A model generated the notes under the pieces. That model was given only the letters and a program-made list of their open reading frames with translations. It ran no database searches and had not been told where the DNA came from. DNA of 45,115 nt from the NCBI GenBank assembly GCA_021824045.1, contig JAKALR010000004.1, forward strand, positions 1 through 45,115, read 5' to 3'. The stretch comes from a bacterium. Lineage in GTDB: Bacteria; Patescibacteriota; Minisyncoccia; UBA6257; GWB1-50-10. Below are positions 1 to 45,115 of this stretch, piece by piece (position 1 is the stretch's first letter; every line of letters starts with the position of its first letter). Both the position numbers and the translations under genes were made by a program.

Positions 1-82
1 TAACGACCCCCTCAACGACCCCCTTTTGGGTCAGGAATTCGTGGTAAAATAGGTTCTGACTGAACGATATAAACGCACCAAA

Positions 83-116
83 GCAAAAGAGTGTGCTTTA
101 TAGCGCACTCTTTTGC
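83..116. terminator. Hairpin, probable terminator of an upstream gene
   Basis: Two arms, GCAAAAGAGTG and CACTCTTTTGC, pair across a short loop (GCTTTATAGCG region). There is no long T-run afterwards (TTCT), so termination efficiency is uncertain. It lies upstream of the first complete gene and probably ends a transcript entering from the left. Confidence 0.5.
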
Positions 117-153
117 TTCTGATGTTTTCTCGACGGAATCGAACCTGAGCGGA

Positions 154-185
154 GTATAATAAAAACAGGACACCAAAATCGGAGG
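154..185 (+). promoter_or_regulatory. -10 box and Shine-Dalgarno for the 65-aa gene
   Basis: TATAAT lies at 154-159 and GGAGG at 181-185, five bases before the ATG at 190. This gene therefore has a normal leader with a ribosome-binding site, unlike many genes in the window. Confidence 0.5.
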
Positions 186-189
186 CATC

Positions 190-387
190 ATGTACACGCG
201 ACTGACCAAACGGGAAGAGGAAGAGCTTTTCAAGGCGGTCATTGCCGGCTACCTCAGAAATAAGATCGACCTCGAGATATACCCCAAAGGGATTAGCATT
301 AAAGAGGCGGGGAATCCCGAGGCAAAAGAAATTTTCTTCCCTTTCGACGAACACGACGAAAGGGACCCCCGGTATCCGGAGGAGTGA
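190..387 (+). CDS. Small hypothetical protein (65 aa)
   Basis: Unrecognised soluble protein of 65 residues. It is highly charged, starts MYTRLTKREEEELFKAV and ends in an acidic tail (DEHDERDPRYPEE). The ATG is chosen because a clear GGAGG lies 5 bp upstream and a TATAAT box lies 30 bp upstream. The gene is followed by a strong hairpin terminator (413-439), so it looks like an independent monocistronic unit. There is no membrane segment or cysteine. The first half could be helical. A function cannot be assigned from sequence. Confidence 0.6.
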   Translation: MYTRLTKREEEELFKAVIAGYLRNKIDLEIYPKGISIKEAGNPEAKEIFFPFDEHDERDPRYPEE

Positions 388-412
388 TACCGGAAAAAGT
401 GATGGTGAAGGA

Positions 413-439
413 GAGGGTTTTGCGCGCAACAAAACCCTC
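413..439. terminator. Terminator between convergent genes
   Basis: GAGGGTTTT and AAAACCCTC form a 9-bp stem with loop GCGCGCAAC, followed by TTATTT on the plus strand. It ends the 65-aa gene. On the minus strand it lies just past the TAA stop of the phosphohexomutase, so it probably works in both directions. Confidence 0.75.
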
Positions 440-1804
440 TTATTTGTATTGTCTTTCGATAAGCTTCACTGCTTCCGCGGCGCGGGTTTCCGCTTCTTCC
501 GCGGTTCGCGCTTCCGCGATGACGCGGAGGATCGGTTCGGTATTGGATTTTCGGAAATGGACCCAGTAATCGGGGGCGTCGATCTTCAAGCCGTCGTCGG
601 CGTTCATGTTGAATTTTGCATAATGCCTTTTGATCCGTTGGAGAACATCGCCGTACCGTTCGTTCCCGAGGGTGATTTTCTTTTTGACGATTTCGAATCG
701 GGGGAGCGCATTTTTCAGTTCCGACAAAGTTCCGCCGGACTCAAGGAGATTTTGGAGCGCGAGGGCGATGCCGACCATGGCGTCGCGGCCGTAATGCACT
801 TCGGGGAGAATGACACCGCCGCTCCCTTCGCCGCCGATCTCCGCGCGGACCTTTTTCATTTTTTCCACGACGTTGATTTCCCCGACGGCAGACCGGTATA
901 TTTTCCCGTTCCGTCTTTTGGCAACTTCATCCGCGGCGCGGGTCGTCGAGAGATTCACGACGGCAATCCTCTTCTCCCGGGATGTTTTTCGGAAGATGAA
1001 ATCGATGGCTTGGATGATGGTATATTCTTCGCTGAATGGTTCGCCCCGCTCCGTCACGAGGACGAGGCGGTCGGCGTCCGGATCGACGACGATTCCGAGA
1101 TCGGCGTGTTCCCGTTTGACGCGTCGCATGACGGCCGTGATGTTTTCCGGGAGCGGTTCCGGTTTCCGCGGGAAAATGCCGGTTGGTTCACAGTTCATGG
1201 GAACAACACGGCATCCCAGCGCGCCGAGGAGCCGGGGAACGATGACGGATCCCGAGGCGTTCACCGCATCGAGGACCACCTTGAAATTCCTTTTCCCGAT
1301 CGCCTCCGGATCGATCGCCCGTATCGCGAGGATGCGTTTCAGATGATCGTTAATGAAGAACGAGCCGTCTTCCGTCGTCCCGATCGATCCGTTGCGCGCG
1401 ACCCTCGTCCCTTTCTCGGCCAGGCGGAAAAATCTTTTATTTTCAGAAGCGTTTAAGAAAACGCCGTTCCGGTTCACAAATTTCAACCCGTTCCATTCTT
1501 GTGGATTGTGGCTCGCGGTCACGATGACGCCCCCCGCCGCGTTCGAGTGTTCGACGGCGAGCTGTACCGTCGGCGTCGGACAAATGCCGATGTCTACAAC
1601 TCGGCGGCCGCTCGCGACGAGCGTCCTCCTCAAAACGTCGTGGAGCTCTGCGCCGTGATGCCTGCCGTCCCGGCCGATGATTATTTTCCCGGGTCCCGGA
1701 AAATGCGCAAAGGCCTCGGCATATTTCACGACGACGTCCGGCGTGAGTGTCGTTCCGACCACTCCCCGGATCCCCGAAATGCTCGCGATAAGTTCTTTTT
1801 TCAT
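440..1804 (-). CDS. Phosphohexomutase (phosphoglucosamine mutase / phosphomannomutase family)
   Basis: A 454-residue alpha-D-phosphohexomutase that moves phosphate between C1 and C6 of a hexose phosphate. Visible motifs are the catalytic serine loop TASHNP (about residue 99), the metal-binding loop DPDADR (about 243), the sugar-binding loop GEGSGG (about 330) and the phosphate-binding loop RKSNTEPILR near the C terminus. The N-terminal SGIRGVVG is typical of the phosphoglucosamine/phosphomannomutase branch. The divergent neighbour is murB, so supply of glucosamine-1-phosphate for UDP-GlcNAc and peptidoglycan is a reasonable guess. Substrate specificity among GlcN, Man and Glc cannot be fixed from motifs. 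The start MKKELIASISG abuts a 138-bp inverted-repeat element. Confidence 0.9.
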   Translation of the reverse strand: MKKELIASISGIRGVVGTTLTPDVVVKYAEAFAHFPGPGKIIIGRDGRHHGAELHDVLRRTLVASGRRVVDIGICPTPTVQLAVEHSNAAGGVIVTASHNPQEWNGLKFVNRNGVFLNASENKRFFRLAEKGTRVARNGSIGTTEDGSFFINDHLKRILAIRAIDPEAIGKRNFKVVLDAVNASGSVIVPRLLGALGCRVVPMNCEPTGIFPRKPEPLPENITAVMRRVKREHADLGIVVDPDADRLVLVTERGEPFSEEYTIIQAIDFIFRKTSREKRIAVVNLSTTRAADEVAKRRNGKIYRSAVGEINVVEKMKKVRAEIGGEGSGGVILPEVHYGRDAMVGIALALQNLLESGGTLSELKNALPRFEIVKKKITLGNERYGDVLQRIKRHYAKFNMNADDGLKIDAPDYWVHFRKSNTEPILRVIAEARTAEEAETRAAEAVKLIERQYK

Positions 1805-1819
1805 TTGTCAGCACTCTCA

Positions 1820-1957
1820 GTTTACCCCCACACCTATCGGGGAGCAATGTGTTTTGGTGCCTCTGGAGATATTTCGACGATTTAGTATGAATCTCCCCGT
1901 GGGTTAATTGGCTGGGTTGTAATAATCCACCCCCCGATAGGTGTGGGGGTTTACCCC
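1820..1957. repeat. Inverted-repeat element, CCCCACACCTA family, copy 1
   Basis: Two perfect 18-bp inverted arms, CCCCCACACCTATCGGGG (1825-1842) and its complement (1932-1949), enclose about 90 bp. GTTTACCCC occurs directly on both sides (1820-1828 and 1949-1957). A second element with the same ends lies at 22394-22533. It fills the space between the divergent phosphohexomutase and murB genes, so it must form part of one or both 5' regions. Confidence 0.8.
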
Positions 1958-1993
1958 TTACGTCCGGAGATTTACTATAGAGGGAAAGGTGCC

Positions 1994-2929
1994 ATGAAGA
2001 AAAAAGAAGACTTCACGCAGTTCAGGATCAAGAAAAACGTCAAGCTTGCTCCGCTCGCGACTTTCCGGATCGGGGGAACGTGCGATTATTTCACCGTGGC
2101 GGAAACGCCCGAGAAATTTATCGCCATCGCCGAGTGGGCGAAGAAAAATGGCCTGCGGCTCACCCTGTTCGCCGGGGGGAGCAATGTGGTCTTCCCGGAT
2201 GAAAAGCTCAAGGGCCTCGTCTTGCGGTTCCTCGGCGGGAAGATGTCGTTCGAAGGGAATGAATGTGTCGTGGACGGCGGTGTTCTCCTCGGCGACGTCA
2301 TCAGGAAATCGGTGAACCGCGGTCTTCGCGGACTCGAGACGCTCTCCGGGATACCGGGGACGATTGGGGGAGCGGTTGTCGGAAACGCGGGTGCGTACGG
2401 CCATGCCGTCGCCGAGGCCGTCCATGACGTGGAGATTTGGGACGGCGCGAAGCGGCGGTGGATTCCGAGGGATCAATGCCAATTCGCCTACCGGGAGAGC
2501 GTTTTCAAGAAAAAGCCGTTCCTGGTTCTGCGGGTCAAATTGAAATTCAAAAAGGGGAACGCGGCCGAATTGAAAAAGATTTCGAGGAGCATCATAACAA
2601 TACGGGAGAAAAAATATAAACCCGGCATCAAATGTCCCGGCAGCTTTTTCAAGAACGTGCTCGTCAAAGATGTTGCTCCGCGATCACTCGCGGCAATCGA
2701 CCGCACAAAGATCATCGAGGGGAAAATTCCGGCGGGGTATCTCCTGGAGTCGATCGGCTCGAAGGGGATGCGCGTCGGCGGTATCGCGATTGCGAATTTC
2801 CACGGGAATCTGTTCGTGAACCGCGGTAGAGCGAAAGCGTCCGACGTGAAAAAGCTGGCCGACATCCTGCGGAAAAAGGTCCGCGCGAAATTTGGCATCA
2901 CCCTTGAGGAGGAAGTGCGGTACGTGTAG
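1994..2929 (+). CDS. murB: UDP-N-acetylenolpyruvoylglucosamine reductase
   Basis: MurB, 311 residues, reduces UDP-GlcNAc-enolpyruvate to UDP-MurNAc using NADPH and FAD in peptidoglycan precursor synthesis. The FAD-binding part shows RIGGTCDYF, FAGGSNVVFPD and GIPGTIGGAVVGNAGAYG. The substrate/catalytic part shows YRESVFKK, the serine of CPGSFFKN and the glutamate of GITLEEEVRYV at the C terminus. An upstream in-frame start at 1943 lies inside the repeat arm and would add 17 unconserved residues. The ATG at 1994, preceded by AGGGAAAGG, is preferred. A good terminator follows at 2990-3011. Confidence 0.95.
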   Translation: MKKKEDFTQFRIKKNVKLAPLATFRIGGTCDYFTVAETPEKFIAIAEWAKKNGLRLTLFAGGSNVVFPDEKLKGLVLRFLGGKMSFEGNECVVDGGVLLGDVIRKSVNRGLRGLETLSGIPGTIGGAVVGNAGAYGHAVAEAVHDVEIWDGAKRRWIPRDQCQFAYRESVFKKKPFLVLRVKLKFKKGNAAELKKISRSIITIREKKYKPGIKCPGSFFKNVLVKDVAPRSLAAIDRTKIIEGKIPAGYLLESIGSKGMRVGGIAIANFHGNLFVNRGRAKASDVKKLADILRKKVRAKFGITLEEEVRYV

Positions 2930-2931
2930 GG

Positions 2932-3133
2932 GGTGATTCCGATTTCGTTTCCCCATTGAAGAAGCTTACGGAAGCGAAAAAGCTCGGTTCCGCCCTCGTG
3001 GGCGGATTTTTCGCTGAGAAGCAGCGGGCTCTTGCCGCTGGAGCAAGAGAACCGCGATTCTGAAAGACGCATGCGCTTGGACACCGTGCCTGCTCGGACT
3101 CCGAACGGTTTGCTCTGCAAAATCGGAATCACC
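2932..3133. repeat. 200-bp element closed by perfect 14-bp inverted ends
   Basis: GGTGATTCCGATTT (2932-2945) is exactly complementary to 3120-3133. Inside are two hairpins: the murB terminator (2990-3011) and CTCTTGC/GCAAGAG around 3030-3050. The interior reads open on the minus strand but shows no protein signature. It could be a small transposon remnant or a structured RNA with a terminal closing stem. Confidence 0.6.
2990..3011 (+). terminator. Rho-independent terminator after murB
   Basis: CCGCCC and GGGCGG with a TCGT tetraloop, followed by ATTTTT. It is placed 60 bp after the murB stop, inside the inverted-repeat element. Confidence 0.75.
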
Positions 3134-3157
3134 ATCGCCAGGTTGAAAATTAGCCAT

Positions 3158-3163
3158 TATAAT
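3158..3163 (+). promoter_or_regulatory. -10 box 9 nt upstream of start codon
   Basis: TATAAT lies 9 nt before the ATG at 3173. There is no Shine-Dalgarno sequence in the interval, so a leaderless transcript is likely for the membrane protein/ATPase operon. Confidence 0.5.
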
Positions 3164-3172
3164 AAGTACGAT

Positions 3173-3520
3173 ATGGTTTTCGCTTACCTAGCTCAGAAGT
3201 TCTTGTGGAGGATAGTCGATTTTTTAAGGCATTGGTATGTCCGGAGCGCGAAATTGTATTCCAACTACGTTCTCGATAAGTTGCACGACTTCGACAAGAT
3301 CCTCGCCTGGAAGATAACCCTTCAGAATCTTTTTACGCCGCTCTATAAGGATTACACGCTCATCGGATACGTCTTGGGGTTTTCCCTCCGGGCGGTCCGC
3401 CTCCTCGTCGCCTCGGTTTTTTACGCGGTTGTTTTTGCGGTCGCGATCGTCTGCTATGGCATTTGGCTTCTTATCCCGCCCGTGTTGGTCGCCGTATTTT
3501 TAGGTATTCTCCATGGGTAA
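3173..3520 (+). CDS. Small membrane protein paired with AAA+ ATPase
   Basis: Unrecognised 115-residue protein. After an N-terminal basic/aromatic part (MVFAYLAQKFLWRIVDFLRHWYV) it has hydrophobic segments around residues 55-75 and 80-112 (LLVASVFYAVVFAVAIVCYG and IPPVLVAVFLGIL), so two membrane spans are likely. The reading frame is open back to 3032, but ATG 3173 is chosen because TATAAT sits 9 nt upstream and the earlier part lies in a repeat. Its stop overlaps the start of the ATPase gene by 8 bp. This indicates translational coupling and suggests a membrane partner or anchor for that ATPase. Confidence 0.7.
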   Translation: MVFAYLAQKFLWRIVDFLRHWYVRSAKLYSNYVLDKLHDFDKILAWKITLQNLFTPLYKDYTLIGYVLGFSLRAVRLLVASVFYAVVFAVAIVCYGIWLLIPPVLVAVFLGILHG

Positions 3521-6005
3521 GGTTTACTTTAAGGATAAAAGGATTTTTCTGAGCCAGATCGAAGATTTCGTGGCGAGACTCGTCGGATATTCGGGGTATG
3601 TCGTCCTCGTTGCCGTGACCGCGATTCTGCTGTTGTCCAGGAACGTGAGATTGGAAGCCTTGGGTGTTCTTTTCGCGTTATACCTCATCGATCGGATGAT
3701 GCATATCGGAGACGGTGAGAGGAATCTGGATGAGGTGCAGAGCGGGAAGGGAAATATGCGGGATGCTTTGGCGCCGTCCTCCTACCGGATCTTGAGTTCC
3801 GCGTTCCGGAAGTCCAAGGGGGCGAATGCGAGTTTTTATTTCATCCTGCTGGAATTTTTGATTGAGCGCGATGATATCCGCGAGATTTTGAAGCGCTTGG
3901 ACATCAAGCCGGATATTTTCCTCAAGAAGGCCGGTGTTGTGTTCGAGGGAAAGGGGAAATTTTCCGGAGACAGCTACCTTCCGGTTTTGGATGGTTTGGT
4001 TTCGCAGGCGTATGCGAATGCCCTCGTCCACAACGATTCGTTTATTTACCCGCGGAATCTCTTCGCCGCCGTCTTCGATGTCGGTGATGAAGATTTGGAA
4101 AAGGTTTTCATCGCCTCGGGTCTGAAGAAGGAAGATGTTGAATCGGCGGTGGTGTTCGGCAAGTGGAGGAAAATCTTCGGCAAGGCGAGATTTATCCCGA
4201 AATCGATCGGCGGGTTCGCCCATCGCCCGGGATTTTTGCGGCATCGGGTCATGAATCGGGCGTGGACGGCAAGGCCGACCCCGACGCTCGACAAGTTCTC
4301 GACCGATCTGACCGATTTGGCGCGCGCCCGGGCAGTGGGATTTCTCATCGGGCACCAAAAAGAATATGAAGAGCTTTTGCAGATTATTGCGCGCCCGGGG
4401 AAACCAAACGCTATCCTGGTTGGTGAAGCGGGAGCGGGAAAATCGACCATCATCGATCATTTGGCTTTCGCCATCATGAAAGACGAAGTTCCTGAGGTTC
4501 TTTTCGACAAGCGTTTGGTTTCTCTCGAAATCGGGAACCTTCTGGCGAATGCCACACCAGACGTTTTAAATGCCAGGCTCCAGGCCATCGTTGAGGAAAT
4601 CATGCTTTCCGGGAACATCGTTCTCTTCGTCCCCAATATGCATGATCTCTTCAGGACGTCATCGGAAACCGTGAATGCCATCGACGTTATCCTGCCCATC
4701 ATGAAGGATGCGGCTATCCCCGTCGTCGGGGAAACCTATCCCCGGGAATTCAAGATGTACATCGAGCCCCGGTCCGATTTCTTGGAGCAGTTTGAGGTGG
4801 TGCGGGTTGAGGAGATCAGTGAAGAGGAGGCGGTGAAATTCCTCATCTACCAGAGCCTGCTTTTGGAGCGGGAATACCGCGTATTCATGCCGTTCAGCGC
4901 CATTAAGGAATGCGCATATCTCGCGAAGCGGTACTTCCACGCAAAGCCGCTGCCGGGGAGCGCCGTCGATCTTTTGAAACAAGCGCTTGCCAAAGCGGTC
5001 GAGGGGAAGAAAAAGTCAATCGCCGTCCAAGACATCGATCTGGTGGCCGAGAAACTTTCCCGAATCCCGATTCAGCGGGTTACCGCGAATGAGGCGGCGA
5101 AGCTCCTGGGGTTGGAAGACGTCATCCACAAAAAACTGATCAATCAAGATGCGGCGGTCTTGGCGGTCTCGCGAGCGCTCCGGGAATATCGGAGCGGACT
5201 TTCGCGGAGAGGCGGTCCCATCGCCACCTTCCTGTTTGTCGGCCCGACCGGCGTCGGGAAGACGGAACTTTCGAAAATACTAGCCGAGGTGCAATTCGGT
5301 TCCAAAACCGCCATGCAGCGGTTTGATATGTCCGAGTACCAGGACAAAACGAGCATCTTCCGCTTGATCGGCACTCCCGATGGATCGAAGACGGGAACGC
5401 TGACCGACGCGGTATCAGAAAATCCGTATTCCTTGGTGCTGCTCGATGAATTTGAAAAAGCGCACCCCGACGTCTTGAATCTCTTCTTGCAGGTTTTCGA
5501 CGACGGGCGCCTGACCGACAGCCTGGGGAAGACGGTTGATTTTCAAAATACGATCATCATCGCGACATCGAACGCGAACTCCGATTTCATCAAGTCGGAA
5601 ATAGAACGGGGGAAAAGCGTCGAAAGCATTTCTGAAGAGTTGAAGAAAAAACTTTCCGACTTCTTCCGCCCCGAACTCCTGAACCGGTTTTCGGACATCG
5701 TTGTTTTCCGGGGGCTCAAGGAGGATGAGATCAAGAAGATCGCGGGGCTCTTGATCGATGATTTGAAAGAAACCTTGGGTGAGGAGAAAGGAATTGACAT
5801 CGTCTACGATGACGCGGTTTTGGGGGAACTCGGCAGGCGCGGCTACGATCCGGTTTTCGGCGCGCGGCCCTTGCGGAAGGTTATTTCCGACAGCGTGAAA
5901 AGTGTCTTGGCCGATAAGATTCTCGAGGGGAGCCTTGGAAGCGGGGACAGCGTCGTAATTTCCCTGAAAAACGGCGCATTTGATTTCCAAGTCTCAAAAG
6001 ATTAA
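3513..6005 (+). CDS. Membrane-anchored ClpC-like double AAA+ ATPase
   Basis: An 830-residue Clp/Hsp100-type ATPase. The N terminus has two hydrophobic spans (about residues 25-45 and 48-62), unusual for Clp proteins, then a Clp-N-like helical region (about 90-220). AAA1 has Walker A GEAGAGKST (about 304), but its Walker B region reads NIVLFVPNMHDLF where ClpB has IILFIDEIH, so the Asp-Glu pair is lost. AAA2 is intact, with GPTGVGKTE (about 577), LVLLDEFEKAHPDV (about 642) and the C-terminal GYDPVFGARPLRK. No ClpP gene is nearby. It probably acts at the membrane as an unfoldase in which AAA1 binds but may not hydrolyse ATP. Calling it clpC would overstate the case. Confidence 0.85.
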   Translation: MGKVYFKDKRIFLSQIEDFVARLVGYSGYVVLVAVTAILLLSRNVRLEALGVLFALYLIDRMMHIGDGERNLDEVQSGKGNMRDALAPSSYRILSSAFRKSKGANASFYFILLEFLIERDDIREILKRLDIKPDIFLKKAGVVFEGKGKFSGDSYLPVLDGLVSQAYANALVHNDSFIYPRNLFAAVFDVGDEDLEKVFIASGLKKEDVESAVVFGKWRKIFGKARFIPKSIGGFAHRPGFLRHRVMNRAWTARPTPTLDKFSTDLTDLARARAVGFLIGHQKEYEELLQIIARPGKPNAILVGEAGAGKSTIIDHLAFAIMKDEVPEVLFDKRLVSLEIGNLLANATPDVLNARLQAIVEEIMLSGNIVLFVPNMHDLFRTSSETVNAIDVILPIMKDAAIPVVGETYPREFKMYIEPRSDFLEQFEVVRVEEISEEEAVKFLIYQSLLLEREYRVFMPFSAIKECAYLAKRYFHAKPLPGSAVDLLKQALAKAVEGKKKSIAVQDIDLVAEKLSRIPIQRVTANEAAKLLGLEDVIHKKLINQDAAVLAVSRALREYRSGLSRRGGPIATFLFVGPTGVGKTELSKILAEVQFGSKTAMQRFDMSEYQDKTSIFRLIGTPDGSKTGTLTDAVSENPYSLVLLDEFEKAHPDVLNLFLQVFDDGRLTDSLGKTVDFQNTIIIATSNANSDFIKSEIERGKSVESISEELKKKLSDFFRPELLNRFSDIVVFRGLKEDEIKKIAGLLIDDLKETLGEEKGIDIVYDDAVLGELGRRGYDPVFGARPLRKVISDSVKSVLADKILEGSLGSGDSVVISLKNGAFDFQVSKD

Positions 6006-6063
6006 TCTTGAGTACGTTCCCATGAAAATTCCGCACTTAAAAATAAGTTTTGGGGAGACGAAG

Positions 6064-6690
6064 ATGAATAAGGTGGTGAAGTTCTTCATCCTTTCCGACT
6101 ACCTGTTTTGGGGCGGTTGGGGTCTCATTTCTCCCATCTTCGCGGTCTTCATTCTGCAACGGATCGGCGCCGCGAACGTATTTACCGTTGGTGCTGCCGC
6201 GGCACTGTATTACCTGACGAAGGCGATTTCGGAATTGCCGATATCGTTCTATTTGGACCGGCATGAGGGAGAAAAGGACGATTTCTACGCCCTTTTGATC
6301 GGACTTTTCCTCGGCGGTCTCGTTACCCTCATCTTTTTGGCGGTCACGAGCGTCGCGGCGCTCCTCCTCGCCATGGTTGTCCAGGGATTCGCGTTCGCGC
6401 TCTACTCTTCGTCGTGGCCGGCGATATTCTCGAGGCACTTGGACAAGAATCATTATTCCCTCGAGTGGGCGCTCGACCATTTCGGCATTGATGTCGTCTC
6501 CGCCGTCACGGCGTTTCTCGGCGGGAGTATCGCGCTGCTCTTGGGATTCAATCTCATTTTCATTTTGGGGGCCGTGGCGGCCTTTAGCGGAACGGCTCTG
6601 CTGTTCTTCGTTCCGGATCTGATTCTCCCCAAACAAACCACCAAAGAACCAATTTTAATGGATCATGCTGGACCAACCATCGGTAAATAA
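6064..6690 (+). CDS. Half-size MFS-like membrane protein
   Basis: A 208-residue protein with about six membrane segments. It looks like the N-terminal half of a major facilitator transporter: FFILSDYLFWGGWGLISPIFAVFI, then a helix pair with the loop YLDRHEGEKDD, and later SWPAIFSRHLDKN, which resembles MFS loop motifs. Full MFS proteins have 12 segments, so this is either truncated or works as a dimer. ATG 6064 has GGGGAG upstream; earlier in-frame starts (5980, 6022) lack a site and overlap the ATPase. The 3' end overlaps the Nudix gene by 26 bp, so the two are probably co-transcribed. The substrate is unknown. Confidence 0.65.
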   Translation: MNKVVKFFILSDYLFWGGWGLISPIFAVFILQRIGAANVFTVGAAAALYYLTKAISELPISFYLDRHEGEKDDFYALLIGLFLGGLVTLIFLAVTSVAALLLAMVVQGFAFALYSSSWPAIFSRHLDKNHYSLEWALDHFGIDVVSAVTAFLGGSIALLLGFNLIFILGAVAAFSGTALLFFVPDLILPKQTTKEPILMDHAGPTIGK

Positions 6691-7159
6691 AAACAAAAAT
6701 GACGGGGATCTTTCGATCTCGGCGGGAGTCATTATTTTCAGGCGCACCGAAGAAGGGGTAAAATTCCTCCTCCTCTATCACGGCGGCAATTATTGGAATT
6801 TTCCCAAGGGAAAACTCGCCGAAGGAGAAAAGAGCTTCAAGGCCGCTCTCCGGGAAGTCGAGGAAGAAACGGGCATAAAATCCCGCGACTTACGTTTCAT
6901 CAATTGGTTCAAGGTGTCCGATCGGTTCGTTTTTTATACCAAGGAAAAAAAGAGGATTCCGCGGCTGGTAATTTACTATTTGGCGGAGACGAAGACGCAG
7001 GCGGTCACCATCGTTCCGCGGGAACACCAGGGGTACGGATGGTTCCTCTATAAAGATGCCGTGAAAATGCTCAAGGCTCCCAATCTGAAATTAAATCTCA
7101 AAAAGGCCTACGTTCCCATTATGAGGGGAACGCAGGCCGCGCAGGCGAAAAAGCTCTGA
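6665..7159 (+). CDS. Nudix hydrolase
   Basis: A 164-residue Nudix-fold pyrophosphohydrolase acting on a nucleoside diphosphate linked to another group. The Nudix box GX5EX7REXXEEXG is complete: it begins GKLAEGE, continues through REVEEETG (about residues 46-68) and carries the Mg-binding glutamates. SAGVIIFRR and WNFPKGKL resemble diadenosine tetraphosphatase-like members, which is only a family-level hint. Its start overlaps the upstream membrane protein gene. It is followed by a hairpin (7158-7186) that separates it from the convergent rplT gene. Confidence 0.88.
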   Translation: MLDQPSVNKNKNDGDLSISAGVIIFRRTEEGVKFLLLYHGGNYWNFPKGKLAEGEKSFKAALREVEEETGIKSRDLRFINWFKVSDRFVFYTKEKKRIPRLVIYYLAETKTQAVTIVPREHQGYGWFLYKDAVKMLKAPNLKLNLKKAYVPIMRGTQAAQAKKL

Positions 7160-7186
7160 ACCTATCTCGTAATATGAGATAGGTTC
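7158..7186. terminator. Hairpin between convergent Nudix and rplT genes
   Basis: GAACCTATCTC (7158-7168) pairs perfectly with GAGATAGGTTC (7176-7186). The stem overlaps the rplT stop codon and immediately follows the Nudix stop. There is no T-run, so it may block read-through by structure or act as a 3' end stabiliser. Confidence 0.6.
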
Positions 7187-7533
7187 TAGTGTTTGACCGC
7201 GCTGATGATTTTTTTGAATACTTCCGGTTCGTTTTGAGCGAGCTCGGCGAGTATTTTCCGGTCTATTTTGACGTTTGCCTTCTTCATGAGGCCGATGAGT
7301 TCGCTGTATTTCGTTCCGTTCATTCTGGCGGCGGCGTTGATTTGGACTTGCCAGAGCGCGCGGTAATTTCTCTTTTTTTCTTTTCTCCCCTTGAATTTCC
7401 GGCTCATGCCGTGGAGGAGCGCCTCTTTGGCGGCCCGCTCTTTTGATTTTCTGCTCCATTTGTAGCCCTTGCTCTTCTTGAGCAGCTTTTCTCTTTTTTT
7501 GTGGGCGATCGTGCCCCGTTTGACTCTTGGCAT
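7186..7533 (-). CDS. rplT: 50S ribosomal protein L20
   Basis: bL20, 115 residues, binds 23S rRNA early in large-subunit assembly. The basic N-terminal extension MPRVKRGTIAHKKREKLLK and the YRALWQVQINAAAR / NGTKYSELI motifs are diagnostic. It is the last gene of infC-rpmI-rplT, with 1 bp between it and rpmI. In Bacillus and E. coli L20 represses this operon by binding an RNA leader or operator. Whether that happens here is unknown, but the infC leader is structured (8232-8374). Confidence 0.97.
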   Translation of the reverse strand: MPRVKRGTIAHKKREKLLKKSKGYKWSRKSKERAAKEALLHGMSRKFKGRKEKKRNYRALWQVQINAAARMNGTKYSELIGLMKKANVKIDRKILAELAQNEPEVFKKIISAVKH

Positions 7534-7534
7534 G

Positions 7535-7705
7535 TTAGTTGTTGATTACTTTATTCATTTTTACTCCCTCGAGCGACCTCGTGTTCTTTTTTCTTTTTAT
7601 TTGCGTGGTCCTCTTATTGATTCTCGAGTGCCCCAGGGTCATCGCCCGGCGGCGCACCTTCCCCGTTTTGGTTATGTGTATCCTTTTTGATATGCTTTTC
7701 TTCAT
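7535..7705 (-). CDS. rpmI: 50S ribosomal protein L35
   Basis: bL35, 56 residues, shorter than the usual 64 or so. MKKSISKRIHITKTGKVRRR and the following basic residues match the family, while the C-terminal tail SLEGVKMNKVINN is unusual. The frame stays open upstream to 7822 inside infC; ATG 7705 is the start expected from the family. It lies two bases after the infC stop and one base before rplT, the standard order of this operon. Confidence 0.93.
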   Translation of the reverse strand: MKKSISKRIHITKTGKVRRRAMTLGHSRINKRTTQIKRKKNTRSLEGVKMNKVINN

Positions 7706-7707
7706 TG

Positions 7708-8244
7708 TTATTTCTTGGTTATTTGCATGACGTACCCCCTTCCTCCCTGCCGCGGCTCCATCGTTATCTGGTGGGGCATCGTTATTGTTCCGATGAATTC
7801 TTTGAGTCTGCCGAGCGCCCATTCCTTGTTGGCCTTCTCCCGGCCCCGGAGCCGCAGGTTGATCTCAACCTTGTGACCTTCAGAAAGAAATTTCTCGGCT
7901 TGCTTCGCTTTCATGAGAAGATCGTTTTTGGCGATGCGGGCGGAAATCTGCACTTGTTTCAATTCCTTCTGCTTCTGTGCCTGTTTCGCCTTCCGCTCTT
8001 CTTTTTCTTTCACATACCGCCACTTGTCGAAGCTCATGATCCGCGCGACGGGGGGATTGGCGGTCGGCGCTATCTCAATGAGATCAAGCCCGGCATTCAT
8101 GGCTTTCGCCAAAGCCTCCTCTTTTTTCATGACGCCGAGATTTTCTCCTTTTTCGTCGATAACCCGGAGTTCCGCTGCCGTGATTTCGCTGTTGATCCGC
8201 TGGCGGGGAGTCAGTATTCTTCTTTGTGGTCCTTGGTAAGCCAA
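7708..8244 (-). CDS. infC: Translation initiation factor IF-3 (TTG start)
   Basis: IF-3, 178 residues, prevents 50S joining and checks the start codon on the 30S subunit. The N domain shows RINSEITAAELRVID and SFDKWRYVKEKEE; the C domain shows KVEINLRLRGRE and the end GGRGYVMQITKK. The longest frame begins with TTG at 8244. Non-AUG starts are typical of infC and allow the factor to repress its own synthesis. The TTG lies in a small stem (CTTGG/CCAAG) and within one arm of a long-range inverted repeat. No Shine-Dalgarno is visible. A slightly later start is possible but would cut into unconserved residues only. Confidence 0.93.
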   Translation of the reverse strand: MAYQGPQRRILTPRQRINSEITAAELRVIDEKGENLGVMKKEEALAKAMNAGLDLIEIAPTANPPVARIMSFDKWRYVKEKEERKAKQAQKQKELKQVQISARIAKNDLLMKAKQAEKFLSEGHKVEINLRLRGREKANKEWALGRLKEFIGTITMPHQITMEPRQGGRGYVMQITKK

Positions 8245-8374
8245 GTAGTGAAAATGCGATTGCGGTTTATGTTGACGCAGAGCGCATTTGATTTTTAGGT
8301 TTGACTTTTATTTTTCGGCTGCCAAGTAATAAGAATAAACGAACCAATTAACTTATCGCATTTCTACTACTTGG
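8232..8374 (-). promoter_or_regulatory. Structured leader over the infC start
   Basis: CCAAGTAGTGAAAATGCG (8241-8258), which contains the infC start region, matches the complement of 8357-8374 at 16 of 18 positions. A competing local hairpin CTTGG-TAAG-CCAAG (8232-8245) also covers the TTG codon. The two pairings are mutually exclusive, as expected of a translational switch. Autogenous control by IF-3 or L20 is known for this operon in other bacteria; here it is an inference. Confidence 0.5.
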
Positions 8375-8418
8375 TAAGCGATAGGAAAATAGTAATAAAA
8401 AACGCCCCAAAATGCAAA

Positions 8419-8541
8419 TGAGGAACTCCGGCGAGAGGGTGAGCCGTTGCAATTCGCCGTACGGCGAATTGCTCCCTGACACCTTGCGGTTTTAGTGCTT
8501 CCACAACGGAAAACCTCCCGGTTTTCCGACCCCTTCCCCGG
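8419..8541. repeat. Multi-hairpin repeat downstream of tmRNA, copy 1
   Basis: Contains a perfect 24-bp palindrome at 8449-8472 (GCAATTCGCCGT and complement) and a 9-bp hairpin CGGAAAACC-TCCC-GGTTTTCCG at 8507-8528, followed by GACCCCTTCC. The same layout, with the same TCCC loop but different stem bases, is found next to tRNA-Pro (28650-28760). It lies just downstream of the tmRNA 3' end. The first segment (GGCGAGAGGGTGAGCC) vaguely resembles the tmRNA tail. Confidence 0.65.
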
Positions 8542-8605
8542 CTCAATCTCTCTTACACATCAAGCAATTAAAAATACCGACAATAAATGCCGGTATTTTT
8601 AATTG

Positions 8606-8943
8606 TGGAGGCGGAGGGATTGAACCCTCGTCCAAGAAAGTATTCAAAAATATTCTACAAGCTTAGTTCTCCCGAGGGAGAGCGGAAATCGTTCCCGATG
8701 GTTTAACCCGTTTTATTGGGAACGCCTTTCAGCGGGCGATCCTGCGGTATGACACCGGTTACCCTCGAGCAGGAGTAAAGGACCGATGCCCGATCATAAG
8801 ACCGGGGCCGGCATTAAGCGAAAGCCAATGCCGGGGCTGCAACTTTATTGTTGGCAGTTCTTGATTTGCGACGAGTTTAACGAGATGATCGCGAGCTCGG
8901 CTTGCTACTTTTAAAGACCTCTCCTGTCGAAGCGTGCGCCCCC
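8606..8943 (-). ncRNA. ssrA: Transfer-messenger RNA (tmRNA)
   Basis: tmRNA of about 338 nt rescues stalled ribosomes and tags the nascent chain. The tRNA-like ends are clear: 5' GGGGGCG (8943 downwards) pairs with 3' CGCCTCC plus a discriminator A at 8606. The 3' part carries the T-arm GGACGAGGGTTCAATCCC. CCA is not encoded. The 5' side shows GCTTCGACAGG. The best tag frame reads ANNKVAAPALAFA followed by TAA, with a hydrophobic end typical of degradation tags. The resume codon is taken as GCC from the frame, not proven. The gene for its partner SmpB starts 465 bp upstream on the same strand. Confidence 0.93.
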
Positions 8944-8967
8944 ATACTTTTGAAATGGGCTCTGGTT

Positions 8968-9408
8968 CTAGGCAAATTTCTTTATTTCCCGTTCGGTCTC
9001 TCTTTTCTTGATTACTTCCCGTTTGTCGGTTTTCTTCCTGAATTTTCCGAGGCCGATTTCAAGTTTTATCTTGCCGTGCTTATTATACATCTTAATCGGG
9101 ATTAGTGTCAATCCTTTGGTTTTCCCAATGAGGTAGTCGATCTCGCTTTTTTTCACGAGCAGCTTCCGCGATCTCTTGGGGTCGTAGATCCCGGGAATGT
9201 TCTTCGGCTGGTACGCCGGAATGTCGAGATTGACGATCCAAAGCTCTCCCCGCACGAGGGCGGCGTGGGCGCCGGAGAGATTCACGCGGCCGCTCGTTAC
9301 GGCTTTTGCTTCATAGCCCTTCAGCACGATGCCGGCCTCGAATCGTTCGAGGATCTCGTAATTGAAGAGCGCTCTTTTGTTTTCCGCGAAGGTAGCCATC
9401 GTATGCAT
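8968..9408 (-). CDS. smpB: SsrA-binding protein SmpB
   Basis: SmpB, 146 residues, binds the tRNA-like part of tmRNA and delivers it to stalled ribosomes. The OB-fold shows FAENKRALFNYEILERFEAG, GYEAKAVTSGRVNL and KSEIDYLIGKTKGLTLIPIK. The basic tail RKKTDKREVIKKRETEREIKKFA reaches the decoding centre. It is directly followed by ssrA, an informative pairing. ATG 9408 lies about 5 nt from a TATAAA box, so a leaderless mRNA is possible. ATG 9399 (MATFAENK) would also fit the family. Confidence 0.96.
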   Translation of the reverse strand: MHTMATFAENKRALFNYEILERFEAGIVLKGYEAKAVTSGRVNLSGAHAALVRGELWIVNLDIPAYQPKNIPGIYDPKRSRKLLVKKSEIDYLIGKTKGLTLIPIKMYNKHGKIKLEIGLGKFRKKTDKREVIKKRETEREIKKFA

Positions 9409-9409
9409 A

Positions 9410-9421
9410 TTATTTTATACT
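9410..9421. promoter_or_regulatory. Overlapping divergent -10 boxes for smpB and argS
   Basis: TATACT (9416-9421) lies 12 nt before the argS ATG. On the other strand TATAAA lies 5 nt before the smpB ATG (9408). The two genes are only 25 bp apart, so their promoters must overlap and both transcripts have almost no leader. Confidence 0.45.
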
Positions 9422-9433
9422 AAACAACGGATA

Positions 9434-11023
9434 ATGACGATAAAAGAACGTATAGCGGCGCGATTGAAGGAGCTCACGGGTTTGGGGGCCGGATTTTTGG
9501 TTGCCGCACCCGATGGGAAAGCGACCGATGCCGACTATTCCTCGAATATCGCATTTGCGCTCGCGAAAGCGGAAAAAAAATCTCCGCGTGAAGCGGCGGA
9601 TGCGATTGCCCGCGCTTGGGAGCGCTCGCCGATTGCCGTGGTTGAGCGGATCGGTGTTTCGGCGAACGGGTTCATGAATTTTTGGATTGCGAAAGCAGCG
9701 CTCCAAAACGAAATCGGGGAGATTTTGAAGGCGGGATCGAAATATGGCTCATCTCGATCGGTGAAGGGGAAAGTGCAGGTTGAATATATCTCTGCGAACC
9801 CAACCGGCCCCCTGACTCTCGCGAACGGCCGGGGCGGCTTTTATGGCGATGCCCTTTCAAACATCTTGGGTTTCAACGGCGCGAAAGTGGAAAAAGAATA
9901 TTACGTGAATGACAGTGGCAATCAGGTCTTGACACTTGGGAAGTCGATCCTCGCCTCCCTGGGCCTCATTGAAAATTCCGAGAAATTTTATCAAGGCGAT
10001 TACGTGAAAACGTGGGCCGGGCAGCACCGCGATTTCGCGGAGAAGAACCGGGAACATCCCGAAACCGTCGGCGAGCGGGCGGCGGACGACTTTATGGAGG
10101 GAATTAAGCGGGTACTTGAGGAGAAGTCGGGTGTATCATTCGATCGCTACACATCCGAGCGGATCATCCGGAAGAAGAAATTGCCGGAGAAAGCCCTGAA
10201 GGTGCTCCGTAAGTCCGGCAAGGTGTATGAAAAAGACGGCGCCGTCTGGCTCCGGACGACTGATTTTGGCGATGACAAAGACCGGGTGATCATAACAAGT
10301 AGTGGAGCGCCGACCTATCTGCTCGTCGATGCCGGCCACTATTTCGAAACAAAGAAGCGGGGATTTGATTGGAAGATCAATATTTTAGGGCCCGATCACT
10401 ACGGGTACATGAAGAGAATCCAAGCGGTCGCCAGTATTCTGGAACTCAATCGATCCGACGTTTTGATAACCCAAGCAATCCGCATTAAGCAGGGGGATGA
10501 GTTCGTGAAGATGTCCAAACGCAAGGGCGCATTCATCACGTTTGAGGATTTAGTGGACGAGGTCGGCATCGACGTCGCGAAGTTTTTCTTCTTGATGGTT
10601 GATACCAATTCACACATCGATTTCGATCTGGGTCTGGCGAAGGAACGCTCATCGAAAAACCCGGTGTTTTATGCCGAATATGCGTACGTGCGGGCCAAGA
10701 AAATCCTCGCGAAATCCGGCGCCGGAAAACCGAAGGCGAACGCGAATATGACGGCGGCGTTGAACTCCGGCGCGGAGCGGGAGCTCATGGTCGCGCTCGC
10801 GGGATTCCCTGACGTCGTCAGAGAAACGGCGAAGGATTATGAGGTTCACCGCCTCACGCGCTATCTCCTGCAAACCGTGAAATCGTTCCATAATTTTTAC
10901 GAAAAAGAACAGGTTGTCGGCGGCGAAGACGAACGGGCGAAGCTGGCTTTAGTTGCCGCTTCCGCAATCGTTTTCGGCAACACTTTCCGCCTCCTCGGCA
11001 TCGTGCCGCCGGAGGAAATGTAG
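9434..11023 (+). CDS. argS: Arginyl-tRNA synthetase with degenerate HIGH motif
   Basis: ArgRS, 529 residues, charges tRNA-Arg. It has an N-terminal Arg-tRNA-synt-N domain, the class I Rossmann core, the KMSKS-like loop VKMSKRKGAF (about residue 358) and a C-terminal DALR anticodon-binding domain (YEVHRLTRYLLQTVKSFHNFY). The usual ArgRS signature ANPTGPLHxGH reads ANPTGPLTLANGR (about residues 120-132), so both histidines of the HIGH motif are replaced by Thr and Asn. The start ATG 9434 is preferred over 9362 because the longer form would overlap smpB. Catalytic competence despite the HIGH change is inferred from otherwise good conservation. Confidence 0.95.
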   Translation: MTIKERIAARLKELTGLGAGFLVAAPDGKATDADYSSNIAFALAKAEKKSPREAADAIARAWERSPIAVVERIGVSANGFMNFWIAKAALQNEIGEILKAGSKYGSSRSVKGKVQVEYISANPTGPLTLANGRGGFYGDALSNILGFNGAKVEKEYYVNDSGNQVLTLGKSILASLGLIENSEKFYQGDYVKTWAGQHRDFAEKNREHPETVGERAADDFMEGIKRVLEEKSGVSFDRYTSERIIRKKKLPEKALKVLRKSGKVYEKDGAVWLRTTDFGDDKDRVIITSSGAPTYLLVDAGHYFETKKRGFDWKINILGPDHYGYMKRIQAVASILELNRSDVLITQAIRIKQGDEFVKMSKRKGAFITFEDLVDEVGIDVAKFFFLMVDTNSHIDFDLGLAKERSSKNPVFYAEYAYVRAKKILAKSGAGKPKANANMTAALNSGAERELMVALAGFPDVVRETAKDYEVHRLTRYLLQTVKSFHNFYEKEQVVGGEDERAKLALVAASAIVFGNTFRLLGIVPPEEM

Positions 11024-11026
11024 TCA

Positions 11027-11151
11027 CAAATTTTCAATTACCAATTCTCAATTTTCATTAAATTTTCAGTACACAATTTTCAAACACTTTTGTCTCATTG
11101 ATTCATTGAAAATTGATTGGAAATTCTAAATTGAAAATTGTAAATTAATCC
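11027..11151. repeat. AATTTTC-type hairpin repeat, copy 1
   Basis: An AT-rich palindromic stretch made of iterated 6-7 bp words. The left arm repeats CAATTTTC/CCAATT words, and the right arm repeats their complement (GAAAATTGATTGGAAATT). The loop contains ATTTTCAAAC. A second copy with the same loop lies at 40582-40687. It occupies the gap between argS and ileS. Confidence 0.75.
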
Positions 11152-11183
11152 GCTAAAATGCTTTTAATGCTCGATGATTCTGA

Positions 11184-11353
11184 CAGAACCCACTCCAAAG
11201 ATATTTTTCGTCGCGACGTCCACCCTGGTTCGAATGAGGCAGGGAACGACGACGAGGCTGTATTGGCGAAGCGAATCCAGCGAGGAGGAGTGACGAAGCC
11301 GCAGCCGAACCAGATGGATAGAAGCAGAAAAGATATTTTTGGAATGGGTTCCG
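11184..11353. repeat. 170-bp inverted-end element at the 5' end of ileS
   Basis: The left end (11184-11210, GAACCCACTCCAAAG then ATATTTTTC) and the complement of the right end (11327-11353) share GAACCCAYTCCAAARATAT. The element carries the likely ileS start codon in its right end and keeps the frame open, so a longer ileS start at 11158 would translate it. Confidence 0.7.
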
Positions 11354-14300
11354 CGTTTTCCCTGCCGGAAGTCGAAGAAAAAATCCTGAAATTCTGGAAA
11401 GAGAATGACATTTTCGGCAAATCGCTGAAAAAGAACAAGTCGAAGAAAAAATTCGTCTTCTATGAAGGGCCGCCGACCGCGAATGGGAGACCGGGTATCC
11501 ACCATGTGCTCTCGCGGTCGTTCAAAGATATCGTCCTCCGCTATAAAACGATGTCCGGATTTTTCGTTCCCCGGCGTGCCGGATGGGATACGCACGGCCT
11601 GCCGGTCGAAATCGAAGTGGAAAAGAAGCTGGGGTTGAGATCGAAAAAGGAAATCGAGGAATATGGCATCGCCGCATTCAATAAAAAATGCCGTGAGTCG
11701 GTGTGGGAATATAAGGACGAGTGGGAGAAAATCACCGAGCGCATCGGATTCTGGCTCGATATGGATCATCCGTATGTCACATACGAGAAGAATTACATGG
11801 AGAGCTTGTGGTGGATCTTTTCCGAGGTTAATAAGAAAAAACTTCTCTACCAGGGGCACAAGGTGATTTCATGGTGCACGCGGTGCGGGACAGCTCTTTC
11901 CTCCCACGAACTTGCCCAGGGGTACAAAACAACCGAGGATACATCTGTTTACGTGAAATTCAGGCTTTTGCCGAACCAAACGATCGGCCGGAGTTTCACG
12001 ACCGACGATAAAACGTACATCCTTTCATGGACCACGACGCCGTGGACGCTTCCCGGGAATGTCACCTTGGCCGTCGGCGAATCGATTGAGTACGCGCTCG
12101 TTTCCGTCGAGAGCGGGGAAAAATATCTTCTGGCAGTTTCCCGTCTTGGTATTCTGGAAAAATACGAGGTGAAGGCCAAACTGAAGGGCAAGGATCTCAT
12201 CGGTCTTGAATATGAGCCGCTCTTCAATGTTCCGAAGCTGAAAACCGAGAAATCATACCGGGTGTATCCGGCCGGTTTTGTGACGACGGAGGACGGCTCC
12301 GGCGTCGTTCACACGGCGGTCATGTACGGCGAGGACGATTACCAGCTGGGGACGAAAATCGGCCTGCCGAAGCATCACACCGTCGATACGTCGGGGAAAT
12401 TCACCGCCGACGTTCCGGAGTTTGCGGGATCATATGTGAAAGCGAAAGAGACCGAAGAGAAGATTTTTGAAATACTGAGGAAAAATAACAACCTCCTCCG
12501 GACTGAGAAGTACGAACATGAATATCCCTTCTGCTGGAGGTGCGGGACGCCGCTCTTGTACTACGCCCGTGATTCGTGGTTCATCGGCATGAACACGTTG
12601 AAGCAAAAACTCCTGGCGTCAAACAAGACGGTGAACTGGATTCCGGAAACGATCAAGAACGGGAGGTTCGGCGAATGGCTGAAAGACGTCAAAGATTGGG
12701 CGATCTCGCGCGAACGGTATTGGGGGACGCCGTTGCCGGTCTGGACGTGCGGGAAGTGCGGCACGACGGAAGTTTTGGGAAGTGTCGCGGAGCTCGAAAA
12801 GAAGCTGGGGCATTCGAAGAATGCCTATTGGGTGATGCGCCACGGCGAAGCGGAGAATAACGTTCTTGATATCATCGATGCGACAAAAACGAAATTTCAC
12901 CTGACAGCGCGCGGCAGGAAGCAAGTTGAAGCATCGATCAAGAAGTTCAGGCGGGAACTTTCCCGGCACAACAAGAAGATCGACGTTGTCATAACGTCCG
13001 ATATCTTGCGGACGAAGGAGACGGATGCGATTGACCTGAAGGTGCTCGGGGATGCCGCGTCAAAAGTCGATAAGCGTCTCCAGGAGATCGATTTCGGCAT
13101 GGATCTCGGGGGTTGCCACGATGAGAAATACCACGTCCTGTTCCCCACGTACGCGTCAAAGTTCGAAAAACGCCCCGTGGGAGGGGAGTCGGTGCGGGAT
13201 CTCCGGACTCGCCTTTGGGATTTTCTCCGGGAATGCGAGTCGAAGTATGAAGGGAAGAATATCCTCCTCGTGACCCACGAGTATCCCGCGTGGATGCTGT
13301 TCCAGATCGCCGAGGGATGGACCGAACGGGAAGCCGTCGCTGAAAAAGAAAAACGGGGCAGCGATTTCGTGAAATTCGCCGAAGTCAGAAAACTCAGCTT
13401 TGCAATGGTGCCGCGAAACGATACCGGCGAGATCGATATCCATAAGCCGTACGTCGACGAGGCAGTTTTCAAATGCCGGTGCGGCGGGACCATGAAACGG
13501 ATACCGGAAGTTGCGGATGTCTGGTTCGATTCCGGTTCGATGCCGTTCGCGGAGGATCACTATCCCTTTGAAAATAAGACTACAATCGCCTATCCGGCCG
13601 ACTACATCGTCGAGGGCATCGATCAAACGCGTGGCTGGTTCTACACGCTTCTCGCCGTTGCGACCCTCCTCGGCAAGAAGGCGCCGTACCGAAACGTCAT
13701 TTCTCTGGGTCTTCTGCTCGACAAGAATGCACAGAAAATGTCCAAATCCAAGGGCAATGCGGTGAGTCCGTGGGATATGATCCAGAAATACGGGGCCGAT
13801 ACGGTCCGATGGTATTTTTACACCGTGAATCCGCCCGGTGAACCGAAGAAATTCGACGAAGCTGACCTCGGTAAGGTTCTCCGGCAGTTCGTTCTCATGA
13901 TGTACAACTCATATGTTTTCTATAAAACCTACGCGGATAAAAATTCGAAATTCCCTCCCTTCGCCAAGGCTTCGGGGGGCAAGCAAATTCGAAATTCAAA
14001 ATTGACGAATGTTCTCGATCGGTGGATTCTTGCGCGCCTCGACGAGACTGTTGCCGCTTCGACTAAAGCGCTTGATGCTTACGATATCGGCGGCGCCGGA
14101 AAGTCAATCGAGGATTTCGTCAATGATCTCTCGAAGTGGTATATCCGCCGGTCGCGAAGGCGTCTCCAAAAACCGGACGACAAAAAGGATTACGCCGCCG
14201 CTTCGGCCACCCTCGGGTATTGCCTCGCGGAGCTTGCGAAGCTCATCGCTCCTTTTATGCCGTTCTTCGCGGAATCGCTCTATCAATCCGTGTTGCCGAA

Positions 14301-14865
14301 GGGCAAACTCTCGGTTCACTTGGAGGATTGGCCGGAAGTAAACTCAAAACTCAAAGCTCAAAATTCAAAATTATTATATGACATGAAAACGGTGCGGGAT
14401 CTCTCGAGCGTTGCTCTCGCGAAGCGCGCTGAACTGGGCATCAAAGTCCGTCAGCCGCTCCAGTCATTAAAAATTAAAAATTTAAAATTAAAAATTAACA
14501 AAGATCTCCTGGATATTTTGAAGGATGAGATAAACGTGAAAGAGATAATCTTCGACGCCAAGCTCAAGGATGACTTCGTCCTCGATACGAATATAACGCC
14601 GGAACTCAAGGAGGAGGGAGCCGTACGCGAACTGGTGCGGATGGTCCAGGGTCTCCGTCAGGACGGGGGATTGACCCCAAAAGACAGGATCGTCCTGATG
14701 CTGGAGGCCGGGCCGGAGGTGAAAGGCGCAGTTCAGCGGAACAAGAACGTCATTATGAGAGAAATCAACGCTTCGGATATCGTCTTGAAACGCTCAGAAA
14801 AATTCGATATCGAACTCGAAACGAAATTCGACGGTGAGCCGATCTGGCTCGGGATAAAAAAATAG
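11344..14865 (+). CDS. ileS: Isoleucyl-tRNA synthetase with inserted histidine-phosphatase domain
   Basis: IleRS, about 1173 residues, charges tRNA-Ile. The HIGH-like motif GRPGIHHV lies near residue 48, Zn site CTRCG near 178, editing-domain motif TTTPWTLPGN near 228, DVWFDSGSMPFA near 725 and KMSKS (QKMSKSKGN) near 797. Between CGKCGTTEV (about 468) and CRCGG (about 710) lies a complete histidine-phosphatase (phosphoglycerate-mutase-like) domain, about residues 494-689. It has RHGEAENN, LTARG, SDILRTKETD and VTHEYP, so its catalytic residues are present. The C-terminal part holds three short in-frame repeat insertions. ATG 11344 is preferred; starting at 11158 would add 62 residues encoded by a repeat element. 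Confidence 0.93.
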   Translation: MGSAFSLPEVEEKILKFWKENDIFGKSLKKNKSKKKFVFYEGPPTANGRPGIHHVLSRSFKDIVLRYKTMSGFFVPRRAGWDTHGLPVEIEVEKKLGLRSKKEIEEYGIAAFNKKCRESVWEYKDEWEKITERIGFWLDMDHPYVTYEKNYMESLWWIFSEVNKKKLLYQGHKVISWCTRCGTALSSHELAQGYKTTEDTSVYVKFRLLPNQTIGRSFTTDDKTYILSWTTTPWTLPGNVTLAVGESIEYALVSVESGEKYLLAVSRLGILEKYEVKAKLKGKDLIGLEYEPLFNVPKLKTEKSYRVYPAGFVTTEDGSGVVHTAVMYGEDDYQLGTKIGLPKHHTVDTSGKFTADVPEFAGSYVKAKETEEKIFEILRKNNNLLRTEKYEHEYPFCWRCGTPLLYYARDSWFIGMNTLKQKLLASNKTVNWIPETIKNGRFGEWLKDVKDWAISRERYWGTPLPVWTCGKCGTTEVLGSVAELEKKLGHSKNAYWVMRHGEAENNVLDIIDATKTKFHLTARGRKQVEASIKKFRRELSRHNKKIDVVITSDILRTKETDAIDLKVLGDAASKVDKRLQEIDFGMDLGGCHDEKYHVLFPTYASKFEKRPVGGESVRDLRTRLWDFLRECESKYEGKNILLVTHEYPAWMLFQIAEGWTEREAVAEKEKRGSDFVKFAEVRKLSFAMVPRNDTGEIDIHKPYVDEAVFKCRCGGTMKRIPEVADVWFDSGSMPFAEDHYPFENKTTIAYPADYIVEGIDQTRGWFYTLLAVATLLGKKAPYRNVISLGLLLDKNAQKMSKSKGNAVSPWDMIQKYGADTVRWYFYTVNPPGEPKKFDEADLGKVLRQFVLMMYNSYVFYKTYADKNSKFPPFAKASGGKQIRNSKLTNVLDRWILARLDETVAASTKALDAYDIGGAGKSIEDFVNDLSKWYIRRSRRRLQKPDDKKDYAAASATLGYCLAELAKLIAPFMPFFAESLYQSVLPKGKLSVHLEDWPEVNSKLKAQNSKLLYDMKTVRDLSSVALAKRAELGIKVRQPLQSLKIKNLKLKINKDLLDILKDEINVKEIIFDAKLKDDFVLDTNITPELKEEGAVRELVRMVQGLRQDGGLTPKDRIVLMLEAGPEVKGAVQRNKNVIMREINASDIVLKRSEKFDIELETKFDGEPIWLGIKK
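13937..14006 (+). repeat. In-frame repeat insertion in ileS (1)
   Basis: AAATTCGAAATTC words flank CCTTCGCCAAGGCTTCGGGG, giving the peptide NSKFPPFAKASGGKQIRNSK in the linker before the anticodon-binding domain. The PFAKASGG core is compact and GC-rich and sits inside AT-rich words, so it looks like one repeat nested in another. The reading frame is preserved. Confidence 0.7.
14339..14376 (+). repeat. In-frame repeat insertion in ileS (2)
   Basis: Iterated CTCAAAA/TTCAAAA words encode NSKLKAQNSKLL between the anticodon-binding domain and the following helix. Period 7-9 bp. Frame kept. Confidence 0.65.
14464..14500 (+). repeat. In-frame repeat insertion in ileS (3)
   Basis: Iterated TTAAAAA/TTTAAAA words encode SLKIKNLKLKINK after VRQPLQ, near the C-terminal domain. 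Period about 7 bp. Frame kept. Confidence 0.65.
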
Positions 14866-14889
14866 GAGCGGTTCTTTCGAAACCGCTCC
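14865..14889. terminator. Terminator between ileS and trpS
   Basis: GGAGCGGTT (14865-14873) pairs with AACCGCTCC (14881-14889). A later TTTTTT occurs at 14901-14906. It starts on the last base of the ileS stop codon and separates the convergent genes. Confidence 0.7.
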
Positions 14890-14904
14890 CGTCAAAGCCG
14901 TTTT

Positions 14905-15897
14905 TTAGTCAAGTGATAGGCCTATTTTCTCTTTTACTTCCTTGATTTTTTTATCGGCAATCAGACTCGCTTTTTTATTCCCGGCAGCGAGTGTTTTTTT
15001 GATGATGTCTGGGTTTGCAAGGAATTTTCGCTTCTTTTCCTGGAATGGCGCGAGGGCTTGCACAATGATCTCGGCGAGGCCTTTTTTGAAATCGCCATAT
15101 CCTTTTCCTTGGAATTTTTTCTTGATCTCGTCTATGCGGATGTCCGCCATATTTTCATAGATGTTCATAAGATTCGAAAGCGCTGGTTTCCGTTCTGGGT
15201 CGTATGTGATTTCGTTTCCCGAATCGGTTACTGCTCGCTGGATTTTTTTGCGGATTACATCGGGTTCGTCGTCGAGGAAGAGGCATCCCTGGGGCCGTGA
15301 CTTGGACATCTTTTTTGTCGGGTCGTCCAGGCTCATGATGCGTTTGGCTTCCGTGAGAATAGGCTCCGGCTCGATGAATGTTTCCCCGAACTTCGCGTTG
15401 AATTTGCGGACGAGCGTCCGCGCGAGTTCGAGGTGCTGGGTTTGGTCTTCTCCGATTGGTACGACCGCCGCATCGTAGAGGAAGACATCGGCTGCCATGA
15501 GGACGGGGTAGTCGAAAAGTCCCATGTTGACGTTCTCCGCCTGGCTTTTAGACTTGTCCTTGAATTGGGTCATCCGCTTCATTTCGCCTATAGACGCGAA
15601 ATTATTCAGGATGATCGCGAGTTCGCTGTGTGCCGGCACTTCGGATTGCTGGAAGATGACTGATTTTTTCGGATTGAGGCCGGCCGCCAGATAATCGGCG
15701 GCGACGTTCACGATTTGGTCGTGCTTTTCCTTCGGGTCAAAATTTTCAGTCAAAGAATGGAGGTCGGCGATGAAAAAGAAGCAGTCGTACTCATCGAGGT
15801 TTTGGAGCGTCACGAAATTCTTGAGGGCCCCCAGAAAATTCCCGATATGCAGTTTTCCCGTCGGCTGGATACCCGACACGAGTACTGGTTTTGACAT
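14905..15897 (-). CDS. trpS: Tryptophanyl-tRNA synthetase
   Basis: TrpRS, 330 residues, charges tRNA-Trp. Class I motifs are GIQPTGKLHIGN near residue 10 and TKKMSKSRPQG near 195. MAADVFLYDAAVVPIGEDQTQHLELAR is the TrpRS substrate region. A TTG at 15912 extends the frame, but TATAAT (minus strand, 15909-15904) overlaps that extension and lies exactly 6 nt before ATG 15897. The shorter start and a leaderless transcript are therefore preferred. Confidence 0.96.
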   Translation of the reverse strand: MSKPVLVSGIQPTGKLHIGNFLGALKNFVTLQNLDEYDCFFFIADLHSLTENFDPKEKHDQIVNVAADYLAAGLNPKKSVIFQQSEVPAHSELAIILNNFASIGEMKRMTQFKDKSKSQAENVNMGLFDYPVLMAADVFLYDAAVVPIGEDQTQHLELARTLVRKFNAKFGETFIEPEPILTEAKRIMSLDDPTKKMSKSRPQGCLFLDDEPDVIRKKIQRAVTDSGNEITYDPERKPALSNLMNIYENMADIRIDEIKKKFQGKGYGDFKKGLAEIIVQALAPFQEKKRKFLANPDIIKKTLAAGNKKASLIADKKIKEVKEKIGLSLD

Positions 15898-15903
15898 AAG
15901 AAT

Positions 15904-15909
15904 ATTATA
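15904..15909 (-). promoter_or_regulatory. -10 box of trpS, 6 nt from the ATG
   Basis: TATAAT read on the minus strand, with 6 nt (15903-15898) before ATG 15897. The predicted transcription start coincides with the start codon. Confidence 0.6.
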
Positions 15910-15916
15910 CAATTTT

Positions 15917-16021
15917 ACCGGATATAAGTAGATAAGGACGGATATGAATAAAAATACAGTAGGTTTTTATATCTACTGTATCTCTACCTATTTCCCCGTA
16001 TATCCTCGTTTATATTTCTAT
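15917..16021. repeat. GGATA-type hairpin repeat (trpS-rnj gap)
   Basis: The left arm repeats GGATAT/AGATAAGG words. The right arm (15970-16021) repeats TATCTCTACC and ATATCC words that complement it. The right arm runs over the stop codon of RNase J, so the last residues of that protein are encoded by the repeat. Confidence 0.7.
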
Positions 16022-17722
16022 GATTACCGGCAGAACCATCGGCCGCCGTTTCGTCTTGTTGTAGAGGAATTGACCGACCTGGTCCCGGATGAGCGCTTTC
16101 AGGTAATCCGTATCCACCTGCTGGTGGTGGGGGATTCTCCCGAAAATACTCCGTATTTTTCTCCGGATCTCGTCCAGGAGCTCCTGGTTTTCCCGGAGAT
16201 AGATGAAGCCCCGGGAGATAATGTCGGGGTTTTTCACGACGCGGCCGGTTTTCCGGTCGACGGTCGTGATAATCACAAACATTCCCTCTTGGGCAAGCAT
16301 CAGGCGGTCGCGGAGGACCACTTCCCCGATGTCGCCGACGCCGAGGCCGTCCACCAAGACGTAGTTCGCCGGCACGGTTTCATTGGCGACGACAAACTCA
16401 TCCTTCGTGAGCCGCGCGACCTGGCCGTTGTCCATGAGCCGGACGTTCTCGGGCCTCACCCCGCCCGCGACGGCGTTTTGCCCGTTCGCGAACCGCATGA
16501 AGTAGTAGCCGTGAACCGGCATGACGAACTTCGGCCTCAGGGCCCGCATCACGAGTTCGATGTCTTCTTTCATGGCATGGCCGCTCACGTGAATGTCGAT
16601 AATGGACGACGTGAAGACGACTGCTCCCTGCCGCGCGAGGTTGTCCTTCAGGGTTTGGACGCCGCGCTCGTTCCCCGGGATGACGGACGATGAAAAGATC
16701 ACCGTGTCGCCGACTTTAATCCGGACATATTTGTGGGCGCCGGTCACGATTTTCATGAGTCCTGCGGACGATTCGCCCTGTGCGCCGGTCGAAAGAATGA
16801 GAACTTCACTGTCTTTGTATTTATTGATGTCCTCGACCGCGATTAAGGTATCCTTGTTTTTGGTTTTAATGTATCCCAGGTTTTTGGCGATGAGGACGTT
16901 GTCACGCATCGAGCGGCCGTTGATGGCGACTTTTCTCCCGAGCCGTTCCGCAATCTTCACGATTTCGGCGATGCGGGTAAGCATGGAGGAAAAGGTCGAG
17001 AGGATAATTCTCCCCTGGGCCTGCTTGATGAGCATCTCGATGTTTTTTTCGATGACCTTCTCGGACAGGGATCGCCCTTCCCGTTCCGCGTTCGTGCTGT
17101 CGACCATGAAGGTGTGGACGCCCATATCCCCGATGCGCTTGAAGGTTTCAATGCCCTGCGGATCCCCCGCTTCATTGTATTCAATGCGGAAATCGGCGAA
17201 GTGGACGATGTTGCCGATCGGGGTTTTCACGACGACGCCGATGGTTTCGGGGATCGTGTGATCGACGCCGAAGAATTCCAGTTCAATGTTCTCGCTGATC
17301 TTGAACTTGTCGCCGTACTTCACCTCCTGGAACCTCAGTTTGGGAGCGTTCGTGAATTCGCTCTGGCGCTTTTCGATGATGGCCCGCGACATTCTCGTCG
17401 TGTAGATCAGCGGATTACCGAGTTTCCCCATGAGGTAGGGGATTGCTCCGATGTGATCAAGGTGGGCGTGCGTGATGACGACCGCTTTGATGTTTCCTTT
17501 TTTTTCTTCGAGGCAGGCGACGTTGGGGATGATGAAATCGACGCCGGGCGTCGATTCCTCCGGAAATTGGAGTCCCATGTCGATGGCCACGATGTCGTTC
17601 TTATATTCAATGAACGACATGTTGCGGCCGATTTCCTCAAGTCCGCCGAGTGCCGCGAGGCGGACGTGATCGCCGGATACTTTTTCCGGCATTTTGTTTG
17701 TTTTTACTCCTCTTGGAGTCAT
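16010..17722 (-). CDS. rnj: Ribonuclease J
   Basis: RNase J, about 570 residues, is a metallo-beta-lactamase/beta-CASP nuclease with endo- and 5'-exonuclease activity in RNA maturation and decay. The metal site HAHLDHIGAIP lies near residue 88. FGVDHTIPET, STNAEREGRSLSE, the beta-CASP motif ILSTGAQGE and the C-terminal HVSGHA match the family. The frame stays open through the upstream tRNA-Leu to 17914, but that part is tRNA sequence. ATG 17722 (MTPRGVKTNK) is chosen; ATG 17692 (MPEKVSGD) has GAGGAG upstream and is also possible. RNase Y is encoded 9 kb away, so both RNA-decay nucleases are present. Confidence 0.94.
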   Translation of the reverse strand: MTPRGVKTNKMPEKVSGDHVRLAALGGLEEIGRNMSFIEYKNDIVAIDMGLQFPEESTPGVDFIIPNVACLEEKKGNIKAVVITHAHLDHIGAIPYLMGKLGNPLIYTTRMSRAIIEKRQSEFTNAPKLRFQEVKYGDKFKISENIELEFFGVDHTIPETIGVVVKTPIGNIVHFADFRIEYNEAGDPQGIETFKRIGDMGVHTFMVDSTNAEREGRSLSEKVIEKNIEMLIKQAQGRIILSTFSSMLTRIAEIVKIAERLGRKVAINGRSMRDNVLIAKNLGYIKTKNKDTLIAVEDINKYKDSEVLILSTGAQGESSAGLMKIVTGAHKYVRIKVGDTVIFSSSVIPGNERGVQTLKDNLARQGAVVFTSSIIDIHVSGHAMKEDIELVMRALRPKFVMPVHGYYFMRFANGQNAVAGGVRPENVRLMDNGQVARLTKDEFVVANETVPANYVLVDGLGVGDIGEVVLRDRLMLAQEGMFVIITTVDRKTGRVVKNPDIISRGFIYLRENQELLDEIRRKIRSIFGRIPHHQQVDTDYLKALIRDQVGQFLYNKTKRRPMVLPVIIEI

Positions 17723-17833
17723 ATGTTTTTTTGATTGATTATTACGTTCGTTACGACTTTTTATTGGAGAATTCTGAATCGCGCGTCCCGCACCTTTCCG
17801 GCTAGGTTGAGGCCTTCTTGATTTCAGTATTCT

Positions 17834-17920
17834 TGGTGCCGGGGGCGGGATTCGAACCCGCAAGCCCTTACGAGCACAGCGTCCTGAACGCTGCGTGTCT
17901 GCCAGTTCCACCACCTCGGC
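17834..17920 (-). tRNA. tRNA-Leu (CAG)
   Basis: Class II tRNA of 87 nt including an encoded CCA. The anticodon loop TTCAGGA gives CAG. A long variable arm (TGCTCGTAAGGGCTT) supports Leu. The acceptor GCCGAGG/CCCCGGC has one A-C mismatch. The T-arm is GCGGGTTCGAATCCCGC. TATAAT read on the minus strand at 17937-17932 lies 11 nt upstream. Confidence 0.95.
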
Positions 17921-17931
17921 TTGTTGCGTTT

Positions 17932-17937
17932 ATTATA
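17932..17937 (-). promoter_or_regulatory. -10 box of tRNA-Leu
   Basis: TATAAT on the minus strand, 11 nt before the first tRNA base. Confidence 0.5.
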
Positions 17938-17985
17938 ACCTATAAAAGGTTCGGGATTCCGCCATCTGCCCTTGCCTGTTTTAAA

Positions 17986-18936
17986 TTACAACTGCTTCAA
18001 TCTTCGAATGACGTCGACTTCCGTCGGATTCTTTTTGTGCCGTTTCGCCAGGAAAAAACTTGTGAAGTGGGAAAGCATGATGCCGTTCCACGTTTTCTCG
18101 AATATGCCCTTCCCCGGTATGGCGATTTCCAACGTCGATATCTTTTTCTCCTTCAATTCCCGCACCAGGAAATCTTTCTTTTTTGCGAATCTCTTGAAAT
18201 CGTCGAGAAGGATAACTGTCCAGCGGCCCTCGATATGCCCAAACCCCTCGATTTCATTATGGTTCATTTCGGGGTAGGTATTCATGAACGCGGCATTTTT
18301 GCCGGTCTCGTTAAAATTATTTTTCCAGATCGTCGAGACGTGGGAAAGCTCGTTTTGCGAGTAAATGATGATGTTGCCGTCGATATTCCCGGCGATTTTC
18401 TTGCCGAGACGGGCCAAAGACGCTGGCGTTGCCAACGTGAATTTTGGGATTCTGACTTCGAAAGCGGCTTCTAAGATCTTGAAAACTCCGTAGTACATTA
18501 TGCCAGATGCTTCTCTCGGCGTCAAGTCTCCCGGGGAAAAGGCAGCAAACGCCAGTCTTTTTTCTCCCGCGATCCTCTTCATATTCCCGCCGCTCGTCAC
18601 CAGCGCGACGTTCTTTTTGCCGATTTTTTTCAAAGCCTCGTCTGCCGCGGCGAGTGTTTCTTCCGTATCGCCCGAGAAGGAAACGAAGATGAAGAGAGGA
18701 TTTTTCGAGACCGTTTCCGGCAGCCGGTAGTTTTTCACCGCCGAAACGGGGCATCGAAGGCCGATTGCGGCGGCGGTATTTTCGAATGCCGTTCCAACAG
18801 CTCCAGATCCGCCCATGCCGACTATGACGACGGAGTCAAAGGAACCTTTCTTGAGGTTTTCCAAATTGCCGGTTCGGATGGTCTTGGATGAAAGCTGCCG
18901 GGGGAACAACGTCGCGTGTTTTTCGTAGAGTTCCAT
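17986..18936 (-). CDS. SIS-domain sugar isomerase (bifunctional phosphoglucose/phosphomannose isomerase type)
   Basis: A 316-residue protein with two SIS folds. It probably interconverts glucose-6-P or mannose-6-P and fructose-6-P. VVIVGMGGSGAVG near residue 35, SFSGDTEETL near 80 and TPREASG near 135 are the SIS active-site loops. MNHNEIEGF and the C-terminal PTEVDVIRRLKQL match the bifunctional family. The frame is open to 18975, but ATG 18936 has TAAAAT 7 nt upstream and avoids overlap with the upstream gene. It lies 5 bp downstream of the peptide-binding protein gene, but its own -10 box suggests separate expression. Confidence 0.85.
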   Translation of the reverse strand: MELYEKHATLFPRQLSSKTIRTGNLENLKKGSFDSVVIVGMGGSGAVGTAFENTAAAIGLRCPVSAVKNYRLPETVSKNPLFIFVSFSGDTEETLAAADEALKKIGKKNVALVTSGGNMKRIAGEKRLAFAAFSPGDLTPREASGIMYYGVFKILEAAFEVRIPKFTLATPASLARLGKKIAGNIDGNIIIYSQNELSHVSTIWKNNFNETGKNAAFMNTYPEMNHNEIEGFGHIEGRWTVILLDDFKRFAKKKDFLVRELKEKKISTLEIAIPGKGIFEKTWNGIMLSHFTSFFLAKRHKKNPTEVDVIRRLKQL

Positions 18937-18941
18937 GTTGT

Positions 18942-20549
18942 TTATTTTATGACCCGCACTTCCGCGATTGACCATTGATTGACGTTTTGGAAGACGTTGG
19001 GGGGAGTTCCTCCGTTGTCGGTCGAGAATCCCCGAAGTTCATCCGAGTGGATGTAGGCGTAGGGGAGCGAAAAGAGGAATGCAGCCGGATCGTCGTTCAG
19101 GATCATGGTTTGGAGTTTCGCGAGAAGAACCTGCCGCTCGCCGTCGTCGGTGGTCTGCCGGATCGTCTCCATGAGATTGTCCGCCTTGGTATTTTGATAT
19201 GCGGCGAGATTGAGGCCGGGATAGATTTTCTGCGAAGAATGCCAGAAGGGGAAGAGATCTTCGGGGTTCTGGAGGAAATTGCCGAAGAGGAAGGCGTCAT
19301 AATCCCTGGTCTTGAGAGGAGAATTCACCGGATCGGATGTGTCGACAGTTTGAATGTTCACCTGATCGATGCCGACGCTTTGCCAATCGTGCTGTATCAT
19401 TTGAGCGATGCTCTTCATGAAGTCGACGTCGGGCACGGTGAGAGTGAGAGAAAGTTGTGCATTCTTGTTTTTCGATTTGAATTGGGCGATGAGAGCGCTC
19501 GCCGTTGAGGTGTCGTAGGTCGAGGTCGTGCTCTCGATGCCGGGGATGAGAATCGGACTTGTTATCTTCTGAGCTCCGGAGGAGAGCGCATTTTTGATGA
19601 TTGCGTCTTTATCGATACTCATCGTGAGCGCGGCCCGGATGTTCGGATCTTTGAGGATGGGATTGGCGCTCTGATTGAAAAAGACGGCGTAATAATCGGA
19701 AACGGGCATCGTATCGACAATGAAGCCCTTGAGAGGTGACGGGTCGATGCCGGTTGGCCACAGCGAACCGTAGCCGTTGATTTCATGCAGTTCAAGCGCG
19801 TTTTGGATGTCGGCGACATTCTCGAAGAATTTGAAATAGAAGTCGGATATCAAAGGCTTGCTGCCGGAGAAGAAGGGGTTGGCGGTCAGGTGATAGGAGG
19901 TGATGAAGCCGTCCTTTTGTTTGGAGAAGCTCTTGAATTCGTAAGGGCCGTTGCCGATCGGCTGCAGCGTATAATCCGACAGCGAGAAATTCGGTATCGG
20001 TATCGAGCCGTAGATGTGTTCGGGGATGAGGGGAAGATTTTCCGCGCTGTCCATGAAGAACACGTTTTGGTTCGGGAGAGTCATTTTTATCTGAATGGAA
20101 CTCACGCGTTCCACGGACACGCCCTGCCAGCTCTGGTACAGCGGCGAATGGGCGTTGTAATTCTGAATCGTATTAATGGTAAAGATGACGTCATCGCTCG
20201 TGAGGGGCTGCCCGTCGCTCCACCTGAGGCCATCTTTGAGTTCCAGGGTGTAGGTTTTGCCGTCGGGACTCGCGCTCCAGGTCGCGAGAAGATTGCCGAG
20301 CGGCGAGTAAAGGAGCGAGCTCATCTCTTGATCCGCGGAGTTCGCGGAAAGAACCGGATCGATGTTGATGGGCTGGCCGACAATCCCTTCGGTGTATGAT
20401 CCTCCGGGTATCGAGACGAAGGTGCCGGATTCCCGTATGGTCAGGAACGCGAGGAGGATGAGCGAGAGAACCAGGATGCCGATAGCGCCGAAGAACATCC
20501 TTCTTTCCTTCGGCGAAAACTTCTCGAAAATAATGCTGAGTAAATTCAT
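18942..20549 (-). CDS. Peptide ABC transporter-type solute-binding protein (family 5)
   Basis: A 535-residue extracytoplasmic solute-binding protein of the oligopeptide/nickel family. The N terminus is basic, followed by one membrane segment (FFGAIGILVLSLILLAFLTI) without a lipobox cysteine, so it is probably membrane-anchored. SPDGKTYTLELKDGLRWSDGQPLTSDDV is the family signature near residues 95-120. YYAVFFNQSANPILKDPNIRAALTMSIDK is another. No permease or ATPase gene is within the window. The ligand could be peptides taken up for growth, as expected in an auxotrophic organism, but this is inference. Confidence 0.85.
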   Translation of the reverse strand: MNLLSIIFEKFSPKERRMFFGAIGILVLSLILLAFLTIRESGTFVSIPGGSYTEGIVGQPINIDPVLSANSADQEMSSLLYSPLGNLLATWSASPDGKTYTLELKDGLRWSDGQPLTSDDVIFTINTIQNYNAHSPLYQSWQGVSVERVSSIQIKMTLPNQNVFFMDSAENLPLIPEHIYGSIPIPNFSLSDYTLQPIGNGPYEFKSFSKQKDGFITSYHLTANPFFSGSKPLISDFYFKFFENVADIQNALELHEINGYGSLWPTGIDPSPLKGFIVDTMPVSDYYAVFFNQSANPILKDPNIRAALTMSIDKDAIIKNALSSGAQKITSPILIPGIESTTSTYDTSTASALIAQFKSKNKNAQLSLTLTVPDVDFMKSIAQMIQHDWQSVGIDQVNIQTVDTSDPVNSPLKTRDYDAFLFGNFLQNPEDLFPFWHSSQKIYPGLNLAAYQNTKADNLMETIRQTTDDGERQVLLAKLQTMILNDDPAAFLFSLPYAYIHSDELRGFSTDNGGTPPNVFQNVNQWSIAEVRVIK

Positions 20550-20555
20550 GAAAGC

Positions 20556-20632
20556 GAGATAAGGCGGATACTACAGATAAAGGCGGAGATACGTTGTATG
20601 TCTAATATATCCGGTTCTCTCTATCCTACAGC
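20556..20632. repeat. GGATA-type hairpin repeat (secG side)
   Basis: Words such as GGCGGATACTACAGATAAAG on the left and ATATATCCGG, TCTATCC on the right form imperfect inverted arms. The right arm reaches the secG stop region, and the left arm lies directly upstream of the solute-binding-protein start. Confidence 0.6.
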
Positions 20633-20832
20633 AGATTCGCTATCGCGAGTCCCGCGAAAATAACCGCGAACACGATGGTTGCATAGAAAATCGTTTTTTC
20701 CAGCCCCCGCCTCGTTTGGTAGGGGGTGGCCCCTTGGCCGCCGAAAACGCCGGAAATGCCGCTGGCCCGCTCCTGAATGATGACGAGGACGATGAGGATG
20801 ATTGAGACGAGTATTTGCAGTGCGATGATCAT
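20626..20832 (-). CDS. secG: Preprotein translocase subunit SecG
   Basis: SecG, 68 residues, an accessory subunit of the SecYEG channel. There are two membrane spans: ALQILVSIILIVLVIIQ and IFYATIVFAVIFAGLAIAN. The conserved loop SGVFGGQGATPYQTRRGLEK lies between them. It explains how the secreted proteins encoded here leave the cell. It is on its own rather than beside secY or secE. Confidence 0.92.
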   Translation of the reverse strand: MIIALQILVSIILIVLVIIQERASGISGVFGGQGATPYQTRRGLEKTIFYATIVFAVIFAGLAIANLL

Positions 20833-20963
20833 TTTGTACCAGGAAGTAGAAATTCGATTTTATCTGATTTCGGATATTTTCTACTTTCTAATGTTATTTT
20901 GTTGTTTTTGACCCTTTGTCGTATACATCGAGTTGTGAAAGTTTTAGAAATCTTATCGAATTT

Positions 20964-21329
20964 TCACTTCCTGGCGTATCCGAGCTTTGCCGAAGAACTT
21001 ATGACGAAATTTACGAAACTGATGATAAGCGTCGCGATGATAAGTTCCTTCAATCCTTGAATTGTAATCGCTTGGCTTACCATGTCAAGAATATAGATTG
21101 ATGCGGCATTGATGACGATGGTGAAGAGGCCGAAGGTGAGGAGAATGAGGGGGCCCGACAGAAGTTTCAGGACCGGCTTCAGGAAAGCGTTGATGGCGGC
21201 GAGGATGAGCGCCGCGATGGCGAGTTCCCGTATTCCTCCGGAGAAGAACCCCGGTACCGCATAGTTGGTCACAAGGATTGCAACCCCGTTCGAAAAGATT
21301 TGGAAAATGAACCTGCCGATAAACTTCAT
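20964..21329 (-). CDS. Phage holin family IV-type small membrane protein
   Basis: A 121-residue protein with four membrane spans and the pattern of the phage-holin-4/DUF360-type family: AILVTNYAVPGFFSGGIRELAIAALILAAINAFLKPVLKLLSGPLILLTFGLFTIVINAASIYILD shortened here as four hydrophobic blocks with the NAFLKPVLKLLSGP motif. Members are widespread in bacterial chromosomes and rarely linked to phage. No lysis gene or prophage is present here, so a membrane housekeeping role is more likely. Its ATG is formed at the edge of a MNPVRN-type repeat. Confidence 0.8.
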   Translation of the reverse strand: MKFIGRFIFQIFSNGVAILVTNYAVPGFFSGGIRELAIAALILAAINAFLKPVLKLLSGPLILLTFGLFTIVINAASIYILDMVSQAITIQGLKELIIATLIISFVNFVISSSAKLGYARK

Positions 21330-21442
21330 CCCGTTAGAAACAAAACACCTTTTTCATAAGCGGCTGCTTATGATGTGAGGTGAACTCGACTCCTTTAGTA
21401 ATCATCTTTTCCATAAATTTGCGGTTTCTCACGGGACTCATG
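21328..21442. repeat. MNPVRN-type element, copy 1
   Basis: The ends are ATCCCGTTAGAAAC and the inverted GTTTCTCACGGGA. It includes a hairpin CATAAGC-GGCT-GCTTATG. It matches the copy at 28504-28618 closely over its whole 115 bp. The left edge creates the ATG of the holin-like gene, and the right edge touches the stop of the next gene. Confidence 0.8.
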
Positions 21443-21443
21443 G

Positions 21444-22076
21444 TTATTGCAGCGATTGGTCGAAAGTGCCGATCTCCTGGAGGAAGGTCTGGTTGAGGCT
21501 GTTGATGGAATCTACTTTTTTATTGATTTCATCGAGGGACGCCTTGATCTTGTTCTCGATGGTCGGATTGTCGTTGGTGACTGAGCCTCCGAGGAGGGTG
21601 AGGAAGTTATCTAAAAGCTTCGAATAATTGATGAATTCGCTGGTCAGGGAGATTTCGGTTGCGATGGCTCTGGCCGCCAACGCCTGGCTCGTCGTTGAAG
21701 AAAAACCACTCAATGACCTCGACATTTCCTGGAGACCGGAGGAGAAACTCTCGGCCTCTTGAAGCGCTTGGGCGTTTGTTTGTTTCGCCTGATTGATCGT
21801 CGCGAGGGCCTTCGCGTCGTCGCCGGCCTTCTTGGCGTTCTGGATGGTTGTGATTTGAGCCGATAGTTGTTGATTCAGATTCGCGATGCCCCTGCTGATT
21901 GTCGCGAGGTTTTGGCGGGAGGTAACGAAGCTTTGGGGCGGCTCTGTGGTGTTTTGGCTTGCTGCCGCATAGACGGCGAAGCCGACTACCACAATGACCG
22001 GTATGACGAGAACCGCTATCTTTTTCCTCAAATGCTTATCTTCGATGATGTCGGATTTCTTTTGCTTGAATTTCAT
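21444..22076 (-). CDS. Membrane-anchored coiled-coil protein, unknown
   Basis: A 210-residue protein. After a charged start (MKFKQKKSDIIEDKHLRKK) there is one membrane segment (IAVLVIPVIVVVGFAVYAAA), then a helical, Gln/Ala/Ser-rich extracytoplasmic region (NLNQQLSAQITTIQNAKKAGDD shortened; many IN/NQ heptads) likely to form coiled coils. There is no cysteine and no enzyme motif. It somewhat resembles the secreted protein at 23652-24626 in its helical, Ala/Ser/Leu-rich build. The ATG lies at the edge of a repeat element. Confidence 0.7.
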   Translation of the reverse strand: MKFKQKKSDIIEDKHLRKKIAVLVIPVIVVVGFAVYAAASQNTTEPPQSFVTSRQNLATISRGIANLNQQLSAQITTIQNAKKAGDDAKALATINQAKQTNAQALQEAESFSSGLQEMSRSLSGFSSTTSQALAARAIATEISLTSEFINYSKLLDNFLTLLGGSVTNDNPTIENKIKASLDEINKKVDSINSLNQTFLQEIGTFDQSLQ

Positions 22077-22205
22077 CCCGTTTAGAAATAGTACGCATAC
22101 GCGCCCTGCGCTTTGCGTATAGTATTATATTTGCTGTCTTTGACCATTTTGATTATCTGATAAATTGATGTCATGCGTACGCGATTTCTAACGGGATTCA
22201 TCCCT
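22075..22205. repeat. MNPVRN-type element, divergent copy
   Basis: The ends CCCGTTTAGAAAT and the inverted GCGATTTCTAACGGGAT are followed inward by GTACGCAT on both sides, extending the inverted ends to about 25 bp with small gaps. The interior differs from the other two copies. One end forms the ATG of the gene at 22076; the other end reads MNPVRNRVR on the minus strand. Confidence 0.7.
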
Positions 22206-22291
22206 TTGACTCTATCATCAAACCGGGCCTTTTTCCAGAGCCATGCCTTGTCAGGGAAATGCTTTTTGTTTAAGATGATGAACGATCCCAC

Positions 22292-22362
22292 GCGGGTATC
22301 GTATATCGGTATTATCACAGGTTTCCAACCTGTTGAGAGGGGTTCGACTCCCCTTACCCGCT
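22292..22362 (+). tRNA. tRNA-Gly (TCC)
   Basis: Cloverleaf with acceptor GCGGGTA/TACCCGC, anticodon stem ACAGG/CCTGT around loop TTTCCAA (anticodon TCC) and T-arm AGGGGTTCGACTCCCCT. CCA is not encoded. An inverted, degenerate T-arm copy (GGGAGTCGAACTCC) follows at about 22376. Confidence 0.95.
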
Positions 22363-22393
22363 CAAAATCTATCTTGGGAGTCGAACTCCTCTA

Positions 22394-22533
22394 TTTACCC
22401 CCCACACCTAACGAGGAGCGCAGGGTCGTGTTTCTTCCACCTTTATGAAGGAAGTTTGGTGAAGGCGGGGGAGCTCGAAGAATTTCCGGAGTCTTGGCGA
22501 CAAGTATACCCCCCGTTAGGTGTAGGGGTTTAC
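22394..22533. repeat. Inverted-repeat element, CCCCACACCTA family, copy 2
   Basis: The left arm CCCCCACACCTAACGAGG pairs with the right arm CCCCCGTTAGGTGTAGGGG. TTTAC stands at both outer edges (22394-22398 and 22529-22533). Compared with copy 1, the base pair after CACCTA is swapped (T-A there, A-T here), so pairing is kept although sequence changed. It is inserted between tRNA-Gly and the sigma factor gene. Confidence 0.8.
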
Positions 22534-22567
22534 TAATAATGCGGTTATTGCTACCATTTTTTTGATG

Positions 22568-22602
22568 CTGTTACACGCTGTTACACGCTGAATCTGTAAC
22601 AG
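22568..22602 (+). promoter_or_regulatory. Operator-like repeats upstream of the sigma factor
   Basis: CTGTTACA occurs at 22568-22575 and 22578-22585, followed by the inverted TGTAACAG at 22595-22602. The last two form a perfect 8-bp inverted repeat with a 9-bp spacer, 33 bp before the ATG. This could be a binding site for a regulator, or contain an ECF-type -35 element (TGTAAC) used for autoregulation. Confidence 0.45.
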
Positions 22603-22635
22603 AGAAACGAAATAGTGTAAGCGTCGTTTTAAACT

Positions 22636-23205
22636 ATGGAGGACGAAAAGCTCTTGATAAAAGCCAAAAAAGGGGACAGTCCTTCTTTTGGTCAAATATA
22701 CGACAAATATGCCCCTCGGATCTACCGGTATTTTTTCCTCAAGCTTGGCGGAAAGAAGGGAGAAGCCGAAGATCTTACCCATGAGGTATTTTTGAGCGCC
22801 TGGAAAAGTATCGAGACATTCGACATCCGCGGCGTGCCATTTTCCAGTTATCTGTATCGAGTGGCGAGGAACGCCGTAATCGATTATTGGAGGACGAAGA
22901 GGCCGACTCTCGATATCGACGTTCTCCCGGAAGAATTATTTTCCGAAGATCCCGATGTCGGGGAGAAGATGGATCTGGACGCCGATATGGAAATGGTAAA
23001 AAGGCGTGTCGCTTCCCTGGACCCCGTCTATCAAGATGTCCTTATCATGAAGTTCGTGGAAGATTTGTCGAACCGGGAAATAGCCGACGCCCTCGATAAG
23101 AGCGAGGGGGCCATACGGGTCATTCAGCACCGGGCGTTGAAACAGCTGAAAAAAGAGATTGAGAAACATGAATCAGAATTTTCAAAAACAACTCAAGAGG
23201 CTTAG
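22636..23205 (+). CDS. ECF-type RNA polymerase sigma factor
   Basis: A 189-residue group IV sigma-70 factor that directs RNA polymerase to a dedicated regulon. Region 2 spans about residues 20-95, with IYDKYAPRIYRYFFLK, EDLTHEVFLSAWKSI and VARNAVIDYWR. Region 4 spans about 125-180, with LDPVYQDVLIMKFVEDLSNREIAD and EGAIRVIQHRALKQL as the helix-turn-helix. The gene overlaps the next one (a membrane protein) by 38 bp, which is the usual sigma/anti-sigma arrangement. The ATG is chosen by alignment of region 2. Confidence 0.93.
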   Translation: MEDEKLLIKAKKGDSPSFGQIYDKYAPRIYRYFFLKLGGKKGEAEDLTHEVFLSAWKSIETFDIRGVPFSSYLYRVARNAVIDYWRTKRPTLDIDVLPEELFSEDPDVGEKMDLDADMEMVKRRVASLDPVYQDVLIMKFVEDLSNREIADALDKSEGAIRVIQHRALKQLKKEIEKHESEFSKTTQEA

Positions 23206-23650
23206 GGTCATCGAGCCGGATGCGGCTTTTTTGGCGAAGAGCCGTGCGACCATTCTTTCCCTTGAAAAGCAGAGGGGATTTTCCATGGGCATGAGGATGT
23301 ATATAACCGCGTGGGCCGCGTCGTTCGCGCTCATCGTTCTCCTCATGGGAGGATTTTTGTTCGTGCCGGCCTTAATGACGGGGAAGAAAGTCGGCGTTCC
23401 CATCGCAAGCGCGGAGACGTTGAACAATGAATTGAACGCCATGAGCATCAATATTGCCTTAAACGAGGTGACCTATAATAATCAGGTGAACCAGACGATC
23501 GACAATGCCATTTCGGCCATCACGAGCAATAAGGCCCCGCACTTGAATGCCGAAGTCCTCGAATCGGAAGGTTTGAAATTGTCCGCGGGAGCCTCTTCGA
23601 CGTCGGCCGATTCCCAAATCAACAGTCTCTTGAACCAAATCTCGCAATAA
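23168..23650 (+). CDS. Single-pass membrane protein, candidate anti-sigma factor
   Basis: A 160-residue protein. The cytoplasmic N terminus (MNQNFQKQLKRLRVIEPDAAFLAKSRATILS) is followed by one membrane segment (ITAWAASFALIVLLMGGFLFV, about residues 47-67) and an external, Asn/Ser-rich helical part. No zinc anti-sigma HxxxCxxC motif is present. The anti-sigma role is inferred from the 38-bp overlap with the sigma gene and the topology. The start ATG 23168 is preferred to the TTG at 23159. Confidence 0.6.
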   Translation: MNQNFQKQLKRLRVIEPDAAFLAKSRATILSLEKQRGFSMGMRMYITAWAASFALIVLLMGGFLFVPALMTGKKVGVPIASAETLNNELNAMSINIALNEVTYNNQVNQTIDNAISAITSNKAPHLNAEVLESEGLKLSAGASSTSADSQINSLLNQISQ

Positions 23651-23651
23651 T

Positions 23652-24626
23652 ATGAAAAAGAAACTCATTCCGTTCATTGTTCTTCTCCTCGTTGCAAGCT
23701 TTGGGTATGTGACATCCGCGGCGGCCGCGTCGACGGACAACACGAGCGCCGTCAATCAGGTTTTTCAGAGCGCGAAAGACGCCCTCGACAGCTTGGTCTC
23801 CGCGAAGGATGCCGGAAATATCAATGATGTCGCTTTGCGCGTTGACGCTTTCAACCAGGTCTTGGACTTATCGACGGCAGAGGCGAAGGATTTTGAATTG
23901 AAGCTTTTGACGACCGACAAGAGCTCCGACTATAGCGCGTGGGTAAAAAACGCGCTGGACAGTCTCACAAACGCCCTGGTGTACTACGATTCGGAGCGGC
24001 AAACTATCGCGAGCTCATCGCCGAGCTTGGATGGCATAAAATCGATGGCTTCCGATTTTAAGACGTGGAGAGACGAAAATTACGTCCCCCTCCTGAATCA
24101 ATTGCAGGATTTCTTCCTGGTGAAGCAGGAATTTTCCGCGATCGGGACGTCCGAGAAACGGCTCGGTAATATCCAAAGCGACCTCTCAACCTTGAGCTTT
24201 AAATCCCGGGACGAAAAGACGATCAATGGGATGCTCGATGCCGCGGCGAGTGATATCAAGGAGGCGAAGGATTTCAATAATCAGGCATACGATCTGTTTT
24301 TGAGCACATACGCGGAACCGTTGAATGCCACCTCTTCGGTGAGCACCTCGACTTCGAGCAGTACCAAAGCGACTTCCACGGAGACCACTTCCACGGAGAC
24401 CACTTCCACGGAGGCCACTTCTTCCATTATCGCTACCTCGACCGGAACTTCCACCGAGGATGTTTCGACTTCTTCAATCACCACTTCGACTGATACCGCG
24501 GTAAGTTCCAGCACCCCTCAAATCATATCAATTAAAGGTTTGGTAGGTTCATCGTTGAGTAAAATCAAGGATGCCTACCAAAACTTTATTGATATAAGCA
24601 ATTTTGTGAGGAAATTGCTTCAGTAA
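23652..24626 (+). CDS. Secreted Ser/Thr-rich protein of the sigma-factor cluster
   Basis: A 324-residue protein with a classical signal peptide (MKKKLIPFIVLLLVASFGYV...AAA). A helical domain follows (about residues 30-225). Then comes a low-complexity stalk of TSTETTSTETTSTEATSS-type repeats (about 230-295), partly from a 15-bp direct DNA repeat (TTCCACGGAGACCAC, 24375-24410). A short C-terminal helix pair (IKGLVGSSLSKIKDAYQNF) ends it. The stalk suggests exposure on the cell surface. It starts 1 bp after the candidate anti-sigma stop, so the three genes form one operon. A DUF5667-like fold is possible but not proven. Confidence 0.7.
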   Translation: MKKKLIPFIVLLLVASFGYVTSAAAASTDNTSAVNQVFQSAKDALDSLVSAKDAGNINDVALRVDAFNQVLDLSTAEAKDFELKLLTTDKSSDYSAWVKNALDSLTNALVYYDSERQTIASSSPSLDGIKSMASDFKTWRDENYVPLLNQLQDFFLVKQEFSAIGTSEKRLGNIQSDLSTLSFKSRDEKTINGMLDAAASDIKEAKDFNNQAYDLFLSTYAEPLNATSSVSTSTSSSTKATSTETTSTETTSTEATSSIIATSTGTSTEDVSTSSITTSTDTAVSSSTPQIISIKGLVGSSLSKIKDAYQNFIDISNFVRKLLQ

Positions 24627-24656
24627 TCAGTAAAGTTAAAAGTGAGTAAATAAAAC

Positions 24657-24684
24657 AAAAAACTCCCCCTTGGGGAGTTTTTTG
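24657..24684. terminator. Bidirectional terminator
   Basis: AAAAAACTCCCC and GGGGAGTTTTTT form a stem flanked by A and T tracts, between the convergent sigma-factor operon and the HU gene. It works in both directions by sequence. Confidence 0.85.
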
Positions 24685-24702
24685 TTAAGAAGTACTTCCT
24701 AC

Positions 24703-24978
24703 TTATTTCACTGCTTCCTTGAGAAGCTTTCCGGCCCTGAACTTCGGCTTCGTGGAAGCCGCGATCTGGATCTTTTCTCCGGTTTTCGGATTAACGCCCA
24801 TTCTGGCCGCCCTTTTCGCTATTCTGAACGTGCCGAATCCGGCTATCGCGACCTCTTCTCCTCTCGACAGCGATTTCACGATCGTCTCGAAGACAGCATC
24901 GACGGCCTGCTGAGCCTGTTTCTTGGTTTCCGTGTTGGCTGCTTTAATGACAGCCTCTACCAATCCATCCTTTTTCAT
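24703..24978 (-). CDS. hup: DNA-binding protein HU
   Basis: HU/IHF-family histone-like protein, 91 residues, that bends and compacts DNA as a dimer. MKKDGLVEAVIKAANTETKKQAQQAVDAVF forms the helical base. GEEVAIAGFGTFRIAKRAARMGVNPKTGEKI includes the conserved GFGTF and R-NP-TG arm motif whose proline intercalates in DNA. A TATAAT box lies about 40 nt upstream at 25023-25018 on the minus strand. Confidence 0.96.
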   Translation of the reverse strand: MKKDGLVEAVIKAANTETKKQAQQAVDAVFETIVKSLSRGEEVAIAGFGTFRIAKRAARMGVNPKTGEKIQIAASTKPKFRAGKLLKEAVK

Positions 24979-25017
24979 AGTTGTTGTTATTTAGCGACCT
25001 TTTGTTTCTTTGAAAAC

Positions 25018-25023
25018 ATTATA
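25018..25023 (-). promoter_or_regulatory. -10 box of the HU gene
   Basis: TATAAT on the minus strand, 39 nt before ATG 24978, with no recognisable -35. This is a leadered promoter, in contrast to the leaderless ones. Confidence 0.45.
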
Positions 25024-25049
25024 CCAAACCCGCCTCTATTTTACTACGA

Positions 25050-25138
25050 TTTACGGATAGAGATGGATAGCGCTGATATTTACGGATAATACTATTTTCT
25101 TTATCCATTCTATCTTTCTATCCGTAAGTATCCGCCTT
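25050..25138. repeat. GGATA-type hairpin repeat (HU-rny gap)
   Basis: The left arm is TTACGGATAGAGATGGATAG with GCTGATATTTACGGATA. The right arm carries CTTTATCCATTC, TATCTTTCTATCCGTAAG and TATCCGCC. The arms are reverse complements word by word rather than base by base. It ends 9 bp before the rny stop. Confidence 0.75.
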
Positions 25139-25146
25139 CCTGCTTC

Positions 25147-26664
25147 CTACCTGGCGTATTCCACTGCCCGTATCTCCCGTATGACGGTTACCTTAATCTC
25201 GCCGGGGTATTGGACGTCCGATTGGATTTTGCTGGATATCTTCTTGGCGAGTTCCAAAGCTCCGAAATCGTCTATTTTCTCGGGAACGACGAAAACCCTG
25301 ACCTCTCTTCCCGCCGAGACGGCGTATGATTGCTTGACGCCTTCGAAGCTCCCGACGGCTTTCTCGATATCCTCCAATCTCTTGATGTATTTTTCGAGTG
25401 TATCGCGACGGGCGCCGGGCCGAGCCGCTGAAATGACATCGGCAGCCGCCACGAGATAGGATTCCGGCGTCGCGTAGGGATATTCCTCATGGTGGGATTC
25501 CATGGCTTGGATGACGTTCTCGGCAATGCCGTATTTCTTCAAAAGTTTTCTGCCGATTTCCACATGGGTTCCTTCCACTTCATGGTCGATCGCTTTCCCG
25601 ATGTCGTGCAGGAGCGCACCTTTCTTCGTCACGTCGACGTTCAGGTGGAGTTCGGCGGCCATCATGCCAGCGATGTGCGCCATTTCCACGGAGTGCAGGA
25701 GGACATTTTGTCCGTAGCTCGTCCGGAAATTCAACCTCCCCAAGAGATGCACGATCTCTTTCGGGAGATCCATGATGCCCACTTCATACGTCGCTTCTTC
25801 TCCGATTTTCTGCACCCGCTGTTCCAGTTCTTGCCGCGCTTCCTCGACTTTCTCCTCGATCTTCGCCGGGTGGATCCTGCCGTCTTTGATCAATTTTTCG
25901 AGCGCCATTTTGGCGAGTTCCCGCCGCATCGGATCGAACGACGATAAGATGACGTTCTCGGGCGTGTCGTCGACGATGACCTCCACGCCGGTCAGTCGTT
26001 CAAATGCCCGGATATTCCTCCCTTCCTTGCCGATGATTTTCGCTTTGATGTCTTCATCGGGGAGATTGACGACGGAAGTCGTCACGTCGGCGACGGCATT
26101 CCTCGAATACCGCTGGATCGCGGTTGTGATGATTTCGTTTGCTTTCTTTTCCACTTCTTCCATCCGCTCTTTCTCGAGTTTGGCGATTGAAGTCGCGAGG
26201 TCTTGCTTGGAAGAAATTTCCAGTTCCTCGAAAATGGCCTTTCTCGCCTCGTCGCGCGTCAGCCCCGAGACTTTTTCCAGCTCGGTAACCGCCCGTTCCC
26301 GCAGATGCTCGACGTCCTGTTCCTTTTCCTTGATGTCGCTTTCTTTGGACTTCAGGAGCTTTCCGTCGTTATCGAGGTCCCGCGTTTTTTGGTCGAGTAG
26401 ATCCTCGCGCTTCAAAAGACGCTCTTCGAGCTGCCGGAGTTCTTGTTTCCGTTCTTTCTCCTCCCGATTGGCATCCTCCAGGATCGAGGAGGCCTTGTCC
26501 TTCGCTTCGACGACTATTTCCTTCGCCTCCGTCTTCGCGGATTCAAGTTGAGCTTCCGCCTTTTTTTCTATCGAACTTTGGAGTTTCTTGGCGACTGAAA
26601 CCCGTATGCCGTACCCAATTGCCAAACCCGCTACCACGCCCACTACCCAGGGAATAAAATTCAT
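25147..26664 (-). CDS. rny: Ribonuclease Y
   Basis: RNase Y, 505 residues, a membrane-anchored endonuclease that starts mRNA decay. There is one N-terminal span (FIPWVVGVVAGLAIGYGI), then a long coiled coil (about 30-190). A KH domain follows, with IIGKEGRNIRAFERLTGVE near residue 215. The HD domain has LLHDIGKAIDHEVEGTHVEIG near residue 355, with its metal-binding His-Asp. Length and order match the family. The promoter lies at 26739-26711. It coexists with RNase J, so decay in this organism is of the Bacillus type. Confidence 0.96.
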   Translation of the reverse strand: MNFIPWVVGVVAGLAIGYGIRVSVAKKLQSSIEKKAEAQLESAKTEAKEIVVEAKDKASSILEDANREEKERKQELRQLEERLLKREDLLDQKTRDLDNDGKLLKSKESDIKEKEQDVEHLRERAVTELEKVSGLTRDEARKAIFEELEISSKQDLATSIAKLEKERMEEVEKKANEIITTAIQRYSRNAVADVTTSVVNLPDEDIKAKIIGKEGRNIRAFERLTGVEVIVDDTPENVILSSFDPMRRELAKMALEKLIKDGRIHPAKIEEKVEEARQELEQRVQKIGEEATYEVGIMDLPKEIVHLLGRLNFRTSYGQNVLLHSVEMAHIAGMMAAELHLNVDVTKKGALLHDIGKAIDHEVEGTHVEIGRKLLKKYGIAENVIQAMESHHEEYPYATPESYLVAAADVISAARPGARRDTLEKYIKRLEDIEKAVGSFEGVKQSYAVSAGREVRVFVVPEKIDDFGALELAKKISSKIQSDVQYPGEIKVTVIREIRAVEYAR

Positions 26665-26710
26665 AGATGAAATTTTTTGTTCTATTGACCTTCATCGACT
26701 TTATGGTTCT

Positions 26711-26739
26711 ATTATAGCCGGAATCCCGTTTCGTTTCAA
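26711..26739 (-). promoter_or_regulatory. Promoter of rny
   Basis: On the minus strand TTGAAA (26739-26734), a 17-bp spacer and TATAAT (26716-26711), about 47 nt before the ATG. This is the clearest canonical sigma-70 promoter in the window. Confidence 0.7.
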
Positions 26740-26759
26740 ATGATGATAGAATGATGAAT

Positions 26760-28316
26760 ATGAAGGAAACGCTGGTTTTGGTCGTTTTGGACGGCTGGGG
26801 AGTGGGGAAACTCGACGAATCGAACCCGATCTACAAAACAGATCCCAAGACGATCAGGTATATCAGGGAAAATTTTCCCTGCGGAGCGCTCCAAGCGTCC
26901 GGCATGGCGGTCGGTTTGCCCTACGACGAAGAGGGAAACAGCGAGGTTGGGCATCTGACGATGGGCGCGGGGCGCGTCTTTTGGGAACATTTCCCCAAGA
27001 TTTCTCTGGCGGTGAAGGACGGGAGTTTTTTCAAGAATGAGGTGCTGCTTTCGGCGATCAATTGGGCGAAGCGGAAGAAATCCCGCCTGCATTTGGTGGG
27101 GCTTCTGACGGAAACCAACGTTCATTCCTCGCTGGAGCATCTTGAGGCGCTGATAGCCATGGCGCGCAAGAACGGCGTTGAAGATTTTTCCCTCCACTTG
27201 TTCTCCGACGGGCGGGACAGCGCGCCGCAATCGTTCCTTGCGCTCCTCGCGCGGCTCGGGAAAGATGTCGGATTCGACGTTCTGAAAAACGTCGCGAGCG
27301 TTTCGGGAAGATATTATGCCATGGATCGGGATAAGCACTGGGACAGGACCGAGAAGGTGTACCGGGTTCTGACCGGCGATGTCGCTCCCATCGGAACCGC
27401 GGCCGAAGCCGTCCAGAAAGCGTATGTCAAAAATTTGGACGACGAGTATGTGGATCCGTCGGCGGTGGGGGAGCCGCATCCGATCGCCGACCATGACGCC
27501 GTGCTGTTCTTCAATTTCAGGGAAGACCGGATGCGGCAGCTCACCGCCGCCTTCATCGATCCGGATTTCAAAAATTTCACCACGAAGCCGATCGCAGATC
27601 TCTTCGTGGTTACCATGACCACGTATGATCAAACCTTCGCGGTGCCCGCCGCTTTCCCGGATGCGTTCGTGGAAAAACCGCTCGGAGAAGTGCTGTCCGA
27701 AGCGGGGAAAACGCAGCTCCGGGTCGCCGAAACGGAAAAGTACGCCCATATCACGTATTTCTTCAACGGGCTTCGGGAGAAGCCTTTCCCGAACGAGTTT
27801 CGGGTCCTGATCCCGTCGCGGAACACGATTCACTACGAGGATCATCCGGAGATGATGGCAAAGCCGATCACGGATCGGGTCATCGCCGCTCTGGGGGAAG
27901 GAACCTTCGATTTTATTCTGGTGAATTACGCGAACGCGGACATGGTCGCCCATACCGGAAACTACGAGGCGACGAAGATGGCCATCCGCGCGATCGACGA
28001 TGAACTCAAGCGACTCCTCGAAAATTCGCTGCCCCTGGGGCACGTCGTCATGATCACGTCGGATCACGGCAATGCCGAGGTGCTCTTGGATCTCGATACC
28101 GGCGAGCCGGAAACCAAGCACGACCCGAGTCCCGTCCCGTTCTACCTCGTGGGGAGACAGTTTAAAAAGAAAACGCCGACCCCGGCGCAGACGCCGCTGC
28201 CGGTCGTCGGAATGATTTCCGATATCGCGCCGACCATCCTGAGTCTTTTGAGGGTACCGAAGCCGAAAGAAATGACTGGTCAGAGTTTACTGCCGGAACT
28301 TTTGGAAGAAATTTAA
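26760..28316 (+). CDS. gpmI: 2,3-bisphosphoglycerate-independent phosphoglycerate mutase
   Basis: iPGM, about 518 residues, interconverts 3- and 2-phosphoglycerate in glycolysis with two Mn ions. LVVLDGWGVG holds the first metal Asp, GNSEVGHLTMGAGR the phosphorylated serine, FSDGRDSAP and ENP-like regions the substrate site, and ITSDHGNAE plus KHDPSPVPF the C-terminal metal ligands. Starts at 26751, 26754 and 26760 are in frame. 26760 is preferred because TAGAAT (26747-26752) lies 7 nt before it. The 3' end overlaps the convergent small acidic gene by 4 bp. Confidence 0.96.
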   Translation: MKETLVLVVLDGWGVGKLDESNPIYKTDPKTIRYIRENFPCGALQASGMAVGLPYDEEGNSEVGHLTMGAGRVFWEHFPKISLAVKDGSFFKNEVLLSAINWAKRKKSRLHLVGLLTETNVHSSLEHLEALIAMARKNGVEDFSLHLFSDGRDSAPQSFLALLARLGKDVGFDVLKNVASVSGRYYAMDRDKHWDRTEKVYRVLTGDVAPIGTAAEAVQKAYVKNLDDEYVDPSAVGEPHPIADHDAVLFFNFREDRMRQLTAAFIDPDFKNFTTKPIADLFVVTMTTYDQTFAVPAAFPDAFVEKPLGEVLSEAGKTQLRVAETEKYAHITYFFNGLREKPFPNEFRVLIPSRNTIHYEDHPEMMAKPITDRVIAALGEGTFDFILVNYANADMVAHTGNYEATKMAIRAIDDELKRLLENSLPLGHVVMITSDHGNAEVLLDLDTGEPETKHDPSPVPFYLVGRQFKKKTPTPAQTPLPVVGMISDIAPTILSLLRVPKPKEMTGQSLLPELLEEI

Positions 28317-28504
28317 TCTCCTCCGTACTTGTCGTCGTTCTCGTAGATGCCGTCTTCGTTTTCGAAGCTCTTCTTGAATTCTTCTTCGGACGTTTCTTCC
28401 GGCAGTTCGCTTACGTGAGCATCGCCCTTCGCGGCGTCGGCTTCCTCCAATACAGCCAATTCCTCCTCGTTCTCGACGTTATTTTCTGAAAATTTTTCGT
28501 TCAT
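28313..28504 (-). CDS. Small acidic protein, unknown
   Basis: A 63-residue protein, strongly acidic throughout (ENNVENEEELAVLEEADAAKGD; EETSEEEFKKSFENEDG; ENDDKYGGD), probably disordered. There is no domain or membrane segment. Its ATG is formed at the edge of a MNPVRN-type element. It could be a real regulator or scaffold, or a spurious frame. The coding case rests on the clean frame and a start position parallel to two other genes. Confidence 0.5.
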   Translation of the reverse strand: MNEKFSENNVENEEELAVLEEADAAKGDAHVSELPEETSEEEFKKSFENEDGIYENDDKYGGD

Positions 28505-28618
28505 CCCGTTAGAAACAAAGCGCTTTCTTCATAAGCGATAGCCTATGATGCGCGGTTAATTCGACTCTTTTGGTAATCATCTTTTTCATAAGTTTCTGGT
28601 TTCTCACGGGATTCATGG
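28504..28618. repeat. MNPVRN-type element, copy 3
   Basis: ATCCCGTTAGAAAC on the left and GTTTCTCACGGGATTCATGG on the right. The right end reads MNPVRNQK on the minus strand. It is similar along its length to 21328-21442, including ATAATCATCTTTT-like and CATAAGC words. The left edge gives the ATG of the acidic protein gene. Confidence 0.8.
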
Positions 28619-28642
28619 TTTCATTATACCAAGCGGCGGTAA

Positions 28643-28780
28643 ATTTGTCGGGGCGCCGAGAGTTGAACGTCGCCCTTCGCCGAACTCGGGGCTCCCACGA
28701 ACCCAGCGGTTCGTGAGCTCCGCCACGGGGAAACTCCCGTTTCCCCGACCCCTTTTCCATTCAAATCTCGAATGACTTTG
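28643..28780. repeat. tRNA-tail duplication and multi-hairpin repeat after tRNA-Pro
   Basis: ATTTGTCGGGGCGCCGAGA, the end of tRNA-Pro (28781-28799), is repeated exactly and in the same orientation at 28643-28661, and the match continues to 26 bp with one mismatch. Between the two lie hairpins CACGAACC-CAGC-GGTTCGTG (28696-28715) and CGGGGAAAC-TCCC-GTTTCCCCG (28726-28747). The second hairpin has the same loop as the copy beside tmRNA but different, compensated stem bases. Confidence 0.75.
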
Positions 28781-28786
28781 ATTTGT

Positions 28787-28855
28787 CGGGGCGCCGAGAT
28801 TTGAACTCAGACTAAATCCTCCCAAAGGACTCGTGCTACCGTTACACTACGCCCC
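28787..28855 (-). tRNA. tRNA-Pro (TGG)
   Basis: Acceptor GGGGCGT/GCGCCCC. The anticodon stem AGTCC/GGATT encloses TTTGGGA (anticodon TGG). The T-arm is CTGAGTTCAAATCTCGG. It is rather short, with a compact D-arm (GTGT..GCAC). CCA is not encoded. It is transcribed away from tRNA-Arg on the other strand. Confidence 0.92.
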
Positions 28856-28913
28856 GAAATCATTTACATTCTAGGGGAAAATAGGTATATTGTAAAACAG
28901 ATTTTAGCCCTTT

Positions 28914-28985
28914 CCCCTCGTAGCTCAATGGATCGAGCAGAGCTCTTCTAAGGCTTTGATGCGGGTCCGATTCCTGCCGAGGGGA
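28914..28985 (+). tRNA. tRNA-Arg (TCT)
   Basis: Acceptor CCCCTCG/CGAGGGG. The anticodon stem GAGCT/GGCTT encloses CTTCTAA (anticodon TCT). The T-arm is GCGGGTCCGATTCCTGC, with a C in place of the second T of TTC. CCA is not encoded. It lies 23 bp before the glycoside-hydrolase-like gene. Confidence 0.92.
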
Positions 28986-29008
28986 CCTGTTTTCGTTATT
29001 GCAAAAAC

Positions 29009-30127
29009 ATGAGAAAAGATTCATTGGTCAATGTCATCGTTCTTGTCGCAAGCATCGTTCTTGTCGTTTTTGGTTTTCGGAGCGGAATGCCCTCGGCGCC
29101 GCCTGCGCCACTGACGCCGGCCGGAAGCGCGCCGAGCGACGGAACGAGCACCGCGGTGGAGATGAGCACTTCGACAGCCGTTGTCTCGCCCGCTGATGTC
29201 CGCGCCGTGTATTTGACCGCCGCAACCGTTTCTATTCCATCAAACGTCCGGGCGATCATCGATCTCGTCAAATCGACGCGTCTGAACGCCGTCGTCATCA
29301 ACGTCAAAGACGGCGATGGCACGTATCTGGGGAAAGGAATGCAAAATGTCGTGGATGAGTTTCAGAAAGCCGGCATTTACACCATCGCCCGCGTCGTCGT
29401 CTTCCAGGACAACGCGATGGCGAAAGAGCATCCGGAGATTGCGCTCCACGATGCATCGGGCGGGCTATGGTCCAATAACGGCGGTGGGTCCTATTGGGTT
29501 GATCCCGCGAGCAGTGAGGCTTGGAATGTGAATGTCGCCGCCGCGGTCGGGGCGCTCAAGCTCGGATTCAACGAGGTGAACTTCGATTACATCCGTTTCC
29601 CGTCGGGGAGCATCCAGACCGCCGTGTATCCGGTGTACGACGGCATGTCCTCGATGACCGGCATCATGAACAGTTTCTTCCAATATCTCACCTCGCACAT
29701 CCGCGCTTCCTATCCCCGCGCGGTTCTCTCGGCGGATCTTTTCGCCTACAGTTTTGTGAAAAACGACGGGCTCGGCGTGGGACAGCAGGTGGGCGATGCC
29801 GCGAAATATTTCAATGTCATTTCCCCCATGATTTACCCGTCGCTCTACACGCCCGGCAATTTCGGTTTCCCGAATCCGGCGGAAGAGCCGTATCAGGTGG
29901 TTCTGCAAACGCTCGAAGACGGCAAAAAATTCCTGCCGGCGACCTCGACGGTTATCGTGAGACCGTGGATCCAGAGCTTTACCATGGGAACGGTCTATGA
30001 TCCGCAGATGGTAGGCGACGAAATACGGGCGATTCATGACGCCGGATACGGTGACACATGGATGGCCTGGAATCCCGCGAACTCGTACGACCCGACACCG
30101 TTCCTCTCAATTTCATCGCGGCCGTAA
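29009..30127 (+). CDS. Secreted glycoside-hydrolase-like protein (DUF4015 type)
   Basis: A 372-residue protein. It has an N-terminal membrane/signal segment (VNVIVLVASIVLVVFGF), a Ser/Thr/Pro linker, then a TIM-barrel-like domain (about residues 65-372). Motifs of the putative glycoside hydrolase family DUF4015 are present: VKDGDGTYLG, ARVVVFQDN, the FDYIRFPSG loop (about 195), SADLFAYSF, VISPMIYPSLY and RPWIQSF. Substrate unknown; peptidoglycan or surface polysaccharide is plausible from its location outside the membrane. It is a single gene, with no partner. Confidence 0.85.
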   Translation: MRKDSLVNVIVLVASIVLVVFGFRSGMPSAPPAPLTPAGSAPSDGTSTAVEMSTSTAVVSPADVRAVYLTAATVSIPSNVRAIIDLVKSTRLNAVVINVKDGDGTYLGKGMQNVVDEFQKAGIYTIARVVVFQDNAMAKEHPEIALHDASGGLWSNNGGGSYWVDPASSEAWNVNVAAAVGALKLGFNEVNFDYIRFPSGSIQTAVYPVYDGMSSMTGIMNSFFQYLTSHIRASYPRAVLSADLFAYSFVKNDGLGVGQQVGDAAKYFNVISPMIYPSLYTPGNFGFPNPAEEPYQVVLQTLEDGKKFLPATSTVIVRPWIQSFTMGTVYDPQMVGDEIRAIHDAGYGDTWMAWNPANSYDPTPFLSISSRP

Positions 30128-30209
30128 TCCTGGACTTCTGTACATCAACTCCGAATTCCCGTGCATTAACCCCGAATCTTTGTGCATCGGGCTCGTCCTT
30201 GCTGTTAAT

Positions 30210-30243
30210 TGTATCACTTCTGACGATCGTCAGAAGTGATACA
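30210..30243. repeat. Perfect 34-bp palindrome, left of PaaX/Cas2-like gene
   Basis: TGTATCACTTCTGACGA is followed directly by its exact complement, centred on CGATCG. It lies 17 bp past the PaaX-like stop. It shares TGTATCA, CGATCG and TGATACA with the palindrome at 30777-30810, while the bases between differ but remain self-complementary. Confidence 0.92.
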
Positions 30244-30260
30244 GAATAGCAGGAGGAGGT

Positions 30261-30749
30261 TCAGACGATATCTTCCTTCGTTGCTCTGAAGAATTTTAAA
30301 AAATTCAGCATATGTAACTCGCTGAGCGATCGAATGAATTCTTCCGGGAGTGGAGATGGACCGAACCACACGCTTTTCTGAATTGGTTCGAATCCCAGGT
30401 TGGTAAGTTCGAACCTCAACCACGCCCGTTTTCTCTTGTAGGTTTCCGGTATGTCAAAGGCGATGATCATGTTTTTGTTTATTTTCGGGGAGAGCGATTT
30501 CGTGGCTGTGTGCGGTAGTCTTCGATTTTCACTTCGGATAAATTCTCTTCCGCTTTTTGTAATGTTCCACGTAGAGCCGTTTTTTGAGATAAGCCCCTTA
30601 TTTTTGAGTCGATAGAGAGTTGTTCGCAAGGTATCTTCATTGAATTTCCTGCGCTCTGGGTGGGTGCGTCCGTGCATGATATCTATCATTCTCTTGTAGC
30701 CGCCGGAGTAGCTTGTGAGGATAATGAGAATGTCGTCTGCAACTGACAT
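30261..30749 (-). CDS. PaaX-like regulator with Cas2-like C-terminal domain
   Basis: A 162-residue protein. The N-terminal part (about 1-70) looks like a winged helix (NEDTLRTTLYRLKNKGLISKNG). The C-terminal part (about 90-160) has the ferredoxin-like Cas2/PaaX pattern: NMIIAFDIPETYKRKRAWLRF, LTNLGFEPIQKSVWFGP, and a final helix. PaaX proteins repress catabolic operons, but no such operon is here. The gene sits between two perfect 34-bp palindromes. The one upstream overlaps the probable -10 (TACAAT, 30780-30775 on the minus strand), so autoregulation is likely. GAGAGGAAGG serves as ribosome site. There is no cas1 or CRISPR array. Confidence 0.82.
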   Translation of the reverse strand: MSVADDILIILTSYSGGYKRMIDIMHGRTHPERRKFNEDTLRTTLYRLKNKGLISKNGSTWNITKSGREFIRSENRRLPHTATKSLSPKINKNMIIAFDIPETYKRKRAWLRFELTNLGFEPIQKSVWFGPSPLPEEFIRSLSELHMLNFLKFFRATKEDIV

Positions 30750-30776
30750 GGCTTTTGTTTATTACCTTCCTCTCAT

Positions 30777-30810
30777 TGTATCATTTTAAACGATCGTTTA
30801 AAATGATACA
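30777..30810. repeat. Perfect 34-bp palindrome, promoter side of PaaX/Cas2-like gene
   Basis: TGTATCATTTTAAACGA followed by its exact complement, centred on CGATCG. It is 28 bp upstream of the PaaX-like ATG and overlaps its putative promoter. Likely operator, or terminal repeat of a mobile unit of 30210-30810. Confidence 0.92.
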
Positions 30811-30867
30811 GATTTTGGACAAAGATGAAGAATTGGGATATCATGGGAGAAGTTTAATTGCAGGTAA

Positions 30868-31141
30868 GCCGTGGTAGCTCAGTGGTAGAGCATTCGCCTG
30901 AACTCTTCGGGCACCGATTCAGCAATGAGTCGGAGAAAACTGGGTGAATTCGGGGGAACTTCGTAAGAACAATCCCGAGCCAAGCCCCAATGCAGGATTG
31001 GGGAAGGTGTAGAGACTATCCCTTCGGGGAGTACTCCGATGCAAATCGGGGGAAGCGCCCAGCTCCGCGCAAGCGGATGATGATATAGTCCAACTTCGCA
31101 GGAAGAGCGATTGGTCGGGGGTTCGATTCCCTCCCGCGGCA
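30868..31141 (+). tRNA. tRNA-Phe (GAA) interrupted by a group I intron
   Basis: Exon 1 (30868-30899) gives GCCGTGG, the D-arm GCTC/GAGC, stem TTCGC and CT. Exon 2 (31102-31141) starts GAAGA, then GCGAT, T-arm GGGGGTTCGATTCCCTC and acceptor CCGCGGC with discriminator A. Joined, the anticodon loop reads CTGAAGA, anticodon GAA. The acceptor pairs 7 of 7 with one G-T. The intron sits between T33 and G34. CCA is not encoded. Confidence 0.9.
30900..31101 (+). ncRNA. Group I self-splicing intron (IC3-like), 202 nt
   Basis: The exon end GCCT pairs with GGGC in the intron (P1), giving the required U-G pair at the 5' splice site. The intron ends in G. Core motifs like those of cyanobacterial tRNA-Leu introns are seen: GTGAATTCGGGGGAAC, AATCCCGAGCCAAGCCC, GGTGTAGAGACTA and GATATAGTCC. 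P2 is CCGATTC/GAGTCGG. There is no homing endonuclease frame; it is near the minimum size for the class. Confidence 0.9.
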
Positions 31142-31187
31142 CAAATTGCAAAGGCATCCACCTTGGGATGCCTTTGCAATTTGTGCC
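31138..31187. terminator. 22-bp perfect hairpin starting in the tRNA-Phe 3' end
   Basis: The last bases of tRNA-Phe, GGCA, begin a 22-bp arm (31138-31159) that is perfectly complementary to 31166-31187 with a 6-nt loop. No T-run follows. After it comes an inverted, degenerate tRNA-tail-like segment (GTGCCTCTGGAATCAAACGG). Confidence 0.7.
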
Positions 31188-31278
31188 TCTGGAATCAAAC
31201 GGAACCCGAGCACGTGTGTGGCACGATACAGCGAGGGTCCGTGGCTCCGATTCAAAGCACTAAATCCTATTTGGCATT

Positions 31279-31336
31279 TTAGAATTTTGAATTTATTTTT
31301 GAATTTATTTAGGATTTTGAATTTAGGATTTATAAT
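31279..31336. repeat. TTTAGGA/GAATTTA word repeat upstream of phhB
   Basis: An AT-rich run of 7-bp-like words (GAATTTATTT, TTTAGGATTT) immediately before, and including, the TATAAT box of phhB. The end of phhB carries complementary-style words (CCTAAACCCTAAACCCTA, 31670-31691). The two may be arms of one repeat unit enclosing the gene. Confidence 0.55.
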
Positions 31337-31342
31337 AGTGAT

Positions 31343-31693
31343 ATGAATCTTTTATCTCAAAAGTGCGTGCCGTGCGAAGGGGGAATGCCCCCGATGACGG
31401 AAGAAGAAGCGAATAAATATTTATCGGAAACCTTAGGGTGGAAACTTGCGGATGACAAGAAGAGCATCAGCCGCAATTTTGAATTCAAGGATTTCAAGGG
31501 ATCGATGGAGTTCGTCAATAAGGTTGCCGATATCGCGAACGCCGAAGGCCACCATCCGGATATTTCTATTTTCTACAACAAGGTGAAACTCGAACTCTCG
31601 ACGCACGCCGTGGGCGGCCTTTCCGAGAATGATTTCATTCTCGCCGCCAAAATCAACCAATTAAATCCCCAAGTCCTAAACCCTAAACCCTAG
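31343..31693 (+). CDS. phhB: Pterin-4a-carbinolamine dehydratase
   Basis: PCD/DCoH family, 116 residues, dehydrates 4a-hydroxytetrahydrobiopterin. GWKLADDKKSISRNFEFKDF, VNKVADIANAEGHHPDISIFYNKV and STHAVGGLSENDFILAAKIN are the family signatures; the catalytic histidines HH lie near residue 73. No aromatic amino-acid hydroxylase is in the window, so the role is open (pterin recycling or moonlighting). TATAAT lies exactly 6 nt before ATG 31343. The last residues NPQVLNPKP are encoded by repeat words and are not part of the usual fold. The stop overlaps the convergent DedA-like gene by 4 bp. Confidence 0.92.
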   Translation: MNLLSQKCVPCEGGMPPMTEEEANKYLSETLGWKLADDKKSISRNFEFKDFKGSMEFVNKVADIANAEGHHPDISIFYNKVKLELSTHAVGGLSENDFILAAKINQLNPQVLNPKP

Positions 31694-32460
31694 ACCCCAT
31701 CCTCGTCTTTCTCCTCTTCGCGCTTGAAAATATTTTCCGCGTGCTTGCTCTTCACCCGGTTCGTCTCGGACTTTTGATCATCCGGCGCATTGCTCTCCTC
31801 CAATTTCTCATTCAATTTCTCTCCCAGGTCTTTTGCCTTTGATTCGAAAGACAGGGCCCTCCCGAGCATCCGCTTCAAGAAAACCTCTCCCCCGATCATG
31901 ATAACGAGGACGACCGCGATGCCGATTTCAACCTGCCTGAAGACTTTCTCGGCTTTCAGGAGGTAGACACCGCCGGCGAGGAAATACGCCACGATGGTCA
32001 TGCCGAAGAGCCACGAAGCGACGGCGAGAAGGTGCGGTTTGAAGAACTTCCTGAATTTCACCTTCGTCCATCCGACGGCGAGCATGGCGATGAAATTGGT
32101 GCCGATGAGGAACTTCGAGAGGATGGTGATTTTCTTCAGATTTTGCGAAACGTAGTAGGTGTAGAACTGAGCCGTCTTGTTCTGTTTGAGTTTTTTGTAC
32201 ATTTTCCACCCGAACCTGGTGTCCCGGAGCGTCTTTCCGATGAAGTAGAGGAGATAGTCGCCGAGGAGAATGCCGAGGAACGCCGGGACGAGAAAGTCGA
32301 GCCATCCCAAGCTCCCGTTGATGACCAAATAGACGGAAACCAGGACGGTGATCTCGCCCTGGAGGAGAATGCCGAGGGCGATCAGGTAGTGGCTCCACGC
32401 CTGGTGGGTCAAAACGATCTGGCCGAGGTTGTCGAGGAATCCTCCCATGGAGACCATCAT
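31690..32460 (-). CDS. DedA/SNARE-associated family membrane protein
   Basis: A 256-residue protein with about five membrane spans and the DedA pattern: a first span ending in LQGEITVLVSVYLVINGSLG, the re-entrant motif FLGILLGDYLLYFIGKTLRDTRFG, and SKFLIGTNFIAMLAVGWTKVKFRKFF, where DedA proteins have the F-R-F-PG-R region. Members act as flippases for C55-P or other phospholipids. The soluble tail (about residues 205-256) is highly charged and unusual. Two or three near-start ATGs exist (32460, 32457, 32448); the choice does not affect the domain. Confidence 0.82.
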   Translation of the reverse strand: MMVSMGGFLDNLGQIVLTHQAWSHYLIALGILLQGEITVLVSVYLVINGSLGWLDFLVPAFLGILLGDYLLYFIGKTLRDTRFGWKMYKKLKQNKTAQFYTYYVSQNLKKITILSKFLIGTNFIAMLAVGWTKVKFRKFFKPHLLAVASWLFGMTIVAYFLAGGVYLLKAEKVFRQVEIGIAVVLVIMIGGEVFLKRMLGRALSFESKAKDLGEKLNEKLEESNAPDDQKSETNRVKSKHAENIFKREEEKDEDGV

Positions 32461-32628
32461 AGCATACTTGTGCGTAAGCCCTGTTGTCAGGCGCCGGTTT
32501 TGGGTTTACTATCAAACCAAGGAGAGGTTTTATCACTGCCAAGTCTTTAGACAACTGAAAACTTCGAAAAACTCCGTTAGTGTGTCGTCGAGAACATTAG
32601 CCTCTGGTTGAATTTGGCAAGAAAGCAT

Positions 32629-32701
32629 GGTGGGCGTAGCTCAATGGTAGAGCATCTGCCTGTGGAGCAGAGGGTTACGGGTTCGATCCCCGTCGTCCAC
32701 C
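32629..32701 (+). tRNA. tRNA-His (GTG)
   Basis: Acceptor GTGGGCG/CGTCCAC with the extra G-1 (32629) opposite C73, as required for His. Stem ATCTGC/GCAGAG encloses CTGTGGA (anticodon GTG). The T-arm is ACGGGTTCGATCCCCGT. The last 19 bases including CCCA are repeated at 32842-32860. Confidence 0.95.
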
Positions 32702-32703
32702 CA

Positions 32704-32860
32704 AAAACAAAGAGCCGCCCCTTGTGGGCGGATTTTTGTTGTTTGAATCGTTCGGGGATCGAACGGAACTTCCGCGCCCGCATTGCGGGATGAAGCGGAA
32801 GTCCGCGGCTCCGAAGGAGGAGCGAAGCGACGGGTGAGGAGGATCCCCGTCGTCCACCCA
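32704..32860. repeat. 157-bp segment ending in a copy of the tRNA-His 3' end
   Basis: GATCCCCGTCGTCCACCCA, the 3' end of tRNA-His (32685-32703), is repeated exactly at 32842-32860. The segment between holds a terminator, an inverted repeat CTTCCGC/GCGGAAG (about 32768-32802) and GGCTCCGAAGGAGGAGC. Part of it (GAACGGAAC...GTCCGYGGCTCCGA) recurs after tRNA-Phe at about 31195-31245. Confidence 0.75.
32715..32741 (+). terminator. Terminator after tRNA-His
   Basis: CCGCCC-CTTGT-GGGCGG followed by ATTTTTGTTG. Similar in sequence to the murB terminator stem. Confidence 0.8.
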
Positions 32861-32870
32861 GCGAACCAAA

Positions 32871-32894
32871 AATCCCCGAAATGGGGATTTTTTT
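32871..32894 (+). terminator. Second terminator after the duplicated tRNA tail
   Basis: AATCCCC-GAAAT-GGGGATT followed by TTTTT. It follows the duplicated tRNA end just as the first terminator follows the real one. Confidence 0.8.
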
Positions 32895-32956
32895 CTCCAA
32901 TGAACTTCAGTTCTAAGGCGAGCGTTTCTTGATGTGGGTGTATTTGTCTCAAAAGC

Positions 32957-32980
32957 AAGCTTTAGTAATTACTAAAGCTT
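32957..32980. terminator. 24-bp palindrome at the end of the Fic gene
   Basis: AAGCTTTAGTAA followed directly by its complement TTACTAAAGCTT. It overlaps the Fic stop codon (32979-32981). It could end transcription or serve as a protein site. Confidence 0.6.
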
Positions 32981-34166
32981 AAGCCTCAAAAATGGGCAGA
33001 GGCGCTTGTTTAAAGGTTTTTTTAGCTCTTTTTGCTGTTTTATCCACAGTTTTTTGATTTAGTTTTTTCTTAACTAACACAGATTCATCTGTTATCTCTG
33101 GTGCTCCCAAGCTGAACCACAGCTGTTTTCCTATTTTCTCCTCAATAAGTATTTGTGCTGCTCGCAGAGGCTTAAGGATCTGGTTTACACGTCCCGATGT
33201 AATGTTGCCCAAATGAACAGCAAGCTCGGGATAAGACGCTCTTTCTCGTGCATAGAGAAATTCAAGAACTTTATTTTGACTATCAGTAATAAGTCCAGTC
33301 TTCCTTAAATGTTCGACGCGGATATTTAGTTGGAGGATTCGGCTAGTTACGGTTTTAATTTTGCTGGTTTGTTGCAAGTATGACCCTATGAAAAAACTTA
33401 ACCATGGAGAAAGATCCTCTTGAAAATTCATTGAGGGGGACAGGGGATTGCATTTATTTGTTTTCTTGAGCGTGTCGTAATACTCTGCTTGATTTCTGTT
33501 GTAATAGTCAGAAAGGGCAAAGTACTTCACACCTTCAGATTTCTTCTTGATTAAGAGTAGGGTGGTAAGAATACGAGCAACTCTACCATTGCCATCGGCG
33601 AAGGGGTGTATCCAAACAAACCAAAAATGGCATATTCCACCCGCCACAATAGGAGAGAATGCCTTATCACTCGCGGCAGTATTAAACCACTTGATGAATT
33701 CATCAAGTAGAAATCCAACCTGTGGTGTCGGTGGAGGTGTGTAGATTATTGTCCCATTCCTTTTGATTGCATTTTGTTCGGTGCGTATTTTACCGGGCCT
33801 TGCTTTTGGATCACCGGCGGTGACATATTCATGAATTCTGAGAAGAAGGTTGATCGAAAACCCAGTGTCAACTTGTTGTTTTATAAATTTTAATGTCCTG
33901 TAATAACTCTCAAATTCACGTCTCTCTCGTTCCCCAATTTTTACGTCTCTAGTGCCAACGGTGATTGCTTTTGCTTGTGCAATAGAAACCACAGTTCCCT
34001 CAATTCCAATAGACCCAACCGCTTCCTCTAATCTTGCCTGGCGTTCCAAAATCTCTGACCACGCTGGATTCATTTGTAAGACCTGTAAGTTCCCATTGGT
34101 TTGGGAAATTAATTCAAGATTCCTCACGTCAGAATTCGACAAATTGTACCGTACACGAAAACTCAT
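32979..34166 (-). CDS. Fic-domain protein (AMP transferase type) with C-terminal winged helix
   Basis: A 395-residue Fic protein that likely transfers AMP to a protein hydroxyl. The catalytic motif is HPFADGNGRVARIL, near residue 192. The N-terminal inhibitory helix motif SIGIEG (about residue 52) matches the class II autoinhibition pattern S/TxxxEG. A winged-helix-like region (about 290-355: ITDSQNKVLEFLYARERAS) follows, then a basic tail. Base composition is clearly richer in A and T than in the neighbours, suggesting recent transfer. TATAAT lies 5 nt before the ATG (34177-34172, minus strand). No toxin/antitoxin partner gene is visible; target unknown. Confidence 0.9.
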   Translation of the reverse strand: MSFRVRYNLSNSDVRNLELISQTNGNLQVLQMNPAWSEILERQARLEEAVGSIGIEGTVVSIAQAKAITVGTRDVKIGERERREFESYYRTLKFIKQQVDTGFSINLLLRIHEYVTAGDPKARPGKIRTEQNAIKRNGTIIYTPPPTPQVGFLLDEFIKWFNTAASDKAFSPIVAGGICHFWFVWIHPFADGNGRVARILTTLLLIKKKSEGVKYFALSDYYNRNQAEYYDTLKKTNKCNPLSPSMNFQEDLSPWLSFFIGSYLQQTSKIKTVTSRILQLNIRVEHLRKTGLITDSQNKVLEFLYARERASYPELAVHLGNITSGRVNQILKPLRAAQILIEEKIGKQLWFSLGAPEITDESVLVKKKLNQKTVDKTAKRAKKTFKQAPLPIFEA

Positions 34167-34290
34167 ACCTTATTATATTCTCCTCTTTTTAAGAGAGGAA
34201 TCAAGTTCATACATCTCAAAAGAGTTCTTAATGCGTCAGTTTCATCTACTTATTTCCAGATCTCGGGCCGGGTTATATAATGTTTTCAAC

Positions 34291-34713
34291 ATGTCCAGAG
34301 AAAAATTTCCAACCCCCCTCTCTTCGGATGAAGAATATCGAAACGAATTGGAACGGAAGAAAGAAGTAAGGAGGGAAAACCGGGTCAGGGAAATCGCCGA
34401 GCGGCGTTCTGCTGAACTCGTGTCTTTATTTCCGGATGAAGCGGAGAATTTCGAGGTTGTATATGAAAAGATCCATGAGTACTGGAGTTCTCTTTTTGAG
34501 GATATAACGGAAATCCGGTCGGACGACCAGCCGGCGTACGGTATCTTTATCAGATTGAAATCTAGCCCAGCCAGTAAGTACATGATTGAACACATGTTCC
34601 GGCAAGATCTTGATGCTCAGAAAGCGACTTCCGATATGCTGTCGCGGCAGAGTTTTGCCGACAACATTACCAAGGCGGTGGAGCAATTGAAACGGCGGCG
34701 CGGCAAGAGGTAG
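34291..34713 (+). CDS. Hypothetical coiled-coil-rich protein (140 aa)
   Basis: Unrecognised 140-residue soluble protein, very rich in charged residues, mostly helical (RNELERKKEVRRENRVREIAE; DLDAQKATSDMLSRQSFADN), with a possible small alpha/beta middle (YEKIHEYWSSLFEDITEI, AYGIFIRLKSSPAS). The frame is open upstream to 33952, antisense to Fic; ATG 34291 is chosen because TATAAT ends 9 nt before it. It is followed after one base by the CofE-like gene, so the two are co-transcribed. Confidence 0.65.
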   Translation: MSREKFPTPLSSDEEYRNELERKKEVRRENRVREIAERRSAELVSLFPDEAENFEVVYEKIHEYWSSLFEDITEIRSDDQPAYGIFIRLKSSPASKYMIEHMFRQDLDAQKATSDMLSRQSFADNITKAVEQLKRRRGKR

Positions 34714-34714
34714 A

Positions 34715-35758
34715 ATGAAGCTCATTATGGAAAAACCTCAAACATACGATGAGATGAAAGGAAAAACGGGCCTCGCGATCGAGTATTTGCCGCGGGAAGA
34801 CGGATCGGCGGCCGTGCGAGTCGTTTCGGCGGACGGATCACTCGCAGCTGAAGCGATTTTTAAAAAGGATCGGATCGATGAAGCGCATATCCTGTATATG
34901 GAAGTGACCGAACTTTTGCGGTCGCGCGCCGCTCTCGGCGAAAGCCCCGCGGCCATTCGGGAACGGGCATCGAAACTCCTCGCGCTTTTCCGGGGCGAGA
35001 AAGTTTCTTTCGGCGATGCGTCTGCCGCGGTCCCGGAGCGCAAGCCATCCGGCGAATTTATTGCGAACCCGGGGAAAAAAATCGAAATCGATGTGGATGG
35101 CGTACTCTACCAGCGCTTGCCGGTCCGCACCCGCCTTTTGACCGAGAAGGATACCGATCTTTTGCCAATCCTCGAGGAGTATGTGAAACCGTACTTGAAA
35201 CCGAACGACCTGTTGTTCGTGAGCGAGAAAGCGCTTTCCGTGACACAGGGCCGCGTCGTCAGCATGGGCGATATCAAGCCATCGCGGCTTGCGCGGTTTC
35301 TCGGTCGGAATGTCGGCAACTATTACGGCTCGAGTCAGTTCCACGGCTTTGGCCACGGCACGTCGATCGCGATGCAGCTTCTTATCGAGGAAGCGGGGTA
35401 CCCGCGCGCCGTTTTCGCGGCAATCGTTTCAGCCCTCACGCGCCCCTTGGGCGTGAAGGGTCTCTTTTACCGTATTTGCGGCAAGCAGGCGAAATCGATC
35501 GACTGCCCGATGTCATTCCTCGTTCTTGAATATGCGCACTCGGCGAAACTCGCGCCCCGGGATCCGTTTGGCGCGGCGCGGCGGTTCAGAAAAGCGCTCG
35601 GGTGCGAGACGGTGATCCTCGACGCCAACTACCGAGGTGCGTTTTCGCTCGGCAAATCAACCCGCGCGCTTTCGGAAACGTTCATCGGAAAACTCTTCCG
35701 CGACAATCCGCTCGGCCAGTCGGACGAAATGACCCCCTTCGCGATCGTCAGGAGATGA
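34715..35758 (+). CDS. CofE-like (F420-0:gamma-glutamyl ligase family) protein
   Basis: A 347-residue protein of the F420-0 gamma-glutamyl ligase family (GTP-dependent addition of glutamate in coenzyme F420 synthesis). The N-terminal 110 residues are a separate, unrecognised segment. The ligase domain (about 120-347) shows LPVRTRLLTEKDTDLL, NDLLFVSEKALSVTQGRVV, GHGTSIAMQLLIEEAG and DANYRGAFSLGKS. No other F420 gene is present, and F420 is not expected in this lineage, so it may ligate a different substrate. An alternative ATG lies at 34727. Confidence 0.8.
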   Translation: MKLIMEKPQTYDEMKGKTGLAIEYLPREDGSAAVRVVSADGSLAAEAIFKKDRIDEAHILYMEVTELLRSRAALGESPAAIRERASKLLALFRGEKVSFGDASAAVPERKPSGEFIANPGKKIEIDVDGVLYQRLPVRTRLLTEKDTDLLPILEEYVKPYLKPNDLLFVSEKALSVTQGRVVSMGDIKPSRLARFLGRNVGNYYGSSQFHGFGHGTSIAMQLLIEEAGYPRAVFAAIVSALTRPLGVKGLFYRICGKQAKSIDCPMSFLVLEYAHSAKLAPRDPFGAARRFRKALGCETVILDANYRGAFSLGKSTRALSETFIGKLFRDNPLGQSDEMTPFAIVRR

Positions 35759-35760
35759 GA

Positions 35761-35809
35761 CCTCCCGAGCACTCCTCGTGCTGAGGATAAACTCCGGCCG
35801 CTCGGGAGG
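35761..35809 (+). terminator. Hairpin after the CofE-like gene
   Basis: CCTCCCGAGC (35761-35770) pairs with GCTCGGGAGG (35800-35809), with a smaller internal stem GCACTCC/GTGC region. It is followed directly by TATAAT, the -10 of the next gene, so the stem and promoter abut. Confidence 0.65.
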
Positions 35810-35815
35810 TATAAT
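35810..35815 (+). promoter_or_regulatory. -10 box of the PduO-type gene, 6 nt from ATG
   Basis: TATAAT at 35810-35815, 6 nt before ATG 35822; its -35 region would fall in the preceding hairpin. Leaderless arrangement. Confidence 0.6.
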
Positions 35816-35821
35816 AGATAT

Positions 35822-36397
35822 ATGAAGACTAACTTCTATACCGGCCGGGGAGACGGAGGAAAAAGTTTGTACGGTAACCAGCGCCTGCCGAAAAGCTCAC
35901 CCCTCTTCGATGTTTTGGGAGATCTCGACGAGCTCGACGCGTGGCTCGGCGTCTGCCGATCGATAATTTCGAAAAAAGAACAATTCAAGGTGAAAAAACT
36001 TTCGCTCGATGCGATCCTCATTTTCATCGAAGAGAGTTTATTCATGCTTCAGGCGGAAGTGGCGGCCGCCGGTTTCGAGTATTCAGCGAAGGAGTTTAAG
36101 AAAATAACCGCGGAGAAATCCAGCTTCATGGAAAGCATCATTCTGGAGATCGACGCGAAACTTCCGCCGATCCGGAATTTTATTATCCCCGGCGGGAGCC
36201 GGATGGGCGCTTCGCTCGATTTCGCGAGGACCTTGGCGCGCCGGGCCGAGCGGACACTCGTCAAATTCGGCGAAAAGAAAAAGATATCGGATGAATCGAT
36301 GGCTTTCATGAACCGGCTCTCGAGTTTATTTTTCGCCCTCGCGCGGTATGCAAATGACAAGGCGGGCGTGAAAGAAACCAACCCGTCATACCAATAA
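35822..36397 (+). CDS. Cob(I)alamin adenosyltransferase, PduO type
   Basis: A 191-residue PduO-family ATP:corrinoid adenosyltransferase. YTGRGDGGKSLYG is the ATP-binding N-terminal motif (usually TRTGDDGTT). FDVLGDLDELDAWLG, the SRMGASLDFARTLARRAER helix with its conserved arginines (about residues 132-150), and FMNRLSSLFFALARYAN complete the set. No B12 synthesis or B12-dependent enzyme is in the window. Substitutions in the first motif (GRGDGG) leave some doubt about activity. A leaderless promoter precedes it. Confidence 0.85.
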   Translation: MKTNFYTGRGDGGKSLYGNQRLPKSSPLFDVLGDLDELDAWLGVCRSIISKKEQFKVKKLSLDAILIFIEESLFMLQAEVAAAGFEYSAKEFKKITAEKSSFMESIILEIDAKLPPIRNFIIPGGSRMGASLDFARTLARRAERTLVKFGEKKKISDESMAFMNRLSSLFFALARYANDKAGVKETNPSYQ

Positions 36398-36445
36398 TTT
36401 TTAAATAAAACTTTAGAAAATTATTTATAAAATTAAAAATTCTGT

Positions 36446-36451
36446 TATAAT
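36446..36451 (+). promoter_or_regulatory. -10 box of the MgtC gene, 6 nt from ATG
   Basis: TATAAT at 36446-36451, 6 nt before ATG 36458, in an AT-rich upstream stretch without TTGACA. Leaderless arrangement. Confidence 0.6.
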
Positions 36452-36457
36452 CACTAT

Positions 36458-36934
36458 ATGTTGACTCTCACCGACATGCTCATTCGCCTTGGAGCCGCCG
36501 TGGTCCTCGGATTTCTCGTCGGATTGGAGCGGGAATCCATCGGCAAGGAAGCGGGCGTCCGGACCGACATGCTGGTTGCCGCCGGCGCGGCGATCTTCGC
36601 GATGATCGGTCTAACCCTGCCGTATATCGTATCGGCCCCGACCAACAATCTCGCCGATGTCATTGCGCGGAACAGCGGATTTTTGGCAGTTATCGCGAAC
36701 GTCGTCGTCGGCATCGGATTTCTCGGCGCCGGCATCATCGTGAAGCAGGGGGTCCACGTGCGGAGCGTGACAACGGCAGCGACGGTTTGGTTTGTCGCGG
36801 CGATCGGCATCCTCTGCGGCATCGGGCTCATGGAGTTCGCCGCCATCGCGACGGTCGCGATGATCGTTCTGCTCCTCATATTCAGGAAATTGAATTTTCC
36901 GGTTCTCATCGAGAAAGCGGAAGAGAAGCAATAA
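36458..36934 (+). CDS. MgtC/SapB family membrane protein
   Basis: A 158-residue protein with about four to five membrane spans. The MgtC signature VVLGFLVGLERESIGKEAGVRTDMLVAAGAA is at residues 15-45 (shown here as LGFLVGLERE and the R-T-x-x-L-V motif). NVVVGIGFLGAGIIVKQG and VRSVTTAATVWFVAAIGILCGIG follow. The family is linked to Mg2+ limitation survival and ATP synthase control; the role in this organism is unknown. A GGATA-type repeat separates it from the cysteine desulfurase. Confidence 0.9.
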   Translation: MLTLTDMLIRLGAAVVLGFLVGLERESIGKEAGVRTDMLVAAGAAIFAMIGLTLPYIVSAPTNNLADVIARNSGFLAVIANVVVGIGFLGAGIIVKQGVHVRSVTTAATVWFVAAIGILCGIGLMEFAAIATVAMIVLLLIFRKLNFPVLIEKAEEKQ

Positions 36935-36936
36935 CG

Positions 36937-36985
36937 GGTATCAACGGATATCAAATAGAGATACAATTGATATCTCTTTATCTCT
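36937..36985. repeat. GGATA-type repeat (MgtC-desulfurase gap)
   Basis: GGTATCAACGGATATC, AATAGAGATAC and the complementary GATATCTCTTTATCTC form short imperfect arms. The repeat fills the whole gap and includes the region where the next promoter must be. Confidence 0.6.
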
Positions 36986-38278
36986 ATGCCTATCAAACCG
37001 ATTTACCTCGACTATGCCGCTTCCACGCCGGTCGCGAAGGAGGTTTTGAAAGCGATGATTCCCTATTTCTCCAAGAAATACGGGAACCCGGGGTCGCTCC
37101 ATTCGTTCGGCCAGGAAGCGATGGCTGCCGTTGATCTCGCGCGCGAAACCGTCGCGAAGGCGCTCGGCGCCGATTTCAGGGAAATCGTTTTCACCGGCTC
37201 CGCGACGGAGGCGAACAACCAGGCGCTCCGCGGCGTCGTAAAAGGGTATAGGGAACATAACAGCGGAGGAACCCTTTCCCCTAAACCCTATCCCCTCGTC
37301 CCTAAAATAATAGTGAGCGCCATTGAGCACGAGTCGATTCTCGACACGGCACATGATCTTGAGCGCGAAGGCGTCGAAGTCGTCGTGCTGCCGGTCGACC
37401 GAAAGGGGATCGTTGATTTAAAAAAACTGGAGGAAGAGCTCGACGAACGGACCATTCTCGTTTCCGTGATGTACGTGAACAATGAAATCGGCGCCATTCA
37501 ACCAATCTCGAAAATTGCGAAAATATTGAATAACTTCAAAGCAGAGAAGAAATCTTTTTATTCGAAGTCCCTATACCCTGATCCCTCTGCCCTCTACCCT
37601 CTATTCCACACCGATGCGGCTCAAGCTCTTATGTATCTCGATTGCGACGTCCGGCATCTCGGCGTCGACCTCATGACCCTCTCCGGCCAGAAAGGGTACG
37701 GCCCTAAGGGCATTGGCGCCCTTTACGCAGGGTATAGGGATCAGGGGCTAGGGTATAGGGAACATAACGGCGGCAAAATTCTATCCCCTAGACCCTATAC
37801 CCTAATCCCTTCGATTACCGGCGGCGGCCAGGAATTCGGGCTCCGTTCGGGAACGGAGAACGTCCCGTCGATTGTCGGCGCAGGCGTTGCGATCCGGCTT
37901 GCTGCGGCGGCGCAGGACAAGAATGCGAAGCAGGTTCGGGGTGTCAGGGATTATTTCTGGAAGAAGCTCAAAGGCGTTTATAAAAAAGCGGAGATCAACG
38001 GGAGCGCCGACGCGCCCCATGTCTTGAACGTTTACCTTCCCGATGAATTTACCGGCGAGTTCTTGGTGAAGCTCGACCGGGCGGGGATCGCGGCGTCTGC
38101 CGGATCCGCCTGCTCGGCGCGGGCATTCGTTCCGTCGCATGTCCTGCAGGCACTCCGGCTCCCGGAAGAGCGTGTCAGGGGGAGCGTCCGGTTCAGTTTC
38201 GGAACTCCAACCACGCGGAGAGAAATCGATGAAGCCATCGAACGGATAAGGCGGATACTTACGGATATTCGCGGATAG
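36986..38278 (+). CDS. Cysteine desulfurase (NifS/IscS type) with in-frame repeat insertions
   Basis: PLP enzyme of 430 residues taking sulfur from cysteine for Fe-S clusters and tRNA thiolation. YLDYAASTPV starts the fold. TGSATEANN binds PLP. The PLP lysine is in SGQKGYGPKG (about residue 235; SxHK is usual, so His is replaced by Gln). The persulfide cysteine is in AGSACSAR (about 373). Usual length is about 385; the excess comes mainly from three insertions (37243-37307, 37550-37608, 37728-37811) made of CCCTATA/GGGTATAGGG words, two of which encode GYREHN.GG..LSP.PY.L.P. The last residues (RILTDIRG) are encoded by GGATA words. No scaffold gene is adjacent. Confidence 0.92.
   Translation: MPIKPIYLDYAASTPVAKEVLKAMIPYFSKKYGNPGSLHSFGQEAMAAVDLARETVAKALGADFREIVFTGSATEANNQALRGVVKGYREHNSGGTLSPKPYPLVPKIIVSAIEHESILDTAHDLEREGVEVVVLPVDRKGIVDLKKLEEELDERTILVSVMYVNNEIGAIQPISKIAKILNNFKAEKKSFYSKSLYPDPSALYPLFHTDAAQALMYLDCDVRHLGVDLMTLSGQKGYGPKGIGALYAGYRDQGLGYREHNGGKILSPRPYTLIPSITGGGQEFGLRSGTENVPSIVGAGVAIRLAAAAQDKNAKQVRGVRDYFWKKLKGVYKKAEINGSADAPHVLNVYLPDEFTGEFLVKLDRAGIAASAGSACSARAFVPSHVLQALRLPEERVRGSVRFSFGTPTTRREIDEAIERIRRILTDIRG
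37243..37307 (+). repeat. In-frame CCCTATA-type insertion in cysteine desulfurase (1)
   Basis: GGGTATAGGGAACATAAC begins it, and CCCCTAAACCCTATCCCCT ends it, in inverted relation. It encodes GYREHNSGGTLSPKPYPLVP between RGVVK and KIIVSAIEHES. Confidence 0.75.
37550..37608 (+). repeat. In-frame CCCTATA-type insertion in cysteine desulfurase (2)
   Basis: Words CCCTATACCCTGATCCCT and CCCTCTACCCTCTATT encode SKSLYPDPSALYPLF just before FHTDAAQA. It looks like a single arm, without the GGG-rich partner. Confidence 0.65.
37728..37811 (+). repeat. In-frame CCCTATA-type insertion in cysteine desulfurase (3)
   Basis: AGGGTATAGGGATCAGGGGC and a second GGGTATAGGGAACATAAC are followed by CCCCTAGACCCTATACCCTA. 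It encodes GYRDQGLGYREHNGGK then ILSPRPYTLIP, between GALYA and SITGGGQEFG. Same frame and same peptide as insertion 1. Confidence 0.75.
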
Positions 38279-38330
38279 TTTCAATTTCTATCCAATAGCT
38301 ATGGCATATCTGTTTATATCCATCCGTGCT
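38255..38330. repeat. GGATA-type repeat at the desulfurase 3' end
   Basis: GGATAAGGCGGATACTTACGGATATTCGCGGATAG-type words run through the last codons and stop of the desulfurase (shown in pieces). TTCTATCC, ATATCTG and TATATCCATCC form the opposite arm. It doubles as the intergenic region before the SIMPL gene. Confidence 0.7.
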
Positions 38331-38335
38331 TTTGC

Positions 38336-38341
38336 TATAAT
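38336..38341 (+). promoter_or_regulatory. -10 box of the SIMPL gene, 6 nt from ATG 38348
   Basis: TATAAT at 38336-38341. ATG 38342 follows directly and ATG 38348 lies 6 nt further. The 6-nt spacing seen at four other genes favours 38348. Confidence 0.55.
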
Positions 38342-38347
38342 ATGAAT

Positions 38348-39127
38348 ATGAACACGGAAAAAGTGAAGAGCTACCTCTATGTAGCTGTTATCGTGGGGGT
38401 TCTTGCAATGGGGTATGCGGCTATTTCCGCGGCCGGCACGTATGGCAACGCGGTCCAGCCGTCGTCGTACCGGAGCTTTTCGGTCACGGCCGACGGGAAG
38501 GCAATCGGCGTTCCCGATGTCGCCGCATTCACCTTCAGTGTCGTGACGGAAGGGGGGAAGGACCTCGGATCGCTCCAGACGCAAAACACGACCGCGATGA
38601 ATAAGGCCATTGACTTCGTGAAGAGCGAAGGCGTCGATGCCAAGGATATCCAGACGAGCGGTTATGCAATCAATCCGCGATACCAATACTCGAATTGCGG
38701 CATGTATGCGGGAACCGTCTGCCCGCCGCCCCAGATCGTGGGGTACACCGTGACGCAGAACGTTTCCGTGAAAGTGCGTGATTTCTCGAAAATTGGCGAC
38801 ATCCTTTCGGGCGTCGTCGCGAACGGCGCCAATACCGTTTCATCGTTGAACTTCACCATCGACGATCCGACGGCGGTTCAGGCTGTGGCGAGAGCGCAGG
38901 CGATCCAGAAAGCCGAAGCGCAGGCTGAGGCGATCGCCCAGGAAGCCGGATTCACCGTGGGACGCCTGCTCTCCATTAATGAGTACAACAATACCCCGCA
39001 GCCGGTGTATGCCATGAATGAGATGGCCATGAAATCGGTGGCCGGCGCTGCCGCGCCGTCGCCGACCATCGAGGCCGGTTCCGAAGAGGTGCACGTTGCT
39101 GTAACACTTCAGTACGAAATTAAGTAA
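38348..39127 (+). CDS. SIMPL domain (DUF541) protein
   Basis: A 259-residue exported protein. It has an N-terminal membrane/signal segment (SYLYVAVIVGVLAMGYAAISAAG), then the SIMPL domain: FSVTADGKAIGVPDVAAFTFSV, VKSEGVDAKDIQTSGYAINPRYQY, GYTVTQNVSVKVRDFSKIGDI and a final beta strand VHVAVTLQYEIK. Relatives (BP26-like) form large ring oligomers in the periplasm or outside the cell; function unclear. An internal CGMYAGTVC pair could form a disulfide. Next gene is an HtrA protease, also exported. Confidence 0.88.
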   Translation: MNTEKVKSYLYVAVIVGVLAMGYAAISAAGTYGNAVQPSSYRSFSVTADGKAIGVPDVAAFTFSVVTEGGKDLGSLQTQNTTAMNKAIDFVKSEGVDAKDIQTSGYAINPRYQYSNCGMYAGTVCPPPQIVGYTVTQNVSVKVRDFSKIGDILSGVVANGANTVSSLNFTIDDPTAVQAVARAQAIQKAEAQAEAIAQEAGFTVGRLLSINEYNNTPQPVYAMNEMAMKSVAGAAAPSPTIEAGSEEVHVAVTLQYEIK

Positions 39128-39222
39128 ATAAATATAAGAGATAAATGGAGATGCGGTAGAGATAGATTGTAACTATCCGTTTCCGCCTATATCTATGTAT
39201 CTCCGTCCATATCCGTTTATAT
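39122..39222. repeat. GGATA-type repeat (SIMPL-HtrA gap)
   Basis: The left arm has AGAGATAAATGGAGATGCGG and TAGAGATAG. The right arm has CTATCCGTTTCCGCC, TATCTATGTATCTCCG and CCATATCCG. Inverted arms over about 100 bp. The right arm ends 3 bp before ATG 39225 and would be translated as MYLRPYPFIS if an earlier start were used. Confidence 0.75.
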
Positions 39223-39224
39223 CC

Positions 39225-40508
39225 ATGTCCAACAAGAAAATTACTTCATTTATTGTTATTGCCGCGTTGATTGGCGGTTTTGTGGGTTCGATTGCGAGTT
39301 CCGGCACCGCCCACGCGGATATCCTGAGCAATATCTGGAATTTTTTGAGCGGCAAGCCGGCTTCGACGTCTTCTTCAACCTCGGGAACCGCCGCGACCTC
39401 GACGCCCTACCAGTCGGCCAACAGCTATGAACAGGCGGTCATCGACGCGGTGAAGAAAGCCTCGCCTGCCGTCGTTTCGATTGTCATCTCAAAAGACGTT
39501 CCGATCATCGAGCAATGCCCGCAATCATTCAGCCCGTTTTCCAATCTGCCGCCCGAGTTCCAGCAGTTCTTCGGGAATAATTTCGGCGGCGGCAATTTCC
39601 AGACGTATGTGCCGTGCCAAAAAGGGACACAGAAGCAGGAAGTGGGCGGCGGTTCGGGGTTCATCGTTTCTCCGGACGGCCTCATTGTGACGAACAAGCA
39701 CGTCGTTGCCGACACCACGGCTGATTACACCGTCCTTTTGAACGATGGCAAGAAATATACGGCGAAGGTTTTGGCGCGGGATCCGGTGCAGGATCTGGCG
39801 TTGATAAAAATAGACGCGACGAACCTGCCGACGGTGACCTTGGGCAACTCCAGCGGCGTGGAGCTCGGCCAAACCGCGATCGCGATCGGGAACGCACTGG
39901 GTGAGTTCCGGAACACGGTTTCCGTCGGTGTCATCTCGGGTCTTGCGCGCACAATCACCGCTTCCGGCGCGACCTACGGAACGGAGACGATCCAGGGGGT
40001 GATGCAAACCGACGCGGCCATCAATCCGGGGAACTCCGGCGGCCCGCTTTTGGACCTCAATGGCGACGTCATCGGTATCAACACAGCTATCGTTTCCGGC
40101 GCGCAAAACATCGGCTTCACCATCCCCATCAATCAGGCGAAGCGGGACATTGAATCAGTGCAGAAGAGCGGCGTTATTCAAACACCCTACCTCGGCGTGC
40201 GATACCTCACCGTGACCGCCGATATGGCGAAGACGCAGAATTTGTCGGTTGACCACGGCGCGCTCCTCCGGGGCGACGACACGGGACCCGCTGTCGTGCC
40301 GGGTTCTCCGGCCGCGAAAGCCGGCCTTCAGGCGGAAGATATCGTCCTCGAAGTCGACGGTACGCCCGTTGATGCGACGAACACCCTCATAGCACTCATC
40401 GATCAGTACAATGTCGGCGACACGGTGACGCTGAAAGTCCAGCGGGGGAGCCAGACCTTGAGTATTCCCGTAACGCTCGCCGAGCGCCCCTCGACACTCA
40501 CCCAATAG
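39225..40508 (+). CDS. HtrA/DegP-type serine protease
   Basis: A 427-residue S1C peptidase. A signal anchor (ITSFIVIAALIGGFVGSIAS) is followed by a Ser/Thr-rich linker. The trypsin-like domain has catalytic His in VTNKHVVAD, Asp in PVQDLALIKID and Ser in NPGNSGGPLLD. One PDZ domain (about 330-420: PGSPAAKAGLQAEDIVLEVDG) ends it. It degrades or refolds damaged exported proteins. It precedes clpB in the same direction, but a CIRCE-like operator lies between them. The longer frame from 39195 reads into a repeat and is rejected. Confidence 0.95.
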   Translation: MSNKKITSFIVIAALIGGFVGSIASSGTAHADILSNIWNFLSGKPASTSSSTSGTAATSTPYQSANSYEQAVIDAVKKASPAVVSIVISKDVPIIEQCPQSFSPFSNLPPEFQQFFGNNFGGGNFQTYVPCQKGTQKQEVGGGSGFIVSPDGLIVTNKHVVADTTADYTVLLNDGKKYTAKVLARDPVQDLALIKIDATNLPTVTLGNSSGVELGQTAIAIGNALGEFRNTVSVGVISGLARTITASGATYGTETIQGVMQTDAAINPGNSGGPLLDLNGDVIGINTAIVSGAQNIGFTIPINQAKRDIESVQKSGVIQTPYLGVRYLTVTADMAKTQNLSVDHGALLRGDDTGPAVVPGSPAAKAGLQAEDIVLEVDGTPVDATNTLIALIDQYNVGDTVTLKVQRGSQTLSIPVTLAERPSTLTQ

Positions 40509-40512
40509 CGCG

Positions 40513-40539
40513 TTAGCACTCGAGTCACCCTCTTGCTAA
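40513..40539 (+). promoter_or_regulatory. CIRCE-like HrcA operator upstream of clpB
   Basis: The left half TTAGCACTC is a perfect CIRCE half-site. It is followed by exactly 9 bp and TCTTGCTAA, which matches 6 of 9 bases of the expected GAGTGCTAA. TATAAT lies 26 bp downstream (40566-40571), so HrcA binding would affect clpB transcription. No hrcA gene is in the window. Confidence 0.65.
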
Positions 40540-40565
40540 TCCTCGTAAAAGGGAGTAGCATGACG

Positions 40566-40571
40566 TATAAT
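40566..40571 (+). promoter_or_regulatory. -10 box upstream of clpB
   Basis: TATAAT, about 120 bp before ATG 40693. Its transcript would carry the whole AATTTTC hairpin as 5' leader, which might act as an RNA thermometer-like structure (inference only). Confidence 0.45.
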
Positions 40572-40581
40572 AGAAATAAGT

Positions 40582-40687
40582 AATTTTCAATTCCCAATTT
40601 CCAATTTTCATTGAATGTTACAATGTGAAAATTTTCAAACGTTTGGAAATTGATTGTAAATTGCAAAATTGTGAATTGTAAATTTTA
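40582..40687. repeat. AATTTTC-type hairpin repeat, copy 2
   Basis: AATTTTCAATTCCCAATTTC words on the left; GGAAATTGATTGTAAATTGC words on the right. The loop carries AATTTTCAAACGTTTG, close to ATTTTCAAACACTTTTG of the copy at 11027-11151. It ends 5 bp before the clpB ATG. Confidence 0.75.
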
Positions 40688-40692
40688 GTCCC

Positions 40693-43326
40693 ATGCCCAA
40701 TTTTCAACGTTTTACCATAAAAGCCCAGGAAGCCCTGCAATCGGCGCAGGAAATGGTCATGCGCTATAACCACGGCGAGCTCCGGGCAAGCCATCTCCTC
40801 GCGGCGTTGACCGACGATGAAGCCACCCTCGTGCGTCCGCTCCTCGAAAAAGCGCACATCGATCTTCTCGCGCTCGAGCGGGAGGTTATAAAATCACTCG
40901 AACTGTTGCCGAAAGTTTTCGCGAGCGGCGGAAGCGTGGGCCAAATGTATCTGTCACAGGAAATCATCCGCATTTTGGATAAGGCGGCGGAAATATCCGG
41001 GCGCTATAAAGACGAATTCGTTTCCTGTGAGCACTTGCTTCTGGCGCTCCTCGAAGTTCCGTCCCCGGCCGCCGAGATCCTCATCAAAGCCGGCGCCAAG
41101 AAAGAAACACTCCAGAAAGCGCTCCGCGATCTCCGCGGGGCGGTTCGCGTTACCGACGAGACGCCCGAATCGAAGTTCCAGGTTCTCGAAAAATACGCCG
41201 TCAATTTGACCAACAAGGCCAAGCAGGGGAAGCTCGACCCGGTGATCGGCCGCGAAGAAGAACTGCGTCGGGTGATGCAGATCCTCTCGCGGAGGACGAA
41301 GAATAACCCCGTCCTGATCGGCGAATCCGGCGTCGGCAAAACCGCCATCGTGGAAGGATTGGCCGAGAAGATTGTTACCGGCGACGTGCCGGAGCCTTTG
41401 AAAAACAAAGAAGTTTTGACGCTCGATCTTGGGTCCCTGGTCGCCGGGACGAAATTCCGCGGCGAGTTCGAAGACCGCCTGAAGGCGTTCCTCCGGGAAA
41501 TCGAGCGCGCCGAGGGGAAAATCATCCTCTTTATCGACGAGATCCACATGATTGTCGGCGCCGGCGCGGCGGAGGGAGCCGTGGACGCCTCGAATCTTCT
41601 GAAACCCGCTCTCGCGCGGGGAGAGCTCCACGCGATCGGCGCGACGACCTTGAAGGAATATCAAAAATACATCGAAAAGGACGGGGCGCTTGAACGGCGC
41701 TTCCAGCCGGTCATCGTGGAAGAGCCGACCATTGAGGATTCCATTGCCATCCTCCGCGGCCTGAAGGAAAAATACGAAATGCACCACGGGCTCAAGATCA
41801 CCGACAACGCCATCGTGACAGCGGTCAATTTGAGCGCCCGCTACATCACCGACCGGTTCCTGCCGGACAAGGCGATCGATCTCATCGACGAGGCCGCCGC
41901 CGCGCGGCGCCTGGAGTCGGACAGCATTCCTTCCGAGATCGAGAAAATCAGGAAAGAAATCATGCGGCTCGAAGTCGAGAAATCGGCGCTCGGGAAGGAC
42001 GGCTCCAAAAACAAGCCGGTCCGGTTGAAGGAGATCAATGCGGAACTGAAAAAATTGAAACTGGAAAATACGCGCCTTTCCTCGCAGTGGGAAGGTGAGA
42101 AAAAAGGTGCGAGCGGCCTCCACGATCTCCGGAAGCAGATTGAGGACTTGCGGCACGAAGCGGATCTCGCCGAGCGCGAAGGAGATTTCGAAAAGGTTGC
42201 GGAGATTCGCTATGGCTTGCTGCCGAAGGCCGAGAAGGATTACGTGAAAACAGAGAAGGTCGCCGGCGCGAAGGCGAAAGGAAAATCCGGCAATTTCATC
42301 AAGGAATCGGTTGACGAAGAAGATATCGCCGGCGTGGTTTCGCGATGGACGGGGATTCCGGTCTCGAAGATGCTCGAATCCGAAGTGAAGAAGCTTGCGC
42401 GCATGGAAGAGGAGCTCGGGAAGCGGGTAGTCGGCCAAGAGGAAGCGGTCAGTGCCGTTTCGCGCGCGCTCCGGCGGAGCCGCGTCGGTCTCGCCGATGA
42501 GGATCGGCCGAGCGGATCATTCATGTTTTTGGGCCCGACCGGCGTCGGGAAAACCGAGCTCGCGCGGGCGCTCTCCAATTTCATGTTCAACGACGAGAAG
42601 GCGCTCATCCGCATCGACATGTCGGAGTATATGGAGCGCCACGCGGTGTCGCGCCTCGTGGGTTCCCCGCCGGGATACGTGGGCCACGAAGAAGGCGGGC
42701 AGCTCACGGAAATCGTCCGGCACCGGCCGTACAGCCTGATCTTGTTCGATGAAATCGAAAAAGCGCATCCGGAGGTGTTTAATATTCTGCTCCAGGTTCT
42801 CGACAACGGGAGGCTCACCGACGGCAAGGGGAAGACGGTTAATTTCAAGAACGCAATCATCATCCTGACGTCGAACGTCGGGAGCCAATACTTCAAGGAA
42901 ATGTCCGGTCTCGGGTTCCAGATGGGCGAATCGCGCGAACTGGAAGACAAAGAAGAAGCATTCGGGGAACAGGCGATGGAATCCCTGAAGGAAACCTTCA
43001 AGCCGGAATTCCTGAACCGGCTCGACGAAGTCATTATTTTCAAATCGCTGACGCCGAAGGACGTCGAGCATATCGTCGATATCCAAATCGGCGAAGTCGA
43101 GAAGCGTTTGGCCGGCCGGGGCATATCATTGAAGATCAAACCCGAGGTGAAGCGCTATATCGTGGAGAACGGATTCGATCCCAACTACGGCGCGCGGCCG
43201 ATCAAGCGCTTGATCCAGAAGGTCATCGTCGACGCCCTGGCGGATAAAATGGTCCGCGGACTTTTGAAAGATGGTAAAGAAGTTCATATCTTCATTAATA
43301 AATCGAACAAAGTGGAAGTTGCTTGA
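40693..43326 (+). CDS. clpB: ATP-dependent disaggregase ClpB
   Basis: Hsp100 chaperone of 877 residues that resolubilises aggregates with DnaK. It has an N domain with two Clp repeats (about 1-145), AAA1 (GESGVGKT about 215; [13 protein letters not shown] about 280), and a coiled middle domain (about 410-530, ending [14 protein letters not shown]). AAA2 follows (GPTGVGKTE about 615; [13 protein letters not shown] about 685), then the C-terminal [10 protein letters not shown]. The middle domain length and [11 protein letters not shown] fit ClpB rather than ClpC, and there is no ClpP-binding loop evident. CIRCE-like control suggests heat induction. Confidence 0.93.
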
Positions 43327-44023
43327 GAAAACGCTCCTCGCGGTCGCGGCGCTCGCCCTGACCTTCTTTTTGTCGTTCTCGTTCTTCGCCGTCCTCGGAT
43401 TTCTCTTCATTCTGCTCTTCGTCTACCTCTCTGAGGGGGGAGGGAGGCGCGATTTCAGGTTTTCGTTCTGGCTCACGCAGGTCGTTTTCCTCCTCGCGCT
43501 GTCATCACTCCCGCTCCCGTGGCTCGTTCTCGCGGTTTACGCCGCTCTCTCCTTCGTGATCCTCGGCCTCATGGGGAACGCGTTTTCCAACAAATTTTTC
43601 GTCTATGGCATCGCTTCTCTCGTACTCGCCTTCTCGTTTTTTGCCGTCTTGTTCTCCCGGGCGCCGTCGTTCTCCGCGGATTCCTTCTGGAGCCAGTTTT
43701 TCTGGATGCTCTTCGATTTTCTGGTCGTCTATTTCCTCTTCAGGGAATACTGGAAGACGTTTGGCGGGTGGCAGTCGCGAAAAATGCGCCTCTTCGGGAT
43801 GTCCCTGGGCGTCCTTTCGGCGGAACTATCGGCCGTTCTGGTGTTCCTCCCCTTGGGGTTCTTGAACGCCGCCGCTTTTATGGCGCTCCTCCTTTTGGTC
43901 TCCCGGGATTCCCTGATGGCCCATGAAAACGGCTTCATGAACGCCTCTTTCGTCTTCCGGGAAATAACCCTGTTTGTGGTCATTGCTACGGTCATTTTCG
44001 CCACTGTCAGCTGGAAGATCTGA
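43271..44023 (+). CDS. Polytopic membrane protein, unknown
   Basis: A 250-residue protein with about seven or eight hydrophobic segments (for example [25 protein letters not shown], shown as one block; [44 protein letters not shown]). It starts with a basic [16 protein letters not shown]. No family motif was recognised. Its first 56 bp overlap the clpB 3' end in another frame, so translation is probably coupled. An ATG further downstream would lose the first span. The 3' end runs into a GGATA-type arm. Confidence 0.7.
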
Positions 44024-44064
44024 CGGATAGAAACGGAAATACAATAGATATAAAATAGAGATAA
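44023..44064 (+). repeat. GGATA-type left arm before the four-helix-bundle gene
   Basis: GGATAGAAACGGAAATACAA and TAGATATAAAATAGAG words, ending just before ATG 44065. The reverse complement of the segment at 44437-44490 has the same order of words (GGATACAACGGGATATAAAT, AGATATAAGGTAGATAGG). The two therefore form long imperfect inverted ends around the gene. Confidence 0.75.
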
Positions 44065-44430
44065 ATGGAGTTGGGGGATTTAGAGGTTTATAGACTTGCG
44101 AGAGGTATTTCAAAAGATGCCTGGGGTATTTATAAGCAGTTTGACTGGCAAACAAAAAAGAAGATGATAGGCGATCAGTTTATAACGGCCGTTGATTCGA
44201 TAGCCGCCAATATAGCAGAAGGCTTTGGAAGGTTCCATTACCTTGACCGGAATAAGTTCAATTACAATGCCAGGGGATCGCTTTTTGAGTCCCTCCATTG
44301 GGTTGATGCTCTTGAGGAAAGAGAACTTATTGAGAAGGGAGAAGCAGAAAATCTAAAGAAGGGGCTCAACTCTCTCTCCGTAAGATTGAATAACTATATA
44401 TCTACAACCAGAAGTCTGCACAAATCCTAG
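44065..44430 (+). CDS. Four-helix-bundle protein (IVS/S23 family)
   Basis: A 121-residue helical protein of the family first seen in 23S rRNA intervening sequences (S23) and related to the diversity-generating-retroelement accessory protein Avd. DLEVYRLARGISKDAWGIYK, the conserved QFITAVDSIAANIAEGFGRF (about residues 37-56), and LFESLHWVDALEERELI are the signatures. It forms pentameric barrels in relatives and binds nucleic acids. Here it is not in an rRNA gene but lies between inverted GGATA-type arms. No reverse transcriptase is nearby. The function is unknown; a role in moving or processing the repeats is inferred. Confidence 0.88.
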   Translation: MELGDLEVYRLARGISKDAWGIYKQFDWQTKKKMIGDQFITAVDSIAANIAEGFGRFHYLDRNKFNYNARGSLFESLHWVDALEERELIEKGEAENLKKGLNSLSVRLNNYISTTRSLHKS

Positions 44431-44436
44431 CTTTTT

Positions 44437-44490
44437 AGTCTATTTCCGTTCCTATCTACCTTATATCTATTTATATCCCGTTGTATCCTC
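44437..44490 (+). repeat. GGATA-type right arm after the four-helix-bundle gene
   Basis: CTATTTCCGTTCCTATCTAC and TTATATCTATTTATATCC words; complements the left arm at 44023-44064 word by word. Starts 6 bp after the stop codon. Confidence 0.75.
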
Positions 44491-44567
44491 TGATTTTCGT
44501 AACACTTCAGATATTCCCTCGTTTTATCTACTGTACCGATAGCAATTCCAGTTTTTTGCACCGATTC

Positions 44568-44595
44568 TTGAAAGTTTCCCGTAATTTGTTATAAT
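44568..44595 (+). promoter_or_regulatory. Promoter of candidate small RNA
   Basis: TTGAAA (44568-44573), 16-bp spacer, TATAAT (44590-44595). Expected start near 44602. No start codon or coding frame follows within usual distance. Confidence 0.65.
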
Positions 44596-44601
44596 AGAAT
44601 C

Positions 44602-44751
44602 AAGAGTTAGAGCTTGGAAGTGAGGCCAGGCGCTAATGGAGTAGAACTGTCAAAATCCGCCTCACGGCGGATTTGCGCGTATAAAGGGCATCCCCCTCTG
44701 CGCGGTTCATATTCATAGCACCAAACCTCGCCTCCTCGCGAGGATTTTTTG
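44602..44751 (+). ncRNA. Candidate structured small RNA or long leader (about 150 nt)
   Basis: Driven by a good promoter and closed by CCTCG...CGAGG plus a T-run (terminator at 44726-44751). Inside is a strong hairpin AAATCCGCC-TCAC-GGCGGATTT (about 44655-44676). I could not match it to tmRNA, SRP RNA, 6S RNA, RNase P RNA or a known riboswitch. It could be an independent small RNA or an attenuating leader of the surface-protein gene at 44953. Confidence 0.55.
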
Positions 44752-44756
44752 TGAGT

Positions 44757-44815
44757 TTATCTACCGCGTTCCTGTATCTCCATCCCTATCCTGTATATCC
44801 GTAAATATCTGTTCA
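44757..44815. repeat. GGATA-type single arm upstream of the surface-protein gene
   Basis: TATCTACCGCG, GTATCTCCATCCCTATCC and GTATATCCGTAAATATCTG words, i.e. the TATCC orientation. A matching GGATA arm is not evident within 150 bp, so it may be a solo arm or part of the pair around the four-helix gene. Nothing coding was seen from 44816 to 44952, which is AT-rich near its end. Confidence 0.55.
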
Positions 44816-44952
44816 AGTGGTTACTAGTGCCGTCGGCGGATCTGATCGAACGATTTCGCAGGGCGGCATTCCGAAAAAATGTGTCAAAGGTCGACTCTGC
44901 CTCAAAAAAGGCGGGGAAAATAGTAAAAATATTGTCGAAAATAAAAATAAAA

Positions 44953-45115
44953 ATGAAAATGAATAGTTTTAGTCGAAAAGCAATATCAGTAGGATTGGTT
45001 TTCGCGACCGCTTTGTGGTTCGCGGGTTCCAGTTTTGCTCCTTTGGCTTCTGCTGCCGGTCTTTCGACTCAGCAAGTTGACTCAATTTTGAGTTTATTGC
45101 AGAGCTTCGGAGCTG
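44953..45115 (+). CDS. Exported surface-protein-like gene, 5' part (truncated by the window)
   Basis: Only the first 54 residues are visible. MKMNSFSRKAISVGLVFATA begins a signal peptide that continues LWFAGSSFAPLASAA, with a cleavage site likely after ASAA. The mature part begins GLSTQQVDSILSLLQSFGA, a motif I associate with S-layer or cell-surface proteins of Parcubacteria, where related segments precede peptidoglycan-binding-like repeats; this is from memory. A second ATG is at 44959. A long upstream region with a candidate small RNA and a GGATA-type arm may regulate it. Confidence 0.75.
   Translation, partial: MKMNSFSRKAISVGLVFATALWFAGSSFAPLASAAGLSTQQVDSILSLLQSFGA

What the first reader, a model, noticed from the sequence alone, without database searches (positions are those of the whole stretch)
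30868..31141. tRNA-Phe(GAA) split by a small IC3-type group I intron between T33 and G34
P1 with its U-G pair, the terminal G, and core motifs AATCCCGAGCCAAGCC, GTAGAGACTA and GATATAGTCC are all visible. Joined exons give a normal tRNA-Phe. The classical bacterial hosts of such introns are tRNA-Leu, -Ile, -Arg and -fMet, so Phe as host and the position before G34 are notable. The 202-nt intron has no endonuclease gene.
Basis: partly seen in the sequence, partly recalled or inferred. Interest (0 to 1): 0.75.

Follow-up and report, generated by a model that had tools for sequence, protein, structure and literature searches.

The report
tRNA-Phe gene split by ribozyme intron
The only phenylalanine tRNA gene of this tiny-genome bacterium is cut in its anticodon loop by a small self-splicing RNA intron; the same insertion recurs across the Patescibacteria, and its 3' end seems to hold the split tRNA in a stand-in anticodon hairpin until splicing.

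Summary
tRNA-Phe(GAA), 30868-31141, is interrupted by a 202-nt group I intron (30900-31101) between U33 and G34. Rfam, ARAGORN, an unconstrained fold and compensatory changes in relatives agree. It is the only tRNA-Phe found in a 97.7%-complete, 612-kb patescibacterial genome, so splicing must work if the cell is to live.

It is not isolated. A P1+P10 pattern found 69 split tRNA-Phe candidates in 84,980 species; every title naming a lineage is CPR/Patescibacteria. I reconstructed 66 distinct genes: all split at U33|G34, all ending in omega-G. Three congeners carry the intron. A fourth has an uninterrupted tRNA-Phe in the same neighbourhood, and a Liptonbacteria genome has nearly the same intron with the same odd anticodon stem, which points to horizontal transfer.

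New here: 49 of 66 introns have a short 3' tail without canonical P9, and in 41 of these the tail pairs (at least 4 bp) with the 3' exon's anticodon strand (39-43), across the splice site, with strong covariation. Introns with a real P9 mostly lack this.

[quoted passage not shown] I could not read it. Subgroup IC3 is plausible but unproven. Splicing is inferred, not shown.

The parts
30868..30899 (+). 5' exon of tRNA-Phe(GAA): acceptor strand, D arm, anticodon strand 27-31, C32, U33
   Evidence: ARAGORN with introns, joined exons called tRNA-Phe
30900..31101 (+). group I intron, 202 nt, ends in omega-G (31101)
   Evidence: Rfam RF00028 53.6 bits; boundary fixed by relatives with introns starting AAA
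31102..31141 (+). 3' exon of tRNA-Phe: anticodon G34A35A36, 37-38, strand 39-43, variable loop, T arm, acceptor strand, A73 (no CCA encoded)
30896..30912 (+). P1: exon GCCU (30896-30899) with guide sequence GGGC (30909-30912), U33.G wobble at the 5' splice site; extended by GAA/UUC
   Evidence: sequence; U.G pair in 18/18 relatives, compensatory change at the outermost pair
30903..30908 (+). P10 strand CUCUUC, complementary to exon 2 GAAGAG (31102-31107); five pairs if the tail helix is formed at the same time
   Evidence: sequence; a pattern built on P1+P10 finds 69 further candidate genes, 66 distinct genes reconstructed
30914..30933 (+). P2 with GCAA tetraloop
   Evidence: MFE fold, compensatory changes
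30940..30946 (+). P3 5' strand CUGGGUG, pairs with 31056-31062
30950..30978 (+). P4 (30950-30955 with 30973-30978) and P5 (UUC/GAA, GUAA loop 30963-30966)
30979..31008 (+). P6/P6a (GCC/GGU; CCCCAAU/AUUGGGG)
   Evidence: compensatory changes
31014..31018 (+). P7 5' strand GACUA, pairs with UAGUC 31086-31090 (guanosine-binding helix)
   Evidence: invariant in the 18 aligned relatives
31019..31051 (+). two extra hairpins in J7/3 (31019-31030 and 31034-31051)
   Evidence: MFE; compensatory changes; insertion relative to the Rfam model
31056..31062 (+). P3 3' strand CGCCCAG
31064..31077 (+). P8 hairpin, GCAA loop
31086..31090 (+). P7 3' strand UAGUC
31096..31110 (+). stand-in anticodon hairpin across the 3' splice site: intron tail UCGC (31096-31099), loop AG|GAAGA, exon 2 GCGA (31107-31110)
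   Evidence: MFE; covariation across species

Best explanation
[quoted passage not shown] The pre-tRNA folds with acceptor, D and T arms already formed. The 5' anticodon strand is held by the intron's guide sequence (P1, U33.G at the cleavage site). In place of a normal P9, the intron's 3' tail imitates that 5' strand and pairs with exon-2 positions 39-43, presenting the 3' splice site in a 7-9 nt loop. Exogenous guanosine bound in P7 cuts after U33; the freed U33 then attacks after omega-G with P10 (UCUUC/GAAGA) aligning the exons; the joined strands 27-31/39-43 form the real anticodon stem. It spreads mainly by vertical descent plus occasional exchange of the whole intron together with its matching anticodon arm, not by an own endonuclease. 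Shown by sequence comparison: gene, boundaries, core, tail-exon covariation, allele distribution. Inferred: catalysis, guanosine use, the role of the tail helix, exchange as mechanism.
For: Rfam hit over cut-off. Normal joined tRNA-Phe and no other tRNA-Phe in the genome. 66 distinct genes with the same site, omega-G in all, acceptor pairs 7/7; the backwards control pattern gave zero hits in both genome sets. Unconstrained MFE of the precursor shows acceptor, D and T arms, P1, P2, P3, P4, P5, P6a, P8 and the tail hairpin, z=-4.4. 47 of 74 consensus pairs have compensatory changes. Tail helix: 41 of 49 short-tail introns pair over 4-5 contiguous bp, 32 of 49 over all 5, where a random intron 5-mer does so 0.46% of the time; permuting exon strands between stem types, 0 of 5000 as good; covariation score 0.537 against 0.281 shuffled (0/500) and at most 0.175 for slid partners. 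Only 5 of 17 long-tail introns, nearly all with a P9 hairpin, reach 4 bp. tRNA-Asn introns of the same family end in a P9-like hairpin and a different tail. Same-genus G001 has an uninterrupted tRNA-Phe in the same neighbourhood; Liptonbacteria L141 clusters with the window's intron (98/96) at 92% identity over aligned columns.
Against: No RNA data. The Rfam score is only slightly over the cut-off. The tail helix is just 4 bp in the window's own sequence; 8 of 49 short-tail introns do not form it; its innermost pair shares a base with the sixth P10 pair. The Liptonbacteria copy branches next to the window with weak support (85/71). A 2.3% gap in the genome could hide another tRNA-Phe.
Confidence: 0.85

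Rival explanations
1. Ordinary group I intron; the tail-exon complementarity is a by-product and does nothing. For example, it is a relic of how the intron inserted, or selection merely avoids harmful tails.
For: 8 of 49 short-tail introns lack it; a few tails remained unchanged when the exon changed (L119 against L120).
Against: The complement follows the exon through many stem types in both intron clades. A relic would decay, and introns with a P9 mostly lack it.
Confidence: 0.3
2. The gene is a dead or degenerating copy and another tRNA-Phe serves the cell.
For: A U27.U43 mismatch in the joined anticodon stem; genome 2.3% incomplete.
Against: No other tRNA-Phe found here and single matches in three congeners; the Liptonbacteria copy keeps the same mismatch; core and tRNA are intact with compensatory changes.
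Confidence: 0.03
3. The insert is removed by a protein (archaeal-type tRNA endonuclease) rather than self-splicing.
For: Only that a tRNA anticodon loop is interrupted.
Against: Full group I core with P1, P7, omega-G and P10; no bulge-helix-bulge is needed to explain it; bacteria lack that enzyme (general knowledge, not tested here).
Confidence: 0.01

Closest known systems
Group IC3 introns of bacterial tRNA genes (tRNA-Leu(UAA) of cyanobacteria and plastids, tRNA-Ile(CAU) of Azoarcus, tRNA-Arg(CCU), tRNA-fMet)
   Same: About 200 nt, no ORF, in the anticodon loop, U.G in P1, omega-G, GNRA L2, no P5abc
   Different: Host tRNA-Phe, site before G34, hairpins in J7/3, no canonical P9 in the window's copy; tail pairs with the 3' exon (details of the classical introns from own knowledge)
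[quoted passage not shown]
   Same: Same phylum and kind of element; the title announces a novel insertion site in tRNA genes
   Different: Could not be read; whether it covers tRNA-Phe, U33|G34 or the P9-less 3' end is unknown
tRNA-Asn(GUU) group I intron of the same genome (contig C19) and family
   Same: Same phylum-specific setting, about 190 nt, same ribozyme class
   Different: Site 35|36, P9-like hairpin at the 3' end, no tail-exon mimicry
Group I introns in 16S and 23S rRNA of CPR bacteria (PMC11270868)
   Same: Same ribozyme class and hosts; two such matches lie in this genome's 23S gene
   Different: rRNA host, often with LAGLIDADG endonuclease genes according to that paper

Membership tests
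Group I self-splicing introns | conserved core (P3-P8, P7 guanosine site) | tested here: met
   Rfam RF00028 over gathering score; invariant P7 strands; compensatory P3, P4, P6a and P8 pairs
Group I self-splicing introns | U.G pair at the 5' splice site in P1 | tested here: met
   18 of 18 sequences
Group I self-splicing introns | terminal omega-G | tested here: met
   66 of 66
Group I self-splicing introns | guanosine-dependent splicing | not testable with these tools
   needs in vitro transcription
Subgroup IC3 | tRNA anticodon-loop host, small size, GNRA L2, no P5abc | tested here: met
Subgroup IC3 | P9 with GNRA loop docking into P5 | tested here: not met
   window copy has no intron-internal P9; nearly all of the 17 long-tail relatives have one
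Subgroup IC3 | short J7/3 without P7.1/P7.2 | tested here: not met
   two supported hairpins between P7 and P3
Subgroup IC3 | closest in phylogeny to reference IC3 introns | not tested
   no reference IC3 sequences were loaded
Mobile (homing) group I intron | encoded homing endonuclease | tested here: not met
   202 nt, no sense ORF of 90 aa or more

The most novel reading that the evidence does not exclude
In tRNA-Phe introns of Patescibacteria the canonical P9 is replaced by a helix between the intron's 3' tail and the 3' exon. The intron thus supplies stand-ins for both strands of the anticodon arm and is co-adapted with the arm of its host tRNA, so intron and arm can only be exchanged together.
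Probability: 0.6. Interest if true: 0.65.

Novelty: new variant of a known kind. Interest (0 to 1): 0.52.

Why it matters
An essential single-copy tRNA in many reduced genomes depends on a ribozyme, and current tRNA finders miss it: ARAGORN in default mode skipped this gene, so CPR genomes can appear to lack tRNA-Phe. If the tail-exon helix is real, it is a group I 3' splice-site architecture in which exon sequence completes the ribozyme. That is directly testable in a 274-nt transcript, and it would explain why the intron and anticodon stem travel together.

Tried and rejected
ARAGORN's anticodon for the C19 gene (Thr-UGU) was rejected: U.G, omega-G and loop length give Asn(GUU) split 35|36. 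I first suspected a similar mimicry in tRNA-Asn tails; rejected, since those tails belong to a P9-like hairpin. The first P9 classifier counted 4-bp chance stems in 12-14 nt tails; replaced by tail length. Literature searches for bacterial tRNA-Phe group I introns found none; cyanobacterial 'group I introns' of 22-49 nt in tRNA-Arg, -Gly and -Lys (PMC5733544) look far too short for group I introns and were not used. The decayed-copy idea was rejected on gene count and conservation.

Full report
What is there. The gene at 30868-31141(+) is tRNA-Phe(GAA): exon 1 30868-30899, intron 30900-31101, exon 2 31102-31141. Default ARAGORN misses it; with introns allowed it is found with a 202-nt intron. 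Rfam Intron_gpI matches at 53.6 bits. Joined exons are called as a 72-nt tRNA-Phe with one U27.U43 mismatch.

Boundary. Intron and exon 2 both begin GAA, so four placements give the same tRNA here. The group I rules (U.G in P1, omega-G) choose U33|G34. Relatives settle it: where the intron begins AAA, only U33|G34 gives CUGAAGA. P1 is GCCU/GGGC and P10 is CUCUUC/GAAGAG.

Setting. The window is contig C2 of a 612-kb, 97.7%-complete genome in the family of Ca. Jorgensenbacteria GWA1_54_12 (inferred: the same tRNA-Phe intron, on a contig of the same 105,816-base length, stands in G014 of the same family and in the named record L136). Among 42 Rfam tRNA matches no other tRNA-Phe occurs. Other group I matches: tRNA-Asn(GUU) on C19, and two in the 23S rRNA gene on C27.

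Distribution. BLAST found the intron in three congeners (94-95%) and diverged copies in other families, but not in congener G001. A pattern combining D arm, P1 and P10 hit 69 stretches in a collection of 84,980 species; every title naming a lineage is CPR (Jorgensen-, Lipton-, Wolfe-, Harrison-, Yanofsky-, Berkel-, Doudna-, Magasanik-, Gracilibacteria and others). In the window's order 34 of 244 genomes match, in a phylum-wide sample 5 of 380, with zero hits of the backwards control. The pattern is exact and assumes GGTAGAGC and GAAGA, so absence elsewhere is not proven. 66 distinct split genes were reconstructed, all U33|G34 and omega-G; for six pattern hits no 3' half was found by the script, so they remain candidates.

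Structure. The unconstrained fold of the precursor keeps acceptor, D and T arms and shows P1-P6a, P8, two J7/3 hairpins and a hairpin across the 3' splice site (z -4.4). On 18 relatives, 47 of 74 consensus pairs have compensatory changes, including P1, P2, P3, P4, P6a, P8 and both J7/3 hairpins; P7 strands are invariant.

The 3' end. In 49 of 66 introns only 8-17 nt follow P7, too short for a normal P9. In 41 of these the tail forms 4-5 contiguous pairs with exon-2 positions 39-43, loop 7-9 nt. The complement follows the exon: CAGCU/GGCUG, AUGCU/GGCAU, CACGC/GCGUG, UAUCC/GGAUG, UUCC/GGAA, UCGC/GCGA (window). Shuffles never reach the observed score and sliding destroys it. Of the 17 long-tail introns, nearly all with a P9 hairpin (usually a GNRA loop), 5 have such pairing. 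Because P1 occupies the 5' anticodon strand, 39-43 would be unpaired in the precursor; I infer that the tail takes its place and stands in for P9. The mechanism is inference; the covariation is measured. Relatedness of the sequences inflates shuffle tests, so the test between distinct stem types (0 of 5000) and the slid controls carry more weight than the raw counts.

History. In G001 the same neighbourhood (DedA to gpmI) holds an uninterrupted tRNA-Phe with a different anticodon stem (GCAGCC...GGCTGG), while the intron-bearing congeners have ATTCGCC...GCGATT. The same odd stem and a 92%-identical intron (aligned columns) occur in a Liptonbacteria genome of another family. Simplest reading: exchange of tRNA plus intron at this locus; direction unresolved.

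Novelty. Classical bacterial hosts are other tRNAs (own knowledge; PMC8450103 for fMet and Ile2). That some tRNAs of CPR-dominated genome sets carry group I introns is on record (PMC8172020), and a preprint on a novel tRNA insertion site in Patescibacteria exists (cited in PMC12641178) but is not held. I therefore claim only the tail-exon helix and the survey as probably new.

Noticed in passing
L043 (contig C19) 340-600, - strand: Second interrupted tRNA of the genome: tRNA-Asn(GUU) split at 35|36 by a 188-nt group I intron with a P9-like hairpin; ARAGORN mislabels it Thr(UGU). Ten more tRNA-Asn cases in relatives.
   Followed up: partly
L068, L079 (same family): tRNA-fMet(CAU) genes with group I introns, apparently also at 33|34.
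   Followed up: no
L041 about 3064-3321 and 4090-4350 (contig C27): Two group I intron matches inside the 23S rRNA gene, which spans 4.4 kb instead of 2.9 kb.
   Followed up: partly
L107, L112, L117, L124, L141, L142, L149, L154 (P6 region of the intron): A recurring palindromic repeat (roughly CTTCGCTAAAGCTACGGATTGCAAGCAAGC ... GCTTGCCTGCCGTAGC) is inserted in P6 of several tRNA-Phe introns from different lineages.
   Followed up: no
intron tree: Two deep intron clades differ in J7/3: two hairpins (window type) or one hairpin of the form GCGGGTGAGTCCCAACAATAATCCCGC.
   Followed up: partly
contig C28 about 55000-55071, - strand: tRNA called Pyl(CTA) by ARAGORN looks like tRNA-Arg(CCU) with C instead of U at position 33.
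   Followed up: no
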